Origin: Lutibacter sp.
GTDB taxonomy: Bacteria; Bacteroidota; Bacteroidia; Flavobacteriales; Flavobacteriaceae
Assembly: GCF_030692605.1 (NCBI RefSeq)
Contig: NZ_JAUYUD010000049.1
Coordinates: forward strand, 62,001 to 126,000
DNA: 64,000 bases
Direction: 5' to 3'
This document shows, in pieces, positions 1 through 64,000 of the stretch (its first letter is position 1; each line of letters opens with the position of its first letter). The translations under genes were made by a program, and so were the position numbers. Under the pieces are notes generated by a model. It ran no database searches, was not told the DNA's origin, and saw only the letters and a list, made by a program, of their open reading frames with translations.

Positions 1-1143
1 GGAAAACCTATTGCCGAACAAGAAATTGGGAATTCATTATTACAAGAAGTTATTGGTTATGCCGAAACTTCAATGTCTCGCCGAAAATATTTATTGCACT
101 ATTTTGGTGAGGAGTTTGATGGTATAAATGGACTAGGCGCTTCTATGGATGATAATGTTCGGAACCCAAAGAAAAAAGTAGAGGCGAAAGATGAAGTAAA
201 GAAATTATTAGAGGTTGTAAAGCTTACTAATCAAAAATATAAGGCAAAAGATTTAGTTAAAACCTTGGTTGGTAAGGTTAATGCGTTGTTGAAATCTCAT
301 AAAACAGACGAACAGGCTTATTTTGGTTTAGGAAAAAGCCATGATAGTAAATATTGGACAGCATTAATTAGACAGGTTTTGGTTAGTGGATATATTAAAA
401 AGGATATTGAACAGTATGGAGTTATTGTATTAACACCAAGTGGATTAGAATATTTAAAAAATCCAGAATCATTTTTTATGACTGAAGATCATATTTATGA
501 TGCAGGGGACGACGGTTCATTAATTGCAAATGATAAGGGTGGTGCTGGAGCGATTGATGATATATTAATAAAATTATTGAAAGATTTACAAAAATCTGTT
601 GCTAAAAAGAATGGGGTTCCTCCATATGCTGTTTTTCAAGAAACATCTTTGGAAGATATGGCAAATAAATACCCAATTAATTTAGAAGAGCTTAAAAATA
701 TTTATGGAGTTGGCGAAGGAAAAGCTTCCAAATTTGGAAAACCGTTTGTAGATTTAATAGCGAAATATGTTGAAGAAAATGATATTATTAGAGCGGAAGA
801 TTTTGTAGTTAAAAGCACGGGTGTAAATTCAGCACTTAAACTTTATATTATTCAAAATACAGATCGTAAAATTCCACTGGTTGATATTGCTAAATCAAAA
901 GGGTTGGGATTTAGTGAGTTAATTGATGAAATGCAACGTATTGTTTATAGTGGTACTAAATTGAATATTGATTATTGTATAGATAATTTATTGGATGAAG
1001 AGCAGCAAGAAAAAATATTTCAATATTTTATGGAATCTGACAGTGATAGAATTCAAGATGCATTAGATGAATTTAAAGGTGATTTTGATGAAGAAGAATT
1101 GCGTTTGATGCGTATAAAATTCATAAGTAAAGTAGCGAATTAA
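1..1143 (+). CDS. recQ: ATP-dependent DNA helicase RecQ, C-terminal part
   Basis: The reading frame is open from the first base, so the 5' part, with the helicase core, lies outside the window and 380 residues are visible. RecQ unwinds DNA 3'-5' in recombination and fork repair. The fragment opens with the end of the zinc-subdomain region (SRRKYLLHYFGE, residues 26-37), followed by a winged-helix RQC domain (about 80-170), an HRDC domain (about 200-255) and a roughly 100-residue acidic C-terminal tail. The positions where E. coli RecQ has four zinc cysteines contain no cysteine here (SRR instead of CRR, then GLGASMDDN). The lost zinc site is seen in the sequence; that this is usual in Bacteroidota RecQ is from memory. 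Confidence 0.9.
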   Translation, partial: GKPIAEQEIGNSLLQEVIGYAETSMSRRKYLLHYFGEEFDGINGLGASMDDNVRNPKKKVEAKDEVKKLLEVVKLTNQKYKAKDLVKTLVGKVNALLKSHKTDEQAYFGLGKSHDSKYWTALIRQVLVSGYIKKDIEQYGVIVLTPSGLEYLKNPESFFMTEDHIYDAGDDGSLIANDKGGAGAIDDILIKLLKDLQKSVAKKNGVPPYAVFQETSLEDMANKYPINLEELKNIYGVGEGKASKFGKPFVDLIAKYVEENDIIRAEDFVVKSTGVNSALKLYIIQNTDRKIPLVDIAKSKGLGFSELIDEMQRIVYSGTKLNIDYCIDNLLDEEQQEKIFQYFMESDSDRIQDALDEFKGDFDEEELRLMRIKFISKVAN

Positions 1144-1208
1144 TTTTTTTATTTCGCTTCTTATTTTTTTTAATGGACTTTTTTAAATTAACACGTTAAA
1201 ATAGAGTT

Positions 1209-2384
1209 TTATTCTTCTTCTTCTGAGGTATCTTTTTTTATTTTTTTACTACCTTCATACATGTCATAACGAACAAATTTACAATCTAAATCACCGTTTT
1301 TTAAGGCAATTTTTTTGGAAGTTTTTAGTCCAACGTGCTTTAAAGCTTCAAAATCGGAAGTGATAAACCATACCGTAGAATCAGAATATCCATTTTTCAA
1401 CGTATCACCGATACTTTTATAAAATTCTGCAACGTCAATATTTAAACGTTCTCCATAAGGTGGATTGAACAAAATAATAGTTTTTCCAAAAACTTCTTTT
1501 ACCGAGTTGAAAAAGTTAACGTGATGAATTCCAATAAATTCTGTTAAATTGGCATTTTCAACATTTTCTATGGCTTTTCTAACCGCCGAAGGAGCTTTAT
1601 CGAACCCCATAATTTTAAAATGGCAATTTCTCATTTTTTTCAAAAGGGAATCTTGAACGGCAAAAAACAAAGATTCATCATAATCTTCCCATTTTTCAAA
1701 GCCAAATTCCTTTCTGTTAATATTTGGAGGTATGTTGTTAGCAATCATTGCTGCCTCAATTAGTATTGTTCCAGACCCACACATTGGATCAATAAAATTA
1801 CAATCTCCGTTGTACCCAGATAGTAACACTAAACCAGCGGCCAATACTTCATTAATTGGTGCAATATTGGTACTACTTCTATACCCTCTTTTGTGTAAAG
1901 AATCTCCAGAGCTATCTATAGAAACTGAACATAAATCGTTTTGGATATGAACATGAATTTTAATATCAGGATGTTTGACATCAACATTGGGTCTTGCATG
2001 ATATTTATGTCTAAAGTAATCGGCAATTGCATCTTTAGATTTTAATGAAATATAGTGAGAATTTGTTGTAAAATTTTTAGAATTAACTACTGCTCCAATA
2101 GCGAAAGTACTGTCTACTTTCATATATGTTTCCCAATTGATGCGCTGTAATTTTTTATATAAGTCATCTTCGTCAAAAACTTTGAATCGGTTTATAGGCT
2201 TAAGAATTCTGATTGCAGTTCTAAGCGCAATATTTGCTTTATACATAAATCCTTTATCACCTACAAAGGATACGTTTCTCACACCTTTTTCTATATAGGT
2301 TGCACCTAAATCTTCCAATTCTTTTGCTAATAAATCCTCAAATCCAAACATGGTGGTAGCCACCATTTTATAATTTTCATTCAT
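1209..2384 (-). CDS. THUMP-domain class I RNA methyltransferase (RlmL N-terminal type)
   Basis: The 391-residue protein resembles the N-terminal half of E. coli RlmL/YcbY, which makes m2G in 23S rRNA. A THUMP RNA-binding region lies at about residues 45-155, followed by a Rossmann methyltransferase fold with the SAM-binding segment FIDPMCGSGTILIE (about 196-209) and the N-methyltransferase motif NPPYGERL (about 305). The fused RlmK half of the gammaproteobacterial protein is absent, which is normal outside that group. The tail is charged (DTSEEEE). It converges with recQ and has its own promoter at 2401-2409. Family is secure; the exact target nucleotide is not shown by the sequence. Confidence 0.88.
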   Translation of the reverse strand: MNENYKMVATTMFGFEDLLAKELEDLGATYIEKGVRNVSFVGDKGFMYKANIALRTAIRILKPINRFKVFDEDDLYKKLQRINWETYMKVDSTFAIGAVVNSKNFTTNSHYISLKSKDAIADYFRHKYHARPNVDVKHPDIKIHVHIQNDLCSVSIDSSGDSLHKRGYRSSTNIAPINEVLAAGLVLLSGYNGDCNFIDPMCGSGTILIEAAMIANNIPPNINRKEFGFEKWEDYDESLFFAVQDSLLKKMRNCHFKIMGFDKAPSAVRKAIENVENANLTEFIGIHHVNFFNSVKEVFGKTIILFNPPYGERLNIDVAEFYKSIGDTLKNGYSDSTVWFITSDFEALKHVGLKTSKKIALKNGDLDCKFVRYDMYEGSKKIKKDTSEEEE

Positions 2385-2400
2385 CGTTTATAAATATGGT

Positions 2401-2409
2401 GCAAAAATA
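2401..2409 (-). promoter_or_regulatory. Bacteroidota -7 box (TATTTTTGC)
   Basis: Read on the minus strand this is TATTTTTGC, an exact match to TAnnTTTGC. It ends 16 bases before the ATG at 2384 of the THUMP methyltransferase gene. No strong TTTG -33 element was seen. Confidence 0.6.
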
Positions 2410-2571
2410 CATTTTAAAATTTTAAGGTTGAAAAGATTAGAAGGAATGTTTAAATTGTCGCTTTTTAAAATATGGGTTTGTATGGAAAAAATGTTCTTAT
2501 TTTTTTTGAATATTTTATATTCAAATGTGAATAAACAGTGCGTTTATTAATTCATATTCATATACAATTAC

Positions 2572-2580
2572 TATTTTTGC
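2572..2580 (+). promoter_or_regulatory. Bacteroidota -7 box (TATTTTTGC)
   Basis: TATTTTTGC matches TAnnTTTGC exactly and ends 15 bases before the ATG at 2596. It probably drives the methyltransferase-ZIP transporter pair. The -33 region is weak. Confidence 0.6.
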
Positions 2581-2595
2581 TTTGAATTTATAATT

Positions 2596-3324
2596 ATGAC
2601 AAAAAACATAAATTGGTTTATTTCTTGGTTTAATTCCAAGTATTACCACATTTTATATAAACACAGAGACGATAAAGAGGCGGACATTTTTATGCGGAAC
2701 CTGATTTCTTTTTTAAAATTGAAAAAAGAGGAGGTTATCTTAGATTTGGCGTGTGGTAAAGGGAGGCATGCCATTTTTTTAAATTCGTTGGGTTTTAATG
2801 TGGTTGGCGCAGATCTTTCAACCAATAGTATTCAAAAAGCAAAAAAAAAGGAAAATGAAAGGCTTCGATTTATTGAACATGATATGCGAAATCCATTTCC
2901 CGAAAAATACAATACAGTCTTAAATTTATTTACCAGTTTTGGTTTCTTTGAAGAAGATTCAGAAGATATAACGGTTTTAAAAAATATAAAAAATAGCTTA
3001 GAAAAAGATGGAATTGCTGTCATTGATTTTATGAATGCCTTGTACGTTGTTAAATATTTGGTACCAAATGAAACATTGATAATTGATGGTATTACATTTA
3101 ATATTACTAAGTATGTTGAAAATGGTTTTATAATTAAAAAAATTGTGTTTGAAGCTGAAGGAGATGATCATACTTATTTTGAGAAGGTAAAAATATTAGA
3201 TCTTCCAAAAATTAAAGGATATTTGCAAACGGTAGGTTTTAAAATAAAGCATACTTTTGGAAATTATCAATTAGATAATTTTGACGAGCATACCTCTAAA
3301 CGATTAATTTTAGTTTTAGAATGA
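2596..3324 (+). CDS. Class I SAM-dependent methyltransferase
   Basis: The 242-residue soluble protein has a typical motif I (VILDLACGKGRHAIFL, about residues 45-60), an acidic motif II around GADLS and a motif IV-like stretch ending NLFTSFGFF. These place it among class I methyltransferases with a Methyltransf_25-like fold; substrates in this group range from small molecules to proteins and cannot be read from the sequence. The stop overlaps the start of the ZIP transporter gene (ATGA), so the two are translationally coupled, but no functional link is obvious. Confidence 0.8.
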   Translation: MTKNINWFISWFNSKYYHILYKHRDDKEADIFMRNLISFLKLKKEEVILDLACGKGRHAIFLNSLGFNVVGADLSTNSIQKAKKKENERLRFIEHDMRNPFPEKYNTVLNLFTSFGFFEEDSEDITVLKNIKNSLEKDGIAVIDFMNALYVVKYLVPNETLIIDGITFNITKYVENGFIIKKIVFEAEGDDHTYFEKVKILDLPKIKGYLQTVGFKIKHTFGNYQLDNFDEHTSKRLILVLE

Positions 3325-3992
3325 CTTATTTAGCGCTTATTTTTTCTGTTTTAATTGGGATTATTATTGTTTATGGCCTAAAACCAAACAATAAAATTGT
3401 TCAATTATTGCTTTCTTTTAGTGGAGCTTATTTACTTTCAATTACTATTTTACATTTACTTCCTGAAGTTTATAATTCTGAGAGTAAAAACGCTGGTTTA
3501 TTTATTTTAATCGGCCTTTTGTTACAGCTGATCTTAGACTTTTTCTCTGAAGGAGCAGAGCATGGACATATCCATGTGAGGGACGAAATCCATTTTCCTT
3601 GGGCACTTTTTGTAAGTTTAAGTATTCATGCTTTTCTGGAAGGGATTCCTTTAGCACATTCACATAACCATGAGCAATTATTATGGGCAATTGTAATTCA
3701 TAATATACCAATAGCAATTATTTTAGGTACTTTTTTTGTGAATTCAAACATATCAAAAAAGAATGCCATTGCTTTTTTAATTTTGTTTTCATTAATGTCG
3801 CCCTTAGGTAAACTAGTTGGCGTATATATGGAAGGTATAGCGGCATATAAAAATGAAATTACCGCAATTATTGTAGGTATATTCCTGCATATTTCTACAA
3901 TTATTTTATTTGAGAGTTCAAAAGATCATAAGTTTAATGTATTAAAATTTGGAACTATTTTGTTGGGTATGTTAATTGCCTATTTGGCCTAA
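3321..3992 (+). CDS. ZIP family metal transporter
   Basis: This 223-residue inner-membrane protein has about seven or eight hydrophobic segments. The metal-binding signatures of ZIP transporters are visible: SIHAFLEGIPLAHSHNHE (roughly residues 93-110), with His and Glu in the fourth helix and a His-rich loop, and VIHNIPIA (about 117-124) in the fifth. ZIP proteins import Zn2+, Fe2+ or other divalent cations into the cytoplasm; which metal is used here is unknown. It starts inside the stop codon of the upstream methyltransferase gene. The 3993-4092 gap after it holds no gene. Confidence 0.85.
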   Translation: MTYLALIFSVLIGIIIVYGLKPNNKIVQLLLSFSGAYLLSITILHLLPEVYNSESKNAGLFILIGLLLQLILDFFSEGAEHGHIHVRDEIHFPWALFVSLSIHAFLEGIPLAHSHNHEQLLWAIVIHNIPIAIILGTFFVNSNISKKNAIAFLILFSLMSPLGKLVGVYMEGIAAYKNEITAIIVGIFLHISTIILFESSKDHKFNVLKFGTILLGMLIAYLA

Positions 3993-4092
3993 TAATTTAA
4001 AGCAAATTATTAAGGTTAATGATTCAAGAATTAATTCACAATATCAACGTTACCTTACTTATTATTTATAAAAATTAACTTTTATAAAATGG

Positions 4093-4123
4093 TTGGTGAA
4101 TTTAATAATAATTGTATATTTGC
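4093..4123 (+). promoter_or_regulatory. Promoter of the rpsF-rpsR-rplI operon
   Basis: TTGG at 4093-4096 and TATATTTGC at 4115-4123 match the Bacteroidota -33 and -7 elements; 19 bases separate the TTG from the -7 box. The predicted transcript would start near 4128, about 28 bases before the rpsF ATG at 4156. Confidence 0.75.
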
Positions 4124-4155
4124 ACCCTTAAAAGTAAAAACTTAAATTATTAATT

Positions 4156-4503
4156 ATGAATCATTACGAAACTGTTTTCATTTTGAATCCCGTTTTATCT
4201 GATACTCAGATAAAGGAAACAGTAAAGAAGTTTGAGGACTATCTTGTTTCTAAAGGTGCCGAAATGATATCAAAAGAAGATTGGGGGCTAAAAAAATTAG
4301 CATACACCATTCAAAACAAAAAAAGTGGATTTTATCACTTATTTGAATACAAAGTAGATGGACAAGCAATTACACCATTCGAACTTGAATTTAGAAGAGA
4401 TGATAGTATTATGCGTTATTTAACCGTTGCGTTAGATAAACATGCTGTAGCTTGGGCTGAAAAAAGAAGAGAAAGAAACAACGCTAAAGCACCTAAAAAA
4501 TAA
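4156..4503 (+). CDS. rpsF: 30S ribosomal protein S6
   Basis: The 115-residue protein matches S6 from its first residues ([15 protein letters not shown]) and has the conserved [18 protein letters not shown] block that forms the beta sheet contacting S18 and 16S rRNA. A basic, lysine-rich tail ends the protein. It is the first gene of the rpsF-rpsR-rplI operon, six bases ahead of rpsR, an order conserved across many bacteria. Confidence 0.97.
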
Positions 4504-4508
4504 GAGTT

Positions 4509-4802
4509 ATGTCTATAGAACAACAAGCAAAAAGCGGAAAACAAGGAGAGGTACGTTACCTTACTCCTTTAGATATTGACACTAAACAAATAAAAAAATA
4601 CTGTCGTTTTAAAAAGAATGGTATCAAATATATTGATTATAAAGATGCAGATTTCTTATTATATTTAGTGAATGAACAGGGTAAAATTTTACCACGTCGT
4701 TTAACAGGAACATCATTAAAATATCAACGTAAAGTGTCTGTAGCTATCAAAAGAGCACGTCATTTAGCTTTAATGCCGTACGTTGCTGATATGTTAAAAT
4801 AA
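4509..4802 (+). CDS. rpsR: 30S ribosomal protein S18
   Basis: The 97-residue basic protein has the S18 core: [16 protein letters not shown], then [20 protein letters not shown] and the C-terminal [14 protein letters not shown]18 binds 16S rRNA as a heterodimer with S6, encoded just upstream. The N-terminal extension of about 15 residues is polar and probably disordered. Confidence 0.97.
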
Positions 4803-4815
4803 AAGAAGAGGAATC

Positions 4816-5268
4816 ATGGAAATTATACTAAAACAAGACGTTGAAACATTAGGTTTTAAAGATGACACTGTAACTGTAAAAAACGGATATGGACGTAATT
4901 TTTTAATCCCTCACGGATATGCAATTTTAGCAACAAGTTCTGCTAAAAAAATGTTAGCTGAAACTTTAAAGCAAAGAGCTTTTAAAGAAGAAAAACTAAT
5001 AAAAGAAGCAACTAAAATTGCGGATGCATTAAAAGCATTAGAAATTAAGATTACTGCTAAAACTGCAGATAGTTCAAAAATATTTGGATCTATCAATAAC
5101 TCAAATGTTGCAGAAGCTTTTGCCGCTGCTGGTCATGAAATTGATAAAAAATTCATTAAAGTTGAAGGTGGTAATATTAAGAGAATAGGTAAATATAACA
5201 CTACAGTTAGATTACATAGAGATGTGGTTGTTGAAATGCAAATTGATGTTATAGCTGAACAAAAGTAA
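4816..5268 (+). CDS. rplI: 50S ribosomal protein L9
   Basis: The 150-residue protein starts with the L9 signature MEIILKQDVETLGFKDD and continues with VKNGYGRNFLIPHGYA, the N-terminal 23S rRNA-binding domain. A long connecting helix (about residues 40-75) leads to the C-terminal domain (about 80-148). It is the last gene of the ribosomal operon, 13 bases after rpsR, and a strong terminator follows. Confidence 0.97.
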   Translation: MEIILKQDVETLGFKDDTVTVKNGYGRNFLIPHGYAILATSSAKKMLAETLKQRAFKEEKLIKEATKIADALKALEIKITAKTADSSKIFGSINNSNVAEAFAAAGHEIDKKFIKVEGGNIKRIGKYNTTVRLHRDVVVEMQIDVIAEQK

Positions 5269-5297
5269 TTAACAATTTTAAGTTGATAAACAATGCC

Positions 5298-5328
5298 AAA
5301 AGCCCATTTTTTAATGGGCTTTTTTTTT
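5298..5328 (+). terminator. Rho-independent terminator after rplI
   Basis: The stem AGCCCATT/AATGGGCT (5301-5308 and 5313-5320) with a 4-base loop is extended by A:T pairs and followed by a run of T. It ends the ribosomal operon ahead of the receptor gene. Confidence 0.9.
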
Positions 5329-5371
5329 ATTTTTACATTAAATTAACATATTCAAATTTTAACTTTATATT

Positions 5372-8300
5372 ATGAAAAACAAATTATTCTTTTCATTGCT
5401 TTTAGCTGTAATTGTGGTTGTTACAGGTTATTCGCAAGTTACATCATCCAGAATTCAAGGAGTTGTGTTAGATGACGCCTCGGTTGGATTATTTGGAGCT
5501 AACGTTGTAGCAAAACATATTCCAACAGGAACAGTAGCGGGAACTGTTACCACAGATAGTGGTAGGTTTTCAATACTAAACCTTAGAGTTGGTGGACCTT
5601 ATACCATTACAGTAAGTTTTGTAGGGTTCAAAACTGTAGAGTTTACTAATGTATATCTAGATTTAGGGAAAGCCTATGATGTAGATATTAAATTAGAAGC
5701 CGACAGTCAACAATTAAGTGAAGTCGTTATTTCAGGGAGTAAAAGTGCTACTTTTAATAATGAAAGAACTGGTGCCGAAACTAGTGTAGGAAGTAGAGAG
5801 TTAACAAAACTTCCTACTATTTCACGTTCTGCTTCAGATTTTACGAGGTTAGATCCATCGTCATCAAATGGTTCATTTGGTGGTAGAAATGATCAGTTTA
5901 ATAGTTTTACTTTGGATGGATCTATATTTAATAATCCGTTTGGATTAGATGCTGCTACTCCAGGTGGTCAAACAGATGCTCAGCCAGTTTCTTTAGATGC
6001 TATTGAGCAAATTAGTGTTTCTTCAGCACCTTATGATGTTACTTTATCTGGTTTTACTGGTGCTTCAATAAATGCAGTTACAAAAAGTGGTACTAATAAA
6101 GTTGCTGGTACCGTTTATGGTTATTTTAGAAATCAAGATTTGACAGGAAGTAAAATTAATGGACAAAATATTTTTGTTCCTAAATTAGAGCAAACACAAT
6201 ATGGTTTTAGCGTAGGTGCTCCAATTGTAAAAGATAAATTATTCATATTTGCAAACTTTGAAAAAGATGAAAGAACAGATTTAGGTCAAACTTGGTTACC
6301 TAATACTGGCTCTGGAGCAATTAACGAATCTCGTGTAACAAGATCTGATCTTTTAGCAGTTCAATCAGGATTAAGAAGTATTGGCTATGAGCCAGGTGAA
6401 TTCGAAGGATTTACTCATGATTCTAAAAGTAAAAAAGGAATTGTTAAATTGGATTGGAACGTAAATGAAAACAATCGTTTAGCTTTTACGTATAATTTTT
6501 TAGAGGCATCGAAAGAAAAGCCTGCGCATCCAACTGCTATTGGTTTTAGAGGACCGAGTTCTCAAACATTACAATTTGAAAATTCTGGATATGAAATTAA
6601 TAACAAATTAAAATCAGGATTATTAGAGTTAAACTCGAAATTTGCAGATAATGTTTCTAATAAATTCCAAATTGGGTATACTCATTTTGACGATTTTAGA
6701 AATCCATTTTCGTCACCAGCACCTTCAATTAATATATATAAAAATGGATCGCCTTATATTATTGTAGGACATGAACCTTTTTCTGTTCATAATAAATTAG
6801 ACCAAAAAGTATTTCAATTTAATAATAACCTAAATATAACTCAAGGAAATCATAATTATACTATAGGATTTTCATTCGAAAAATTTCAATTTGACAATTC
6901 ATTTAATTTAACTAGTTATGGATTTGATTTATTTGGAAGTATTGATTTTAATAGTTTTAATGCCAATAATTATGTGGGTGCTATTTCCAATGCTCAGGCT
7001 AGTTTTGATGCTAATAATGAAGTTCCAGATGGAACTCCAGGAGCGTGGGCTTTAGCAGAAACTAATGTTGGACAAATGGCTATTTATGCTCAAGACGAAT
7101 GGAATATAAGTGACAATTTTAAATTAACGTATGGATTCCGTTTTGATAAACCCTTATTTTTTGATTCTTCTAAAAAAGCACAAGAGGTTATAGATAGAGC
7201 ATTTGTTTTGTCAGATATTCCTTATGTGAACCCAAATAATGGAGAAACTGTTTTAATTGATAATACTCAAATGCCAAGTAATAATTGGATAATATCTCCA
7301 CGAGTTGGATTTAATTATGACGTTAATGGAGATAAAACACTACAATTGAGAGGTGGCTCTGGGATTTTTACAGGTCGTTTTCCTTTTGTTTGGTTAGGAA
7401 ATCAGATAGCGGCACCGGATGTATTTTTCTTACAAGCTGTGGATCCTGATTATAAGTTTCCAACAGTATGGAGAACAAATATTGGTGTAGATAAGCAATT
7501 TGAAAATGATTTGATTTTAACAACAGATGTGTCCTATACTAAAGATATAAATGGACCTCAAGTACAAAATTGGGCCTTATTGCCACCATCAGGGACTTTA
7601 AAAGGTGTGGATAACAGACCTATTTATACTTCAGCAGATTATGGTGGTGCTATTGGTGGTTTTGGGTTAGGAGCAGGTCCATATGTTTTTACAAATTCAG
7701 ATAAAGGTAGAGTTTGGAATGCTACTTTAAAAGCACAAAAAACTTTTGATAACAACTTGTATACTATGTTGGCGTATAACTATTTAAACGCTAAAGATGT
7801 AAATTCAGTAGAAGATGAAATAACGAGTGGGGCCTTTGCGAATAATGCTATAGTTGGTGATGCAAATGCTGGAAAATTAGGATATTCTAAATATGGAGAT
7901 ACTCACAGAATTATTGGTGTTGCATCTAAAACTTGGAAGTATGGATCAGATGATAAATGGGAAACTTCACTTTCTACATTTTTTGAATATGCACAAGGTG
8001 GACGATTCAATTATATTTATGGTGGAGATATTAATGGAGATGGCTCTGGTATAAATGATTTAATTTACGTTCCAACAGCAACTGAAATTGGTTCAATGCA
8101 GTTTTCAGGAAATGCAGGGCAACAAGCTACTCAAAAAACGGCATTGGAAAGATTTATTGCACAAGATGATTATTTAAGTGAAATTAGAGGTTCGTATGCT
8201 GAAAGATATGGAGCAGTTTCACCGTGGAGAGGAAAATGGGATGTGAAATTTATTCAAGAATTAAAAGTTTCTAAAGACAATGCTATTCAATTTAGCGCCG

Positions 8301-8503
8301 ATATTCTGAATTTAGGAAATTTATTATATTCTCATTGGGGGTTAGTAGAGCAACCACAAGCAATACAGCCAATTGGTGTAACTGTTGATGGCGCTGGAAA
8401 TCCAACGTATTCTTTTGATCAAAATTTAATTCAATCGTATGTAATTGATTCAAGTTTATTATCTAGATGGCAAGTTCAATTTGGATTGAGATACATTTTC
8501 TAA
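5372..8503 (+). CDS. TonB-dependent receptor, Oar-like, with N-terminal carboxypeptidase-like domain
   Basis: The 1043-residue outer-membrane protein has a signal peptide (MKNKLFFSLLLAVIVVVTGYS), a carboxypeptidase-regulatory-like beta domain at about residues 27-110 (IQGVVLDD.. to VDIKLEA), a plug domain (about 115-250, including the ending AINAVTKSGTNK), and a long beta barrel ending in aromatic Phe (FGLRYIF). This architecture matches the Oar-like TonB-dependent transporters of Bacteroidota. No SusD gene lies next to it, so a polysaccharide locus is unlikely; the ligand is unknown. It is transcribed alone, between two strong terminators. Confidence 0.92.
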   Translation: MKNKLFFSLLLAVIVVVTGYSQVTSSRIQGVVLDDASVGLFGANVVAKHIPTGTVAGTVTTDSGRFSILNLRVGGPYTITVSFVGFKTVEFTNVYLDLGKAYDVDIKLEADSQQLSEVVISGSKSATFNNERTGAETSVGSRELTKLPTISRSASDFTRLDPSSSNGSFGGRNDQFNSFTLDGSIFNNPFGLDAATPGGQTDAQPVSLDAIEQISVSSAPYDVTLSGFTGASINAVTKSGTNKVAGTVYGYFRNQDLTGSKINGQNIFVPKLEQTQYGFSVGAPIVKDKLFIFANFEKDERTDLGQTWLPNTGSGAINESRVTRSDLLAVQSGLRSIGYEPGEFEGFTHDSKSKKGIVKLDWNVNENNRLAFTYNFLEASKEKPAHPTAIGFRGPSSQTLQFENSGYEINNKLKSGLLELNSKFADNVSNKFQIGYTHFDDFRNPFSSPAPSINIYKNGSPYIIVGHEPFSVHNKLDQKVFQFNNNLNITQGNHNYTIGFSFEKFQFDNSFNLTSYGFDLFGSIDFNSFNANNYVGAISNAQASFDANNEVPDGTPGAWALAETNVGQMAIYAQDEWNISDNFKLTYGFRFDKPLFFDSSKKAQEVIDRAFVLSDIPYVNPNNGETVLIDNTQMPSNNWIISPRVGFNYDVNGDKTLQLRGGSGIFTGRFPFVWLGNQIAAPDVFFLQAVDPDYKFPTVWRTNIGVDKQFENDLILTTDVSYTKDINGPQVQNWALLPPSGTLKGVDNRPIYTSADYGGAIGGFGLGAGPYVFTNSDKGRVWNATLKAQKTFDNNLYTMLAYNYLNAKDVNSVEDEITSGAFANNAIVGDANAGKLGYSKYGDTHRIIGVASKTWKYGSDDKWETSLSTFFEYAQGGRFNYIYGGDINGDGSGINDLIYVPTATEIGSMQFSGNAGQQATQKTALERFIAQDDYLSEIRGSYAERYGAVSPWRGKWDVKFIQELKVSKDNAIQFSADILNLGNLLYSHWGLVEQPQAIQPIGVTVDGAGNPTYSFDQNLIQSYVIDSSLLSRWQVQFGLRYIF

Positions 8504-8524
8504 AAAAATAAATATTTATATTTG

Positions 8525-8552
8525 AACCGCCCAATTGGGCGGTTTTTTTTTA
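8525..8552 (+). terminator. Rho-independent terminator after the TonB receptor
   Basis: A perfect 20-base palindrome (AACCGCCC paired with GGGCGGTT around AATT) at 8525-8544 is followed by eight T. It sits 21 bases after the receptor stop codon. Confidence 0.92.
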
Positions 8553-8632
8553 TTGTTTCTGCAAGAGTTAGAATCTATCAAATAATAATATAGGTTTTTG
8601 CCTATGTAGGATTAACACCAATATCAAATGCA

Positions 8633-9103
8633 ATGAAATACCGACAATTAACAAAAGAGCAATTAGAAGCTTTAACAGATGAGTTTTCCATTTTTTTGGC
8701 TACGCAACAAATTGATCGAAAAGAGTGGTTGGAAATAAATAAATCAAAACCAGAAATTGCACAAGAAGAATTAGCTATTTTTAGTGATTTAGTTTGGGAA
8801 GATGTGTTATCAAAAGTTGGTTATATTGAGCATGTTTCTGAAAAAGACATAAATCTATTTTATGGTGATATTGATGAAATTAAAAGAATTTATGTTAAAT
8901 GCTCCAATGAATCATTTAATTTATTGAACGAGAATGATTTCAAATGGTTTTTAGAAAATCCTTTAGATGATTCTTTTTTATATTATTCTGCTTCTAAAAA
9001 ATATAATGGAGATAGAAATTTAGAATTATTTAAGTTAATTGAAATGGGGGGTGAGATAACTGAGGGAGAATTATTTAAAGAGATTTCAAAATTAATTCCT
9101 TAG
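8633..9103 (+). CDS. Conserved hypothetical protein (DUF6495-like)
   Basis: The 156-residue soluble, acidic protein has no signal peptide, membrane segment or catalytic motif that I recognise. The start (MKYRQLTKEQLEALTDEF) and the segment LAIFSDLVWEDVL match what I remember of DUF6495, a family confined to Bacteroidota with no known role. The start ATG is preceded by a stop-rich leader. Its 3' end overlaps the end of the convergent sirtuin gene by 29 bases. Confidence 0.65.
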   Translation: MKYRQLTKEQLEALTDEFSIFLATQQIDRKEWLEINKSKPEIAQEELAIFSDLVWEDVLSKVGYIEHVSEKDINLFYGDIDEIKRIYVKCSNESFNLLNENDFKWFLENPLDDSFLYYSASKKYNGDRNLELFKLIEMGGEITEGELFKEISKLIP

Positions 9104-9767
9104 TTAATAATACCAAACCTTCAGTAGCTTTTTTAGAAATTACGGTTAAATTCAAAAAAGCAGATGATTTAATTGCTGGCTTTGGATCTACAAAATAAAT
9201 TGGAATTCCTTTTTTGACATAATGAATTAAATTTGCAGCTGGGTATACTTGCATAGAAGTTCCTACAATTATAAGTATATCAGCTTTTGTAGTTATTTCT
9301 ATTGCTTTCTCGAGCAATGGTACCTCTTCACCAAACCATACGATATGAGGTCTTAACTGCTCGTTTTTTTTACATAAATCACCTAATTTTAAATCTGATT
9401 TCCATTCATAAATTAATTCTGGATAGACAGTACTTCTTACTTTTAAAAGTTCGCCATGCAAATGAAGTATGTTTGTACTTCCAGCTCTTTCATGAAGATC
9501 ATCAACGTTTTGTGTAATTACAGTAACATTATAATATTTCTCAAGTTTAGCCAATGAAATATGGGCTTCATTTGGTAAAACATTTAATAATTGAGCACGT
9601 CTTTTATTATAAAAATTGAGGACTAATTCTTTATTTTTGTGCCATCCTAATGGCGATGCCACTTCCATCACATCATGTCCTTCCCACAATCCATCTGCAT
9701 CTCTAAATGTTTTTATACCGCTTTCCGCACTTATTCCAGCACCAGAAAGAACTACGATATGTTGCAT
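9075..9767 (-). CDS. cobB: NAD-dependent protein deacylase, SIR2 family, class III
   Basis: The 230-residue protein carries the sirtuin motifs in order: GAGISAESGIKTFRDADG (residues 9-26) for NAD binding, TQNVDDLHERAG (85-96), the catalytic His104 in LHLHGEL and RPHIVWFGEEV (139-149). Tyr53 and Arg56 in FYNKRR are the pair that lets class III sirtuins remove succinyl and malonyl groups from lysine. The zinc-ribbon segment between residues 110 and 140 has only one cysteine (C132) where E. coli CobB has several, so a canonical zinc site is not present. It likely regulates metabolic enzymes in the cytoplasm. Confidence 0.9.
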   Translation of the reverse strand: MQHIVVLSGAGISAESGIKTFRDADGLWEGHDVMEVASPLGWHKNKELVLNFYNKRRAQLLNVLPNEAHISLAKLEKYYNVTVITQNVDDLHERAGSTNILHLHGELLKVRSTVYPELIYEWKSDLKLGDLCKKNEQLRPHIVWFGEEVPLLEKAIEITTKADILIIVGTSMQVYPAANLIHYVKKGIPIYFVDPKPAIKSSAFLNLTVISKKATEGLVLLTKELILKSL

Positions 9768-9854
9768 TTTAATTATTTTTACTAAAGGTAAAATTTATTT
9801 ATGAAGAATCATAAAAAATAGGATGGACGATAAAAGTTTGTTTAAAAGGAATAA

Positions 9855-9872
9855 AACCAATTGCAATTGGTT
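9855..9872. repeat. Perfect 18-bp palindrome upstream of the sirtuin gene
   Basis: AACCAATTGCAATTGGTT reads the same on both strands. It lies 88 bases upstream of the sirtuin start and 56 bases after the stop of the gene at 9928-10296. It could be a regulator site or a weak terminator lacking a good T run; no protein can be named. Confidence 0.5.
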
Positions 9873-9927
9873 AAGAAATTTATAAGTAGTATTGGTAAAT
9901 TAAAAATATTTGCAACACTGAATTTAT

Positions 9928-10296
9928 TTATTTAAAATGGATTTTTTCAACAAATGCGTTTTTCGGACAGTTATTTACCTTAATTGTAATGTGCTGAAGT
10001 TCTTTTTCCCCTTCAATGGTATAACTTATACAGGAATCATTCTTAATTTTATTTCCTAAATCAACATCTCCATTTTTTAGAATTTGGTAAATGGTACTTG
10101 TATCTAACTTATGGGAACTTAATTCTTCAAGAATAAAAGCATTAATATTCAGTTTTTTTGTGCTAATATTTTTTAAAACGCGTGCGTTTGGTCCATAATC
10201 AAACGTTGTCTCCTTTTTTCCTAAAAAAAACACAACAACAATAATTCCAATGGTTAACCCTCCTAAGAAATAAGGCAATCTTTGTTTAAATGTCAT
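9928..10296 (-). CDS. Small membrane-anchored conserved hypothetical protein
   Basis: The 122-residue protein has one N-terminal hydrophobic segment (about residues 8-27, GGLTIGIIVVVFFLG) and an extracytoplasmic or cytoplasmic domain with the stretch YGPNARVLKNI. Similar Flavobacteriaceae proteins are, as far as I recall, labelled DUF4258, but I cannot check this. It lies directly after alanine dehydrogenase with one base between, so it is in the same operon (tsaE, ald, this gene). No function can be inferred. Confidence 0.6.
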   Translation of the reverse strand: MTFKQRLPYFLGGLTIGIIVVVFFLGKKETTFDYGPNARVLKNISTKKLNINAFILEELSSHKLDTSTIYQILKNGDVDLGNKIKNDSCISYTIEGEKELQHITIKVNNCPKNAFVEKIHFK

Positions 10297-10297
10297 T

Positions 10298-11500
10298 TTA
10301 CAAAAATAATAAATTAATATCTCTAAAAGGTAGATTAAACCAGTCTGCCACTGTTTTATTGGTTAAAATTCCATGGTAAAAGTACATTCCTTTTTGTAAA
10401 CTTCTATCATTACGAGCTGCATTTTCAAAACCCCCTTCTTCCGCAATATTTAAAAGATAGGGTGTAAATATATTACTAATTGAAACTGAGGCAGTTCTTG
10501 CATACCTAGATGGAATATTAGGGACGCCATAATGAATAACTCCGTGTTTTATAAAAGTTGGTTTTTTGTGAGTAGTTACTTCAGAAGTTTCGAAGCATCC
10601 TCCACGATCGATACTAACATCTACAATAACAGCACCTTCTTTCATACTTCTTACCATATCTTCAGATACAACAATGGGTGAGCGAGATTTTCCTCTAATT
10701 GCTCCAATGGCAACATCACAGCGCATTAACGCTTTTTGCAATGTTTTTGGTTGAATGGTAGAGGTATAAATGGCTCTGCCTAAATTTTGTTGAATACAAC
10801 GTAATTTGGTAATAGAATTATCAAAAACCTTCACGTTAGCTCCTAAACCTATGGCGGACCTTGCAGCAAATTCACCAACAGTGCCAGCACCAATAATAAC
10901 TATTTCACTTGGTGGAACACCACTAATATTTCCTAATAATAATCCATTTCCTTGGTTATCATTTCCCATAATTTCTGAGGCAATTAAAATAGATGCCGTT
11001 CCGGCAATTTCGCTCAACGATTTAACGATGGTATATACACCTTGCTCATCACGAATAAAATCGAATGCAATGGCAGTTATTCTTTTACTTGCCAGTGCTT
11101 CAAAATATTTTTTTGTTTGAGTTTTGAGTTGTAAGGCTGAAAACAAAATACTTTGTGGGTTAATGTATTCAATTTCTTGCAACGAGGGTGGTTCAACTTT
11201 TAGAATAATATTACAACCAAATGCTTCCTTTACATCATTTGAAATTTTTGCGCCAGCTTCGGCATACTCATTATCGGAAAAGTTTGCTGCATTACCAGCG
11301 CCAGTTTCAATCACAAATTTATGCCCGTTTGCAGTAAGTGCCCCAACGGCATCAGGAGTTAAACAAACTCTTTTTTCTTGAAAGTGTGTTTCTTTTGGAA
11401 TACCAATAAGGAGTTCACCTTTTTGTTTTTTAATTTCTAACTTTTCTTCTAAAGGAATAAGTTCGTGAAAACTAAATGGAGATGTTGCTTGTTTACTCAT
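10298..11500 (-). CDS. ald: Alanine dehydrogenase
   Basis: The 400-residue protein belongs to the alanine dehydrogenase / pyridine nucleotide transhydrogenase family. It has the N-terminal signature GIPKETHFQEKRVCLTPDAV (about residues 33-52) and the NAD-binding glycine motif VIIGAGTVGEFAARSA (about 200-215). The enzyme interconverts L-alanine and pyruvate plus ammonia using NAD(H). It is slightly longer than the classical ~370-residue Ald because of an N-terminal extension, which is usual for the Bacteroidota form. Its start overlaps the end of tsaE by eight bases, so the genes are co-transcribed. Confidence 0.87.
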   Translation of the reverse strand: MSKQATSPFSFHELIPLEEKLEIKKQKGELLIGIPKETHFQEKRVCLTPDAVGALTANGHKFVIETGAGNAANFSDNEYAEAGAKISNDVKEAFGCNIILKVEPPSLQEIEYINPQSILFSALQLKTQTKKYFEALASKRITAIAFDFIRDEQGVYTIVKSLSEIAGTASILIASEIMGNDNQGNGLLLGNISGVPPSEIVIIGAGTVGEFAARSAIGLGANVKVFDNSITKLRCIQQNLGRAIYTSTIQPKTLQKALMRCDVAIGAIRGKSRSPIVVSEDMVRSMKEGAVIVDVSIDRGGCFETSEVTTHKKPTFIKHGVIHYGVPNIPSRYARTASVSISNIFTPYLLNIAEEGGFENAARNDRSLQKGMYFYHGILTNKTVADWFNLPFRDINLLFL

Positions 11501-11915
11501 TATTTTTCAGTGTTATGGTTCTTAGATTAGGGTTTATAATTGAAATTGTAATTATTACCGACTCTAAAGGTAGTAAATTTTCAATTTTGTTAGGCCATTC
11601 TACTAAACACCAATTATTGCTGTAAAAATATTCTTCAATTCCCATATCCATTGCTTCATTTTCACTATCAATTCTAAAAAAATCGAAATGAAAAATGATT
11701 TTATTTTCAACAGATCTGTATTCATTTACGAGTGAAAATGTTGGAGAAGATACGTTATCTATAGATCCAAGTTGTTTAACTATTTCTTTAATTAAAGTTG
11801 TTTTACCAGCTCCCATTTCACCATAAAACAATAAAATTTTATGATTGGAATGTTGAATTATATCGTTGGCAATTTGATCAATTTGTTGTAGCGAGTAATT
11901 TTTAACCATACACAT
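11493..11915 (-). CDS. tsaE: tRNA threonylcarbamoyladenosine biosynthesis ATPase TsaE
   Basis: The 140-residue P-loop protein has a Walker A motif GEMGAGKTTLIKE (about residues 32-44), the SSPTFSLVNEY segment and HFDFFRI, followed by LVEWPNKI; these are the hallmarks of TsaE (YjeE). TsaE powers the TsaB-TsaD complex that makes t6A37 in tRNAs reading ANN codons. A second ATG at 11909 (MVKNYSL) is an equally good start. It lies 33 bases after porX and overlaps ald. Confidence 0.93.
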   Translation of the reverse strand: MCMVKNYSLQQIDQIANDIIQHSNHKILLFYGEMGAGKTTLIKEIVKQLGSIDNVSSPTFSLVNEYRSVENKIIFHFDFFRIDSENEAMDMGIEEYFYSNNWCLVEWPNKIENLLPLESVIITISIINPNLRTITLKNNE

Positions 11916-11948
11916 TAATTTTGCAATTACTATTTACGCACATTCGTT

Positions 11949-13496
11949 TTATTTAGGTACAAATATAGCACAAGGTATAATCATTTCCTCTAACGAAATT
12001 CCACCATGTTGAAAAGTATCTTTATAATAATTAACGAAATGATTGTAATTATTAGGATAGGCGAAAAAATAATCTTCTTTGGCAAATATAAATGAACTAT
12101 TTAAAGCAATAGAAGGTAATTGAATATCCTTCGGATTTTTAACTGCAAAGACTTCTTTTTCTTCATAAGTTAAACTTCTGCCAGTTTTATATCTTAAATT
12201 CGAACTAATATTTTTATCTCCAATAACTTTACTAGGAATTTTGGCATTAATAGTTCCGTGATCTGTGGTAATAATTAATTTTAACCTCAAGGTTTGGGCT
12301 TTTTGAATCATTTCAAGCAACGGTGAATTTAAAAACCAACTATTTGTTAAAGATCTGTAGGCCTTATCATCATTTGCCAATTCTTTAATTACTTCCATTT
12401 CAGTTTTAGCATGCGAAAGCATATCAACAAAATTATAAACTAAAACAGTAAGATCATTTTCTTTGATGCTATTAAAATTTTCAACAAGTTGTTTACCTGC
12501 TTTAAGATTTGTAATTTTAAAAAATCCAACTTTTAACGATTTTTTAAGTCGTTTTAAATGTTCCATCAGAAACTCTTCTTCAAATAAATTTTTACCACCT
12601 TCGTCAGTATCATTTTTCCAATATTTGGGAAGTTTTTGTTCCATTTCTAATGGCATTAAACCAGAAAAGAACGCATTTCGTGCATATTGAGTTGCTGTTG
12701 GTAATATACTAAAATAGGAATATTCAATTTGTTTTTTATAAAACTTGGTAATCGTTTTTTCTAAAATATTAAATTGATCATATCTTAAATTGTCAATAAC
12801 AACTAAAAAAGTGCCTTTAGATTTTTCAATTTCGGGTAGAATACTATTTTTAAAAATGGTATTTGATAAAAGAGGAGCATTATTATTGTTTATCCAATCG
12901 GAATAATTGTTTTTTATAAATTTAAAAAATAGAGAATTGGCCTCTTTTTTCTGACTTTCTAATATTTCGACCATTGCGGGTTCGTTAATATGCTCTAATT
13001 CTAATTCCCAATAAATCAATTTTTTATAAACATCTATCCATTCTTCATATGAATTAACATTATTCAAATCCATCGAAATATTTCTAAATTCTTGTTGATA
13101 ATTAGAAGTTGTTTTTTCAGATATTAAACGTGTATGATCCAAATTTTTTTTCAGGCTTAATAATATTTGATTTGGGTTAACAGGCTTAATCAAATAATCG
13201 GCAATTTTGTTGCCAATTGCTTCTTCCATAATGAATTCTTCTTCACTTTTGGTGATCATAACAACTGGAACATTTGGTTTATTACTTTTAATTTTATTTA
13301 ACGTTTCTAAACCACTTAATCCAGGCATATGCTCATCTAAAAAAACAATATCAAAACTTATAGTTTCACAAAGTTCTACTGCGTCAGCACCATTATTACA
13401 CGTATCAACTTGATACCCTTTTTTTTCTAAAAAAATAATATGAGGTTTTAAAATATCAATTTCATCATCAACCCAAAGAATGTTTATTTTTGCCAT
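11949..13496 (-). CDS. porX: Response regulator PorX with PglZ phosphatase-like domain (T9SS control)
   Basis: The 515-residue protein joins a receiver domain (residues 1-120; WVDDE near the N-terminus, phosphoacceptor Asp in FDIVFLDEHMPG at about 54, Lys in YLIKPVNP at about 107) to a PglZ / alkaline-phosphatase-like domain (about 200-515; VVIDNLRYDQ, VYNFVDMLSHA, ITTDHGTINA, FQHGGISLEEMIIP). There is no DNA-binding domain. In Porphyromonas and Flavobacterium PorX controls the type IX secretion and gliding apparatus together with the PorY kinase and SigP. The sensor kinase is not next to it, as in other genomes. A secreted-protein machine of this type fits the many exported proteins here. 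Confidence 0.92.
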   Translation of the reverse strand: MAKINILWVDDEIDILKPHIIFLEKKGYQVDTCNNGADAVELCETISFDIVFLDEHMPGLSGLETLNKIKSNKPNVPVVMITKSEEEFIMEEAIGNKIADYLIKPVNPNQILLSLKKNLDHTRLISEKTTSNYQQEFRNISMDLNNVNSYEEWIDVYKKLIYWELELEHINEPAMVEILESQKKEANSLFFKFIKNNYSDWINNNNAPLLSNTIFKNSILPEIEKSKGTFLVVIDNLRYDQFNILEKTITKFYKKQIEYSYFSILPTATQYARNAFFSGLMPLEMEQKLPKYWKNDTDEGGKNLFEEEFLMEHLKRLKKSLKVGFFKITNLKAGKQLVENFNSIKENDLTVLVYNFVDMLSHAKTEMEVIKELANDDKAYRSLTNSWFLNSPLLEMIQKAQTLRLKLIITTDHGTINAKIPSKVIGDKNISSNLRYKTGRSLTYEEKEVFAVKNPKDIQLPSIALNSSFIFAKEDYFFAYPNNYNHFVNYYKDTFQHGGISLEEMIIPCAIFVPK

Positions 13497-13508
13497 ATAA
13501 GTATTTAC

Positions 13509-13517
13509 TATATTTGT
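13509..13517 (+). promoter_or_regulatory. Bacteroidota -7 box upstream of the HD gene
   Basis: TATATTTGT matches TAnnTTTG. It lies in the 41-base gap between the divergent porX and HD-domain genes. A TTTG at 13489-13492 has only a 16-base spacer, so the -33 element is doubtful. Confidence 0.5.
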
Positions 13518-13537
13518 AAGTAATTAAATTAATTGTT

Positions 13538-14767
13538 TTGAACGGAAATACATCGAACAAGCTTAAAATATTAAACGATCCAATTTACGGTTTTATTACT
13601 ATTCCAAGTGCTTTAATTTGTGATTTGATAGATCATCCTTATTTTCAGAGATTGAGGCGTATCTCACAAATGGGCTTGTCATACTTGGTATATCCAGGTG
13701 CTCATCACACAAGATTTCATCATGCTATTGGAAGTATGCATTTAATGCAAAAGGCTGTTCGAATATTAAGATATAAAGGAATTGTAATTTCAGATGAAGA
13801 AGAAACAGCATTATGTATTGCAATTTTGTTGCATGATATTGGTCATGGCCCGTTTTCACATGCCTTAGAACATAGTATTATTAAAGGAAAAACTCACGAA
13901 GAAATTTCTTTAAGGTTTATGGAAGCCTTAAATAACGATTTTAAAGGAAAACTTTCACTTGCCATAGAAATATTTAAAGGAAAATACCATCGAAAGTTTT
14001 TTAATCAACTTATATCTAGTCAATTAGATATGGACAGGTTAGATTATTTGAATAGAGATAGTTTTTATACTGGCGTTACCGAAGGAAATATAAGTTCTGA
14101 ACGTTTAATAACGATGCTGCATGTTAAAAATGACCAACTAGTAATTGAAGAAAAGGGAATTTATTCGGTAGAAAAGTTTATAGTTGCCAGAAGATTAATG
14201 TATTGGCAGGTATATTTACATAAAACAGGATTAGTTGCCGAAAAACTATTAACGAAAATAGTGGAACGAGCAAAAGAATTAGTTGCTAATGGAGTGGAAT
14301 TGCATGCTGGTAAGTCTTTTTCATATTTTTTGAAAGAAAATAGTTCGGAAAATAATTTTTCAAATGAAGCGCTTCTAATTTTTTCAAAATTAGACGATTA
14401 CGATGTTTTGTCAGCTATAAAAGAATGGATGGAACATGATGATTTTATTTTATCAACGTTGTCTAGTAACTTAATTAATAGAAATTTACCTAAGGTGGTT
14501 CTTCAAAACGAACCATTTTCAGCAGAAATTCTTCTTAAAATTAAAAAGAAAGTTTTGAAAAAAATATCAATTAATGAAGCATCCTTAGATTACTTTATGT
14601 ATCATGGTGAAATAATGAATCAAGCATACGATTTAACAAAAAATAATATTAAAATTTTATATAAAAATGAGACTACAAGAGATATTACTAAAGCATCAGA
14701 TAATTTAAATATTGAAGCCTTGGCAACTCCTGTAAATAAGTATTACTTATGCTACCCTAAGAAATAG
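13538..14767 (+). CDS. HD-domain phosphohydrolase (dNTPase-like)
   Basis: The 409-residue protein opens with LKILNDPIYGFITIP and has the metal-binding HD pattern: HHTRFHHAIGSMHL (about residues 55-68) and LLHDIGHGPFSHALEH (about 113-128), followed by SQLDMDRLDYLNRDSFYTG. These are the motifs of dGTPase/SAMHD1-like enzymes that hydrolyse phosphate from nucleotides; the real substrate is unproven. The start is TTG at 13538, chosen because the homologous N-terminus begins there and no in-frame ATG or GTG is available upstream. It heads the lipid A gene run, 34 bases ahead of lpxD. Confidence 0.85.
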   Translation: MNGNTSNKLKILNDPIYGFITIPSALICDLIDHPYFQRLRRISQMGLSYLVYPGAHHTRFHHAIGSMHLMQKAVRILRYKGIVISDEEETALCIAILLHDIGHGPFSHALEHSIIKGKTHEEISLRFMEALNNDFKGKLSLAIEIFKGKYHRKFFNQLISSQLDMDRLDYLNRDSFYTGVTEGNISSERLITMLHVKNDQLVIEEKGIYSVEKFIVARRLMYWQVYLHKTGLVAEKLLTKIVERAKELVANGVELHAGKSFSYFLKENSSENNFSNEALLIFSKLDDYDVLSAIKEWMEHDDFILSTLSSNLINRNLPKVVLQNEPFSAEILLKIKKKVLKKISINEASLDYFMYHGEIMNQAYDLTKNNIKILYKNETTRDITKASDNLNIEALATPVNKYYLCYPKK

Positions 14768-14787
14768 GTAGAGTTCAAGTTTTTTTT

Positions 14788-14796
14788 TACTTTTGC
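14788..14796 (+). promoter_or_regulatory. Bacteroidota -7 box just before lpxD
   Basis: TACTTTTGC is an exact TAnnTTTGC box that ends five bases before the lpxD ATG at 14802. Transcription from it would begin at or within a base or two of the start codon, giving a leaderless or nearly leaderless mRNA for the lipid A operon. Confidence 0.6.
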
Positions 14797-14801
14797 AGTC
14801 C

Positions 14802-15845
14802 ATGAAGTTTACAGCACAACAAATAGCAACAATTTTAGAAGGTGATATTGAAGGCGATGCCAATGTAGAAGTATTTAAACTTTCAAAAATTGAAGAAGGA
14901 GAAAAAGGATCTTTAACCTTTCTTTCAAATCCTAAATACACACAATATATTTATGATACAAAAGCTTCTGTTACTATTGTGAATAAGGATTTTATTCCGG
15001 AAAAACACATTTCAACAACCCTTATAAAAGTAGCCGATGCCTATGAAGCATTTTCTAAATTATTATCCTTTTATAATGATGCTAAAAATAATAAAAGTGG
15101 GATTGAATCTCCATGTTTTATAAGTGAAACAGCTAAAATAGGAGATAATGTTTATATTGGTGCATTTTCATACATAGGAGATAATGTTGAAGTTGGAAAT
15201 AATGTTAAGATATATCCTAATTCATATCTAGGAGAAAACGTAATTATTGGAAATAGTACCATCATATATTCAGGCGTAAATATTGCATCTGAAACTATGA
15301 TTGGAAACAGTTGTACTATTCATTCTGGAGCTGTAATTGGGGCTGATGGCTTTGGTTTTGCACCCAATAAAGATGGTAATTATAGTAAAATTCCACAAAT
15401 AGGAAATGTTATTATTGAAGATAATGTAGATATAGGTGCCACTACTACCATAGATAGAGCAACAATGGGATCAACAATTATTAGACAAGGTGTAAAATTA
15501 GACAATCAAATTCAGGTTGCACACAATGTTGAAATTGGTAAAAACACAGTAATTGCTGCCCAAACTGGTATTGCAGGATCAACTAAAATTGGTGAAAATT
15601 GTATGATTGGTGGGCAAGTAGGAATAGTAGGTCATATTACTATTGGTAATAATGTGAAAGTACAAGCTCAAACCGGAATAGGTAGAAATATTAAAGATGA
15701 TGAAATAATACAAGGTTCCCCTGCAATAGGATATGCCGACTTCAACAAAAGTTACGTTTACTTTAAAAAATTACCCGACCTTGTAGCCACTTTAAATTTA
15801 TTGGAAAAGGAAATTATAGAATTAAAGCAGAAATATGAGCAATAA
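14802..15845 (+). CDS. lpxD: UDP-3-O-(3-hydroxyacyl)glucosamine N-acyltransferase LpxD
   Basis: LpxD adds the second hydroxyacyl chain to UDP-3-O-acyl-glucosamine, the third step of lipid A synthesis. The 347-residue protein has the N-terminal uridine-binding domain ([25 protein letters not shown], residues 1-50) and a left-handed beta helix of hexapeptide repeats (about 100-310), with the catalytic His in [11 protein letters not shown] (about 237). A longer reading frame begins at the TTG at 14793, but that codon lies inside the -7 box, so ATG 14802 is the start. It overlaps lpxC-fabZ by 11 bases. A second paralogue lies at 18651. Confidence 0.93.
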
Positions 15846-17229
15846 TCAAAAAACTATTAAGAACGAAGTAACACTTTCGGGTGTTGGTTTGCATACTGGT
15901 ATTAAAGTTAATATGACTTTGAAACCAGCACCTGTAAATCATGGCTTTGCATTTGTAAGAATTGATTTAGAAGGTCAGCCTGTTATTGAAGCAAGTGCTG
16001 AATACGTGGTTAACACACAAAGAGGAACAAATCTTGAAAAAAGAGGCGTTACCGTAAATACTTGTGAACATGTTTTAGCTGCAATTGTGGCTTCAGATAT
16101 TGACAATATAATTATTGAAATGAATGCACCAGAACCTCCAATTATGGATGGTTCTTCAAAACATTTCATGGAAGCACTTGAAAAGGCTGGTATTGTTGAA
16201 CAAATTGCTATTAGAGAAGAATATGTTGTAAAAGAAATTATTACTTATAAAGACATGGATTCTGGTAGTGAAATTATTTTAATGCCATGTGATAATTACC
16301 AAATTACAACGATGGTTGATTTTGGCACCAAAGTTTTAGGTACTCAAAATGCTACACTTGATTCATTATCCGATTTTAAAACAGAAATAGCTGATGCTAG
16401 AACATTTAGTTTTTTACATGAACTTGAAATGTTACTGGATAATAATTTAATTCAAGGCGGAGATTTAAATAACGCCATAGTTTATGTTGATAAAGAAATT
16501 TCTGAGGCAACAATGAATAAACTAAAAAAAGCATTTAACAAAGATTCTCTAACCGTTAAGGCAAATGGTATTTTAGATAATTTAACCTTAAGATGGGCAA
16601 ACGAAGCTGCTCGACATAAATTATTAGATGTAATTGGCGATTTAGCACTTATTGGTGTAAGAATTAAAGGGAAAGTAATTGCAAATAAACCAGGACATTT
16701 AGTAAATACGATGTTTGCTAAAAAAGTTCAAAAAATAATAAGACAAGAAAAACGAAATAACGTACCATATTACGATTTATCGCTACCACCATTAATGGAT
16801 ATCCATAAAATAATGAGTATTCTGCCTCACAGACCTCCATTTTTATTAATTGATAGAATTATAGAACTATCTGATAGGCACGTGGTTGGAATGAAAAATG
16901 TTACAATGAATGAATCTTATTTTAATGGACATTTTCCAGGAGCACCTGTAATGCCAGGAGTTTTACAAGTAGAAGCTATGGCTCAATGCGGTGGGGTATT
17001 AGTATTAAGTTCTGTTCCAGACCCCGAAAATTATTTAACTTTTTTTATGAAAATGGACAATGTTAAGTTCAAACAGAAAGTATTGCCTGGTGATACTCTT
17101 ATTTTTAAAGCTGAACTTATTACGCCTATTAGACGAGGAATTTGCCATATGCAAGCTTATGGATATGCAAATAATAAATTAGTGGTCGAAGCAGAGTTAA
17201 TGGCTCAAATAGTAAAAAAAACTGAATAA
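15835..17229 (+). CDS. lpxC/fabZ: Bifunctional LpxC deacetylase / FabZ dehydratase
   Basis: The 464-residue protein is the natural fusion typical of Bacteroidota. Residues 1-305 are UDP-3-O-acyl-GlcNAc deacetylase LpxC: zinc His79 in TCEHVLAA and the HKLLDVIGD motif (about 263-271) supply the metal ligands. Residues 320-464 are 3-hydroxyacyl-ACP dehydratase Fab[13 protein letters not shown] and the active-site block [13 protein letters not shown] (about 362-374, with the hot-dog His and the following Glu in VEAMAQ). The fusion ties the committed step of lipid A to supply of saturated acyl chains. It overlaps lpxD and abuts lpxA through TAATGA. Confidence 0.96.
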
Positions 17230-18011
17230 TGAATCAACCTTTAGCATATATTCATCCGGGTTCAAAAATAGCAACAAATGTTGTGGTTGAACCGTTTACT
17301 ACAATTCACAATAACGTTATTATTGGGTCTGGAACTTGGATAGGTTCTAACGTTACCATCATGGAAGGGGCTAGAATTGGTAAAAACTGTAGAATTTTTC
17401 CGGGAGCTGTAATTTCAGCCATTCCACAAGATTTAAAATTTGATGGTGAAGATTCTCTAGTTATTATTGGAGATAATACTACAATTAGAGAGTGTGTTAC
17501 TGTAAATAGAGGAACTGCTGCGCTTGGTAAAACAGTTATCGGTGATAATTGTTTGATTATGGCATCTTCACATATTGCACACGATTGTATTATTGGTAAT
17601 AATTGCATTTTGGCAAATGGATCTGTAATTGCAGGTCACGTTTCTATTGGAGATTTTGCTATTTTAAGCGGATTAGTTGCTGTGCATCAATTTATTCATA
17701 TTGGAGAACATGCGCTAGTTTCTGGAGGCTCTTTGGTTAGAAAAGATGTACCTCCTTACACTAAAGCTGGAAAAGAACCATTATCTTATATAGGAATTAA
17801 TTCCATTGGTTTAAGAAGAAGAGGTTTTGCAACGGAAACTATTAGAGAAGTGCAAAATATATATAGAATTTTATATCAAAAAAATTATAATACTACACAG
17901 GCTTTAGAAAAAATAGAAGCAGAAATGGAAGCTACGAATGAAAGAGATCAAATAATTCTTTTTATAAAAAACTCGCAACGGGGTATCATGAAAGGATATA
18001 GTGGCAGTTAA
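17229..18011 (+). CDS. lpxA: UDP-N-acetylglucosamine O-acyltransferase LpxA
   Basis: LpxA transfers 3-hydroxyacyl from ACP to the 3-OH of UDP-GlcNAc, the first step of lipid A synthesis. The 260-residue protein is a beta-helix of hexapeptide repeats (residues 1-185) with the catalytic His in ASSHIAHDCIIGNN (about 121-123) and a helical C-terminal domain (about 190-260, RRRGFATETIREVQNIYR). Its start overlaps the stop of lpxC-fabZ, so the three lpx genes are translationally coupled. Confidence 0.95.
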   Translation: MNQPLAYIHPGSKIATNVVVEPFTTIHNNVIIGSGTWIGSNVTIMEGARIGKNCRIFPGAVISAIPQDLKFDGEDSLVIIGDNTTIRECVTVNRGTAALGKTVIGDNCLIMASSHIAHDCIIGNNCILANGSVIAGHVSIGDFAILSGLVAVHQFIHIGEHALVSGGSLVRKDVPPYTKAGKEPLSYIGINSIGLRRRGFATETIREVQNIYRILYQKNYNTTQALEKIEAEMEATNERDQIILFIKNSQRGIMKGYSGS

Positions 18012-18081
18012 AATAAATTTAATAATATTATAAACATTAAAACAATTTAAAAATAAGAGCTTAGGCTTAAAACCAAATTAA

Positions 18082-18648
18082 ATGGCAACAACATCAGATA
18101 TTCGAAATGGATTATGCATAAAATACAATAATGATATTTTTAAAGTTATAGAATTTTTACACGTAAAACCGGGTAAAGGTCCGGCATTTGTTAGAACAAA
18201 ATTAAAAAGTTTATCTTCTGGAAAAGTTTTAGATAACACCTTTCCTGCTGGAAGAAAAATAGAAGATATCCGAGTTGAAACTCATAAATTTCAGTACTTG
18301 TATCCTGAAGGAGATATGTATCATTTTATGAATACGGAAGATTATCAACAAATTACATTGCACAGAGATATTTTGGATGCGCCAGACTTATTAAAAGAAG
18401 GAGAGGTTGTTACTGTTCAAATTAATACTGAAGATAATTTGCCACTGTCTGTAGATATGCCTTTAAGCGTTGTTCTCGAAATTATACATACAGAACAAGG
18501 TGTAAAAGGGAATACAGCAACTAATGCTACTAAACCTGCGACTGTTGAAACTGGTGCAATAATTAATGTTCCCTTGTTTATAAATGAAGGAGATAAAATT
18601 AAAGTTGATACGGCAAAAGGTTCTTATTTAGAACGTGTAAAGGAGTAA
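18082..18648 (+). CDS. efp: Elongation factor P
   Basis: EF-P helps the ribosome make consecutive Pro-Pro bonds. The 188-residue length is normal. Domain I ends with VKPGKGPAFVRTKLK, whose loop holds the conserved lysine (about residue 32) that is modified in many species; domains II and III follow (RVETHKFQYLYPEGDMYHFMN and PLFINEGDKIKVDTAKGSYLERV). The 70-base gap upstream has no clear promoter, so it may be part of the lpx operon. It ends two bases before the second lpxD-like gene. Confidence 0.96.
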   Translation: MATTSDIRNGLCIKYNNDIFKVIEFLHVKPGKGPAFVRTKLKSLSSGKVLDNTFPAGRKIEDIRVETHKFQYLYPEGDMYHFMNTEDYQQITLHRDILDAPDLLKEGEVVTVQINTEDNLPLSVDMPLSVVLEIIHTEQGVKGNTATNATKPATVETGAIINVPLFINEGDKIKVDTAKGSYLERVKE

Positions 18649-18650
18649 TT

Positions 18651-19574
18651 ATGAATTTTCCAAGGTTACATAGTTTAAAAGAAATTGCTGCTTTTTTAAA
18701 TATTGAATTTATTGGATCACCCGATTTTCAAATAAAAGGCTTAAATGAAATTCATGTGGTTGAAGAGGGAGATATTGTTTTTGTTGATCATCCTAAATAT
18801 TACGATAAAGCACTACTTTCTAAAGCATCGGTGGTTTTAATTAATAAAAAGGTGGATTGTCCAAAAGGCAAGGCTTTGTTAATTTCAGAAGATCCTTTTA
18901 ATGATTTTAATAAATTAACAAAACATTTTGTGCCCTTTTTATCATCTTCAACTTCAATTTCTACAACGTCTATAATTGGACTAAATACAATTATTCAACC
19001 AAATGTTTTTATTGGAAACAATGTAAAAATTGGAGATAATTGTGTAATTCATTCTAATGTAAGTATTTATGATGGTAGTATCATTGGTAATAATGTTATC
19101 ATTCATGCAGGAAGTGTTTTAGGTGCAGATGCTTTTTATTATAAAAAAAGACCAGAAGGGTATGATAAATTAATTTCAGGTGGTGGAATTTTAATTGAAG
19201 ACAATGTAGATATTGGTGCCCTTTGCACCATTGATAGGGGAGTTACGGGATTAACAACCATTAAAAATGGAACTAAAATAGATAATCAGGTTCAAATTGG
19301 CCATGATACAGTAATAGGGGAAAGATGTTTAATTGCAGCGCAAACCGGTGTAGCTGGATGTGTAATAATTGAAGATGAAGTAACTATATGGGGACAAGTT
19401 GGTACAAATAGCGGTATTACAATTGGTAAAGGAGCAATTATACTTGGACAAACAGGTGTTACAAAATCAATTGCTGGTAATAAAACCTATTTTGGAACAC
19501 CCATAGAAGAATCAAGAAAAAAATTGAAAGAAATAGCAGAAATAAAGCGATTAATTAAGGATAAAAAAGAATAA
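18651..19574 (+). CDS. Second LpxD-like N-acyltransferase
   Basis: The 307-residue protein is a paralogue of LpxD in this window. The N-terminal domain (LHSLKEIAAFLNIEFIGS..EGDIVFVDHPKYY) matches the LpxD uridine-binding region and is followed by hexapeptide repeats (about residues 105-285). The active-site His is retained in QVQIGHDTVIGE (about 218-229). Bacteroidota often carry two such proteins; whether the second works on lipid A or on another acylated sugar is not known. Start ATG directly follows efp by two bases, so it is co-translated. Confidence 0.85.
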   Translation: MNFPRLHSLKEIAAFLNIEFIGSPDFQIKGLNEIHVVEEGDIVFVDHPKYYDKALLSKASVVLINKKVDCPKGKALLISEDPFNDFNKLTKHFVPFLSSSTSISTTSIIGLNTIIQPNVFIGNNVKIGDNCVIHSNVSIYDGSIIGNNVIIHAGSVLGADAFYYKKRPEGYDKLISGGGILIEDNVDIGALCTIDRGVTGLTTIKNGTKIDNQVQIGHDTVIGERCLIAAQTGVAGCVIIEDEVTIWGQVGTNSGITIGKGAIILGQTGVTKSIAGNKTYFGTPIEESRKKLKEIAEIKRLIKDKKE

Positions 19575-19640
19575 TTTTTTCTTTTCATGAGATTGGATAA
19601 AATAAAATTGTAGTCATAATCATCATTAAAATTTATATAA

Positions 19641-20513
19641 ATGAGTGTTTTAGTAAACAAAAATTCAAAAATAATAGTACAGGGTTTTACCGGAAGTGAG
19701 GGAACTTTTCATGCAACCCAAATGATAGAATACGGAACCAATGTAGTTGGAGGTGTTACACCCGGTAAAGGGGGACAATTTCATTTGAATAAGCCTGTTT
19801 TTAATACAGTGAAAGATTCTGTGGATACCGTTGGTGCCGATACGTCTATTATTTTTGTTCCTCCAGCTTTTGCTGCTGACGCCATTATGGAAGCTGCTGA
19901 CGCAGGAATAAAAGTAATTATTTGTATTACTGAAGGAATTCCAGTTGCAGATATGGTAAAAGTAAAAGCATACATAGCAACAAAAGAGTGTAGATTAGTT
20001 GGTCCAAATTGCCCAGGTGTTATAACTCCAGAAGAAGCAAAAGTTGGTATTATGCCAGGTTTCATTTTTAAAAAAGGTCGTGTTGGAATTGTATCTAAAT
20101 CTGGCACTTTAACCTATGAAGCTGCAGATCAAGTGGTTAAAAAAGGATATGGGGTTTCTACTGCTATTGGAATTGGCGGAGACCCAATAATTGGTACTAC
20201 TACAAAAGAAGCTGTTGAATTATTAATGAATGATGATGAAACTGATTGTATAGTAATGATTGGGGAAATTGGAGGTCAATTAGAAGCTGAAGCAGCTCGA
20301 TGGATTAAGTCAACAGGGAATAGAAAACCAGTAATTGGTTTTATTGCTGGTCAAACTGCACCGAAAGGAAGAACTATGGGACATGCTGGAGCTATTGTAG
20401 GTGGAGCTGATGATACCGCACAGGCAAAAATGGAAATTTTAAGAGAAAACGGAATTTTTGTTGTTGATTCTCCTGCAAAAATAGGAGCAAAGGTTGCTGA
20501 AGTTTTAGGATAA
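19641..20513 (+). CDS. sucD: Succinyl-CoA synthetase alpha subunit
   Basis: The 290-residue protein has the CoA-binding N-terminal domain ([23 protein letters not shown]-like, TPGKGG) and the ligase domain with the phosphorylated active-site His in GHAGAIVGG (about residues 247-255). With the beta subunit (sucC, not in this window) it makes ATP or GTP from succinyl-CoA in the TCA cycle. It follows the second lpxD-like gene by 66 bases and is closed by a strong terminator. sucD at the end of the lipid A and efp run is a known arrangement in Flavobacteriia as far as I recall. Confidence 0.95.
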
Positions 20514-20531
20514 TAACTTTTTATATAATTG

Positions 20532-20562
20532 AAATGCCTTTGAGAATCAAAGGCATTTTTTT
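20532..20562 (+). terminator. Rho-independent terminator after sucD
   Basis: A perfect 12-bp stem (20532-20543 with 20547-20558) around a GAA loop, ending in a run of seven T. It separates the envelope operon from the tlpA-like gene. Confidence 0.93.
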
Positions 20563-20582
20563 ATAATGTCATTTATTGAATT

Positions 20583-21152
20583 ATGAGAAAATATTTCACA
20601 AAAAAAAATGTATCAAATATTGTATTTGTAATTGCCTTAGCAATATTATTAGTTCCTACTTCTAGAGAATGGGTAATGCGACAAATAGCATTTTCACCAT
20701 CAGTTTCTAAAGAAGAAAATAGAGAACAATTATCTAGTTATAATTGGAATTTAAAAGGGACAAATACTGGAGATATTGATTTTGAAACTTTTAAAGGAAA
20801 GGTGATATTTGTTAATTTTTGGGCTACTTGGTGCCCTCCTTGTAGAGCAGAAATGCCAATGATTCAAAAATTGTATAATGATTACAAAAATAAAATAGTT
20901 TTTATTTTTGTAACAAATGAAAATAAAGCAACAGTTGAAAAGTACTTTTTCGAAAATGGTTATGATTTACCTGTGTATGATTCAAATAGCACACCTCCTG
21001 AGAATTTCACCAAAACAAACAGTATTCCTGCAAGTTATTTAATTGATAAAAATGGACAAATTATAATTTCAAAAACAGGTTCTGCTGATTGGAGTAGTAA
21101 AAAAGTGAGAACAATTATTGATGAACTTCTAAAAGAAAAAAACCTGAAATAG
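20583..21152 (+). CDS. Membrane-anchored TlpA/ResA-like thiol-disulfide oxidoreductase
   Basis: The 189-residue protein has an N-terminal membrane anchor (about residues 11-28, VSNIVFVIALAILLVP) and a thioredoxin fold with the redox motif FVNFWATWCPPCRAEMP, active cysteines 84 and 87, and the cis-proline in SIPASYLI (about 154). TlpA/ResA-type proteins keep cysteines reduced outside the inner membrane, for example for cytochrome c maturation. No cytochrome biogenesis genes flank it, so the target is unknown. It starts 20 bases after the sucD terminator. Confidence 0.87.
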   Translation: MRKYFTKKNVSNIVFVIALAILLVPTSREWVMRQIAFSPSVSKEENREQLSSYNWNLKGTNTGDIDFETFKGKVIFVNFWATWCPPCRAEMPMIQKLYNDYKNKIVFIFVTNENKATVEKYFFENGYDLPVYDSNSTPPENFTKTNSIPASYLIDKNGQIIISKTGSADWSSKKVRTIIDELLKEKNLK

Positions 21153-21449
21153 AGATTTGAGGTTTCTTCTAAATTATGAGGATTATGATATGAATAATCT
21201 ATATCTTCTGAATCTGTCCCATTGTAGTCTTTTTGTATTTAAAAAGGTAATGATGTGAATTTTTTTACTTTGTATTTCTGATAAGTTTTGATTTAAAGTT
21301 TTCATGATAAGTATTTTTTTATTATTGGTTATTTACCTAAATGACGGATGTAACTTTAAATTGTTACGCTATTATGTATAACATAATACTAAATTAACAA
21401 TTTTTTAACTAGTCGACCCATAAAAACCATTTAACAAGCTGATATATAA
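21153..21449. other. Gene-poor stretch with a tiny possible minus-strand ORF
   Basis: About 300 bases without a clear gene. The only open frame of note is on the minus strand, ATG at 21305 to a stop at 21183 (40 residues, start MKTLNQNLSEIQSKK). Moving to the neighbouring frame near residue 24 gives a further sensible reading (KDYNGTDSEDIDYSYH..), so it may be a decayed short gene. Nothing else is visible. Confidence 0.3.
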
Positions 21450-21654
21450 TAAATTAATTTAACCCGCTGGGTGCAATTAATTTTTAACGATGATTTTTCG
21501 TCACTTCGAGTGATTTTCGATAGAAAATTGTATCGAGAACAGAAAAAGGATTGTTAAAAACGGTTCTCGATACATTTTTTGTTTCGTTTTACTGCACAAA
21601 AAACACTCGAACAGACGTTTTTAATAATTGCACCCAACGGGTTTAATTTAATAT
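21450..21654. repeat. ~205-bp imperfect palindrome, MITE-like
   Basis: The outer arms pair: 21455-21489 (with CCCGCTGGGTGCAATTA) and the reverse complement of 21615-21650 (with CCCGTTGGGTGCAATTA). Inside, TTCGAGTG and GTATCGAGAAC at 21505-21540 pair with GTTCTCGATAC and CACTCGAA at 21562-21611. The whole element can fold into one long hairpin with a short AT-rich centre, has no coding capacity, and sits just upstream of a transposase remnant. The TTCGAGTG..GTATCGAGAAC core resembles a repeat I remember as common in marine Flavobacteriaceae. Confidence 0.7.
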
Positions 21655-21715
21655 TTTTTTATTTAAAACTGCAAGATTTCGTATTTTTATGACGTAAACC
21701 TTGCAATTTAAATTT

Positions 21716-22465
21716 ATGTTAGCCAAGTCAAAAATAGAGAATCAATTTAGTTTTTTTTTCACTTTAGAAGATACTTTAAACCAAAAGCATCCCCTTTATA
21801 TTTTGTCTAATAGGGTTGATTGGCAACTATTTGAAAAAGAATTTAGTTCTCTTTATTGTGAGAATAACGAACGTCACGCAAAGCCAATTCGCTTACTGGT
21901 TGGCCTGTTGATTTTGAAATTGGTTCGCGAATTAGAGAGAAATCTAAAACCCGACTCCATTTATCTTGCAGATGTTGAATTATTTAAACGGGTTCTAGCT
22001 CAAAAACGAACAAGTAAAAACAAAATTTATTCACTGTACGAACCTGAAACACAGTGCATCTCTAAAGGGAAAGAACACAAAAAATTTGAATTTGGCAATA
22101 AAGCATCTTTTGTTTACACCCAAAATACAGGTGTGATTGTTGGAGCAATGGGTTTTAGAAATGAGTTTGATGGCCATACCTTGGAACCAGCATTGGAACA
22201 AACAGAAAGACTCGTTGGAAAAGCTCCAAAAAAAGCCGCAATAGAACCCGTAATCGGACATCTTAAAACAGACCATCGATTAGGAAGAAACTTCTACAAA
22301 GGAATTGTGGGTGATAACATCAATATTATCCTTGCCGCAGCTGCTTATAACTTCAAAAGGATGATGAACAAGTGGAAATTATCTTATTGCCAATTTTTTC
22401 AAAAACTTTATTCTTTAATTAAATTGATGATTTATAAAATATTTTGGCTAAATAAAGCTTTTTAA
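21716..22465 (+). pseudogene. IS5-like DDE transposase remnant with two internal in-frame deletions
   Basis: The open frame (249 residues from ATG 21716) matches an IS5-related transposase of about 440 residues seen in Bacteroidota. The N-terminal part HPLYILSNRVDW..KPIRLLVGLLILK joins directly to LVRELERNLK, skipping about 120 residues that should include the first catalytic Asp. Later GKAPKKA joins AIEPVIGHLKTDHRLGRNFY, skipping the second catalytic Asp region (DRG type); only the third acidic residue (Glu of AIEPVIGHLK) remains. No stop codons are present. It cannot be an active transposase. No clear terminal inverted repeats were found. Deletion sizes are from memory of the family. Confidence 0.8.
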
Positions 22466-22670
22466 GGATTGACTAATTAACTTGATTTTCAAAATAGCGA
22501 GTATTTTGGTTTAATATGAAAAGTATTAAGATATGGAGTAATCATCCTTTTAAGGAATTCAAGGATGAAACTAATAATGCAATTATTTTTTGATGCAAAA
22601 AAGCATTAACAAAGAAAACAATGAATAAACGGTATTAAAACAGCCATTTAATAAGGATATTTAGTAATAG

Positions 22671-22723
22671 AACGTTCTTGAATCCTAAAAAAAAAATAAG
22701 ATAATTTGAATATCAAGAACGTT
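22671..22723. repeat. Inverted repeat, possible terminator of the BNR-protein gene
   Basis: AACGTTCTTG (22671-22680) and CAAGAACGTT (22714-22723) are perfect 10-bp arms with a 33-base AT-rich loop. The repeat lies 22 bases past the stop of the minus-strand gene at 22745. The long loop makes a classic terminator doubtful. The rest of 22466-22744 shows no gene. Confidence 0.4.
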
Positions 22724-22744
22724 TATTTCTAAGGTTTTAGCATA

Positions 22745-25700
22745 TTAGTTATATTGAATAGCTCCAATACCAGCTTCCCAAAGTTTCTTATTAAATTCAG
22801 GAATTGCAATCGTGCTAAAAAAAGTTGCTTCTCCTTTTAATATTTCCCATTGTTTGTCCAGTTCAATTTTTCGATCTTTAGATGATTGATTCACTCTTGA
22901 AATTAAATTTTCGGTTTGATTGATTAAGTATATATATTCTGCAGTAAATTTATTTTTAAAATTTTCCACATCGTCATATGCTTTAGATTTTCGTTGAATC
23001 ATTTTTTCATCCCAAACAGTTAATTTAGTTATAAGTTCATTTCCTTGTTTTACTATATTTTGGTTTTCATCTTTTAGTTTTAGATTACTAATCAGGTTTT
23101 TGAGTTGCTCTTGAACTGTTTTTAATTTATTCACTTTTTCATGCATCTCTGTTAGAGATTCTTCCATTGAACTCATGAAATTATCATAAATAGTATAGTT
23201 AATAGAATCTACTACATAATTAGGGTTTTCTTCAATAATACCCTTAGTACTTTTAACAGTATTCCCAACTTTTAAGTTAATAGTATAGGTTCCAGGAGGT
23301 GTCATATGACCTTTGAAGCTTGCTTCCATATAAGCATAAGGAATTCCAGGCATTATTGGATAACGCATGTCCCAAACAAATCTATTTAGTCCCTCATTTT
23401 TTGAAAGTGTTGGAGCTGGAGATGGGCCACCATCATATTCTTTGTAATTAGGATCTTTAATTGAACTTATTGATCTAATTAAATTACCTGCACTATTTCT
23501 TATTTCTAAGGAAATAGTATCTGTTTCAGATAATTTTGGAAGCTCATAGTAAATTACAACACCATTTGCAGGATTGACACCTTCAAAAGCATTTGAACCA
23601 TTAAAGCTGGGATTATTAGAATTTAGAGGACTTTTCCAGCTACCATAAATAGATTTTTCTGGAGTATACAAATTTACCTTATCGATTTCTTTTTTATATT
23701 GCGCTAAGAGACCTAGGTCATCTAAAATCCAAAACGATCTCCCAGAAGTTGCAATTAATAAATTTCCTTTATGAACCATTAAATCGTTAATAGGTGTAAT
23801 AGGTAAATTCAGTTGAAATGATTCCCAAGTTGATCCTCCATTCCAAGAAATGTAAATTCCAGTTTCAGTACCCGCATACAATAAGTTTTTTCTTTTAGTA
23901 TCTTCTCGTACAACTCTAGTATAGGCACCATAAGGTATTCCAACACTAATATTTTTCCAAGTTTCACCATAATTTATTGTTTTATAGATACTAGGAGTTT
24001 TATCATTAAACTTATATCTAGTTGTAGCAATATATGCTGTTGCAGGATCGTGAGGAGAAACTTCGATCGCATTAATAAGACATTCTTGTAATCCTTTAGG
24101 AGTAACATTTATCCAATTTGCACCTCCATTTTTAGTTAGATATACAAATCCATCATCACTTCCAGTCCATATAACACCTTTTTCTTGAGGTGATTCTATG
24201 ATATAACTTAAGGTACCATAATTTTCTGCACCAACAGCCTCATTAGTATATGGACCACCACCATCACCTTGTTTTTCATCGATATTTCTAGTTAAGTCTT
24301 GAGAAATTTCTTCCCAAGTAATTCCCATATCTTTTGTTTTTAAAACTAATTGGGCACCATGGTAATAGGTTTCAGATTCATGTTTAGAACGAACTATTGG
24401 AGCATTCCAGTTAAAGAGGTATTTCATATTTCGAGCTTCTCTACCTAAGTATTGGATAGGAGCAGCCATTATAGAGGTGCCAATTTTAGATTTCATATCA
24501 AGTACTTCAATAGTTCCTAAATAACTTCCTCCGACAACATATCTTGGATCATCAGGATTAAAAGCTAAAAATGCACTTTCTCCACCAGCAGCAGGAGTCC
24601 AGTCTTGCTCAGTAATGCTTCTTCTTCCAGTTGATAAACTTGCAATTTTAACTGAAGAATTATCTTGTTGACCTCCATATAAATTATATGGAAATAGATT
24701 ATCGGCAATAACACGATAAAATTGAGCAGTTGGCATGTTGGATTGTTTAGACCAAGTTTTAGCATAATCAAATGAAACAACTGCACCACCATCATCAGCT
24801 AATATCATATTATTAGCATTATTTGGGTTTATCCATAAATCATGATAATCACCATGTTGCCCTTCAATAAGTTCCCAATTTTTTCCACCATCAATTGATC
24901 TTAATGCGGGTGCGCTTAAAACATAAACGACATTTTCATTTGTTGGGTCAACAAAAACTTCAGTGTAATACCATGCTCGTTGTGTTAAACGATTGTCGTC
25001 ACTTACTCTATTCCAATTTTTACCACTATCATTAGAAAAAAATAAACCTCCTAAATCTTTTTCACTATCACTTTCAATTAAAGCATATACTTTATTAGAG
25101 TTTGAACGACTAACGGCAATGGCCATTTTACCTTTTTCTTTAGGAAGACCTTCATGAATTTTTTCCCATGTATCACCTCCATTTGTAGATTTATACAGTC
25201 CGCTACCTTCACCACCGCTAATAATTTTCCAAGGAGTGCGCTGATGCTCCCACATAGCAGCATAAATTATTTCCGGAAAATTCATGTCCATTGATAATTC
25301 TACACCTCCAGTTAAATCATTTACAAAGAGTACATTTTTCCAATTTTTCCCACCATCAATTGATTTATAAATACCTCGTTCTTTTGTTGGACTTGAATAA
25401 GCTCCTTGAGCAGCTACAAAAACAATATCAGGATTCGAAGGATGAATTACAATCCTTGAAATTTGTTGTGTTTTTTCTAAACCAATATTCACCCAAGTTT
25501 TTCCAGCATCTGTAGATTTGTACACTCCATCTCCATAAGATGTCATAACTCCTCGTATTGCATGTTCACCCATTCCGCAATAAATGATATTTGGATTTGA
25601 TTCAGAAACCGAAACCGCTCCAACAGATCCTGTTTTAAAGAATCCATCAGAAATGTTTTCCCAACGTTGGCCAGCATCATTTGTTTTCCATAGTCCACCA

Positions 25701-25882
25701 CCGGTGGTTCCCATATAATAGGTGAGAGGATCACCAATAACACCACTTGCGGTAACGGATCTTCCACCTCTAAATGGTCCAATGCTTCGATATTTAAGTG
25801 GTTTAAAAAACTGATTTGCTTCTTGTGAAAAAGTTGTAAATACAATTAATAGAAGAATAACAGAAGGAACGTATTTTTTCAT
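22745..25882 (-). CDS. Large secreted BNR / VPS10 (sortilin)-type beta-propeller protein
   Basis: The 1045-residue protein has a signal peptide ([20 protein letters not shown]) and then many Asp-box/BNR motifs of the type S-x-D-x-G-x-T-W ([54 protein letters not shown]), spread over about residues 60-700, which form two propellers of the sortilin/VPS10 kind. A C-terminal beta domain and a helical, coiled-coil-like region (about 890-1000) follow. Members are often annotated as glycosyl hydrolases but catalytic residues are not shown. It is probably exported to the periplasm or outside. It is transcribed alone. Confidence 0.85.
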
Positions 25883-26474
25883 TTTAATAAAAATATTGAT
25901 TTAGTTGAATTCAAATATACATTAAACATGAAAAGACTTCAAATGAAATTTAGTATATCTCTAGTTCTTTTAAAATTTTTGCTATTATACTTGTATAGAA
26001 AGATGTAAATTACTCATTATTTCTGAAGGTGCATATGGATAGACAGTACACTATATTAAATTATTAGCCTATTTATTAGATTTTGGAAATATAAAATAAA
26101 CTCTAACAACAACGCTAAAAGGTTTTACAGTTGAGAATCTTAAGAAAGGACATCAACTACAAGAACTTGGAAAAAGAATTGGTAAAATGGTTATCCAATT
26201 TTAAAAATATAATTTAAAAAGTATTGCATTTTTAAGTTTAAATAACGCTATTTAATGATCTTATATTCTATAAATTACATAAATAAATTTACAGTTATTT
26301 TAAACTCTATTTAAATTTTTAAATGTTAAATTTTAAAAAAAAACAGACACTTATTATAACAACTGACGAAAGGAGGGAAGTGAAAGCAAAGCCTTGCGAT
26401 TTTTTAAAACAAATAAGAGTGTGTTAGTAAATTTGTGTGGAATGAATTAGTTCTTCCATTTATAAAATTAATAT
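25883..26474. other. Intergenic region with a decayed gene end
   Basis: About 590 bases with no intact gene. It includes the 3' remnant of an alcohol dehydrogenase (listed separately) and, at 26361-26404, a G-rich patch (acgaaaggagggaagtga, then gcaaagc) that stands out from the AT-rich background. The reverse complement of a related sequence is found near 34714-34731. Confidence 0.5.
26037..26204 (+). pseudogene. 3' remnant of a zinc-binding alcohol dehydrogenase / quinone reductase
   Basis: Read in the frame that ends at the TAA at 26202, the sequence gives KLLAYLLDFGNIK, an in-frame TAA at 26097, then TLTTTLKGFTVENLKKGHQ and a tail ending IGKMVIQF. This matches, from memory, the C-terminal end of Bacteroidota zinc-binding dehydrogenases (..GKIKTTLT..INAENLKKAH..GKIV). 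The internal stop and the absence of the rest of the gene show it is a relic. The upstream limit is approximate. Confidence 0.55.
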
Positions 26475-26483
26475 TATATTTGT
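26475..26483 (+). promoter_or_regulatory. Bacteroidota -7 box before the metal-efflux cassette
   Basis: TATATTTGT matches TAnnTTTG and ends five bases before the ATG at 26489. A transcript from it would start at or next to the start codon. No strong TTTG -33 element is visible; a metal-responsive activator could compensate. Confidence 0.5.
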
Positions 26484-26488
26484 CCTCA

Positions 26489-26932
26489 ATGCAAAAGCAC
26501 AATCACATAAAAGCACTGTTTTTTTTGAGCATTTTCAGTATATTTTTACTGCATCAAGTTGTTCCTCATTTGCATCATCATCACGAAGCTGAGCACATTC
26601 ATAAAGCTACTTTTCAAGTTGATAAACAAAACCACGATACCCATCATCACGAAAGTCCTAATAAAGAAAACTCTAAAAACGATTTATTTGATTTCTTTAT
26701 AGAGGTGCATGTTCATTCAATTTTTTCTAATGAAATTATTGTCAGACAAAAAGAAAATTTAAAGCAAACTATTGTTGAAAACAAGGTTTTCCAATCTGTT
26801 TTTTTAAAAAATATTGTTATTTATGATTATTTTAGAGATATTGTTAATCTCAAAATTTATCAACCTCCTAACAATTATTTTAACCCATATCTTTTATCAC
26901 TCGATTCACGAGGACCACCAACTTTAGGTTAA
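26489..26932 (+). CDS. Histidine-rich exported small protein, first gene of the metal-efflux cassette
   Basis: The 147-residue protein begins MQKHNHIKALFFLSIFSIF (hydrophobic signal or anchor, about residues 8-24) and then has HLHHHHEAEHIH, HDTHHHE and a second patch HVHS, a density of His typical of proteins that bind Cu, Zn, Co or Ni outside the cytoplasm. A longer reading frame starts at GTG 26435, upstream of the -7 box, so ATG 26489 is preferred. It lies 73 bases ahead of a TolC-type gene. Similar small proteins precede RND metal pumps in Bacteroidota, as far as I recall; a periplasmic metal-buffer role is inferred. Confidence 0.65.
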   Translation: MQKHNHIKALFFLSIFSIFLLHQVVPHLHHHHEAEHIHKATFQVDKQNHDTHHHESPNKENSKNDLFDFFIEVHVHSIFSNEIIVRQKENLKQTIVENKVFQSVFLKNIVIYDYFRDIVNLKIYQPPNNYFNPYLLSLDSRGPPTLG

Positions 26933-27005
26933 TCGTTTAGGAATACTTACCTCTTCGGCAGTAATCCTTTTTATAAATTTAGATTAAACCTAAAAATCAT
27001 AAAAA

Positions 27006-28187
27006 ATGAATAAACTAATAGTATTCGCAATTTGCGGATGCCTGTCATTTATAAGTGGTTTCTCTCAAACTAAAAATCTAGAGGAATTGCTTTATCAAAT
27101 AGAACAGAACAATACAGAGTTGAAAGGGTATCAATCCTTTGTTGAAAGTCAAGAACTCGAAAACAAGAGCGTAAATAATTTACCTAATCCAGAACTTTCT
27201 GGGTATTATTTGCACTATGGCGATCATACAAAAGATGCTTATATAGAATATCAAATATCACAATCTTTTGAGTTTCCTACGGTATATGTTGCTCGTAGTA
27301 AATGGAACGATTTAAAATTGATGGAAATCCAAACGGTCTATGCAAAAAAGAGACAAGAAGTGCTATTGAATGCAAAGGTGTTTCTTATAGAACTTTCATT
27401 CTTGAAAAAACAAAAAATTATTGAAACCGAAAGGAGAATTCTAAGTAAGCAGGTTTTCGACCAAATTCAAGAGCTTTTTAATAAAGAACAAGTTGGTATT
27501 TTAGATTTGAATAAAGCCAAAATTGCTTGGATTCAAGAGCAGTTTGTTGTTGATAAGGTTGAAAATGATATCCAAATCCTACTCTCGAAACTTAACAACT
27601 TAAATGGAGGAAAACCTCTTGATGAACTTTCAGAAACTATAACTTCAATAGAAATAACAAGTATAGAAATTCTTTGGCAAGAAAAAATAACTAGCGACCC
27701 TACATTACTAGAATTACATGCTAATGAAAGGGCTTCATTGCAAAAAGTGACATTGGAGAAAAACAAGGTACTTCCAAATCTGGCACTTGGTTACAACTAT
27801 CAGGGTGTAAATGGAGACAATTATTCAGGTTTTTATGGCGGACTTACTATTCCATTATGGAATAGTAAAAATAAAGTAAAAGCTGCGCAAGCGAACTATG
27901 AATATCAGCAATCTAATACACAAGTACTTACAACATCGCTTTACATGCAATTTCAGGAAATATTTATTCGCTATCAATTGATGTACTCTAAATACAAGGA
28001 GTATCAAAAAACGATGCGTAATTTAGAAAGTGAGAAATTACTTTTTAAAGCATATATGTTAGGCGAGTATTCGTTTATGGATTACTATGTAGAACTTCAG
28101 TTTTACCGAAATGCATTAGATAAAATGTTGCAACTAGAAAAAGAATTACAAATGCTTCAAGCACAATTACTAAGACATCAATTATAA
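27006..28187 (+). CDS. Outer-membrane efflux protein of the TolC/CusC family
   Basis: The 393-residue protein has a signal peptide ending near GFSQTKN (residues 1-21), and long alternating helices with the outer-membrane efflux protein repeats: NNLPNPELSGYYLHYG (about 58-73) and the second copy KVLPNLALGYNYQG (about 252-265). TolC-type trimers form the channel through the outer membrane and the periplasmic tunnel. Position ahead of CusB- and CusA-type genes shows it is the exit duct of the metal pump. Confidence 0.88.
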   Translation: MNKLIVFAICGCLSFISGFSQTKNLEELLYQIEQNNTELKGYQSFVESQELENKSVNNLPNPELSGYYLHYGDHTKDAYIEYQISQSFEFPTVYVARSKWNDLKLMEIQTVYAKKRQEVLLNAKVFLIELSFLKKQKIIETERRILSKQVFDQIQELFNKEQVGILDLNKAKIAWIQEQFVVDKVENDIQILLSKLNNLNGGKPLDELSETITSIEITSIEILWQEKITSDPTLLELHANERASLQKVTLEKNKVLPNLALGYNYQGVNGDNYSGFYGGLTIPLWNSKNKVKAAQANYEYQQSNTQVLTTSLYMQFQEIFIRYQLMYSKYKEYQKTMRNLESEKLLFKAYMLGEYSFMDYYVELQFYRNALDKMLQLEKELQMLQAQLLRHQL

Positions 28188-28205
28188 ATTTTAAAACATA
28201 CAATT

Positions 28206-28787
28206 ATGAAATCGAAGATTCACGAATACCAAAACAAATATTTAACCATGAGTAAAATTTCAAAAATAATATTCGCACTAGCTATAGGTTCAATAGTTTC
28301 ATTTACCTCTTGTGATGATAAAAAAGCAAAGGCAGAAGCGGCAAACGAACTTGAACAAAATAAAGATGCTAATAACATTCAAGATAAGGTTATTGAACAA
28401 GAGGAGTTTAATGTGAATGGAGCTTCAGAAAACAAGGAGGAAAATAGTGCATCAAACGAACAAAGCAATGTTGCAACAATAATCGTTAAAGCGAATAAAG
28501 CAATTGAGTACAAATTTAAGATTAATCAATATGATAAACTAACCTATGAATGGAAGGCTGATGCTCCTTTACATTATGATTTTCACGGTGATCCAGAAGC
28601 TAAACAAGACTATCAAGAAGGATATTTTGAAAGTTATGCTATTGGAAATTCAGATTTCGCAAAAGGTAAAGTAACAATACCATATAAAGGATCTCATGGT
28701 TGGTATTGGAAGAATGAAAGTGAGAAGGACATTACAATTACTTTATCGACTAAAGGTAAGTATCACATTGTTGGATTAAAGAAATAA
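28206..28787 (+). CDS. Lipoprotein with GOLD-like domain, metal-efflux accessory
   Basis: The 193-residue protein starts MKSKIHEYQNKYLTMSKISK; an internal ATG at 28248 gives a better lipoprotein signal (ALAIGSIVSFTSC, lipid Cys around residue 36), so the start could be there. A charged linker (about 40-95) leads to a C-terminal beta domain (about 100-193) with the pattern YEWKADAPLHYDFHGDP and GSHGWYWKNES, which resembles the extracytoplasmic domain of 'transmembrane anchor' proteins found beside RND metal-efflux genes in Proteobacteria. It lies between the TolC-type and CusB-type genes, so a link to metal efflux is likely; the exact role is unknown. Confidence 0.65.
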   Translation: MKSKIHEYQNKYLTMSKISKIIFALAIGSIVSFTSCDDKKAKAEAANELEQNKDANNIQDKVIEQEEFNVNGASENKEENSASNEQSNVATIIVKANKAIEYKFKINQYDKLTYEWKADAPLHYDFHGDPEAKQDYQEGYFESYAIGNSDFAKGKVTIPYKGSHGWYWKNESEKDITITLSTKGKYHIVGLKK

Positions 28788-28796
28788 ATTATTATT

Positions 28797-30281
28797 ATGA
28801 AATATATATATCTATTATTTGCAATGTTGCTGTTGTCTTGTAACGGTAAAGAAAATATAAAAACCGAACTGCAAAACGAGTTAATTCCGCGAAAAGATAT
28901 GACGCTTTGGACCGACAAAATAGAACTGTTTGTTGAATTTCCAGTATTAGTTGTAGGTAATTCAAGTCGTTTTGCAGCTCATTTTACAGTATTAGAAGGG
29001 CATCAACCTGTAAAAGAAGGTTCTGTAACTGTGAGTTTAATTAAAGGCAATAAAGGACTTCGCAATACAGTAGAATTTCCTTCTTCTCCTGGTATATTTT
29101 CTCCAACAATACAACCTATAGAAGCAGGTAATTATCAATTGGTTTTTGAGATTACTACCCCAATATTTAGTGATAAAATAATTGTTCATGACATTATTGT
29201 TTATCCAACCATAGAAGCTGCTATTAGTGCTTTAGGTGATGCCACTGACGAAGGAGGTATATCATTTTTAAAAGAACAAGCTTGGAAAATTGAATTTCAG
29301 ACAACTCCAGTAGTTTCTGGAAAAATTTATGATGTTATTACTACTTCGGGCGTTTGGATGCCATCACCAGGGTCGGTAAAAACATTGGTTGCACAGGGTA
29401 ATGGTGTTGTAGATTTTGCAATAACAAACCTTACTGAAGGTATGGAAGTTAAACAAGGACAGTTATTAATGAATTTAAGCAGTAAAGGATTGTCTTCAAA
29501 TAACCTAAATACAGAAATTGCTAATGCGAAAACCAATTTTGAACAGGCAAAGTCCGAATATAATCGTAAAAAAGAATTATACGAATCTAAAATTATTCCG
29601 AAATCTGAATTTGAAAAAGTAGAAAGGAATTATACTATTGCAAAGTCCAATTATCAAACGTTATCACAAGGATTTTCAGGAGGAAACAAGCAAGTGAGAG
29701 CTCCTTTTAATGGTTTTATTACCTCCATAAATGTTGCAAATGGCAATTATGTTGAACAAGGTATTACTTTGGTTACCGTAGGAACCCAAAAATCAAGAGT
29801 ATTACAATCTCAAGTTGCACCAGCTTACGGTTTAACAATGGAGAATGTACACGGTATTTGGTTTCAAGATAAAGATAATCAGTGGGTTAATATAGCGTCT
29901 ACTGGAGGTTCCATACTTTCAATAGGTAAGGAAGTTAAAAGTAATAAACCATTAATCTCCTTATATGCACAAGTAAATGAAGCGGTTGATTTGCCCGAAG
30001 GAAGTATTACTCAGGTTCAAATTGCTTGGGGTAATGCCAACCAAAAAGTATTAATACCTGTTAATGCTTTGTTAGAAGACTACGGAAGCTACTCTGTTAT
30101 TGTTCAACTTTCAGGAGAAAGTTTTGAAAGACGACCTGTAAAAATTGGCAAGCGTAATGGTGAAAATGTAGAAATTGAAACAGGATTAAAAGTTGGAGAA
30201 GTGGTAGTTACAAAAGGAGCCTATCAGGTTAAAATGGCTTCAATGTCTGGTACTACACCTGCTCACGGTCACGCACATTAA
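28797..30281 (+). CDS. RND efflux periplasmic adaptor, CusB/CzcB type
   Basis: The 494-residue lipoprotein (LLLSCNG, lipid Cys at residue 15) carries an N-terminal beta domain (about 30-140), a barrel-sandwich segment (VAQGNGVVDFAI.. and VRAPFNGFITSINVANGNYVEQG, about 200-340), a coiled-coil hairpin between them (about 240-290), and the beta-barrel and proximal domains to the end. The C-terminus ends in HGHAH, which may bind metal. Adaptors of this group link the CusA pump to the outer-membrane channel. The extra domain at the N-terminus is longer than in E. coli CusB. Confidence 0.88.
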   Translation: MKYIYLLFAMLLLSCNGKENIKTELQNELIPRKDMTLWTDKIELFVEFPVLVVGNSSRFAAHFTVLEGHQPVKEGSVTVSLIKGNKGLRNTVEFPSSPGIFSPTIQPIEAGNYQLVFEITTPIFSDKIIVHDIIVYPTIEAAISALGDATDEGGISFLKEQAWKIEFQTTPVVSGKIYDVITTSGVWMPSPGSVKTLVAQGNGVVDFAITNLTEGMEVKQGQLLMNLSSKGLSSNNLNTEIANAKTNFEQAKSEYNRKKELYESKIIPKSEFEKVERNYTIAKSNYQTLSQGFSGGNKQVRAPFNGFITSINVANGNYVEQGITLVTVGTQKSRVLQSQVAPAYGLTMENVHGIWFQDKDNQWVNIASTGGSILSIGKEVKSNKPLISLYAQVNEAVDLPEGSITQVQIAWGNANQKVLIPVNALLEDYGSYSVIVQLSGESFERRPVKIGKRNGENVEIETGLKVGEVVVTKGAYQVKMASMSGTTPAHGHAH

Positions 30282-30292
30282 AAAAGAAGAAA

Positions 30293-33200
30293 ATGTTAAA
30301 CAAAATATTATCAATTTCACTTCAAAACAGATTATTCATTTTATTGATTGCTGTTGCATTAAGTGTGCTGGGTATTTATTATGCCCGAACAATGAATGTA
30401 GATGTGTTTCCAGACCTTACGGCACCAACGGTAACCATTCTTACAGAAGCACATGGAATGGAATCTGAAGAAGTAGAAAAATTAGTGACCTATCAATTAG
30501 AAACTGCATTAAATGGCTCGCCCAATGTAAGAAGAATTCGTTCTTCTTCAGCTGCAGGAATTTCAATAGTTTGGGTAGAATTTGATTGGGGTACAGATAT
30601 TTACCGTGCCCGACAAATTGTAAATGAACGTATTCCAATGGTTCGTGAAAACTTACCAGATGGAATAACAGCGCCAACAATGGCGCCTATATCTTCTATA
30701 ATGGGAGAAATTATGTTATTGGGTGTTACTTCAGATAGTTTATCGGCAATGGAACTAAGAACATTATCCGATTGGACAATTAGACCTCGAATTAAAGCTA
30801 TTGGAGGGATTGCAAACGTAGTTGTTATTGGAGGTGATTATAAACAATATCAAGTGTTGGCCAATCCTGAAAAGATGAAACATTACAATGTAAGCCTTCA
30901 AGAATTAGTTAAACACGTAAAAGAAGCCAATATCAATGTTCCTGGCGGAATTATAAATCAATATGGTAACGAATATATTATAAAAGGAAGTGGTAGAGCC
31001 TATGCTTTGGAAGATTTACAGGAAGCGGTTTTAAAGCAAGTAAACGGACAAACCATAAAAATAAAAGATGTTGCAACGGTACAAATAGGAGCCGCTGATA
31101 AAATAGGCGATGGATCGTTAAATGGAACCCCCGCGATTATTTTAACAATCTCAAAACAACCCGATGTAAATACGTTGGAGTTAACTCAACGTTTGGATGA
31201 AGCTATCGCAGATTTACAAAAAACCTTGCCTCAAGGGGTGAATATTAAAAACCATATTTTTAGACAATCTGATTTTATTGAGGCTTCCATAAGTAATTTG
31301 AATCAAACCTTGTTGGAAGGAGCCTTTTTTGTGCTTGTTGTTTTATTCATTTTCTTAATGAATTGGAGAACAACTGTTATTTCATTATTGGCAATTCCTT
31401 TATCGTTATTGGTTTCAATCATCATATTAAAATGGTTGGGATATACTATTAATACAATGAGTTTAGGAGGTATGGCAATTGCTATTGGGGCTTTAGTGGA
31501 TGATGCTATTATTGATGTAGAAAACGTTTATAAGCGACTTCGTGAAAATGTTAAAAAACCAATTAGCGAAAGGCAAACAACCTTAACAGTTGTTAGAGAT
31601 GCTTCTTTAGAAATACGAAGTTCTATAATAATTGCAACGTTAATTATTATAGTTTCATTTATTCCTTTGTTCTTTTTGGGTGGAATGGAAGGACGTTTGT
31701 TACAGCCTTTAGGAATTGCATTTGTAACATCGGTTTTAACTTCATTAATTGTAGCAGTTACCGTAACACCTATTTTATGTTCGTATTTATTAGGTAACGA
31801 AAAACGTTTAAACAAAAGGGTAGAGGGTACACGTGTAGAGCGTTGGTTGCAAAAACAATATGGTACTATTTTACAACGATCCCTAAAAGTACCGAAAACC
31901 GTAATTGGAACAACAATCATAGCTTTTATTATTAGTATAGTGGTCTTAAGTCAATTAGGAAGAAGTTTTTTACCTGAATTTAATGAAGGTTCGTTGGTAC
32001 TTAGTGTTGTTGGTCCTCCGGGAATGTCGTTAGAAGAAAGCAATAAAACCGGAAAATTGATTGAGCAAATTTTATTAGACTTACCAGAAGTTGAAGTTGT
32101 TACAAGAAGACAAGGTAGAGCAGAGCTTGATGAACATGCACAAGGTGTTAATGCATCCGAAATGGATATTCCTTTTGTACTTACAAATAAAACCAAAGAA
32201 GAATTTTTTGAGGAAGTACGTACTAAATTGAGTATTGCACCAGGTGTAAATATTACCTTAGGTCAACCCATTGCACACCGTATAGACCATATGTTGTCTG
32301 GAACAAGAGCAAATATTGCCATTAAAATATTTGGTTCAGATTTACAAGAACTATTTGAAGTTGGGAAAAGTGTAGAGGATAACATTAGAAACATTGAAGG
32401 ATTGGCAGATGTTGCTGTGGATCAACAAATTGAAGTTCCTCAAATACGAATTAAACCAAAGCGACAAATTTTAAGTGCTTACGGAATGACTGTTAGCGAT
32501 TTAATGGAGCAAGTTGATATTGCTTTTGCGGGGGAAGAAGCAGGTGAAATTTATGAAGGTCAACAATATTTTGATTTGGTAGTACGCTACGAAAAACCAT
32601 TTAGAAATAATATTGAAAACATTGGTAATACCTTAATAAGTCTTCCTAATGGCGGGCAAACCATATTAGGAGAATTGGCAATCATTCAATCGGTGAGTAG
32701 TCCAAATTCTATTAATCGTGAAGATGTTCAACGAAAAATAGTGGTTGCAGCTAATGTTCAAGGTAGAGATTTACGAGGTGCGGTTAAAGAAATTAAGGAC
32801 GTTATAGCTACTAATGTGAAACTTCCAGAAGGGTATAGAGTGCAATATGATGGGCAATTTGAAAGCGAAGCAAAAGCATCTCAATTACTTTTAGTAACCG
32901 CTGTTGTAGCAATTTGTATTATATTTCTTTTGCTATATTACGAGTTTAATGATATAAAGTTGGCTTTTGTAGTACTTATAAATTTACCATTGGCATTAAT
33001 TGGTGGAATTTTAATTGTATACTTTACTTCTGGAATTATTAGTATTGCTGCAACAATTGGTTTTATTAGCTTATTTGGTATTGCAACACGAAATGGGATA
33101 TTACTAGTATCTAGATATGAGGATTTACGAAAAGAAGGATTTAATGGGTATGAGCTCATTAAAAAAGGTGCTTTAGACAGATTAAATCCAATTTTAATGA

Positions 33201-33376
33201 CAGCTTTTACAACAGGTTTAGCATTAATTCCGTTGGCCTTAAAAGGTGACGAACCGGGTAGTGAAATTCAAAGCCCAATGGCCGTAGTTATTTTAGGCGG
33301 CTTGCTAACGGCAACTGTTTTAAATCTAGTAGTTATTCCTTGTGTATATCAATTGGTTATATCAAAAAAAACGTAA
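30293..33376 (+). CDS. RND heavy-metal efflux pump, CusA/CzcA type
   Basis: The 1027-residue inner-membrane pump has the RND layout: an N-terminal helix (NRLFILLIAVALSVLG), two large periplasmic loops (about residues 35-335 and 560-860), and two clusters of helices. The transmembrane proton-relay region has GALVDDAIIDVENVYKRL (about 398-415), in which Asp-Asp and Glu replace the Cus-type MIEN pattern; substrate specificity (Cu/Ag or Zn/Co/Cd) therefore cannot be set by this motif alone. The early sequence NVDVFPDLTAPTVTILTEA is diagnostic of heavy-metal RND pumps. It is the last gene of the cassette and is followed by a terminator. Confidence 0.9.
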   Translation: MLNKILSISLQNRLFILLIAVALSVLGIYYARTMNVDVFPDLTAPTVTILTEAHGMESEEVEKLVTYQLETALNGSPNVRRIRSSSAAGISIVWVEFDWGTDIYRARQIVNERIPMVRENLPDGITAPTMAPISSIMGEIMLLGVTSDSLSAMELRTLSDWTIRPRIKAIGGIANVVVIGGDYKQYQVLANPEKMKHYNVSLQELVKHVKEANINVPGGIINQYGNEYIIKGSGRAYALEDLQEAVLKQVNGQTIKIKDVATVQIGAADKIGDGSLNGTPAIILTISKQPDVNTLELTQRLDEAIADLQKTLPQGVNIKNHIFRQSDFIEASISNLNQTLLEGAFFVLVVLFIFLMNWRTTVISLLAIPLSLLVSIIILKWLGYTINTMSLGGMAIAIGALVDDAIIDVENVYKRLRENVKKPISERQTTLTVVRDASLEIRSSIIIATLIIIVSFIPLFFLGGMEGRLLQPLGIAFVTSVLTSLIVAVTVTPILCSYLLGNEKRLNKRVEGTRVERWLQKQYGTILQRSLKVPKTVIGTTIIAFIISIVVLSQLGRSFLPEFNEGSLVLSVVGPPGMSLEESNKTGKLIEQILLDLPEVEVVTRRQGRAELDEHAQGVNASEMDIPFVLTNKTKEEFFEEVRTKLSIAPGVNITLGQPIAHRIDHMLSGTRANIAIKIFGSDLQELFEVGKSVEDNIRNIEGLADVAVDQQIEVPQIRIKPKRQILSAYGMTVSDLMEQVDIAFAGEEAGEIYEGQQYFDLVVRYEKPFRNNIENIGNTLISLPNGGQTILGELAIIQSVSSPNSINREDVQRKIVVAANVQGRDLRGAVKEIKDVIATNVKLPEGYRVQYDGQFESEAKASQLLLVTAVVAICIIFLLLYYEFNDIKLAFVVLINLPLALIGGILIVYFTSGIISIAATIGFISLFGIATRNGILLVSRYEDLRKEGFNGYELIKKGALDRLNPILMTAFTTGLALIPLALKGDEPGSEIQSPMAVVILGGLLTATVLNLVVIPCVYQLVISKKT

Positions 33377-33402
33377 TTAATACTATTATTTCAACAAATT
33401 AA

Positions 33403-33430
33403 AAAAAGGAGCTTTATGCTCCTTTTTCTA
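33403..33430 (+). terminator. Rho-independent terminator after the efflux cassette
   Basis: The stem AAAAAGGAGC (33403-33412) and GCTCCTTTTT (33418-33427) with a 5-base loop lies 26 bases past the pump stop codon and ends in T residues. Confidence 0.88.
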
Positions 33431-33516
33431 CTTAAAATAAATTTATTAGCTTAAGAATAATTCAATTGCAAATACTATAGTTTCATTTCTAACTAAAAAG
33501 AACACAACTTTGTAGT

Positions 33517-34281
33517 TTATTCGAATAATTTAGTTTTGTTATCTCCTGATAGTGTTTTACGATGCAAGACTTCTTCAGGGAACGGGAATATGATAGTTGA
33601 GTTGTTTTCAGCCGCAATATTAGATAAGGTTTGATATAAGCGTAATTTTATAGCAGAGGGGGATTGATCTATTAATTTACCAGCTTCTAATAGTTTTCCA
33701 GCTGCCTGTTCTTCAGCCAATGCCAAGATAATACGGGATCTTCTAGAGCGCTCTGCTTCCGCTTGATTTGCCATCATTCGTTTCATGTTTTCTGGGAGTT
33801 GAATGTCTTTAATTTTTACATCGTTAATTTCAATGCCCCATTCACGGGTTTGTTGCTCTACAATATTTTTTATGTTTTTGCCCATTTCTTCACGTTTAGA
33901 GAGTATGGTGTCCAATTCTACTTTTCCACAAACATCTCGTAAAGCAGCCTGAGCCAATTGTGTAATTGCAAATTTGTATTCTTCAACTTCTAAAACAGCT
34001 TTTTCAGGGTTATTTATTTTAAAGAATACAACGCCATCAATGCTACAAGGCACATTATCTTCCGTCATGACTTCTTGTGAAACAATATTGATAGTGATAA
34101 CGCGAATATCAACAATTTGTATAGAATCTATTATTGGAATAATCCACCTAAAACCAGGTTTAAGGGTTTCAATGTATTTTCCAAATCTAAATTTAAGAGC
34201 TCTTTTATATTCGTATATAATTCGAATACCGGCGAAAAAGAATAGCACAATAATAGCGCTAAATAACATCAAAGGATTCAT
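33517..34281 (-). CDS. Slipin family (stomatin/SPFH) protein
   Basis: The 254-residue protein has an N-terminal membrane hairpin or helix (about residues 3-20, LMLFSAIIVLFFFAG) and an SPFH/band-7 domain (about 25-200: ALKFRFGKYIETLKPGFRW, AALRDVCGKVELDTILSKRE, REWGIEINDVKIKDIQLPE), followed by a helical coil (AEAERSRRSRIILALAEEQ). Slipins form membrane-bound oligomeric rings that organise membrane microdomains; no NfeD partner gene is beside it. It is convergent with the metal pump gene across a shared terminator region. Its physiological role here is unknown. Confidence 0.88.
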   Translation of the reverse strand: MNPLMLFSAIIVLFFFAGIRIIYEYKRALKFRFGKYIETLKPGFRWIIPIIDSIQIVDIRVITINIVSQEVMTEDNVPCSIDGVVFFKINNPEKAVLEVEEYKFAITQLAQAALRDVCGKVELDTILSKREEMGKNIKNIVEQQTREWGIEINDVKIKDIQLPENMKRMMANQAEAERSRRSRIILALAEEQAAGKLLEAGKLIDQSPSAIKLRLYQTLSNIAAENNSTIIFPFPEEVLHRKTLSGDNKTKLFE

Positions 34282-35022
34282 GATAACTTGATTTTTTAAT
34301 TATTTTAATTGAACGTAAGGCAATAGGTTCTACGTTAATCTGTTTTAAAAAAGTATACAAAAGAGAACCCATTTATAATAACTAAGCTCAAAACTACCTG
34401 TTTGGTATATTTTGAAATTATTAGAGAGCCATTACAAAGTACAAAAAATAGACCATATATCATAATGAATTTTAAAAAAATAACACATGTAAAGAGCTAT
34501 TTTATAATTAATTATATTTATTTTAGTATAAAATGATACTCAAAAGGCTGGCAAATTATTAACATAAATACATACGAAATAGACCTAAAGGCACTATATC
34601 TACAATTATGTGTAAATAGCCTGAAAAACAGCTATACAGTAATTACTATTTATTTGTATTATAGTGTTAGCGTGGGGCCCGTCCTGAGCTTTTGGCCGAA
34701 GGGTTACTTTGCTTTGCTCACTTCCTTGTTATTTTATAAATAGGAGTTTGCGAATACCGTAAACTCCATTTGGTTAAAAGAAGGGCAGAGCGTCTAGAAA
34801 AGGACTAGTAGACCTTTTTAGCGATTGAGCCAGCTATCGCATGGCAATACTATAGTTTATTGAAAAGTTTTATACTAAAAAGTTTCTTTTGCAATGTTAA
34901 TGAAACCGAGGAATGAGGTTCACGAACTCTTATTTAAAAAATAAAGGAGTAGCGAGTAAACACTTTTTATGAGACTCTGTAGGAGGGAAGCATAATGGGT
35001 GTGAAATGAATTACTTTCAATA
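34282..35022. other. ~740-bp non-coding stretch with several small hairpins
   Basis: No convincing gene on either strand. The first 400 bases are AT-rich. From about 34670 the base composition becomes richer in GC, with several small hairpins: GGAGTTT/AAACTCC (34743-34767), GCGAT/ATCGC (34821-34840) and GTCTA/TAGTAGAC around 34790-34813. The patch cttactttgctttgctcacttcc near 34710-34735 resembles, in reverse complement, the patch at 26370. I recall similar non-coding stretches in Bacteroidota integrative elements but cannot assign one. Confidence 0.45.
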
Positions 35023-35936
35023 TTAGTTAATGGACGAACGAAAATCTTTAGGTGAAAAACCAACTTTTTGTTTGAATAATCTACTAAAATGCTGTGGGTA
35101 TTTGAATCCTAGTTCATAAGCAATTTCACTTACTGACTTATCAAGTTCAAAACTTTTTCCTTAGCTACTTGAACAAGCTTTGTTTGTATATACTCTTGAG
35201 CAGAAATCCCTGTTTCTTTTTTTACTAAATCTCCAAAATAATTAGAAGATAAATGCAAATGGTCAGCAAAATAGCCAACAGTTGGCAATCCATGTTTTTG
35301 TGGCTTGTCTGAAGCAAAATAATCGCTTAAAAGCATGTCGAATTTTTCCAAAGAACTTTGATTCACAAACTCACGTGTGAGAAACTGTCTGTCATAGAAA
35401 CGCAAACAATAATCCAAAAACAGTTCTATGTTGGCCACAATCAACTTTTTACTATGCTTATCTAAATTTTGCTCCAATTCGAATTGAATTTTATCAAAAA
35501 CACTCAATATAACTTTACGCTCCTTGGTTGAAAGGTGCAAAGCTTCATTTGTGGAATAAGAGAAAAAACAATACTGATTCATTTTTCTTGCCAAATCAGT
35601 CCCCAATAACAAGTCAGGATGAAACAATAATGCATATCCTTTTGGCACGAAGTCAGGTTTGTAACCGCCATATTCTATAGTTTGATTAGGGCTAATAAAA
35701 ACAAGCGTGCCATCGTCATAGTCATATGGTTTACCTCCATACTTTATTTTACATCCTTTGGCATCTTTTAAAAAGATAGCATAACACTTAAAGTGAAAAC
35801 CATCATGTTTTTTGTTTACATATCCTTCTTCATTAACGTTTTCAAAATCGATTAAACTAACCAAGGGATGCAGTACCTCTTGATTTCTAATACTACAATA
35901 ATCTGCAACTGAATTGATGTTCAAAAAATTATCCAT
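35023..35936 (-). pseudogene. AraC family regulator with a frameshift near its 3' end
   Basis: The open frame stops at 35130 (268 residues), after AKEKVLNLISQ, inside the first part of the AraC DNA-binding domain. Reading on in another frame from about 35150 gives DKSVSEIAYELGFKYPQHF, then SRLFKQKVGFSPKDF and a stop at 35023-35025: the missing second helix-turn-helix. One lost base in the AAAAC/GTTTT run near 35148-35152 explains it. The N-terminal part (about 1-160) is a cupin-like effector domain (FKCYAIFLKDAKGCKI, EYGGYKPDFVPKGYALLFHP). The truncated product would lack normal DNA binding, unless the shift is a sequencing error. It is divergent from the DUF5916 gene. Confidence 0.75.
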
Positions 35937-36073
35937 AATCCAACTTAATTTTTATTAAAGATAAGGTATTGTTATACTATTAATCAAATAACATAGCTTA
36001 AATCAGTAAAAATGGTATGCAATTCTGTAATCTTGGTATAACACAGATGATATTGATTTTGTAATTTTGAAAT

Positions 36074-38305
36074 ATGGTATTGAATCAATTCAGAATTAAG
36101 TGCAGAATAGGAATAAGAAAAATGGGGTTAATAGTAATTCTACTTTTCTTGTATAATTGTGTTTTGGCACAAAATATATCAAAAAATATTACAGCAAAAT
36201 ATATTAATTCAACAATTGAAATAGATGGATTATTTGAAGATATTTGGAAAACCGCTGATACAGGCGAAAACTTTGCTCAATATTTCCCTAATGATACTAT
36301 AAAAGCTGCACATGATACAAGTTTTAAAATCTTGTATAACGAAACAACTCTTTATGTGGGAATTAAAGCAATGGCTCCAAATAAGGATTATGTGGTTTCT
36401 TCTTTAAAGAGAGATTTTAATGCGCTTACAAACGACAATGTCTCTTTGCTTTTTGACACGTTTAACGATGGTACCAATGCTTTCTTTTTTGGAGTCACAC
36501 CTTATGGCGTGCAAAGGGAAGGATTAGTTTCTGAAGGAGGTTCTAATTTTAACAATAACTGGGATGTTAAATGGCAGGCAGAAAGTATTCAATACGATGA
36601 TTTTTATATTGTTGAAATTGCCATTCCTTTAACTTCACTAAAATTTAAGGAAGGCGCTACTAAATGGCGCATGAGATGTTATCGTTGGAATATTCAAACC
36701 AATGAACAATCCACTTGGGTGAAAGTTCCTCAACAGCAACTATTATCCAGCCTCGCCTTTATGGGAGAATTGGTCTTTGAAAAGCCACTTGTCAAATCAA
36801 GAACACCTATTGCTGTAATTCCTTATATCAATGCACTTTCAAAAAAGGATTTTGTTACTGATAACTCCGATAATGATTTAAAATTTGGTGGAGATGTTAA
36901 AGTAGCTATTGGAAATGGTATGACCCTCGACCTCACAGTCAATCCAGATTTCAGTAATGTTGAAGTTGATGATATTTTTACAAACCTCACTCGTTTTGAA
37001 CTGCGATTACCAGAAAAACGTCAGTTCTTCATAGATAATAGTGATTTATTCGATTCTTTTGGAAACTTATTTAGTGAAGCACGTCCTTTTTTTTCCCGAA
37101 GAATTGGATTAGCTAGAGATAAGACTGGTAATTTAATACAAAACGATATTATTGGAGGTGCGAGATTAAGCGGTAAACTCAATCAAAATTGGCGATTAGG
37201 ATTTTTAAATATTCAAACAGCAGCAGATGAAGCCAATGAAATTCCATCTAATAACAATATGATGTTTGCTTTGCATAGGAAAGTTGCTAGTCGTTCTAAC
37301 ATTGGTGCATTTATTGTAAACAGACAAACCGTTGGTGATTATGATTTTGTTGATGACAATGAAAAATATAATCGAGTGATTGGTATAGACTATAATTTAG
37401 CTTCATCAGATAATGTATGGACAGGTAGGTTTTATACTCATAAATCACTGCAACCAGATGATACAAAAGGTAACTTTTCGGCACAAGCCGTTGGACAATA
37501 TAATAAAAATAAGTGGTTGTTAATATCAGATTGGGTGTATGTAGATAATGATTTTGAAGCCGATTTAGGCTTTGTGCCTCGAAGCGATATTTTTAAGGTA
37601 GGCAATTCTATTCAGCGATTTTTCTTTCCTAAAAACAGAAATTTTATTAACAGATATAGTGCGCAATTACTGTTAATTAATTATTGGCGACCTACATTAA
37701 AGCATAAGCTAACAGATCATTTATTTCGTGCGAGCTGGGTGATAGACTTTAAAAACCAAGCCAACTTAACTACGCACTTAAGCAATCAAAACATATATCT
37801 TACAAATAATTTTGACCCGACTCAAACAGAAGGAGGTATTCCACTTTCAGGTGATGAGGGTTATACTTTTAATCAAATCAATACTGTCTATACATCAAAT
37901 AATACAGGTTTGTTCACCTATTCTTTTGGTACAACATTAGGCGAATTTTTTAATGGTAATATATATTCAGTTGGAGGTACATTGGCTTATAGAGTTCAAC
38001 CTTGGGCACAATTTAGTCTCAATGTTAATTATGATGGTATTCGATTGCCTGCACCACACCCAAGCACAGATTTATGGTTAGTAACACCAAGAATTGATAT
38101 TACATTCAATAAAAAATTATTTTGGACAACAATTGTACAATATAGTAACCAAAGGGATAACCTTGGAATTAATTCAAGATTACAATGGCGTTTTGCGCCT
38201 TTATCTGATTTATTTTTGGTTTATAATGACAATTATTTTACGGAAACTTTTGAACCAAGATTTAGGTCAATTAACTTAAAACTCACATATTGGTTAAATT
38301 TATAA
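36074..38305 (+). CDS. DUF5916 outer-membrane protein with CBM9-like N-terminal domain
   Basis: The 743-residue protein has a signal peptide (about residues 17-33, GLIVILLFLYNCVLAQ), a CBM9-like beta domain at about 40-240 (STIEIDGLFEDIWKTAD, LKRDFNALTNDNVSLLFDTFNDG, VEIAIPLTSLKF), and a long outer-membrane beta barrel ending in an aromatic-rich C-terminus (LKLTYWLNL). The DFSNVEVDD and LPEKRQFFIDNSDLF blocks are diagnostic of the DUF5916 family in Bacteroidota. Ligand and role are unknown. The divergent AraC regulator may control it. A later ATG at 36122 gives a shorter signal peptide and is a valid alternative start. Confidence 0.85.
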   Translation: MVLNQFRIKCRIGIRKMGLIVILLFLYNCVLAQNISKNITAKYINSTIEIDGLFEDIWKTADTGENFAQYFPNDTIKAAHDTSFKILYNETTLYVGIKAMAPNKDYVVSSLKRDFNALTNDNVSLLFDTFNDGTNAFFFGVTPYGVQREGLVSEGGSNFNNNWDVKWQAESIQYDDFYIVEIAIPLTSLKFKEGATKWRMRCYRWNIQTNEQSTWVKVPQQQLLSSLAFMGELVFEKPLVKSRTPIAVIPYINALSKKDFVTDNSDNDLKFGGDVKVAIGNGMTLDLTVNPDFSNVEVDDIFTNLTRFELRLPEKRQFFIDNSDLFDSFGNLFSEARPFFSRRIGLARDKTGNLIQNDIIGGARLSGKLNQNWRLGFLNIQTAADEANEIPSNNNMMFALHRKVASRSNIGAFIVNRQTVGDYDFVDDNEKYNRVIGIDYNLASSDNVWTGRFYTHKSLQPDDTKGNFSAQAVGQYNKNKWLLISDWVYVDNDFEADLGFVPRSDIFKVGNSIQRFFFPKNRNFINRYSAQLLLINYWRPTLKHKLTDHLFRASWVIDFKNQANLTTHLSNQNIYLTNNFDPTQTEGGIPLSGDEGYTFNQINTVYTSNNTGLFTYSFGTTLGEFFNGNIYSVGGTLAYRVQPWAQFSLNVNYDGIRLPAPHPSTDLWLVTPRIDITFNKKLFWTTIVQYSNQRDNLGINSRLQWRFAPLSDLFLVYNDNYFTETFEPRFRSINLKLTYWLNL

Positions 38306-38321
38306 ATTAAAAACAGAGAAA

Positions 38322-38411
38322 ATGAAAACAGCAATAAGTCTAATATTATTCTGTTCATTTATAACAATGAACGTTTTAAAAGCTCAAGAATTAATCTTAT
38401 TACTTAGTTAA
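38322..38411 (+). pseudogene. Signal-peptide stub, truncated exported protein
   Basis: ATG at 38322 opens 29 codons that form only a signal peptide (MKTAISLILFCSFITMNVLKAQ) and seven more residues before TAA at 38409. It follows the DUF5916 gene by 16 bases in the same direction and ends over the stop of the convergent aminotransferase. It looks like a gene whose body was deleted at the edge of the aminotransferase gene. Confidence 0.5.
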
Positions 38412-39607
38412 GAATTTAATTGAATTTCTGGAAGTATTTCATTTAAAGATTCAATAATAATATTACAACCTTCTAAAATTTCATCTTTTGTTATGGTTAG
38501 TGGTGGAGAAATTCTTACCGCTTTTTCTTCGAATAACAACCAATATAATAGTAGGCCTTTTTCCAAACATCTTAGAATAATATTGGATGCCAATTCACCT
38601 GAATCTACTATTATAGCAAGCATTAAACCTTTGCCTCGAATTTCTTTAATTAAAGAATGCTGTAATGAATCTCTAATTAGTTTTTCTTTTAATGGGATGG
38701 TTGCCATTAAATTTAAGTTAAGTAAGGTCTGAATTGTAGCTACTCCTGCTGCAGCAATTACTGGGTGACCACCAAAAGTTGTGATATGGCCCAATTTTGG
38801 ATTTTCTTTTAAGCAACTCATAATTTCTGTAGAAGAAATAAATGCTCCAATTGGCATTCCACCCCCTAATCCTTTTCCAGAAACAACAATATCTGGTACA
38901 ACATTGTAATTTTCAAATCCAAAAAAAGTACCAGTTCTTCCAACTCCAGTTTGTATTTCGTCTAAAATTAATAACGCACCAACTTCATCGCAACGATTTT
39001 TAACTTTTTTAAGATAGTTATTTTGAGGTTCAATAAAACCTGCACCACCTTGAATAGTTTCTAAAATAACCCCAGCAGTTTCAGTAGTTATATATACTAA
39101 ATCATCGGTATTGTTAAACTCAATAAATTTAATTCCAGGAATTAATGGTCTAAATGCACTATTTTGTTTTTCTGCTCCACAAACACTCATTGAACCTTGT
39201 GTATTGCCATGATAAGCATTTTTTGCAGCTATAATATTGGGTTTTCCAGTAAATCGTTTTGCAAGTTTTAATGCACCTTCAGTAGCTTCAGTACCAGAAT
39301 TTGTAAGGTATGTACAGTTTAATTTATCGGGATAAAATTGAGCCAATAATTTGGTTAATTTCAATTGAGGTTCTTGGATAAATTCACCATAAACCATTAC
39401 ATGGGTATACCTATCAATTTGATTTTTAATAGCATTATTTACAGCTATGTTGTTATGACCTAAGGTGTTGGCAGAAACTCCGGCAACAAAATCTAAATAT
39501 TTTTTTCCTTTTATATCAAATATATAACATCCATTTGCGTGTGAAATTTCAATTGCTAAAGGATGTGGTGATGTTTGAGCTTGGTATTTTAAAAAATCTA
39601 TTTTCAA
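38408..39607 (-). CDS. Class III aminotransferase (ornithine/acetylornithine type)
   Basis: The 399-residue PLP enzyme has YLDFVAGVSANTLGHNN near the N-terminus, NSGTEATEGALKLAKRFTGK (about residues 103-122), the Asp-Glu pair LILDEIQTGVGRTG (about 214-227) and the PLP lysine in VVSGKGLGGGMPIGAF (about 243). It transfers an amino group from an omega-amino acid; ornithine and acetylornithine are the most likely substrates by family, but no arginine genes flank it. The stop overlaps the end of a stub ORF, and the start overlaps the OstA-like gene by four bases, so the two are co-translated. Confidence 0.85.
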   Translation of the reverse strand: MKIDFLKYQAQTSPHPLAIEISHANGCYIFDIKGKKYLDFVAGVSANTLGHNNIAVNNAIKNQIDRYTHVMVYGEFIQEPQLKLTKLLAQFYPDKLNCTYLTNSGTEATEGALKLAKRFTGKPNIIAAKNAYHGNTQGSMSVCGAEKQNSAFRPLIPGIKFIEFNNTDDLVYITTETAGVILETIQGGAGFIEPQNNYLKKVKNRCDEVGALLILDEIQTGVGRTGTFFGFENYNVVPDIVVSGKGLGGGMPIGAFISSTEIMSCLKENPKLGHITTFGGHPVIAAAGVATIQTLLNLNLMATIPLKEKLIRDSLQHSLIKEIRGKGLMLAIIVDSGELASNIILRCLEKGLLLYWLLFEEKAVRISPPLTITKDEILEGCNIIIESLNEILPEIQLNS

Positions 39608-41160
39608 TTTTTAATGTTAACAGGTGTTTTTTCTTTTGGATCAATTACAACTTTATCATGGATAAAAATAGCATCTTTATTTATAGGGCGTTCACTTTCT
39701 CTCCAAATAAAACCTTTCAGGAGTTTGTCATTTTCTTTTATTTTAGACGGAGGATAGGTTTTTCCTTCAGGTTTTTTATTATAATCAATGGTACTAATTT
39801 CATTATTTTCGAAGCGAATAAAAATGTTATTACTGCTTCTCATTTGAGAAATTCCAATTAGATTTTGAACTTCATCTCGGATATAAAAGAGCACCTCACT
39901 GTTGGATACTACATGTAAAGAAATAAGCTTATTATCCTCGAATTTTCCAAACATATTTTTACCCTTTAACTGACTAAAACCAGCGGAATCTTTTTGAATC
40001 ATGAAAGCATTATTCAATATTTTTAAAGAATCGAGTGTTTCTTTTTGAGTATTAGAAATTAAATGAATAACATCTCCAGTAATCTGATTTCCTTGTGCCC
40101 ACATAATAGGATCTTTAATGAACTTAGTCAACCCAATTTTTTCAAATGAAACTAATGAATCGCATTTTCCTTGTAAATCTGATTTAAAATATTTTACATT
40201 TTTGAATGCTTTAAATGTTCGGTCTTCAACTTTTCCTGTAATCAGTAATTTATCGCCATGAATGTATATTGAATCATTTTCAACTTGAGAAATAGCAACG
40301 GCTCTATTTATTATAAAAATAGAATCCTTTAATTTGTAATATTCGGCATAGCCCCCTTTTATAGTGGTTTTATTAACAGTATCAATTACTTTGATATTGC
40401 CTGTTGCAGTGGCAAAATCCTTATTTCTGTTGTAAAACAAACTATCACCAGAAATAGTTCTGTCATCATAATAAATTTTTGAATTTTTTAGAAAATGAGA
40501 AATGTTGGTTTTTGTATTATGCTTTCCTTTTTCTGTATAGATAGAATTTTTAGCGTTTGTAATAGTTGAAGGTCCAAATAATTCTGCAATTCCTGTATTG
40601 GTATAATAATCTAAATGATTGGAAATTAATTTACTTGATTTATTGGAAACGTCAACATTTGTAAAAGCTTGAAATTTATCTTCTCTTAAATAATAATTTC
40701 CAATTTTACTTTTTAGAACATTCGTGGTATCTTTAATAGTTCCTCCACTTTTATAAAATAAATGTTGATTTTCTCTGTCAAAACGAAGAGTATCGGTTTT
40801 TAATTCCATTATCTCGTCTTTTAACACTACATTTCCCCAAGAAGTAGCAATTTTAGTAAATCCATTATAATCTGAATATTTACTATATTGAATTACTGTA
40901 TCTCCTTGATTTAAAATAACATTTCCTAAAGCCTTTACTAATTTCAACTCTTGATAAATATATGCCTTATCACAGCGTAAAGTTGCACCATCATGTTCTA
41001 CAAAAACATTACCGATGGAAATAGTAGCTCCTGGAAATTTAGGATCAACATATGTATTATCGGCTTGAAGAATATTAATTTTTTTTGTTTGAGCTATCCC
41101 GTTGAAACAAGTTAACACAATTGTAATGAATAATATTTTTTTAAAAGTTTGTTGCATCAT
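39604..41160 (-). CDS. OstA-like (LptA/LptD N-domain type) protein
   Basis: The 518-residue exported protein (signal peptide TFKKILFITIVLTCFNGIAQ) is built from repeated beta strands with the OstA pattern: GNVFVEHDGATLRCDKAYIY (about residues 50-70), LKADTLRFDRENQHLFYKSGG type segments and GNIKVIDTVNKTTIKGGYAEYY. OstA-like domains form the periplasmic bridge for LPS transport. Bacteroidota carry this separate long protein beside LptD-like genes. A periplasmic role in outer-membrane biogenesis is inferred from family. It is coupled to the aminotransferase gene and lies 50 bases downstream of purA. Confidence 0.82.
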   Translation of the reverse strand: MMQQTFKKILFITIVLTCFNGIAQTKKINILQADNTYVDPKFPGATISIGNVFVEHDGATLRCDKAYIYQELKLVKALGNVILNQGDTVIQYSKYSDYNGFTKIATSWGNVVLKDEIMELKTDTLRFDRENQHLFYKSGGTIKDTTNVLKSKIGNYYLREDKFQAFTNVDVSNKSSKLISNHLDYYTNTGIAELFGPSTITNAKNSIYTEKGKHNTKTNISHFLKNSKIYYDDRTISGDSLFYNRNKDFATATGNIKVIDTVNKTTIKGGYAEYYKLKDSIFIINRAVAISQVENDSIYIHGDKLLITGKVEDRTFKAFKNVKYFKSDLQGKCDSLVSFEKIGLTKFIKDPIMWAQGNQITGDVIHLISNTQKETLDSLKILNNAFMIQKDSAGFSQLKGKNMFGKFEDNKLISLHVVSNSEVLFYIRDEVQNLIGISQMRSSNNIFIRFENNEISTIDYNKKPEGKTYPPSKIKENDKLLKGFIWRESERPINKDAIFIHDKVVIDPKEKTPVNIKN

Positions 41161-41210
41161 TAAATAACCATGGTAATCTGGTTTAAATAAAAAGAATTTA
41201 TTACTTTGAA

Positions 41211-42482
41211 TTATACTAAAATGGTTTGTTTTCTATCTGGACCAACGGAAATTATTTTTACTGGAACTTCAACATAATTTTCAATGAACTTTACATATTC
41301 TAAAAGTTCAATTGGTAATTTTTTCACATCTGTCATAGTTGTTAAATCGCTCGCCCATCCTTTAAATTCAGTATAATTTGGTTGAACATTGTGCTCTTCA
41401 ATATTAAAAGGAAAGTGCGTAATTTCTTTACCTTTATAGTTGTACGATGTACATGCTTTTAGTGTTTTAAATCCTGAAAGAACATCACCTTTCATCATCA
41501 TTAATTGTGTTACTCCATTAACCTGAACAGCATATTTTAAGGCAACTAGATCTAGCCATCCACAACGTCTAGGTCTTCCTGTTGTTGCACCAAATTCGTG
41601 ACCAACTCTTGACATAGTTTCCCCATTTTCATCAAAAAGTTCAGTAGGGAAGGGGCCAGAACCAACTCTAGTAGTATATGCCTTAAAAATACCAAATACC
41701 TCACCAATTTTATTTGGTGCAATTCCTAATCCAGTACAAGCACCTGCTGCAGTTGTATTTGAAGAAGTTACAAATGGATATGTTCCAAAATCTATGTCTA
41801 ACAACGAGCCTTGAGCACCTTCTGCTAAAATGGTTTTATTATTTTTTATAGCCGTATTTAAATATTCTTCACTATCAATAAATGTGAGTGATTTTAATAC
41901 ATCAACCGCTGCACAAAATTCTAGTTCCAATTCTTTTAAATTAAACTGAATATCAACTTCAAAGAAAGCGAGCATTTTTAAATGTTTTTCAGTCAATGCT
42001 TGATATTTTTCTTTCCAATCGCTCATTTCTAAATCACCAACCCTCATTCCATTTCTACCTGTTTTGTCCATGTAGGTTGGTCCAATTCCTTTTAATGTTG
42101 AACCAATTTTTGCTTTTCCTTTTGCAGTTTCACTGGCAGCATCAAGCAATCTATGAGTAGGTAATATAAGATGTGCCTTTCTGGAAATTAATAATTTAGA
42201 TTTAAAATCTAGGTTATATTCTTTTAAGTTTTCCAATTCTTTTCTGAAGATAACTGGATCAATTACAACCCCATTTCCAACAATATTTATGGCATTTTCA
42301 TGAAAAATTCCAGAAGGAATGGTATGTAAAACATGTTTTCTCCCATCAAAAATTAGAGTATGTCCAGCATTAGGTCCTCCTTGAAATCGAGCAATTATAT
42401 CGTAATTTGCAGTTAACACATCAACTATTTTCCCTTTACCTTCATCTCCCCATTGTAATCCAAGTAATAAATTTACAGCCAT
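41211..42482 (-). CDS. purA: Adenylosuccinate synthase
   Basis: PurA makes adenylosuccinate from IMP, GTP and aspartate on the way to AMP. The 423-residue protein has the GTP-binding start LLLGLQWGDEGKGKIVD (residues 5-21), the IMP-contact segment GGPNAGHT, the ATP/GTP region LEGAQGSLLDIDFGTYPFVTS-like (AEGAQG..GTYPFVTSSN), GATTGRPRRCGWLD (about 294-307) and a normal length. It sits between a Fur-type regulator (16 bases) and the OstA-like gene, all on the minus strand. Confidence 0.97.
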   Translation of the reverse strand: MAVNLLLGLQWGDEGKGKIVDVLTANYDIIARFQGGPNAGHTLIFDGRKHVLHTIPSGIFHENAINIVGNGVVIDPVIFRKELENLKEYNLDFKSKLLISRKAHLILPTHRLLDAASETAKGKAKIGSTLKGIGPTYMDKTGRNGMRVGDLEMSDWKEKYQALTEKHLKMLAFFEVDIQFNLKELELEFCAAVDVLKSLTFIDSEEYLNTAIKNNKTILAEGAQGSLLDIDFGTYPFVTSSNTTAAGACTGLGIAPNKIGEVFGIFKAYTTRVGSGPFPTELFDENGETMSRVGHEFGATTGRPRRCGWLDLVALKYAVQVNGVTQLMMMKGDVLSGFKTLKACTSYNYKGKEITHFPFNIEEHNVQPNYTEFKGWASDLTTMTDVKKLPIELLEYVKFIENYVEVPVKIISVGPDRKQTILV

Positions 42483-42498
42483 TTGTTTTGAACTATAT

Positions 42499-42942
42499 TT
42501 AATTATTTTTTATTTTTTTTGTTCCATAAAAATACAGTGAATGATGCTGAATTTCTATTTGAAACGTATCTTCAATTGTTTTTTTAATAATTTGAATTCT
42601 AGGATCGCAAAACTCAATTACTTCTCCTGTATCGGTCAAAATAATATGATCGTGCTGTTTGTCAAAAAACGATTTTTCGTAATGTGCTTGATTTTGACCA
42701 AATTGGTGTTTTCTTACTAAACCAGATTCTAAAAGTAATTCAATAGTATTGTATAAAGTAGCTCTAGATACACGATAATTCTTGTTTTTCATTTGAATGT
42801 ATAAAGATTCAATGTCAAAATGAACTTCCATATCATAGATTTCCTGTAAGATTGCAAATCGCTCCGGCGTTTTTCTATGATTGTTTGATTCTAGGAAATT
42901 AACAAAAACTGTTTTTACAATTTTTTGATTTTCATTACTCAT
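42499..42942 (-). CDS. Fur family transcriptional regulator
   Basis: The 147-residue protein has the Fur winged-helix domain ([24 protein letters not shown], about residues 22-45; [15 protein letters not shown], about 55-69) and the dimerisation domain with the metal-binding segment [17 protein letters not shown] (about 93-109). The second half lacks the CxxC pairs that hold structural zinc in many Fur proteins; one cysteine remains (FCDPRI). Which metal or peroxide signal it senses (Fe, Zn or oxidative stress) cannot be told. It is followed by purA after 16 bases. Confidence 0.83.
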
Positions 42943-42973
42943 ATCAATACCTATTTGAGTGTAAAACTAATTC

Positions 42974-42982
42974 ACAAAGTTA
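42974..42982 (-). promoter_or_regulatory. Bacteroidota -7 box upstream of the Fur-family gene
   Basis: On the minus strand this is TAACTTTGT, matching TAnnTTTG. It ends 31 bases before the ATG at 42942, a normal leader length. The -33 element is unclear. Confidence 0.45.
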
Positions 42983-43043
42983 ATTCTAATTTTTTAATAT
43001 GAACCCTAAGTTTATTATACTTATCAACTTTAAATGTGGATAA

Positions 43044-45263
43044 TTAATGCTTATAAATTCGCTCTACAGTTTCAATTCCTTCAATTTTTTTAATGCTTTC
43101 ACTTAATTTTTGAAGTTGCGATTTATTTTTAACGCTCACCATTATTTTTCCCTCAAAAATGCCATCTTGCCCTGAAATATTTAAGCTTAAAATATTTACA
43201 CCCATATTTTTTGAAATTATTTGGGTAATTTCATTAACCATACCAACATGGTCTGAACCATATAATTTCAAAATTGCATTAAATTCCTGTTTTGTAGAGT
43301 CTATCCATTTAGCAGTCATAATTCTATAAGCATAATTAGCTTGCAGACTAATAGCATTCGGACAATCTTTTTTATGAATCTTTATTCCCTCATTTATAGT
43401 CACAAAACCAAAAACTTTATCGCCAGGAATAGGATTACAACATGGCGACATTTTATAGTCTAATTGCTCTTCATCCTTTCCAAAAACGAGTGAATCATAA
43501 TTATCATGTACTTCATCTTTGTCTACATTGCTTTGTGATGTGTTGCTTCTTTTTATCCTACTTTTAAAAAAGTTCATAAAAGCGTTAGACCTAGATGATA
43601 CATAACTTTTTAACTGAGCATTTTCAATTGAGCCTACCCCAAACCTATAAAATAAGTCTAAACTAGTTTTAAGTTTAAAAAACACTACTAATTCATTTAC
43701 AACCTTTTCATCTAAATTAATTTTTAAATGCCGTAATTTCCTAATAAGAATTTCTTTTCCCTCTTCTGCAATTCTTTTTTGATCTTCTTTCAGAACGTTT
43801 TTTATTCTAGTTCTTGCTCTAGCAGTAACTACGAAATCTAACCAACCAATATTTGGCTTTTGGCTTTTGGAAGTAATAATTTCTACTTGGTCACCACTAA
43901 ATAATTCTTGGCTAATTGGTTTTAATTTTCCATTAATTTTAGCTCCTCTGCAATTCATTCCAACTTCTGTGTGAATAGCAAACGCAAAATCTAAGGCTGT
44001 AGCATTTTTGGGTAGGGCTTTTAGGTCACCGTTTGGAGTGAAAACATAAATTTCTTTAGCATATAAATTTAATTTAAAGTTTTCTACAAAGTCAACAGCA
44101 CTACTATCGGAGGCTTCTAAGGTCTCTTTTATTTTGTTCAACCAATCGTCTAAACCATTTTCTTTCTCAAGGTGATTTTTATATTTGTAGTGTGCGGCAT
44201 ATCCTTTCTCGGCGATTTCGTTCATTCGTTCAGATCGTATTTGCACTTCTACCCATTTTCCTAAAGGTCCCATTACTGTAATATGTAGAGATTCATATCC
44301 AGTAGATTTCGGTTGGCTTATCCAATCTCTTAGCCTAATTGGGTTAGGAATAAAATGATCTGTTACAATAGAGTATATTTTCCAAGCATCAAATTTTTCA
44401 TTCTTTAAATCGGAATTGTAGATTATTCTTATGGCGAATTTATCGTAGATTTCTTCATAAGAAACCCCTTGGGATAACATTTTTTTTCTAATAGAATAAA
44501 TAGATTTTCTTCTTCCTTTAATAATATATTCAAACCCTTCTCGGTCTAAAGATTCTTTAATAGTATTGGAAAACGCCTCAATATATTTATTTTGTTCCTC
44601 TTTACTTTGGGTAATTTGATCAAAAATTTCTTTATAAGTCTCTGGTTCTGTATATTTTAAGCCTAAATTTTCTAATTCAGTTTTTATGTTATATAAGCCC
44701 AATCTATGTGCTAATGGTGCATAAATATATAATGTTTCAGAGGCAATTTTAAGTTGCTTATCCAATGGCATGGCGTCCATTGTTTGCATATTATGCAGCC
44801 TGTCTGCAATTTTAATTAGAATAACGCGCACATCATCATTTAATGTGAGTAGCATTTTTCTAAAATTTTCCGCTTGAACCGAAGCGGTTGGTTCTTTTTT
44901 TAAATGAGAAATTTTAGTTAAGCCGTTTACAATGGTCATTACATTTTTTCCAAACATTTTTTCAATGTCATCTAACGTATAGTCCGAATCTTCAACAACA
45001 TCATGCAATAAGGCTGCAGTAATAGATGTGGCATCTAACCCTATTTCGTAAGCAACAATTTTTGCCACCGCAATTGGGTGGTAAATATAAGGTTCGCCAG
45101 TTTTCCTGCGTTGTTTTTGGTGAGCTTCAACGGCAAGTTCAAAAGCTTTACGAATTTCTTTTTTGTTTTCAGTTGTAAATGTTTGATAGGCACCTTTAAG
45201 CAAGGCCTTGTATTGCCTTGCAATTTCTTTACTTTCTTCTTCTATTGTTAAATTATATGCCAT
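43044..45263 (-). CDS. Bifunctional (p)ppGpp synthetase/hydrolase, RelA/SpoT
   Basis: The 739-residue protein is the single long RelA/SpoT homologue. An HD hydrolase domain (residues 42-195; H87-D88 in LLHDVVED), a synthetase domain (about 240-350; KSIYSIRKKM, DWISQPKSTGYESLHITV), a TGS domain (about 400-465; IYVFTPNGDLKALPKNATALD) and a C-terminal ACT domain (about 655-739) are seen in order. Because the HD residues are intact it should both make and degrade (p)ppGpp. It is alone in its strand region, upstream of the Fur-family gene by about 100 bases. Confidence 0.94.
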   Translation of the reverse strand: MAYNLTIEEESKEIARQYKALLKGAYQTFTTENKKEIRKAFELAVEAHQKQRRKTGEPYIYHPIAVAKIVAYEIGLDATSITAALLHDVVEDSDYTLDDIEKMFGKNVMTIVNGLTKISHLKKEPTASVQAENFRKMLLTLNDDVRVILIKIADRLHNMQTMDAMPLDKQLKIASETLYIYAPLAHRLGLYNIKTELENLGLKYTEPETYKEIFDQITQSKEEQNKYIEAFSNTIKESLDREGFEYIIKGRRKSIYSIRKKMLSQGVSYEEIYDKFAIRIIYNSDLKNEKFDAWKIYSIVTDHFIPNPIRLRDWISQPKSTGYESLHITVMGPLGKWVEVQIRSERMNEIAEKGYAAHYKYKNHLEKENGLDDWLNKIKETLEASDSSAVDFVENFKLNLYAKEIYVFTPNGDLKALPKNATALDFAFAIHTEVGMNCRGAKINGKLKPISQELFSGDQVEIITSKSQKPNIGWLDFVVTARARTRIKNVLKEDQKRIAEEGKEILIRKLRHLKINLDEKVVNELVVFFKLKTSLDLFYRFGVGSIENAQLKSYVSSRSNAFMNFFKSRIKRSNTSQSNVDKDEVHDNYDSLVFGKDEEQLDYKMSPCCNPIPGDKVFGFVTINEGIKIHKKDCPNAISLQANYAYRIMTAKWIDSTKQEFNAILKLYGSDHVGMVNEITQIISKNMGVNILSLNISGQDGIFEGKIMVSVKNKSQLQKLSESIKKIEGIETVERIYKH

Positions 45264-45307
45264 GTCCTAAAAATAATATTTTAATTGAATTTAGCACTAT
45301 TTGTAAC

Positions 45308-46540
45308 CTATTTTTTTAAATTTTTTATACGTTGAAAAAGAGTAGGGTGCGAATAATTCATTTTCACATAAAACGGATGTGGTGTTAAATTACTCAAACT
45401 ATTTTTTGATAATTTTTTTAAAGATGTAATTAGTGGTTCTGCTCCAAAATTGTTTTTAGCAAAATTATCTGCTTCATATTCAAATTTTCGAGATAACGAA
45501 TTCATAAATAAACCTGTTATTTCAGAAATAGGACTGTATAATATTGAAAATGCAATTAAACCAATATGAAAACTTGTTGAAGCAACTCCGAGTGCTTCTG
45601 AAAGCATTGAACTTCCAACCAATAGGGATAATATAAATAATGTAAAACCCATTGAAATGGTAGATAATACTAGATTATAAATAACATGTTTTTCTTTATA
45701 ATGACCAATTTCATGTGCCAAAACAGCAACAACTTCATCTGTTTCTAAATCTTTTATAAGCGTATCATATAAGGTAATTCGTTTTTGAGATCCAAAACCA
45801 GAAAAGTAGGCATTTGCCTTTGTCGATCGTTTAGAGCCGTCAATAACATACACATTGTTTAGTTTGAAACCAGTTTTAACAGCAAAAGATTCAATGGCAA
45901 CTTTTAATTCACCTTCTTCTAAAACAGTTTGTTTATTAAATATTGGAACGATAAATCTCGAATAAAAAAAAGTAATAAATAAACTTATAATTGTGATTAA
46001 AGCCCATGCATAAAGCCAAAATAAATGAGCTGTTTTTTCATAAAAAACGGTAATTAAAGCTAAAAGCCCACCTCCAACTACGATCATTATTATCCATCCT
46101 TTCAATTTATCGAAAATAAAGGTTTTAAGGGTTGTTTTATTAAAGCCAAATTGTTCTTCAATTACAAAAGTTTTATAATAAGAAAATGGCAGTGATAGTA
46201 AATTACTTCCAAATAAAATAATTCCAAAAAATATTAAAGTAACTAAAATAGTATTTGAAGTACTATTTTTGGCAATTTCATCGACAAATGCAAAGCCATC
46301 AAACAAAAAAAACAGTAATGTAATTGTTATTGAAAATAAGCTTGTAATTAATGAAAATTTATAATTAACAAGTTTATACTTTTGAGATTTTGAATATTCT
46401 TCATCATTATAAATTCCATTTAATTCAGAAGGAATTATGTCATTAAAATGTTTTGCATTAAGTGCATTTACAAAAGAATCCCATAAAAAATTTGCAATTA
46501 ATATAAAAATAAGGATATAAAAAAGTAGGGTTGAAGTCAT
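45308..46540 (-). CDS. M48 family metallopeptidase (Ste24/CAAX protease type)
   Basis: The 410-residue integral membrane protein has about seven hydrophobic segments and the zinc motif VLAHEIGHYKEKH (about residues 272-284), HExxH type, with the third ligand in FEYEADNFA (about 353-361). These are features of Ste24-like M48 proteases that cut membrane or exported proteins. The target here is unknown. It lies 19 bases from the TrmH-type gene on the same strand. Confidence 0.88.
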   Translation of the reverse strand: MTSTLLFYILIFILIANFLWDSFVNALNAKHFNDIIPSELNGIYNDEEYSKSQKYKLVNYKFSLITSLFSITITLLFFLFDGFAFVDEIAKNSTSNTILVTLIFFGIILFGSNLLSLPFSYYKTFVIEEQFGFNKTTLKTFIFDKLKGWIIMIVVGGGLLALITVFYEKTAHLFWLYAWALITIISLFITFFYSRFIVPIFNKQTVLEEGELKVAIESFAVKTGFKLNNVYVIDGSKRSTKANAYFSGFGSQKRITLYDTLIKDLETDEVVAVLAHEIGHYKEKHVIYNLVLSTISMGFTLFILSLLVGSSMLSEALGVASTSFHIGLIAFSILYSPISEITGLFMNSLSRKFEYEADNFAKNNFGAEPLITSLKKLSKNSLSNLTPHPFYVKMNYSHPTLFQRIKNLKK

Positions 46541-46559
46541 ACTATTAATTTGAATTTAA

Positions 46560-47363
46560 TTAAATGGAACGTTGCCTAACCGCTTCAAAGAGAATAATTG
46601 CTGCGCTAACTGAAACATTCATCGAATCAATTTTACCATGCATTGGAATAATAATATTTGTAGTTGAATTTTCTAACCAAGTAGTTGACAGTCCAACATC
46701 TTCAGTTCCAACTACAATGGCACTTGCTTTATTAAAATCAATAGTGCTGTAAACATTTGAAGCTGTTAAAGCAGCGCCGTATATTTCAATGGTATTTTTT
46801 TTTAAGAATGAAATTATTTCATCAGTGCTTCCAGTAGCTATTTGGTTTGTAAAAATACATCCAATACTTGAACGAATAATATTGGGATTATACATATCTG
46901 TTTTTGGATTTGCAATTAGCACTGCATCCACCCCTGCGGCATCCGCTGTTCTTAATAATGCTCCAATATTTCCTGGTTTTTCAGGTGCTTCTGCCACTAA
47001 AATTAGCGGTGTTTTAGTTTCAAAAGAAATAGCTTCGAGTTCTAATTTTTTTGAATTAGCTATTACTAAAACACCTTCTGTTGTATCCCGATGAGCTAAT
47101 TTTTGATAAACTGTATTTGAAATTTCAATAATTTCAATTTCAACTGAAATAGCACTTAATAGTTGTTCAAAAATCTGTTTATCAGCTAATGAAAAATCAA
47201 CTAATAGTGTTTGAAATATATAATTACCTTGAATTGCCAAAGTTATTTCACGAACACCTTCTATCATAAAAGTATTCGTTTTTTTTCGATTTCTGGACTT
47301 CTCTTTAAGCTGAAATAGCTCTTTGATAAGTGAATTATGTGTGCTTTCAATTTTTTTATACAT
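46560..47363 (-). CDS. TrmH/SpoU family RNA 2'-O-methyltransferase
   Basis: The 267-residue protein has a helical N-terminal substrate-binding domain (residues 1-105, NSLIKELFQLKEKSRNR) and a SPOUT knot with the motifs EKPGNIGALLRTADAAGVDAV (about 134-154), IVVGTEDVGLS (about 218-228) and IIIPMHGKIDSMNVSVSAAI (about 238-257), which bind SAM and the target ribose. It methylates a ribose 2'-OH of rRNA or tRNA; the specific site cannot be read. It lies between M48 peptidase and an amidohydrolase gene. Confidence 0.88.
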   Translation of the reverse strand: MYKKIESTHNSLIKELFQLKEKSRNRKKTNTFMIEGVREITLAIQGNYIFQTLLVDFSLADKQIFEQLLSAISVEIEIIEISNTVYQKLAHRDTTEGVLVIANSKKLELEAISFETKTPLILVAEAPEKPGNIGALLRTADAAGVDAVLIANPKTDMYNPNIIRSSIGCIFTNQIATGSTDEIISFLKKNTIEIYGAALTASNVYSTIDFNKASAIVVGTEDVGLSTTWLENSTTNIIIPMHGKIDSMNVSVSAAIILFEAVRQRSI

Positions 47364-47434
47364 ACATGCTACAATATGGTGCGAAGATACTAATAATTAG
47401 GATGTAACTTTTTAATTTGAAAGTATTGAACAAA

Positions 47435-47464
47435 AAAAACTCCGAATTAATTTTCGGAGTTTTT
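47435..47464 (-). terminator. Terminator at the 3' end of the amidohydrolase operon
   Basis: AAAAACTCCGAA (47435-47446) and TTCGGAGTTTTT (47453-47464) form a 12-bp stem with a 6-base loop just after the stop of the minus-strand amidohydrolase gene; on that strand it is followed by a T run. Confidence 0.88.
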
Positions 47465-47467
47465 TAA

Positions 47468-48760
47468 TTATTTAATACCATATTTTTTCGAATATCTGTC
47501 TGATAATTCGGTTTGGTGGGTTTCAAGACTAATTTTTCTACCTTCAATAAAAGCATGAGTTAATTTATTTGTTCTCATATCTAGGGCATCACCTTCAGAT
47601 ATAAATAATGTAGCAAGTTTACCGACCTCTAATGAACCAACAATATCATCAATACCCAAAATTTTGGCTGCATTTAAGGTAATTAATTTAAGTGCTTCAT
47701 TTTTACCTAAACCATACGCAGCATAAGTACCTGCATAAAAAGGTAAATTTCTCGCACTCATTCTTCCTGTATCTCCAATACAAACTGTAATTCCTTTTTC
47801 AACTAGTAATTGGGCATTTCTATAGGGTAAATCAAAATCATCGTCGTTATGGTCGGGTGTTCTATGTGATTTATCAACTATAACAGCAATATTATTTTCT
47901 TTAATCAAATTTGCTACTTTATAAGCTTCATTGCTAAAAACTAAAACTATATTTTTTATTCCTAATTCATTACAAAAAGCAATGGCATCTGTAATTTCTT
48001 TAGCTTTTTCAGCGGCAATAAATAATTTTTTAGAGCCATTAAATAATCCATTTAAAGCCTCGAAAGGTAGGTTTTTTGGATTTTTTGAACTTGCTAAATA
48101 TCGTTGTCCATCTAATAAATAAGTTTTCAATTTTTCAACTTCATTTGAATATTCTTTATTAGGCTTAGCTCCGGCATCTTCGCCCATCCACCATCTACCT
48201 CTGGTTAAACTTTTTGGCCAATTTAAATGAATTCCAGCATCTGCTTTTATTGCAGCATCTTCCCAATTCCACGCATCAAATTGGACAATAGATGAAGTAC
48301 CAGAAATTACACCACCTTGAGGTGTGATTTGCCCCATTAAAACCCCATTTGGTCGCATACTCTCAACCACTTTAGATTCTGCATTATAGGCAATTAAACT
48401 TCTTATATGAGGCAACATAGTTCCAGTTTCTTCATCATCTATTGTTGCTTTTACAGCATCTATTTCTCCTAATCCTAATGTTGAATTTGCAACAATAAAA
48501 CCTGGATAAACATGAAGATTTTTACCATCAATCACAGTTCCTATTCTGGCTATTTTCATTTCAGCTTTTCCAACAAATTGAATTTTTCCATTTGAAAACA
48601 TAATTAAGGAATTTTCTATAATGGTACCATTTCCAATATGAGCGGTGGCACCTTCAATACTATAATCTGTTGATTGCTTAGGTGCTGGTGTTTGTTGAGC
48701 TAGAATGGTGTTTCCAATAAATAGGAAACAAACTATTTTGAATATAAATTTATTTTTCAT
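47468..48760 (-). CDS. Exported amidohydrolase-like protein lacking the HxH motif
   Basis: The 430-residue protein has a signal peptide (FIFKIVCFLFIGNTILAQ, about residues 4-21) and the amidohydrolase fold with HVYPGFIVANSTLG where active enzymes have PGxIDxHxH; the first two metal-binding His are missing (ANS). Further down, IGDTGRMSARNLPFYAGTYAAYGL and the C-terminal LGIDDIVGSLEVGKLATL segment are typical of the superfamily. It probably cannot bind a normal metal pair, so it may be a structural or substrate-binding partner of the next, longer protein. The two genes are 18 bases apart. Confidence 0.82.
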   Translation of the reverse strand: MKNKFIFKIVCFLFIGNTILAQQTPAPKQSTDYSIEGATAHIGNGTIIENSLIMFSNGKIQFVGKAEMKIARIGTVIDGKNLHVYPGFIVANSTLGLGEIDAVKATIDDEETGTMLPHIRSLIAYNAESKVVESMRPNGVLMGQITPQGGVISGTSSIVQFDAWNWEDAAIKADAGIHLNWPKSLTRGRWWMGEDAGAKPNKEYSNEVEKLKTYLLDGQRYLASSKNPKNLPFEALNGLFNGSKKLFIAAEKAKEITDAIAFCNELGIKNIVLVFSNEAYKVANLIKENNIAVIVDKSHRTPDHNDDDFDLPYRNAQLLVEKGITVCIGDTGRMSARNLPFYAGTYAAYGLGKNEALKLITLNAAKILGIDDIVGSLEVGKLATLFISEGDALDMRTNKLTHAFIEGRKISLETHQTELSDRYSKKYGIK

Positions 48761-48778
48761 TTCTGTATTTTTAAAATT

Positions 48779-51748
48779 TTAGTAATGCAATACGGTATCA
48801 CAATGGAAATCTTGTTCTGGTTTTTTTCTAACCGACTGTGTTTCACCTCCGTTACTTTTTTCATTCAACATTAAATTAATTAAATTGTTGCGTTCTTCTT
48901 TAACTTGGGTTCTGAGTTCTAAATCTTTTTCCATATCAAAATAGATTACGCCTTCAATAATTGTTTTTTCAGCTTTTGCATAAACAGATAATGGATGGTC
49001 GCTCCAAAGAACAACGTCAGCATCTTTTCCAACTTTGATACTTCCAACCCTATGATCTATATGAAGTAATTTAGCAGGATTTATGGTTACAAAATTTAAA
49101 GCATCAATTTCGCTTACATTTCCATATTTAATTGATTTTGCGGCTTCTTGGTTTAATCTTCTTCCCATTTCTGCATCGTCTGAATTAATTGCAACTGTTA
49201 CACCTACATTGTGTAATATAGAAGGATTTTGAGGAATAGCATCAACTACTTCAAATTTGTACGCCCACCAATCTGCAAATGTAGATGCTCCCACTCCATG
49301 TTCTTTCATTTTATCGGCAACCTTGTAGCCTTCTAAAATATGTGTAAAAGTGTTGATCTTAAAATTGAATTGTTCAGCAACTTTCATTAACATATTGATT
49401 TCACTTTGAACATAAGAATGACAAGAAATATAACGTTCACCATTAATAATTTCGGCCAAAATATCTAATTCAATATCTTTTCTAAATGGTTTTCCACTTT
49501 TCTTTAAAACATCGTATTCTTTTGCTCTTTGGAAATAATCAATAAAAAGTTGTTCAACACCCATTCTAGTTTGTGGAAAACGAGTGCCATTGGTGCTTCT
49601 CGATTGTTTTACATTTTCTCCCAAGGCAAATTTTATAAACTTAGGAGTATTGGTATATATAAGGTTTGTTGCATTTTCACCCCATTTCATTTTAATAATT
49701 GCTGAACGACCTCCAATTGGATTGGCTGATCCATGTAAAATTTGTGCAGATGTTACACCTCCAGCCAAATTTCTATAAATTTTAATATCGTCAGGATTTA
49801 TAACATCTTCAATACTCACTTCAGCGGTAGAATTATGTCCTGCTTCGTTAACGGCATCTGTTCCAATATGGGTATGTTCATCAATAATTCCTGCGGTTAA
49901 ATGCTTGCCAGTACCGTCTATAATTGTTGCTTTACCACCGTTTATATTTGACCCGATTTGAACAATTTTTCCACTTTTTATTAAAATGTCGGTATTTTTT
50001 AAGATTCCCTGATTTTCACCTGTCCAAACTGTAGCATTTTTTATTAAAAGTTCAGTTTGTTTTGGTTTTTCATTAAAACCGAAAGCTACATTTGGAAAAG
50101 TTACTGGAATAAATGATTCTACAACTTGGCTTTTGTCTGGTTTTTCTTTTGTTATTTTTTCTTTATCATTTTCAGATTTTTTAGCTTCCCAGTTAAAAGT
50201 ATTTCCTTTTTCATCAATTCCATTACCCGATAAATCCGATGAATTGGCTTGGACCCTTGACGAAAGTTGTACATATTTAGTAGAATCAATTTCACTTTTT
50301 ACTTGTAAATAAATCCAATTGTCTTTAAAAGAAAATTTAGATGCTACTTTTGCTTCTCCCTTTTTCAAGGTTGCAGTTTGTTTATCAGCTTTACCTGTTA
50401 TGGTTAAATTTAATTGAGAATTGTTAAATTTTAAATCATAAGAACCTGTTAAATCCTTAATATCCATTGAGTTTATGCTATTTTTTTTACCTTGAACCCA
50501 GTTTTCATAAATAATTGTATTTTTATCGAACAAGTCTCCAGAAGTAATTAAAAAATTGGCATAAGATCCATTTTTTAAACTGCCAATAAGGTGAGATTTC
50601 CCTAAAATAGCTGCTGGTACAGTTGTTAAAGCTTCTAAAGCAGCAGTTTTGTTTAAACCAACTTCAATTGCTTTTTGTAAATTTTTAGAAAATTCTGAAA
50701 CCGATTTTAAACTGTGCATTGTAAAAACAAACGGGACGCCATTTTCATTTAAAACCTTAGGATTGTAAGGCTCTTGATTCCATTTTTTTAAATCACTCAA
50801 ATCAACATCAGCTGCTAAAAATGGATCACTAACGTCATATGCCTTTCTGAAGTTTAAAGGTAAAATAAAAGTTGCGTTTGTGTTTTTAATTTCTCGAATA
50901 TTTTCATATTCATCACCACCCCCAACAATCACATATTGCACTGCAAATTCATCACCAACTTTATCAGCTCTTAATGCATTTAATTTAGAACCAGCTTCAA
51001 AAATTTGAGGAAGATTTTTGTTTTTATTGAGTGCTTCTAAACTTAAGTCTTTGTTTTTCGTCATTCCTTTTGCGTACCAATCGGCATCTAAATAAGTTTG
51101 TCTTATTAGAGCCATAGCGCCCATTAATGAATTAGGATACATTTGACGAGATTGCGAACTTTTTTGAAAGGATAAATATTGAGCAGAGTTAGTATCGATA
51201 ATTCTATAAGAATCATTTGAATTAGGATTTAGAGCTATTAAAACTCCATTCCCTCTAATTATCCCATCTTGAAAATGTGTATTTACAGTTCCAAAACCTT
51301 CCTTTAAATAGTCTGAAACTAATTTATCATCAAATTTAAAATGGTCTAATCCTTTGGTTTCTGGACGTATATGATCGTTCCAGTAATAACCAGACCTTGT
51401 TGCATCGTATTGTGCATTATTAAAATTTTGCGGTTCTCTCTTAGGTTTTTCCATTCCAAAGTTTGAATAAATATCTATAAAAGATGGGTAAATGGATTTA
51501 CCTGAGACATCAATTACTTCGGCATTTTTTGGAATAGTTACCATTGTGCCAGAAGCAATAATTTTTCCATTTTCAATGAGTAAAATACCATTGTTAACCA
51601 CCGTTGTAGGTGTAATATAAATTTTGGCGTTTTTAAAGGCAACAATATTATTTGAAGATACTTTAACCTCTGTATTTGCTGGAAAATATTCCTGACCATA
51701 AGTAATACAGGATAAAAGCAACAAAACCACACTAAAAGTTTTTTTCAT
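48779..51748 (-). CDS. Large exported double amidohydrolase
   Basis: The 989-residue exported protein (signal peptide MKKTFSVVLLLLSCITYGQ) has two amidohydrolase-like units. The first (about residues 25-430) lacks HxH (GKSIYPSFIDIYSNFGM), like the neighbour protein. The second (about 570-950) keeps the metal motif GIIDEHTHIGTD (about 625-636), ISCHSYVQSE, NTFTHILEG and the final Asp in VAINSDDAEMG. One active site per chain is therefore expected. Such pairs occur in Bacteroidota and may process imides, dipeptides or related cyclic compounds in the periplasm; the substrate is unknown. Confidence 0.85.
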   Translation of the reverse strand: MKKTFSVVLLLLSCITYGQEYFPANTEVKVSSNNIVAFKNAKIYITPTTVVNNGILLIENGKIIASGTMVTIPKNAEVIDVSGKSIYPSFIDIYSNFGMEKPKREPQNFNNAQYDATRSGYYWNDHIRPETKGLDHFKFDDKLVSDYLKEGFGTVNTHFQDGIIRGNGVLIALNPNSNDSYRIIDTNSAQYLSFQKSSQSRQMYPNSLMGAMALIRQTYLDADWYAKGMTKNKDLSLEALNKNKNLPQIFEAGSKLNALRADKVGDEFAVQYVIVGGGDEYENIREIKNTNATFILPLNFRKAYDVSDPFLAADVDLSDLKKWNQEPYNPKVLNENGVPFVFTMHSLKSVSEFSKNLQKAIEVGLNKTAALEALTTVPAAILGKSHLIGSLKNGSYANFLITSGDLFDKNTIIYENWVQGKKNSINSMDIKDLTGSYDLKFNNSQLNLTITGKADKQTATLKKGEAKVASKFSFKDNWIYLQVKSEIDSTKYVQLSSRVQANSSDLSGNGIDEKGNTFNWEAKKSENDKEKITKEKPDKSQVVESFIPVTFPNVAFGFNEKPKQTELLIKNATVWTGENQGILKNTDILIKSGKIVQIGSNINGGKATIIDGTGKHLTAGIIDEHTHIGTDAVNEAGHNSTAEVSIEDVINPDDIKIYRNLAGGVTSAQILHGSANPIGGRSAIIKMKWGENATNLIYTNTPKFIKFALGENVKQSRSTNGTRFPQTRMGVEQLFIDYFQRAKEYDVLKKSGKPFRKDIELDILAEIINGERYISCHSYVQSEINMLMKVAEQFNFKINTFTHILEGYKVADKMKEHGVGASTFADWWAYKFEVVDAIPQNPSILHNVGVTVAINSDDAEMGRRLNQEAAKSIKYGNVSEIDALNFVTINPAKLLHIDHRVGSIKVGKDADVVLWSDHPLSVYAKAEKTIIEGVIYFDMEKDLELRTQVKEERNNLINLMLNEKSNGGETQSVRKKPEQDFHCDTVLHY

Positions 51749-51875
51749 GATGTTAAGTTTATGTTAGTTAGGTAAAGTTAAATTTCTAAACTTCTTATAT
51801 AAAATTTAGAGAAATTTTAACAAAAATTTAAGATAATAAAAAATGAAGAAGTTATTGCCTGAAAACGAATGAAGT

Positions 51876-52949
51876 TTAGTTGAGTTTTTCTTTTTTATGA
51901 TAATTAATGAGTAATGCAACTACTTTATTGTATTCTTTCATTCCATCTTTTTGCTTATTAAATTTTAAAAAATAATCGTAAAAAGTTTTGAAATATTTTT
52001 CTGACCAATTCTGGTAAGATTGCCAAAAGTCACTACTGTTTTGCATATCTTTTAAAATACCACTATTAAGTTTAGTAATGGTATGTTTAAAAATTTCTTC
52101 ATCATTTTTGAATATTTCAGATAAGCAATAATTTAAGGCCATTATGTAGCCAGAATAATTATAATAAAGATCATTATAATTAGTTGCAGCCAAATAACCT
52201 ACAAAACTAGCTTCGCTTTCAGATGCAATACCAGCTTGATGTGCAAGCTCATGGCAAAGTGTAGCAGGATAATTATTTTTAGGAATTAATCCATTAACTT
52301 GAGCTTCATTGGTAAACGGGTTTAAATAACCTGCAAATCCCATGTACGTGAGTGGCAAGCTAAAAATGGAATTTTTTACCGAAGCTGTTTTAAATGTAAA
52401 TTGAGGAAATTTTTGAGCTAATGAGATATAACTATTTTGTGCTTTTTCTCTAATTTGTTGTTTGGATAATTGATTTTCAACAACATCATCAGCCTTGGTT
52501 ATTTTTAAATGAAGCTCATTCGTTTTTACAATAAGTTCATTTGTAAAAAGTAATAAATCATCTTGTGTGTAGGTGTTATTTTCTAATTGAAGGGTATCAA
52601 AAAGTCTTAATCGCTGATAATTTAAACCCCAATTTAAATGAAATAGGAAAAACAATACAGATGCAAATGCTCCAAATTTGTAAAGGGTATTTTTTAAGGT
52701 AACACCCTCTTGTTTAACATATTGAAATAGCCAATATCCTAAAACAATAACCATTCCAACATAAAACAAATCACCTATTGAAAAGGGAATCCATCCAAAA
52801 AGGAATCTAAATAAAAAAGCGATGATTGGATAAATACCATTTGAATAATAATTTTCAATAATAGTAGGAAATTGAGAAATTAATTTGATAAATGCCCATT
52901 GCATAATCAAAATTAAGGTCAAAATTTTAAAGATTTTTTGATGCTTCAT
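51876..52949 (-). CDS. DUF3810 membrane protein with HExxH-type motif
   Basis: The 357-residue protein has three N-terminal hydrophobic segments (about residues 8-22, 38-56 and 62-112) and a soluble domain with CHELAHQAGIASESEASFVGYLA (about 234-256), a zinc-peptidase-like HExxH motif with the second Glu in SEASF. This is the DUF3810 layout, known from Bacteroidota. The presence of HELAH suggests a metalloprotease but this has not been proved. It is transcribed alone, about 180 bases upstream of the divergent dnaB gene. Confidence 0.82.
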   Translation of the reverse strand: MKHQKIFKILTLILIMQWAFIKLISQFPTIIENYYSNGIYPIIAFLFRFLFGWIPFSIGDLFYVGMVIVLGYWLFQYVKQEGVTLKNTLYKFGAFASVLFFLFHLNWGLNYQRLRLFDTLQLENNTYTQDDLLLFTNELIVKTNELHLKITKADDVVENQLSKQQIREKAQNSYISLAQKFPQFTFKTASVKNSIFSLPLTYMGFAGYLNPFTNEAQVNGLIPKNNYPATLCHELAHQAGIASESEASFVGYLAATNYNDLYYNYSGYIMALNYCLSEIFKNDEEIFKHTITKLNSGILKDMQNSSDFWQSYQNWSEKYFKTFYDYFLKFNKQKDGMKEYNKVVALLINYHKKEKLN

Positions 52950-53075
52950 AAATCAAATTTAACAATTTTATTCGTTTGAAAATTTAAAAAATTAGTTGTT
53001 AACATTTTAGCCACTTATTAACAACAATTGTGAAAAATAAAATCGAAAAAATAGCTCATATTGGCTATTAAAATT

Positions 53076-53084
53076 TACATTTGC
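53076..53084 (+). promoter_or_regulatory. Bacteroidota -7 box upstream of dnaB
   Basis: TACATTTGC is an exact TAnnTTTGC box 47 bases before the dnaB start. The -33 element is not clear. Confidence 0.55.
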
Positions 53085-53131
53085 TTTAGTTGAAAATCCT
53101 TTAAAAAATATTAAAAAAAAAATATCATCGA

Positions 53132-54652
53132 GTGAAAAATTTACAATCCGTACAATCCATTAGCACCAAAAGAACTTCTGTAATTAACTTGGAAAAAGGT
53201 AAAATTCCACCGCAAGCTATTGATTTAGAGGAGGCTGTTTTAGGGGCTATGCTGATTGATAAGAAAGGAGTAGATGATATTATTGATATTTTACACTCCG
53301 ATGCGTTTTATAAAAAATCAAATCAGCTAATTTATCAGGCGATTTTTGATTTGTTTCAAAATTCACAACCGATAGATTTACTTACGGTATCTAATCATTT
53401 AAGAAAATCAGAGAATTTAGATGCAGTTGGAGGCGATTTTTATTTGGTTGGTTTAACTCAAAAAGTTGCTTCATCTGCTCATATTGAATTTCACGCTCGA
53501 ATTATTCTACAAAAATACATTCAACGTAAATTAATTTCTATTTCATCTGAAATTATTGAAGAAGCGTATGATGAAACGGTAGATGTATTTGATTTGTTAG
53601 ATAATGCTGAAACCAAATTATTTGAAGTTACACAAGGAAACTTAAAGAAGGGTTCAGAAGATGCACAAGGTCTTGTTAGTCAGGCTATTAAAAAAATTCA
53701 AGAAATTGCCAATAAAAAAGGAATGAGTGGAGTTCCAACAGGATTTACACGGTTAGACGAATTAACATCAGGATGGCAACCTTCAGATTTAATTATTTTG
53801 GCAGCTCGTCCAGGTATGGGTAAAACTGCGTTTGTAATGTCTATGGCAAAAAATATGGCGATAGATTTTGATATTCCTGTGGCTATTTTTTCTTTAGAGA
53901 TGTCTTCAGTTCAGCTTATTACTCGTATGATTTCGAGTGAAACAGGAATTTCTTCAAGTAAATTAAGAAAAGGAAATTTAGAACGACACGAATGGGAGCA
54001 GTTGAATGTAAAGGTGAAGAATTTATCAAATGCGCCTATATATATTGATGATTCACCATCACTTTCTATTTTTGATTTAAGAGCAAAAGCAAGAAGGTTA
54101 GCATCCCAATATGGTATAAAAGTAGTGGTAATTGATTATTTACAGTTAATGACTGCTGGAACTTCCCAAAAAGGAGGTGGTAACAGGGAGCAAGAAATTT
54201 CTACTATTTCGAGAAACTTAAAAGCCTTGGCAAAAGAGTTGGCAATTCCAGTTATTGCACTTTCTCAACTTTCACGTGCTGTAGAAACTAGGGGAGGAAG
54301 CAAAAGACCGCTTCTTTCAGATCTACGTGAATCTGGTGCAATTGAACAAGATGCAGATATTGTTTCATTTATATACAGACCAGAATATTATGGTCATCAA
54401 GAATGGGATGATGAAGAACGAACTCCTTGTGAAGGACAAGCTGAATTTATTGTTGCAAAACATAGAAATGGAGGCTTAGATAATATTAAGTTGAAATTTA
54501 TAGGTCATTTAGCACAATTTACTAACTTGGATGATAATTACGGAAGTGAATTTCAATCAAAAATGAATGCAGTTCCTCAAAGTGCAAATGTAATTCCACG
54601 AGACGCTTTTGGGTTACCAGATAATTTAGATGAAGATGATAGCCCATTTTAA
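53132..54652 (+). CDS. dnaB: Replicative DNA helicase DnaB
   Basis: The 506-residue protein has the N-terminal dimer domain (PPQAIDLEEAVLGAMLIDKKG, about residues 26-46) and the RecA-like helicase domain with Walker A in AARPGMGKTAFV (about 227-238), SLEMSSVQL, and DYLQLM (about 338-343), then SDLRESGAIEQDADIV. DnaB unwinds DNA ahead of the replication fork. The start is GTG at 53132, since no in-frame ATG precedes the conserved region. The C-terminus (GLPDNLDEDDSPF) is a typical acidic tail that may bind partners. The next gene starts inside its last codons. Confidence 0.94.
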   Translation: MKNLQSVQSISTKRTSVINLEKGKIPPQAIDLEEAVLGAMLIDKKGVDDIIDILHSDAFYKKSNQLIYQAIFDLFQNSQPIDLLTVSNHLRKSENLDAVGGDFYLVGLTQKVASSAHIEFHARIILQKYIQRKLISISSEIIEEAYDETVDVFDLLDNAETKLFEVTQGNLKKGSEDAQGLVSQAIKKIQEIANKKGMSGVPTGFTRLDELTSGWQPSDLIILAARPGMGKTAFVMSMAKNMAIDFDIPVAIFSLEMSSVQLITRMISSETGISSSKLRKGNLERHEWEQLNVKVKNLSNAPIYIDDSPSLSIFDLRAKARRLASQYGIKVVVIDYLQLMTAGTSQKGGGNREQEISTISRNLKALAKELAIPVIALSQLSRAVETRGGSKRPLLSDLRESGAIEQDADIVSFIYRPEYYGHQEWDDEERTPCEGQAEFIVAKHRNGGLDNIKLKFIGHLAQFTNLDDNYGSEFQSKMNAVPQSANVIPRDAFGLPDNLDEDDSPF

Positions 54653-55934
54653 AACTTATTTTAAAATTGAAAAGCACATAAAATATAGCATTTATTTACT
54701 TTGTTTTTTATGTAGCTTTTCTAGCTATGCTTCTTTTATATTAATTCCGATGGATGATGTTTCACAAGTAAATCATTTAAAAGCATATGGAATAACCTAT
54801 TGGTCTCTTCAAAAAGGAAATAAAGCAAAATGGCTCCTTAATTATCAAGGTGGATCTTTTTTGTTAGAAGATGATGAACCTACTCGTAGAGAATGTAAAA
54901 TTAGAGGAGTAAGTTATCAAGTTATTTCAGACACAGCTGCATTTCAAATCTTAGAAGAAATAAGCAGTCCTTCTAAAAATATGGAAGCGGTAGATTTAGA
55001 AAAAGCACCAAAGATTGCAGTTTATTCACCTAAAGCAAATCTTCCATGGGATGATGCTGTTACAATGGTTTTATCTTATGCAGAAATTCCCTTTGATGTA
55101 ATTTATGATGAAGAAGTTTTAGAAGATCAGTTAATTTTATATGAGTGGTTACATTTGCACCACGAAGATTTTACTGGACAATATGGTAGATTTTATGGAG
55201 CTTATAGAATGGCGCCATGGTATATTGAGCAGAAAAAAGAAGCTGAATTACTGGCATCTAAATTAGGATATTCAAAAGTTTCTCAACAAAAACTAGAAGT
55301 AGCTATTAAAATTAAAAATTTTGTAGCCGGAGGTGGTTTTATGTTTGCAATGTGTTCAGCAACAGATAGTTTTGACATAGCTTTGGCTTCTCAAGGTGTT
55401 GATATTTGCGAATCAATGTTTGATGGAGATATTTCAGAAATAAATTATCAAGAAAAAATTGACTTTTCCAAAACTTTTGCTTTTAAAGATTTTACTTTAG
55501 TTAGAAATCCCGAAGAATACGAATTTTCTTCAATTGATATGACTCGTAAACGAAACATTACAAGAACTGCAGACTATTTTTCTTTGCAAGAATATTCCGC
55601 TAAATGGGATCCAATTCCTACCATGTTATGTCAAAATCATACCTCAATGGTAAAAGGGTTTATGGGCCAAACAACCTCTTTTGATAGAAGTACAATTAAG
55701 TCGGATGTTTTAGTTATGGGTGAAAATAAATCAAACCAAGAGGCCCGATATATTCATGGCGTTTTTGGAAAAGGATTATTTACGTTTTATGGTGGACACG
55801 ATCCAGAAGATTATCAGCATAGAGTAGGCGATGCTAAAACAGAATTGGACTTGCATCCTACTTCACCGGGTTATCGGTTAATTTTAAACAATGTATTATT
55901 TCCTGCAGCTAAAAAGAAAAAGCAGAAAACTTAA
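54630..55934 (+). CDS. Exported 'asparagine synthetase B'-like protein
   Basis: The 434-residue protein overlaps the dnaB end by 23 bases. A signal peptide with hydrophobic core YSIYLLCFLCSFSSYA (about residues 19-35) precedes LIPMDDVSQVNHLKAYGITYW. I recall this family as annotated 'asparagine synthetase B' in Flavobacteriia, but the sequence has no glutaminase N-terminal Cys or ATP-PPase motif, and it is exported, so the name is probably misleading. No function is assigned. A start at ATG 54636 is equally possible. Its link to dnaB is positional only. Confidence 0.7.
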   Translation: MKMIAHFKTYFKIEKHIKYSIYLLCFLCSFSSYASFILIPMDDVSQVNHLKAYGITYWSLQKGNKAKWLLNYQGGSFLLEDDEPTRRECKIRGVSYQVISDTAAFQILEEISSPSKNMEAVDLEKAPKIAVYSPKANLPWDDAVTMVLSYAEIPFDVIYDEEVLEDQLILYEWLHLHHEDFTGQYGRFYGAYRMAPWYIEQKKEAELLASKLGYSKVSQQKLEVAIKIKNFVAGGGFMFAMCSATDSFDIALASQGVDICESMFDGDISEINYQEKIDFSKTFAFKDFTLVRNPEEYEFSSIDMTRKRNITRTADYFSLQEYSAKWDPIPTMLCQNHTSMVKGFMGQTTSFDRSTIKSDVLVMGENKSNQEARYIHGVFGKGLFTFYGGHDPEDYQHRVGDAKTELDLHPTSPGYRLILNNVLFPAAKKKKQKT

Positions 55935-55997
55935 TAATTGTTAATAACCGGGAAATAAAATGATAGTATAATCTATGATTTCAAAATTCAAAAACCT

Positions 55998-56006
55998 TAC
56001 TTTTGC
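55998..56006 (+). promoter_or_regulatory. Bacteroidota -7 box before the transketolase gene
   Basis: TACTTTTGC matches TAnnTTTGC exactly and ends 17 bases before the ATG at 56024. It overlaps the TTG at 56003 that opens the longer reading frame, so that frame start is not used. Confidence 0.6.
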
Positions 56007-56023
56007 CCATAAATTATCAAAAA

Positions 56024-56869
56024 ATGCCAACAACAAAGCAATTACAAGATTTTGCACAACAAGTGCGGAGAGATATTATTAGAATGGTTCATGCAGTACA
56101 ATCAGGACACCCTGGAGGATCACTAGGTTGTAACGAATTTTTAACCGTTTTGTACCAAGATATAATGGACTATAATTCTAATTTTTCGATGGATGGTAAA
56201 AATGAGGATTTATTTTTCCTCTCTAACGGGCATATTTCACCTGTATTTTATAGTGTTTTGGCTAGAAGTGGATTTTTTCCAGTAAGTGAATTGGCTACTT
56301 TTAGAAAATTAAACACACGTTTGCAAGGGCACCCAACTACGCATGAAGGGTTGCCAGGTGTTAGAATAGCATCTGGGTCTTTAGGACAAGGAATGAGTGT
56401 TGCCATTGGTGCTGCTCAAGCTAAAAAACTAAATGGAGATTCTAAATTAGTGTATTGTTTACATGGAGATGGTGAATTGCAAGAAGGGCAAATCTGGGAA
56501 TCAATGATGTATGCCGCTGGTAAAAAAGTAGATAATTTGATTGCCACAGTTGATTATAATAAAAAACAAATTGATGGTTCTACCAATGAGGTAATGCCAT
56601 TGGGCGATTTAAGAGCAAAATTTGAAGCTTTTGGCTGGGTTGTATTGGAAGTTATAAAAGGAAATGATATTGAAAGTATTAAAGCAAGTTTAATGGAGGC
56701 TAAATCACTAACAGGAAAAGGGAAACCAATTTGTATTTTACTACATACTGAAATGGGGAACGGTGTTGATTTTATGATGAATACACATGCTTGGCATGGA
56801 AAAGCGCCTGGAGATGCTCAATTAGAATCAGCATTAGCTCAAAATCCAGAAACACTAGGAGATTATTAA
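56024..56869 (+). CDS. Transketolase, N-terminal (TPP) subunit
   Basis: The 281-residue protein is the N-terminal half of a split transketolase. It has HAVQSGHPGGSLGCNEF (about residues 24-40), PTTHEGLPGVRIASGSLGQGMSVAIGAA and the thiamine-pyrophosphate motif HGDGELQEGQIWESMMYA with NKKQIDG (about 145-190), and HAWHGKAPG near the end. It moves two-carbon units in the pentose phosphate pathway. The C-terminal subunit that normally follows is not here: the next gene, after 130 bases, is bshA. The ATG at 56024 is preferred to TTG 56003, which lies in the promoter. Confidence 0.9.
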   Translation: MPTTKQLQDFAQQVRRDIIRMVHAVQSGHPGGSLGCNEFLTVLYQDIMDYNSNFSMDGKNEDLFFLSNGHISPVFYSVLARSGFFPVSELATFRKLNTRLQGHPTTHEGLPGVRIASGSLGQGMSVAIGAAQAKKLNGDSKLVYCLHGDGELQEGQIWESMMYAAGKKVDNLIATVDYNKKQIDGSTNEVMPLGDLRAKFEAFGWVVLEVIKGNDIESIKASLMEAKSLTGKGKPICILLHTEMGNGVDFMMNTHAWHGKAPGDAQLESALAQNPETLGDY

Positions 56870-56999
56870 AAATTAGTTAAAAGTTAAAGGTTATAAATTT
56901 TGAAAGACTATGGATCAACAAAACTTAAGTCTTATTTCTCAAAACTAAATGCCTAATACAAAATACTTGATACCAAATACTAACTGCTAAATTATAAAA

Positions 57000-58133
57000 A
57001 TGAAAATAGGAATAGTTTGTTATCCAACATTTGGCGGAAGTGGAGTGGTAGCCACCGAATTAGGGATGGCACTTGCTCAAAGAGGTCATCAAGTACATTT
57101 TATTACTTATAAGCAGCCAGTTAGACTGGATTTTATTTCAAATCAAATTCATTTTCATGAAGTCTTTGTAGAAGAATATTCATTATTTCATTTTCAACCT
57201 TATGAACTTGCATTGTCGAGTAAAATGGTTGAAGTTGTTGAAGAATTTGATCTTGAAATTTTACATGTACATTATGCAATTCCACATGCCTATGCTGCAT
57301 ATATGGCAAAACAAATGCTAAAGGAAAAGAACATTGATGTAAAAGTAGTAACAACCTTACATGGCACCGATATAACCTTAGTTGGAAGTCATCCAAATTA
57401 TAGAACTGCCGTTGAATTTAGCATCAATAATTCTGATGCTGTAACTACTGTCTCTGAAAGTTTAAAACAAGATACTCTACGTTTATTTTCAATAAAAAAA
57501 GAGATTCATGTAATACATAATTTCATTGATTTTAATCAATATCCTGAAATTAATTCTGAGGAATGTTTGCGGCATACTATTGCAAAGCCAGAAGAGCGAA
57601 TTATAACTCATATTAGTAATCTTAGACCTGTAAAAAGGGCGGTGGATGTGATTAAAATATTTGATAAAATTCAGCAAAAAATACCTGCAAAATTGTTGCT
57701 TGTAGGTGAAGGTCCAGATAAAGAAAATATAGAAGGACTTGCGAAAGATTTAGATATTTTTGATAAAATTCTTTTTTTAGGAAATAGTAACGATGTAAAT
57801 AAGTTATTATGTTATTCAGACTTATTTTTATTGCCCTCTGAAACGGAAAGTTTTGGATTGGCAGCATTGGAAGCAATGGCGGCTAGAACTCCTGTGATAT
57901 CAACAAATGCAGGAGGATTACCTGAAGTTAATGTTCAAGGAGTAACAGGTTTTTTAAGTGATGTAGGTAATATTGATGAAATGGCTCAAAATTCACTATT
58001 TATCTTAGAGGATGAAGAGCGTTTACAGAATTTTAAAACCAATGCACTAAATCAAGCAAAGAATTTTAGTTTACAAAATATTTTACCAAGTTATAAAAAT
58101 GTATATAGAAATGTAAAAAAAGATTGTTGTTAA
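57000..58133 (+). CDS. bshA: N-acetyl-alpha-D-glucosaminyl L-malate synthase BshA
   Basis: BshA joins GlcNAc to L-malate, the first step in making the thiol bacillithiol. The 377-residue GT4 glycosyltransferase starts MKIGIVCYPTFGGSGVVATELG, diagnostic for BshA, and has HLHGTD-like TTLHGTDITLVGSHP (about residues 120-134), the NFIDF segment, ISNLRPVKRA (about 200-209) and the sugar-nucleotide E-x7-E region PSETESFGLAALEAMAARTPV (about 280-300). bshB and bshC are not in the window. It is convergent with aroB, ending in the same few bases. Confidence 0.9.
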   Translation: MKIGIVCYPTFGGSGVVATELGMALAQRGHQVHFITYKQPVRLDFISNQIHFHEVFVEEYSLFHFQPYELALSSKMVEVVEEFDLEILHVHYAIPHAYAAYMAKQMLKEKNIDVKVVTTLHGTDITLVGSHPNYRTAVEFSINNSDAVTTVSESLKQDTLRLFSIKKEIHVIHNFIDFNQYPEINSEECLRHTIAKPEERIITHISNLRPVKRAVDVIKIFDKIQQKIPAKLLLVGEGPDKENIEGLAKDLDIFDKILFLGNSNDVNKLLCYSDLFLLPSETESFGLAALEAMAARTPVISTNAGGLPEVNVQGVTGFLSDVGNIDEMAQNSLFILEDEERLQNFKTNALNQAKNFSLQNILPSYKNVYRNVKKDCC

Positions 58134-59197
58134 GCGTTGTAATAATCTAAGGCTTCAATAATTAGTTTGTTACTAGCTTCACAATCTAAATTAAACTTCT
58201 CAAAGTCATTTAATAATACAAATTTAACAGCACCACCTACATTCTTTTTGTCATGAATTAATAATTCCATTATTGGTTTATAATCTTCCTTAGAAATATT
58301 AACAGAACCATAAATATTGAGAATTATTTTTTTTATCAATGCTACTTTTTCTTCTGCAAAATTTTTCAATTTCATAGATAGGAAGCTTTCAGTAATCATT
58401 CCAATTGCAATTGCTTCGCCGTGTGTTAAGTTATCTTTTAAGTCATTTTCTAAAAAATAGGATTCAATGGCGTGGCCTAAAGTATGTCCAAAATTTAAAA
58501 TTTTGCGTAATCCAGCCTCTTTAGGATCTTTTAAAACAACTTCATTTTTAATTTCAATTGAACGATGAATTAATGAACTTAAATTATTGGTATTAAATTC
58601 TTTATATGACATTATTTCATTCCAAATATGAATATCATAGGTGAGTCCATATTTAATAATTTCTGCTAGTCCAGATATTAATTCTCGTTTTGAAATGGTT
58701 TTTAAAAATTGAGGATCTATAACAACTAATTCAGGATTAGAAAATAACCCAATTTGATTTTTTAAAACACCCAAATCTATACCAGTTTTACCCCCTACAG
58801 AGGCATCAACCATACTTAATAAAGTAGTTGGAATATTTACAAAATCTATTCCTCTTTTAAAGGTAGATGCAACAAATCCTCCAAGGTCGGTTATTACACC
58901 ACCTCCTACATTAATAATTAAACTTTTTCTATCACAACCTAATTCAGTTAATGCATTCCATACTCCAGAACATGTTTCAATGTTTTTAAATTTTTCACCT
59001 GCTTCAATTTCAATAATTTCAATAATAGTTTTTGTTTCAATTTGTTGCAAGACTATAGGTAAACAATGTTCATGTGTGTTTTCATCAACCAATAAAAAAA
59101 TTATTGACGGACGCTTTGAATGAATATATTTATTTAAAGCTTCGTACGCTTCATTATTAAAAAAAATGAAATAATTATTGGATAAAATAGGTGTCAT
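58130..59197 (-). CDS. aroB: 3-dehydroquinate synthase
   Basis: AroB converts DAHP to 3-dehydroquinate in the shikimate pathway using NAD and a metal ion. The 355-residue protein has the NAD motif NVGGGVITDLGGFVASTFKRG (about residues 100-120), VNIPTTLLSMVDASVGGKTGID (about 125-146), LNFGHTLGHAIES (metal His, about 240-252) and TSHGEAIAIG-like LTHGEAIAIGM (about 263-273). The longer frame begins with a TTG at 59218, inside a TTATTTTGC box, so ATG 59197 is the start. It overlaps bshA by four bases at the 3' ends. Confidence 0.92.
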   Translation of the reverse strand: MTPILSNNYFIFFNNEAYEALNKYIHSKRPSIIFLLVDENTHEHCLPIVLQQIETKTIIEIIEIEAGEKFKNIETCSGVWNALTELGCDRKSLIINVGGGVITDLGGFVASTFKRGIDFVNIPTTLLSMVDASVGGKTGIDLGVLKNQIGLFSNPELVVIDPQFLKTISKRELISGLAEIIKYGLTYDIHIWNEIMSYKEFNTNNLSSLIHRSIEIKNEVVLKDPKEAGLRKILNFGHTLGHAIESYFLENDLKDNLTHGEAIAIGMITESFLSMKLKNFAEEKVALIKKIILNIYGSVNISKEDYKPIMELLIHDKKNVGGAVKFVLLNDFEKFNLDCEASNKLIIEALDYYNA

Positions 59198-59257
59198 TTT
59201 GGTTAAAATTTGGTGCAAAATAAGAAGAAAAAAAATAAGAATGAAATGGTTTGTAAG

Positions 59258-59266
59258 TATCTTTGT
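59258..59266 (+). promoter_or_regulatory. Bacteroidota -7 box upstream of proline dehydrogenase
   Basis: TATCTTTGT matches TAnnTTTG and ends 17 bases before the ATG at 59284. The opposite-facing aroB box (TTATTTTGC at 59215-59223, minus strand) lies beside it, so the two promoters share this short gap. Confidence 0.5.
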
Positions 59267-59283
59267 AGAAACTTATTTAATCC

Positions 59284-60450
59284 ATGAAAAACTTATTTAA
59301 TAATACCGAAGTTGCATTTGCGTTAAAGTCAAATTCTGAGGTAGATAGAGCATATTATTTATTTGAAATGATAAAGCGCGAACCTCTTGTAAAAATTGGC
59401 ACAGCGGTTACCAGATTTGCGTTAAGAACACACTTACCTGTTGAAGGAATTATTAGAGCCACCGTTTTTGATCATTTTTGTGGAGGTATTAACGAAAAGG
59501 ACTGTATGTCTGTTATTGAAAAAATGTATACTAAAAATGTACATTCTGTTTTAGATTATTCTGCAGAAGGGAAAGAGGTAGAAGAGCAGTTTGATTTAGC
59601 AATGGAAAAAACATTGAACACAATTAAATTTGGGACAGAAAAAACTAGCATCCCATTTGCAGTATTTAAACCAACTGGTTTTGGAAAAATAAGTATCTAT
59701 CAAAAAATTACAGAGGGTAAAGAATTAGATGACCATGAAAAAAATGAATGGAAACGTATACAAGAGCGATATAATATTGTAAGTAAAGCAGCTTTTGATA
59801 ATAATGTTCCATTGTTAATTGATGCAGAAGAAACATGGATGCAAGGTGCTGCAGATGATTTAATTGAATCAATGATGGAAAAATACAATAAAGAAAAAGT
59901 AATTGTATTTGGAACCTTACAATTATATAGATGGGATAGAATGGTTTATTTACAAGAATTGCATAAAAGAGCAAAAGAAAAAGGATTCAAAGTAGGTATG
60001 AAATTGGTTCGTGGAGCATATATGGAAAAGGAACGTGAAAGAGCCGAGGAAATGAATTATAAAGACCCTATTTGTGAAACCAAAGAGGCTACCGATAAAA
60101 TGTTTAATGATGTTCTAAAATACATGATAAACAATATTAACGATATGGCTGTTTTTGCAGGCACTCATAATGAAGAAAGTTCTTATTTATTGATGGATTT
60201 AATTGAAAAAGAAAATTTGGATAAAAACAATAAAAGAATTTGGTTTGGTCAGTTGTACGGTATGAGTGACCATATTAGTTACAATTTGGCAAAAGAAGGT
60301 TTTAACGTTGCTAAGTATTTGCCATTTGGACCTGTAAGAGATGTAATGCCTTATTTAATTAGACGAGCAGAAGAAAACACATCTGTTGCTGGGCAAACAA
60401 ATAGAGAATTAGAACTTCTAAAGAGAGAGAGAGAACGTAGAAAAATATAA
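59284..60450 (+). CDS. Proline dehydrogenase
   Basis: The 388-residue FAD enzyme oxidises proline to pyrroline-5-carboxylate. Motifs seen: FAVFKPTGFGKISIYQK (about residues 121-137), LLIDAEETWMQGA (about 180-192), VFGTLQLYRWDR (about 208-219), GMKLVRGAYMEKER (about 239-252), FAGTHNEESSYLL (about 290-302) and the C-terminal LPFGPVRDVMPYLIRRAEEN (about 351-370). These form the FAD- and proline-binding TIM barrel of the PRODH family. No PutA-type P5C dehydrogenase is fused or adjacent. Confidence 0.92.
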   Translation: MKNLFNNTEVAFALKSNSEVDRAYYLFEMIKREPLVKIGTAVTRFALRTHLPVEGIIRATVFDHFCGGINEKDCMSVIEKMYTKNVHSVLDYSAEGKEVEEQFDLAMEKTLNTIKFGTEKTSIPFAVFKPTGFGKISIYQKITEGKELDDHEKNEWKRIQERYNIVSKAAFDNNVPLLIDAEETWMQGAADDLIESMMEKYNKEKVIVFGTLQLYRWDRMVYLQELHKRAKEKGFKVGMKLVRGAYMEKERERAEEMNYKDPICETKEATDKMFNDVLKYMINNINDMAVFAGTHNEESSYLLMDLIEKENLDKNNKRIWFGQLYGMSDHISYNLAKEGFNVAKYLPFGPVRDVMPYLIRRAEENTSVAGQTNRELELLKRERERRKI

Positions 60451-60473
60451 TATAGTTGTAAACATAGTGTTAT

Positions 60474-60500
60474 AAAAAGAGCTGAAATTTCAGTTCTTTT
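60474..60500 (+). terminator. Terminator after proline dehydrogenase
   Basis: AAAGAGCTGA (60474-60483) pairs with TCAGTTCTTT (60488-60497), with one G-U wobble, around an AATT loop; a run of T follows. It lies 23 bases past the stop codon. Confidence 0.8.
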
Positions 60501-60575
60501 TTATTTGATTGATTTTCAATTTGTTAATTTTAAATCTTATTTTTTTATTTATAGTAATTATAAATATAAAACGAC

Positions 60576-60584
60576 TATTTTTGC
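60576..60584 (+). promoter_or_regulatory. Bacteroidota -7 box before typA
   Basis: TATTTTTGC is an exact TAnnTTTGC match ending 19 bases before the typA ATG at 60604. The longer reading frame from 60505 would cross this promoter, so 60604 is the start. Confidence 0.65.
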
Positions 60585-60603
60585 ACCTCTCAAAAAAACA
60601 AAC

Positions 60604-62373
60604 ATGCAGTCAATTAGAAATATTGCCATTATTGCCCACGTCGATCACGGTAAAACTACCTTGGTAGACAAAATTATAGATCAAGCTCATATTTTAGATG
60701 ATAGGAAAGTTCGTACAGATTTGTTATTAGATAATAACGATTTAGAACGTGAAAGAGGAATCACTATTTTATCAAAAAATGTATCAATCATCTATAAAGA
60801 TGTAAAAATTAATATAATTGATACTCCAGGGCACGCCGATTTTGGAGGTGAAGTAGAGCGTGTTCTTAAAATGGCTGATGGGGTTTTATTATTAGTTGAT
60901 GCTTTTGAAGGGCCTATGCCTCAAACTCGTTTTGTATTAGGAAAAGCTTTGGAACTTGGGTTAACGCCAATTTTAGTGGTGAATAAGGTTGATAAACCAA
61001 ATTGCACACCAGATATTGTACATGAAAAAGTATTTGATTTAATGTTTGCGTTAGACGCAACAGAAGAACAACTAGAATTTAAAACAATATATGGTTCAGC
61101 CAAACACGGTTGGATGAATTATGATTGGAAAGAAGAAACAGACAATATTATTCCTCTTTTAGATTCAATATTAGCAAATATTCCTGAAGCTCCTAATTAT
61201 CAAGGAACAGCCCAAATGCAAATTACTTCATTAGATTTTACTTCTTTTGTAGGAAGAATTGCTATTGGACGAGTGTACCGAGGTGAATTGTTAGAAGGAA
61301 AAGATTATATGCTATGTAAAGCAGACGGAAGCTTTAAAAAAGTAAGAATAAAAGAATTGCATACTTTTGAAGGATTAGGAAAGGATAGAGTAGATTCAGT
61401 AAGAAGTGGAGATATCTGTGCAATAACAGGTTTAGATGATTTTGAAATTGGTGATACAATTGCTGATTTAGAAAATCCTGAAGCATTACCAAGATTAAAA
61501 GTAGACGAACCTACTATGAGTATGTTGTTTACAATTAACAATTCTCCCTTTTATGGTAAAGAAGGTAAATACGTTACTTCTCGTCACTTGCGAGATAGAT
61601 TGTATAAAGAAACTGAAAAGAATTTAGCATTAAGAGTTGAAGATACCGATACTGAAGATAAGTTTAATGTTTTCGGACGAGGAATTCTTCATTTATCAGT
61701 TTTAATTGAAACAATGCGTAGGGAAGGGTATGAAATGCAAGTGGGACGTCCCCAAGTAATTATAAAAGAAATTGATGGTGTTAAATGTGAGCCGTACGAA
61801 ATATTGGTAATTAATGTTCCTGAAGAGTCTGCAAGTAAAGCTATTAATTTAGTTAGCCTTAGAAAGGGAGATATGTTGGTGATGGAGCCTAAAGGAGATT
61901 TACAGCATTTAGAGTTTGATATTCCATCAAGAGGTTTAATAGGGTTACGTAATAAAATATTAACAGCTACGCAAGGAGAAGCTATTATAAATCATAGATT
62001 ACGTGGTTTTGATGCTTATAAAGGAGATATTTCTACTTCAAACAATGGTGCAATTGTTTCTGCAGAAACAGGAAAAGCAACGGCCTATTCAATAGATAAA
62101 TTGCAAGATAGAGGTAAGTTTTTTATCGATCCAAATCAAGAAATTTACAAAGGACAAGTGGTTGGAGAAAACAACAAGCAAGAAGACATGGCTGTTAATT
62201 TAATAAAAGGTAAAAAATTAACAAACGTTCGTAAATCAGGAACTGATGATAGTGTTAAGATTGCACCAAAAGTTGATTTGTCATTAGAAGAATGTATGGA
62301 ATATATTAAGGATGATGAATATTTAGAAGTTACACCACTTAGTTTACGTATGCGAAAAATTGATTTTAGATAA
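60604..62373 (+). CDS. typA: Ribosome-binding GTPase TypA/BipA
   Basis: TypA is a translational GTPase that helps assemble and operate ribosomes under stress or cold. The 589-residue protein starts [20 protein letters not shown], with the G1 P-loop at residues 11-19, G2 in ERERGITI (about 48-55), DTPGHADF (about 77-84) and NKVDKP (about 131-136). EF-G-like domain II, a EFG-III/V-like region and the TypA-specific C-terminal domain ([23 protein letters not shown] and [11 protein letters not shown]) follow. Length is usual. The frame from 60505 adds 33 residues of poor quality and starts on a TTG. Confidence 0.95.
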
Positions 62374-62394
62374 ATTTTAGTACTTAAAAATCTT

Positions 62395-62428
62395 AAATCG
62401 CTTCTCAAAAAGAAGCGATTTTTTTTTG
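62395..62428 (+). terminator. Terminator after typA
   Basis: AAATCGCTTCT (62395-62405) and AGAAGCGATTT (62411-62421) form an 11-bp stem around a CAAAA loop, followed by a run of T. It ends typA 22 bases after the stop. Confidence 0.92.
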
Positions 62429-62741
62429 AAATAATGCTAATTTTTGTGAATAATTGATCAAATAACAGTCTAATTTTCATATAATAACAAAAGTTATTAA
62501 CAATTTTTGTGATTAAATAATTAGATATTTTTAATTATTTTTAAGATAATACTAATGAATAATTATTTCTTTAGAAAAGGGTGTAGTAGAGGTATTGATA
62601 AGCTATAAGCCTTGTAAATAAAGGGTTTTATATAGTTTGGCTAATTCATTTTATTTTATTTATAGGTATCATTTTATTTATAGATTAATTGATTCCCCTA
62701 ATAATATACTATAAGATGTTTTGAAGTTTTCAACAAAAAAA
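62429..62741. other. AT-rich gap between typA and marR-like gene
   Basis: About 310 bases of very AT-rich sequence. No ORF, RNA gene, repeat or clear promoter was recognised before the TTTG element at 62742. Confidence 0.5.
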
Positions 62742-62774
62742 TTTGGTAATTATAACATTTGTATATACATTTGT
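62742..62774 (+). promoter_or_regulatory. Strong Bacteroidota promoter of the MarR-family gene
   Basis: TTTG at 62742-62745 and TACATTTGT at 62766-62774 are separated by 20 bases, an almost ideal -33/-7 pair. The predicted start point is near 62780, inside the palindrome at 62777-62797. Confidence 0.75.
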
Positions 62775-62776
62775 TG

Positions 62777-62797
62777 TCTATACAAAAGTAGTATAGA
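62777..62797. promoter_or_regulatory. Operator-like inverted repeat over the marR transcription start
   Basis: TCTATAC (62777-62783) and GTATAGA (62791-62797) are perfect 7-bp arms separated by seven bases (AAAAGTA). The 21-bp symmetrical site directly follows the -7 box, the usual place for a MarR protein to repress its own gene. Confidence 0.65.
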
Positions 62798-62817
62798 TAA
62801 TTGTTGTCCCCCCGAAG

Positions 62818-63264
62818 TTGAAAAAAATAGATAAAAAGGATGAGTTTAACTTACCTGATTATACAATTGAAAATATATTGCATACAGGTAATTGGATGAA
62901 TGAAAAGTTTTCAGATCATTTAAAACAATATGGATTATCAATTCAACAATTTCAAGTATTACGTTCATTGAGAGTATTAGAAGGAGCACCAGCAAATCTT
63001 TTAGAATTACAGGCCGAGATGGTGAGCAAAAATAGTAATACAACTCGTTTAGTTGAAAAACTACGATTAAAAGGTTTAATCACTCGCAACCAAAATGAAG
63101 ATAATAGGAGGATGGTTGAGATTAGAATTACAGAAGCCGGTTTAGCTCTTTTATCTGAAATAGAATTAGTACACACGTCATTTGAACATGGTATTGTACA
63201 AAATTTAAGTTTAAAGGAAATTAATACACTCAATCTATTATTGGAAAAAATAAGGAGTAAATAA
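62818..63264 (+). CDS. MarR family transcriptional regulator
   Basis: The 148-residue protein is a winged-helix MarR regulator: N-terminal dimer helix (LPDYTIENILHTGNWMNEKF), helix-turn-helix (VLRSLRVLEGAP.. SKNSNTTRLVEKLRLKGLITR, about residues 49-95) and a wing (NEDNRRMVEIRITEAG, about 96-111). The likely start is TTG at 62818, for no in-frame ATG or GTG precedes the conserved helix. A strong promoter and a palindrome lie in front, which suggests self-repression. The signal molecule is unknown; the neighbour is a lipoprotein gene, partly outside the window. Confidence 0.86.
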   Translation: MKKIDKKDEFNLPDYTIENILHTGNWMNEKFSDHLKQYGLSIQQFQVLRSLRVLEGAPANLLELQAEMVSKNSNTTRLVEKLRLKGLITRNQNEDNRRMVEIRITEAGLALLSEIELVHTSFEHGIVQNLSLKEINTLNLLLEKIRSK

Positions 63265-63284
63265 GTCAACCCCAAAGATGAATA

Positions 63285-63325
63285 GTATTCTATAAAAATT
63301 TAAACCCCTAATTTTTATAGAATAC
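63285..63325. repeat. Perfect 16-bp inverted repeat after the marR gene
   Basis: GTATTCTATAAAAATT (63285-63300) is followed by nine bases and its exact complement AATTTTTATAGAATAC (63310-63325). It lies 20 bases past the stop codon and could fold into a long stem. It is AT-rich with no T tract, so it is a poor classical terminator; it may still end the transcript or be a protein site. Confidence 0.65.
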
Positions 63326-63332
63326 GTTCAAA

Positions 63333-63381
63333 AATTAAAGTAAGAATTAAAGTAAGAATTAAATTAGAATTAAAATGAAAG
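63333..63381 (+). repeat. Short tandem repeat of about 12 bases
   Basis: AATTAAAGTAAG occurs twice in direct succession (63333-63344 and 63345-63356) and is followed by two degenerate copies (AATTAAATTAG and AATTAAAATGAAAG). This is in non-coding sequence downstream of the marR-type gene. Confidence 0.7.
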
Positions 63382-63540
63382 AGTAAAAGTAAAAATAAAT
63401 CAACCCTATAGAGGTAGTTTCACCGTAATCACATACTTATTTAGAGCAATTCGAAAATGCTTTTCAATGGTTAGATGGTTAGTAAGAACCTTGATTCTAC
63501 CTCTTCTTTAAAAAGAAATTAACAAGAATAAATAAATCAA

Positions 63541-63564
63541 CCCCAAAACCCCAAAACCCCAAAA
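63541..63564 (+). repeat. Three CCCCAAAA units abutting a start codon
   Basis: The octamer CCCCAAAA is repeated three times without a gap (63541-63564), ending in the A of the ATG at 63564. Related AACCCCAAA copies occur at 63269-63276, 63831-63840 and 63842-63850. The copy at 63842-63850 lies just before the ATG at 63853. Confidence 0.75.
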
Positions 63565-63824
63565 TGAATACAATAATTACCCCAATTATTTGTCTTCCTA
63601 CATCTATCAATTTTTTTGATAGGTTATTTCAAAGCAAAACTAGCCCTTATGCATTTGAAAATAAAGACGTTTTTAGTTTATCAAATTTTAAAATGAGGGT
63701 TTTAAAATTAGTAAATAAAAAACGCATCATGAAATCAGCCGCAAATCAATTATTTCTGCCACCTTTCCCACAACGGTATGCACGAGATTTTTGTTGCGGC
63801 TGTATTTTATATATAGTTTTTTAA
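63564..63824 (+). CDS. Doubtful small ORF
   Basis: An open frame of 86 codons starts after CCCCAAAA repeats at 63564 (MNTIITPIICLPTSINFFDR). It has no recognisable domain. Its 3' half contains a GC-rich inverted repeat (63736-63802), which forces the CCGC codons, and ends in an unusual Cys-rich tail (RDFCCGCILYIVF). I consider it more likely a chance frame over a repeat-rich spacer than a real gene. Confidence 0.2.
   Translation: MNTIITPIICLPTSINFFDRLFQSKTSPYAFENKDVFSLSNFKMRVLKLVNKKRIMKSAANQLFLPPFPQRYARDFCCGCILYIVF
63736..63802. repeat. GC-rich 9-bp inverted repeat with 49-base spacer
   Basis: CAGCCGCAA (63736-63744) and TTGCGGCTG (63794-63802) are perfect arms in a very AT-rich neighbourhood. 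The spacer contains CCACAACGGTATGCAC. Shape and composition are reminiscent of a recombination or attC-like site, but no integrase gene is seen. Confidence 0.5.
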
Positions 63825-63852
63825 AAGTATAACCCCAAAATAACCCCAAACA

Positions 63853-64000
63853 ATGAAACCCTTTACCCCAAAACTAGCCTTATTTGTGTTTGTAAGTATT
63901 TTGTTAACTTCATGCGCACCCGAAGATGATGGAATTTATTTTGAAAAAATAAATGAAACAAAGCAGACATATTCTAATATCGAACTTGATATTTTTGAAT
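63853..64000 (+). CDS. Lipoprotein, 5' part only (possible CAP-domain protein)
   Basis: ATG at 63853 opens a frame that runs off the window end. The 49 visible residues form a lipoprotein signal (MKPFTPKLALFVFVSILLTS with lipid Cys21) and then APEDDGIYFEKINETKQTYSN followed by IELDIFE. The last stretch is the pattern at the start of Bacteroidota CAP/SCP-domain proteins (..YS-x-IE-x-x-I-x-x-L/V-x-N), but too little is visible to assign that. The ATG is preceded by AACCCCAAACA, matching the local repeat. Confidence 0.6.
   Translation, partial: MKPFTPKLALFVFVSILLTSCAPEDDGIYFEKINETKQTYSNIELDIFE

Follow-up and report, generated by a model that had tools for sequence, protein, structure and literature searches.

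A predicted GOLD-fold domain at the place of a His tail on a lipoprotein encoded in an HME-RND efflux operon of Lutibacter

CusF and SilF are soluble OB-fold carriers of Cu(I) and Ag(I). Metal enters HME-RND pumps from the periplasm, and to our knowledge few loading carriers have been described besides CusF/SilF and SilE. The tripartite HME-RND systems cusCFBA and silCFBA of E. coli and plasmids have the gene of a small periplasmic metal protein (CusF) between the C and B genes, an order reflected in the name CusCFBA in PMC7060636; the same paper describes CzcI as a regulator of czcCBA. SilE appears as a disordered metal sponge in the accessible part of PMC10656224. The gene order I-C-extra-B-A is already known from nieIC-cep-nieBA of Cupriavidus neocaledonicus STM 6070, which comprises a first small gene, a TolC-type channel, an extra exported protein, an adaptor, and NieA, a putative nickel pump of HME5 ('class 6') with the motifs HAEGVH and HRLDH; the nickel role there is itself predicted (PMC7060636).

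An operon of this order, from a different phylum, is found in a 64,000-nucleotide stretch of Lutibacter sp. DNA (hereafter the window, whose numbering is used throughout). Five genes run in one direction on the + strand at 26489-33376. The first encodes a small His-rich exported protein, HisR (26489-26932, 147 aa from the ATG at 26489; the ORF caller starts at the GTG at 26435), and is followed by a TolC-family outer-membrane channel (27006-28187, 393 aa; Pfam OEP 66.8 bits, cut-off 22), a lipoprotein in the extra slot (28206-28787, 193 aa), a CusB/CzcB-type adaptor with its own lipobox LLSC (28797-30281, 494 aa; TIGR01730 127.2 bits, cut-off 94.9), and a CusA/CzcA-family pump (30293-33376, 1027 aa). 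Since the pump scores 833.5 bits against the curated whole-protein model TIGR00914 (CusA/CzcA), above its cut-off of 701.45, it belongs to the HME-RND family. The five-gene cassette with TolC, CusB, and CusA parts proposed in the sequence-only reading is thus present in full. The nie genes and this operon are likened by gene order alone where nieI and cep are set beside HisR and the lipoprotein, and not by sequence.

In a sequence scan, the pump carries the motifs HAQGVN (32135-32152) and HRIDH (32276-32290), which recur in 16 and 17, respectively, of the 17 scanned pumps of its type. Compared with NieA, three His residues of these motifs are kept, and Asn stands at the second His of HAEGVH. 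The Met triad of E. coli CusA (M573, M623, and M672) is replaced by Ser, Ala, and His in a pairwise alignment; a Met lies three residues off the second place, where the alignment could be slightly shifted. Judged by these residues, the pump does not appear to be of the Cus (monovalent, HME4) type, and its substrate is probably a divalent transition metal of the Ni/Co type. A Magnetospirillum pump, 48% identical, has the motifs, and its operon lacks the slot gene. The slot protein also differs from CusF and SilF: it is a lipoprotein with a predicted GOLD fold, or with a His tail in relatives, and not a soluble protein of the CusF-type OB fold. The earlier view of a system not described for E. 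coli Cus needs correcting in that the matching slot of Cus already encodes a small metal carrier, CusF.

HisR contains 16 His among its 147 residues, as expected of the His-rich first protein. It has one N-terminal hydrophobic helix and a conserved C-terminal RGPP. In the predicted model (pLDDT 52), the helix of residues 3-23 alone is credible, and the rest is low-confidence or disordered. HisR lies 5' of TolC in every one of the 17 loci in which a slot gene is present and the sequence ahead of TolC spans 540 bases or more (eight GOLD-type and nine short-type, one of the latter with HisR split over two ORFs); no HisR match was obtained in locus L004, where just 311 bases before TolC were available to scan. 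HisR resembles DUF6769 (PF20558), whose members are small exported proteins that carry PHHHH and, at the C-terminus, R(A/G)PP. One of them is encoded in Parabacteroides (L145) directly upstream of the adaptor gene, and the pump there is 54% identical. HisR reaches 11 bits against DUF6769, below the gathering cut-off of 27, and thus falls outside the family as defined, while eight of the 15 members of the HisR alignment match it with a best E-value of 4e-4. Among ten further HisR-like proteins, two lie above the cut-off (L142 and L145), two lie below it, and six have no match, and a comparison of the HisR profile with L145 was not convincing.

A search of 299 genomes from the window's family, with the adaptor as bait, located the operon at 28 places in 26 genomes; a slot lipoprotein is encoded at 25 of the 27 readable places. 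Together with the position of HisR, this survey bears out the expectation that both extra genes are conserved beside the RND pump, and the lack of such conservation that the earlier reading named as a refutation did not occur. The slot lipoprotein is usually composed of a lipobox, mostly a His-rich stretch, a QEEFxV-type motif, and then a His tail or a GOLD domain: 19 of the 25 slot genes encode a His tail and four a GOLD domain, whereas one encodes another domain and one is cut short. The lipobox Cys is invariant in 20 aligned slot proteins, whose signal peptides with lipobox predict lipoproteins; the window protein has the lipobox SFTSC, with the Cys codon at 28311-28313. GOLD forms retain the lipobox and a QEEF or QEQF motif, and five of the eight in this alignment retain an H-G-H-x-H-type stretch as well. 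In the window, the motif is QEEFNV (28398-28415), a proposed docking peptide kept in both His-tail and GOLD forms. The His-rich stretch has been lost, so that metal trapping by the window lipoprotein would depend on the GOLD domain alone. Since the constant slot ends in a His tail or in GOLD, the GOLD domain looks like a replacement for the putative metal-binding tail; most slot lipoproteins end in the tail, and GOLD is the rarer form. On visual inspection the other domain (L100) seemed OB-like, but a sequence search of the PDB returned no usable match, and we claim no kinship with OB proteins or CusF.

The adaptor ends in HGHAH (30264-30278), and an H-x-H end is present in 57 of 57 complete adaptors, near-duplicates counted. 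Such a tail is not tied specifically to handover by the slot lipoprotein, since it is present as well where the slot gene is missing (operons L105, L106, L137, and L139-L142) and in Proteobacteria (L074).

GOLD is a fold of Golgi cargo and lipid traffic, and eukaryotic GOLD domains are regarded as interaction and trafficking modules; we know of no metal role for them. The available text of PMC10372470 mentions trafficking but terms the functions of GOLD domains largely unknown, and it proposes a GOLD-like domain in the transporter Oca2, a precedent on a membrane transporter. The C-terminal domain of the window lipoprotein (28461-28784) is predicted with high confidence to adopt this fold (pLDDT 95.6). 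Its predicted β-sandwich can be superposed along the whole domain on the GOLD domain of p24beta1 (Z 12.8, 86 residues, 1.5 Å, 8% identity). Three p24 GOLD domains score Z 12.8, 12.7, and 12.2, further GOLD entries have values as low as Z 9.7, and the top entry outside GOLD has Z 10.4; Foldseek returned 7rrm with an E-value of 3.2e-5. Structure prediction and fold searches thus support the GOLD-like domain that had been read from the letters. The predicted fold is common to the p24/TMED, SEC14L, and ACBD3 domains, but these are secretory-pathway or lipid proteins, and sequence kinship does not rise above the Pfam cut-offs. The Pfam GOLD models gave no significant match, with one of 25 family members matching PF25099 at E 0.015, and searches of Pfam, NCBIfam, and PDB profiles yielded no named family. 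Since the PDB profile search found no solved relative, no metal site is known for the domain. The titles and abstracts listed in searches of an open-access library contained nothing on this lipoprotein or on a bacterial metal-linked GOLD domain.

The segments HYDFHGDP and GSHGWYWKNE are both present in the lipoprotein, as previously quoted. Asp125, His127, His164, Trp166, Trp168, and Asn170 (numbering of the 193-aa form) do not vary across 25 sequences of two phyla, the window included; L080, outside this alignment, has Phe at the place of Trp168. Between the window and locus L010, the domain is 81% identical, the pump 77%, the adaptor 59%, and TolC 52%, which indicates that the GOLD domain is kept as tightly as the pump.

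The suspected resemblance to the extracytoplasmic part of proteobacterial 'transmembrane anchor' proteins proved to be sequence homology. The domain is 38.0% identical to that of the CP075772 protein (E 1e-12), and the family records listed with more than 35% identity have E-values between 1e-12 and 1e-29. In the alignment, the window protein has a lipobox in place of the N-terminal transmembrane helix and PAEYGIDP of the anchor proteins. In all 19 proteobacterial loci with separate genes, the GOLD gene lies 3' of a HupE/UreJ permease gene, and in one further locus, L019, it is fused to HupE. Three of six HupE and anchor loci stand beside a CzcA-type pump and three close to ncr genes or to those of other metal-sensing repressors, and nickel genes (ncr) are nearby at one E. 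coli plasmid locus. The family occurs on 343 plasmid records, and the 20 listed ones are labelled just 'transmembrane anchor' or hypothetical. In the available text of PMC5557971, a Sphingobium HupE/UreJ gene clusters with RND and NreB genes and is up-regulated on nickel; the comparison concerns the HupE gene alone. While these pairs of Pseudomonas, Shewanella, Rhizobium, and enterobacterial plasmids place the homologous domain on a transmembrane helix beside HupE, the window has a lipid anchor in a C-x-B-A operon. HupE had no match in the examined flanks of L007-L014, and the only HupE match of the window's own genome is on a different contig from the operon. In a tree with L082 in corrected frame and the long-branch L037 omitted, ten lipoprotein domains do not form one clade (L014 falls outside), although the AU test does not reject a single clade (p-AU 0.379).

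We put forward, as an evenly balanced proposition, that the operon encodes a divalent-metal HME-RND pump and two envelope proteins that gather metal and feed the pump, the slot protein being docked through QEEFxV and bearing an exchangeable His-tail or GOLD end. The substrate of the pump would be a divalent transition metal, with the Ni/Co type as the likeliest choice. By analogy with CusF and SilE, the best reading of HisR and the lipoprotein is a metal-handling pair, and a metal role of the GOLD lipoprotein seems likely. HisR, largely disordered and His-rich, may be a periplasmic metal sponge comparable to SilE for silver. The lipoprotein, encoded where cusF stands in cusCFBA, may dock to the pump complex by its QEEFxV motif, and its C-terminal part would hand metal to the adaptor with the HGHAH tail. 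This part is a His tail in most relatives; in the window it is the GOLD domain of the HupE-linked family, with Asp125, His127, and His164 as candidate ligands. A more general reading, which we hold only tentatively, is that bacterial GOLD is a periplasmic metal-binding module (Asp/His/His) that serves both HupE permeases and HME-RND pumps and replaces the His tail on a docking lipoprotein. If the lipoprotein loads the pump, Bacteroidota provide natural variants in which one docking peptide is joined to differing metal-presenting ends (His tail, GOLD, and a third domain), and the loading step would be directly testable by swapping ends; the GOLD fold would gain a bacterial function and the plasmid-borne anchor family a role.

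The invariant Trp, Asn, and Gly residues could instead serve binding, in an assembly or gating factor whose GOLD domain holds TolC, adaptor, and pump (or HupE) together and carries no metal. The view of eukaryotic GOLD domains as interaction modules and the retention of the QEEF-type motif irrespective of what comes after it fit such a role. However, the bare His tail that ends the protein in most operons suggests metal and not protein contact, and the invariance of two His and one Asp across two phyla also speaks against this account, which we regard as unlikely. It is doubtful that HisR or the lipoprotein, or both, are periplasmic metal sensors controlling expression or pump activity, as reported for CzcI. 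HisR is encoded first, like nieI and czcI, and its membrane helix and RGPP end could be read by a partner, but a Pfam scan of nine neighbouring ORFs found no sigma factor, anti-sigma factor, or two-component gene, and the sole regulator is AraC-like and on the opposite strand (35130-35936). That GOLD is a neutral passenger, spread with a mobile operon and adding nothing beyond the His tail, is improbable: its occurrence is uncommon and patchy (two genomes among the 395 sampled from the phylum, own genome counted; a full-length match in one of 36 congeners), with a transposase remnant 4 kb upstream, but its close conservation alongside the pump and its invariant residues shared between phyla argue otherwise.

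A nearly invariant 48-nt element lies at the start of the lipoprotein gene and also opens at least eight unrelated genes of Flavobacteriia. The first residues of the lipoprotein were considered as a conserved protein domain and rejected, the element being one of DNA found in unrelated genes. Its exact 22-base core had no match in viral contigs. The part preceding the second Met (ATGAAATCGAAGATTCACGAATACCAAAACAAAT..., 28206-28247) makes up the first 14 codons, which are missing in all six GOLD-type orthologues checked (L007-L011 and L014). Since these codons belong to the leader element, the second Met, at 28248, is more likely the true start of the lipoprotein.

The operon at 26489‒33376 comprises five plus-strand ORFs with intergenic gaps of 9‒73 bases, encoding a small His-rich exported protein (hereafter HisR, 26489‒26932), TolC (27006‒28187), a lipoprotein in the slot between TolC and the adaptor (28206‒28787, probable true start 28248), a CusB/CzcB-type adaptor (28797‒30281), and a CusA/CzcA-type pump (30293‒33376). 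The sequence-only reading had described a five-gene cassette with two extra proteins, and this description is borne out: the ORFs are present, and TolC (OEP), the RND adaptor (TIGR01730), and the pump (TIGR00914) pass curated cut-offs. HisR and the slot lipoprotein match no family above cut-off in Pfam or NCBIfam. The adaptor has a lipobox at its start and HGHAH at its end. The surroundings of the operon are ordinary. Its 5′ neighbours are a sortilin-like protein and the remnant of a DDE transposase (254 aa, 21701‒22465, 4 kb upstream, matching the domain end only), and on the 3′ side lie genes for an SPFH-domain protein, a regulator of AraC type, and a DUF5916 protein.

A search of genome contigs with the lipoprotein as query yielded 66 loci, whose neighbourhoods reveal HisR-TolC-slot-adaptor-pump as a conserved operon in which the slot gene varies in form. 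Since these loci had been found via the lipoprotein itself, the survey was redone with the adaptor as bait. In the family Flavobacteriaceae, the adaptor occurs in 26 of 299 genomes at 28 places (E ≤ 1e-60), and the 27 places other than L095, which begins at a contig edge, were counted. A lipoprotein bearing the proposed docking motif QEEF(xV) fills the slot in 25 of these 27, including L107, where the motif reads ELEEF; at L105 and L106, a HisR-like protein lies directly 5′ of the adaptor instead. His-rich tails such as THKHDDGAEHHDH end 19 of the 25 lipoproteins, and a GOLD domain is found in four (the window, L082, L085, and L104), the slot proteins of L085 and L104 being identical to those of L011 (Flavobacteriales) and L014 (Sediminicola luteus), respectively. 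In L100, the lipoprotein has some other extra domain in their place, and in L089 (1244‒1426) it is cut short at 60 aa, just past QEEF. At the class level, the adaptor was found in 17 of 295 genomes (E ≤ 1e-50). Window aside, a QEEF-type protein occupies the slot in 11 of 16 places (counting two contig-edge fragments and the variants QEEY, QEDF, and QETF), a HisR-like protein adjoins the adaptor in the other five, and the GOLD domain is found in none of the 16. Judged by these family and class surveys, the pump normally comes with the extra lipoprotein, and the GOLD domain is the less common of its forms.

In an alignment of 20 slot proteins of both kinds, the lipobox Cys is invariant and the motif is aligned. 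Among the eight GOLD forms in this alignment, five retain a His-rich segment resembling HGHEHDADGNH, whereas the window, L009, and L010 lack it. The L100 lipoprotein (985‒1500) ends in neither a His tail nor GOLD but in a third type of domain of about 80 aa, beta-rich by eye, and the remaining operon of L089 is intact in the stretch read. At L012 (6881‒7333, Flavivirga), a GOLD lipoprotein stands alone: the 14 kb examined contain neither a TolC nor an adaptor or pump of the present type, and the CusA-like protein there shows 24% identity only. The operon at L026 (5288‒11899, Lacinutrix neustonica) is in pieces, with HisR in two ORFs and the pump in several, which reflects decay or a sequencing artefact.

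The GOLD-like nature that had been guessed for the beta domain of the lipoprotein is upheld on a confidently predicted AlphaFold2 model, computed from 24 sequences including the window (108 residues, all-beta, mean pLDDT 95.6, pTM 0.85). Human TMED1 GOLD ranks first in a Foldseek search of the PDB (E 3.2e-5). Of the 11 rows at E ≤ 0.001, nine belong to GOLD or SEC14-like chains; the lysozyme inhibitor PliG and one designed beta protein make up the rest. Superposition with p24beta1 by VIA-align gave Z 12.8 over 86 residues (1.5 Å, 8% identity), and two further p24 proteins gave Z 12.7 and 12.2; for ACBD3 and SEC14-like proteins, Z spans 9.7 to 10.7 and overlaps with that of the topmost non-GOLD rows (Z at most 10.4). 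GOLD sequence models barely detect the domain, matching one of 25 members (E 0.015). An alignment of 25 domains has 13 invariant columns, among them D125, H127, H164, W166, W168, and N170, and we consider D125, H127, and H164 candidate metal ligands. L080, found later and outside this alignment, has Phe in place of W168.

HisR lies 59‒95 bases 5′ of TolC in all 17 loci in which a slot gene is present and the upstream stretch spans 540 bases or more, a count that includes the split HisR of L026 and the near-copies L035 and L036. It is also present at L021, where the slot gene is broken at the contig end, and the search gave no match in the 311 upstream bases available at L004. Nine His residues and a C-terminal R-PP are invariant in 15 aligned HisR sequences, and the AlphaFold model (mean pLDDT 52) has a single credible helix, at the N-terminus. 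HisR resembles DUF6769, a likeness for which profile comparison gave no convincing support. At a Parabacteroides locus whose pump is 54% identical, the gene immediately 5′ of the adaptor is annotated as DUF6769.

Among solved structures, the window pump scores highest with ZneA, followed by CusA, and what we take to be the three Met-triad positions of CusA read S, A, and H. All 17 pumps of this type that were scanned have HRIDH, and 16 have HAQGVN (the pattern missed the second motif in L011); neither was found in five proteobacterial pumps of another type. The Magnetospirillum pump has HALGIH and HRIDH and lacks the slot gene; that of Salinibacter has HAQGAN and HRIDH, with a His-rich lipoprotein without QEEF in the slot; and that of Parabacteroides has HALGVN, with no HRxDH by the pattern used. 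For NieA, the motifs HAEGVH and HRLDH are described, against HAQGVN and HRIDH here, and the nieIC-cep-nieBA operon likewise encodes an extra exported protein between C and B; nickel efflux is proposed there, itself as a prediction (PMC7060636). A Sphingobium HupE gene clustered with RND and NreB genes is described as rising on nickel exposure (PMC5557971). Because of the pump motifs, the likeness to the NieA operon, and this nickel-induced HupE cluster, a Ni/Co-type divalent metal is the favoured substrate, with Zn or Cd as possible alternatives.

A metal trapping and handover mechanism is plausible, each step of which, beyond the joint conservation of the genes, we infer. Free periplasmic metal would be caught by HisR and by whichever end the lipoprotein carries, His-rich or GOLD; the lipoprotein itself would be anchored to a membrane by its lipid and to the pump by QEEFxV. 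The lipoprotein would pass the metal to the His tail of the adaptor, or straight to the periplasmic site of the pump, which would then drive it out through TolC. In Cus, cusF sits in the gene slot matching that of the slot lipoprotein. CusF and SilE/SilF are the models for Cu and Ag handling (PMC10656224).

The GOLD domain is also present on 343 plasmid records (tblastn), 202 of them from Klebsiella or Enterobacter. Among the 20 matches listed, the best is from Glaciecola (53.3% identity, E 1e-29), and 'transmembrane anchor protein' is the annotation given to three. HupE/UreJ is the upstream gene in 19 of 19 proteobacterial loci with a readable upstream gene, 13 from the lipoprotein-query search and six picked from the plasmid list, L039 and L041 being left out of this assessment. 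The HupE and GOLD pair lies behind a CzcA-type pump in three of the six plasmid loci (L073, L074, and L077), near ncr nickel genes in one (L076, E. coli), and near a metal-sensing repressor and chromate genes in two (L075 and L078). L019 (3211‒4344) encodes a HupE-GOLD fusion (PF13795, 160.8 bits), which L032 (7‒525, cut by the contig start) resembles. The Bacteroidota locus L080 (1‒3156) encodes CusA, a membrane-anchored GOLD protein, and HupE (by eye), with a separate His-rich lipoprotein alongside, and is plausibly an intermediate before fusion. In a midpoint-rooted tree, nine of ten Bacteroidota lipoprotein domains fall within a branch (93/89) shared with gammaproteobacterial rows, the window belonging to a set of eight (100/99). 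Transfer of the GOLD domain and its fusion to a pre-existing slot lipoprotein would fit this placement, with moderate support.

The window lipoprotein gene opens with ATGAAATCGAAGATTCACGAATACCAAAACAAAT, followed by a second start at 28248 reading ATGAGTAAA. This nearly invariant leader element of about 48 nt (28206‒28256; also in L042‒L072 and L109‒L126) is absent in the six GOLD-type orthologues checked. The window's own genome has one copy. With up to three mismatches allowed, a DNA search recovered 18 copies, spread over 17 of the 299 family genomes, and none of a reversed control sequence; all 18 directly follow an ATG. The same holds for all 48 distinct contexts over the gathered loci, most of which came from a protein search requiring the peptide, so that their gene-start position is partly selected, a bias from which the 18 copies are free. 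The exact 31-base core is present in 31 of the 48 contexts, and ATGAGTAA lies downstream in 41. The element precedes at least eight unrelated Flavobacteriia proteins: the slot lipoprotein, a 204‒210 aa protein without a Pfam match, DUF6876, glyoxalase, SnoaL, DUF2147, methyltransferase, and RadC. The simplest guess is a portable translation-start or leader cassette. At L115 and L120, the reading frame that opens with the element is nine codons long (MKSKIHEYL) and is succeeded by a second ATGAGTAAA start, an arrangement suggestive of a leader peptide.
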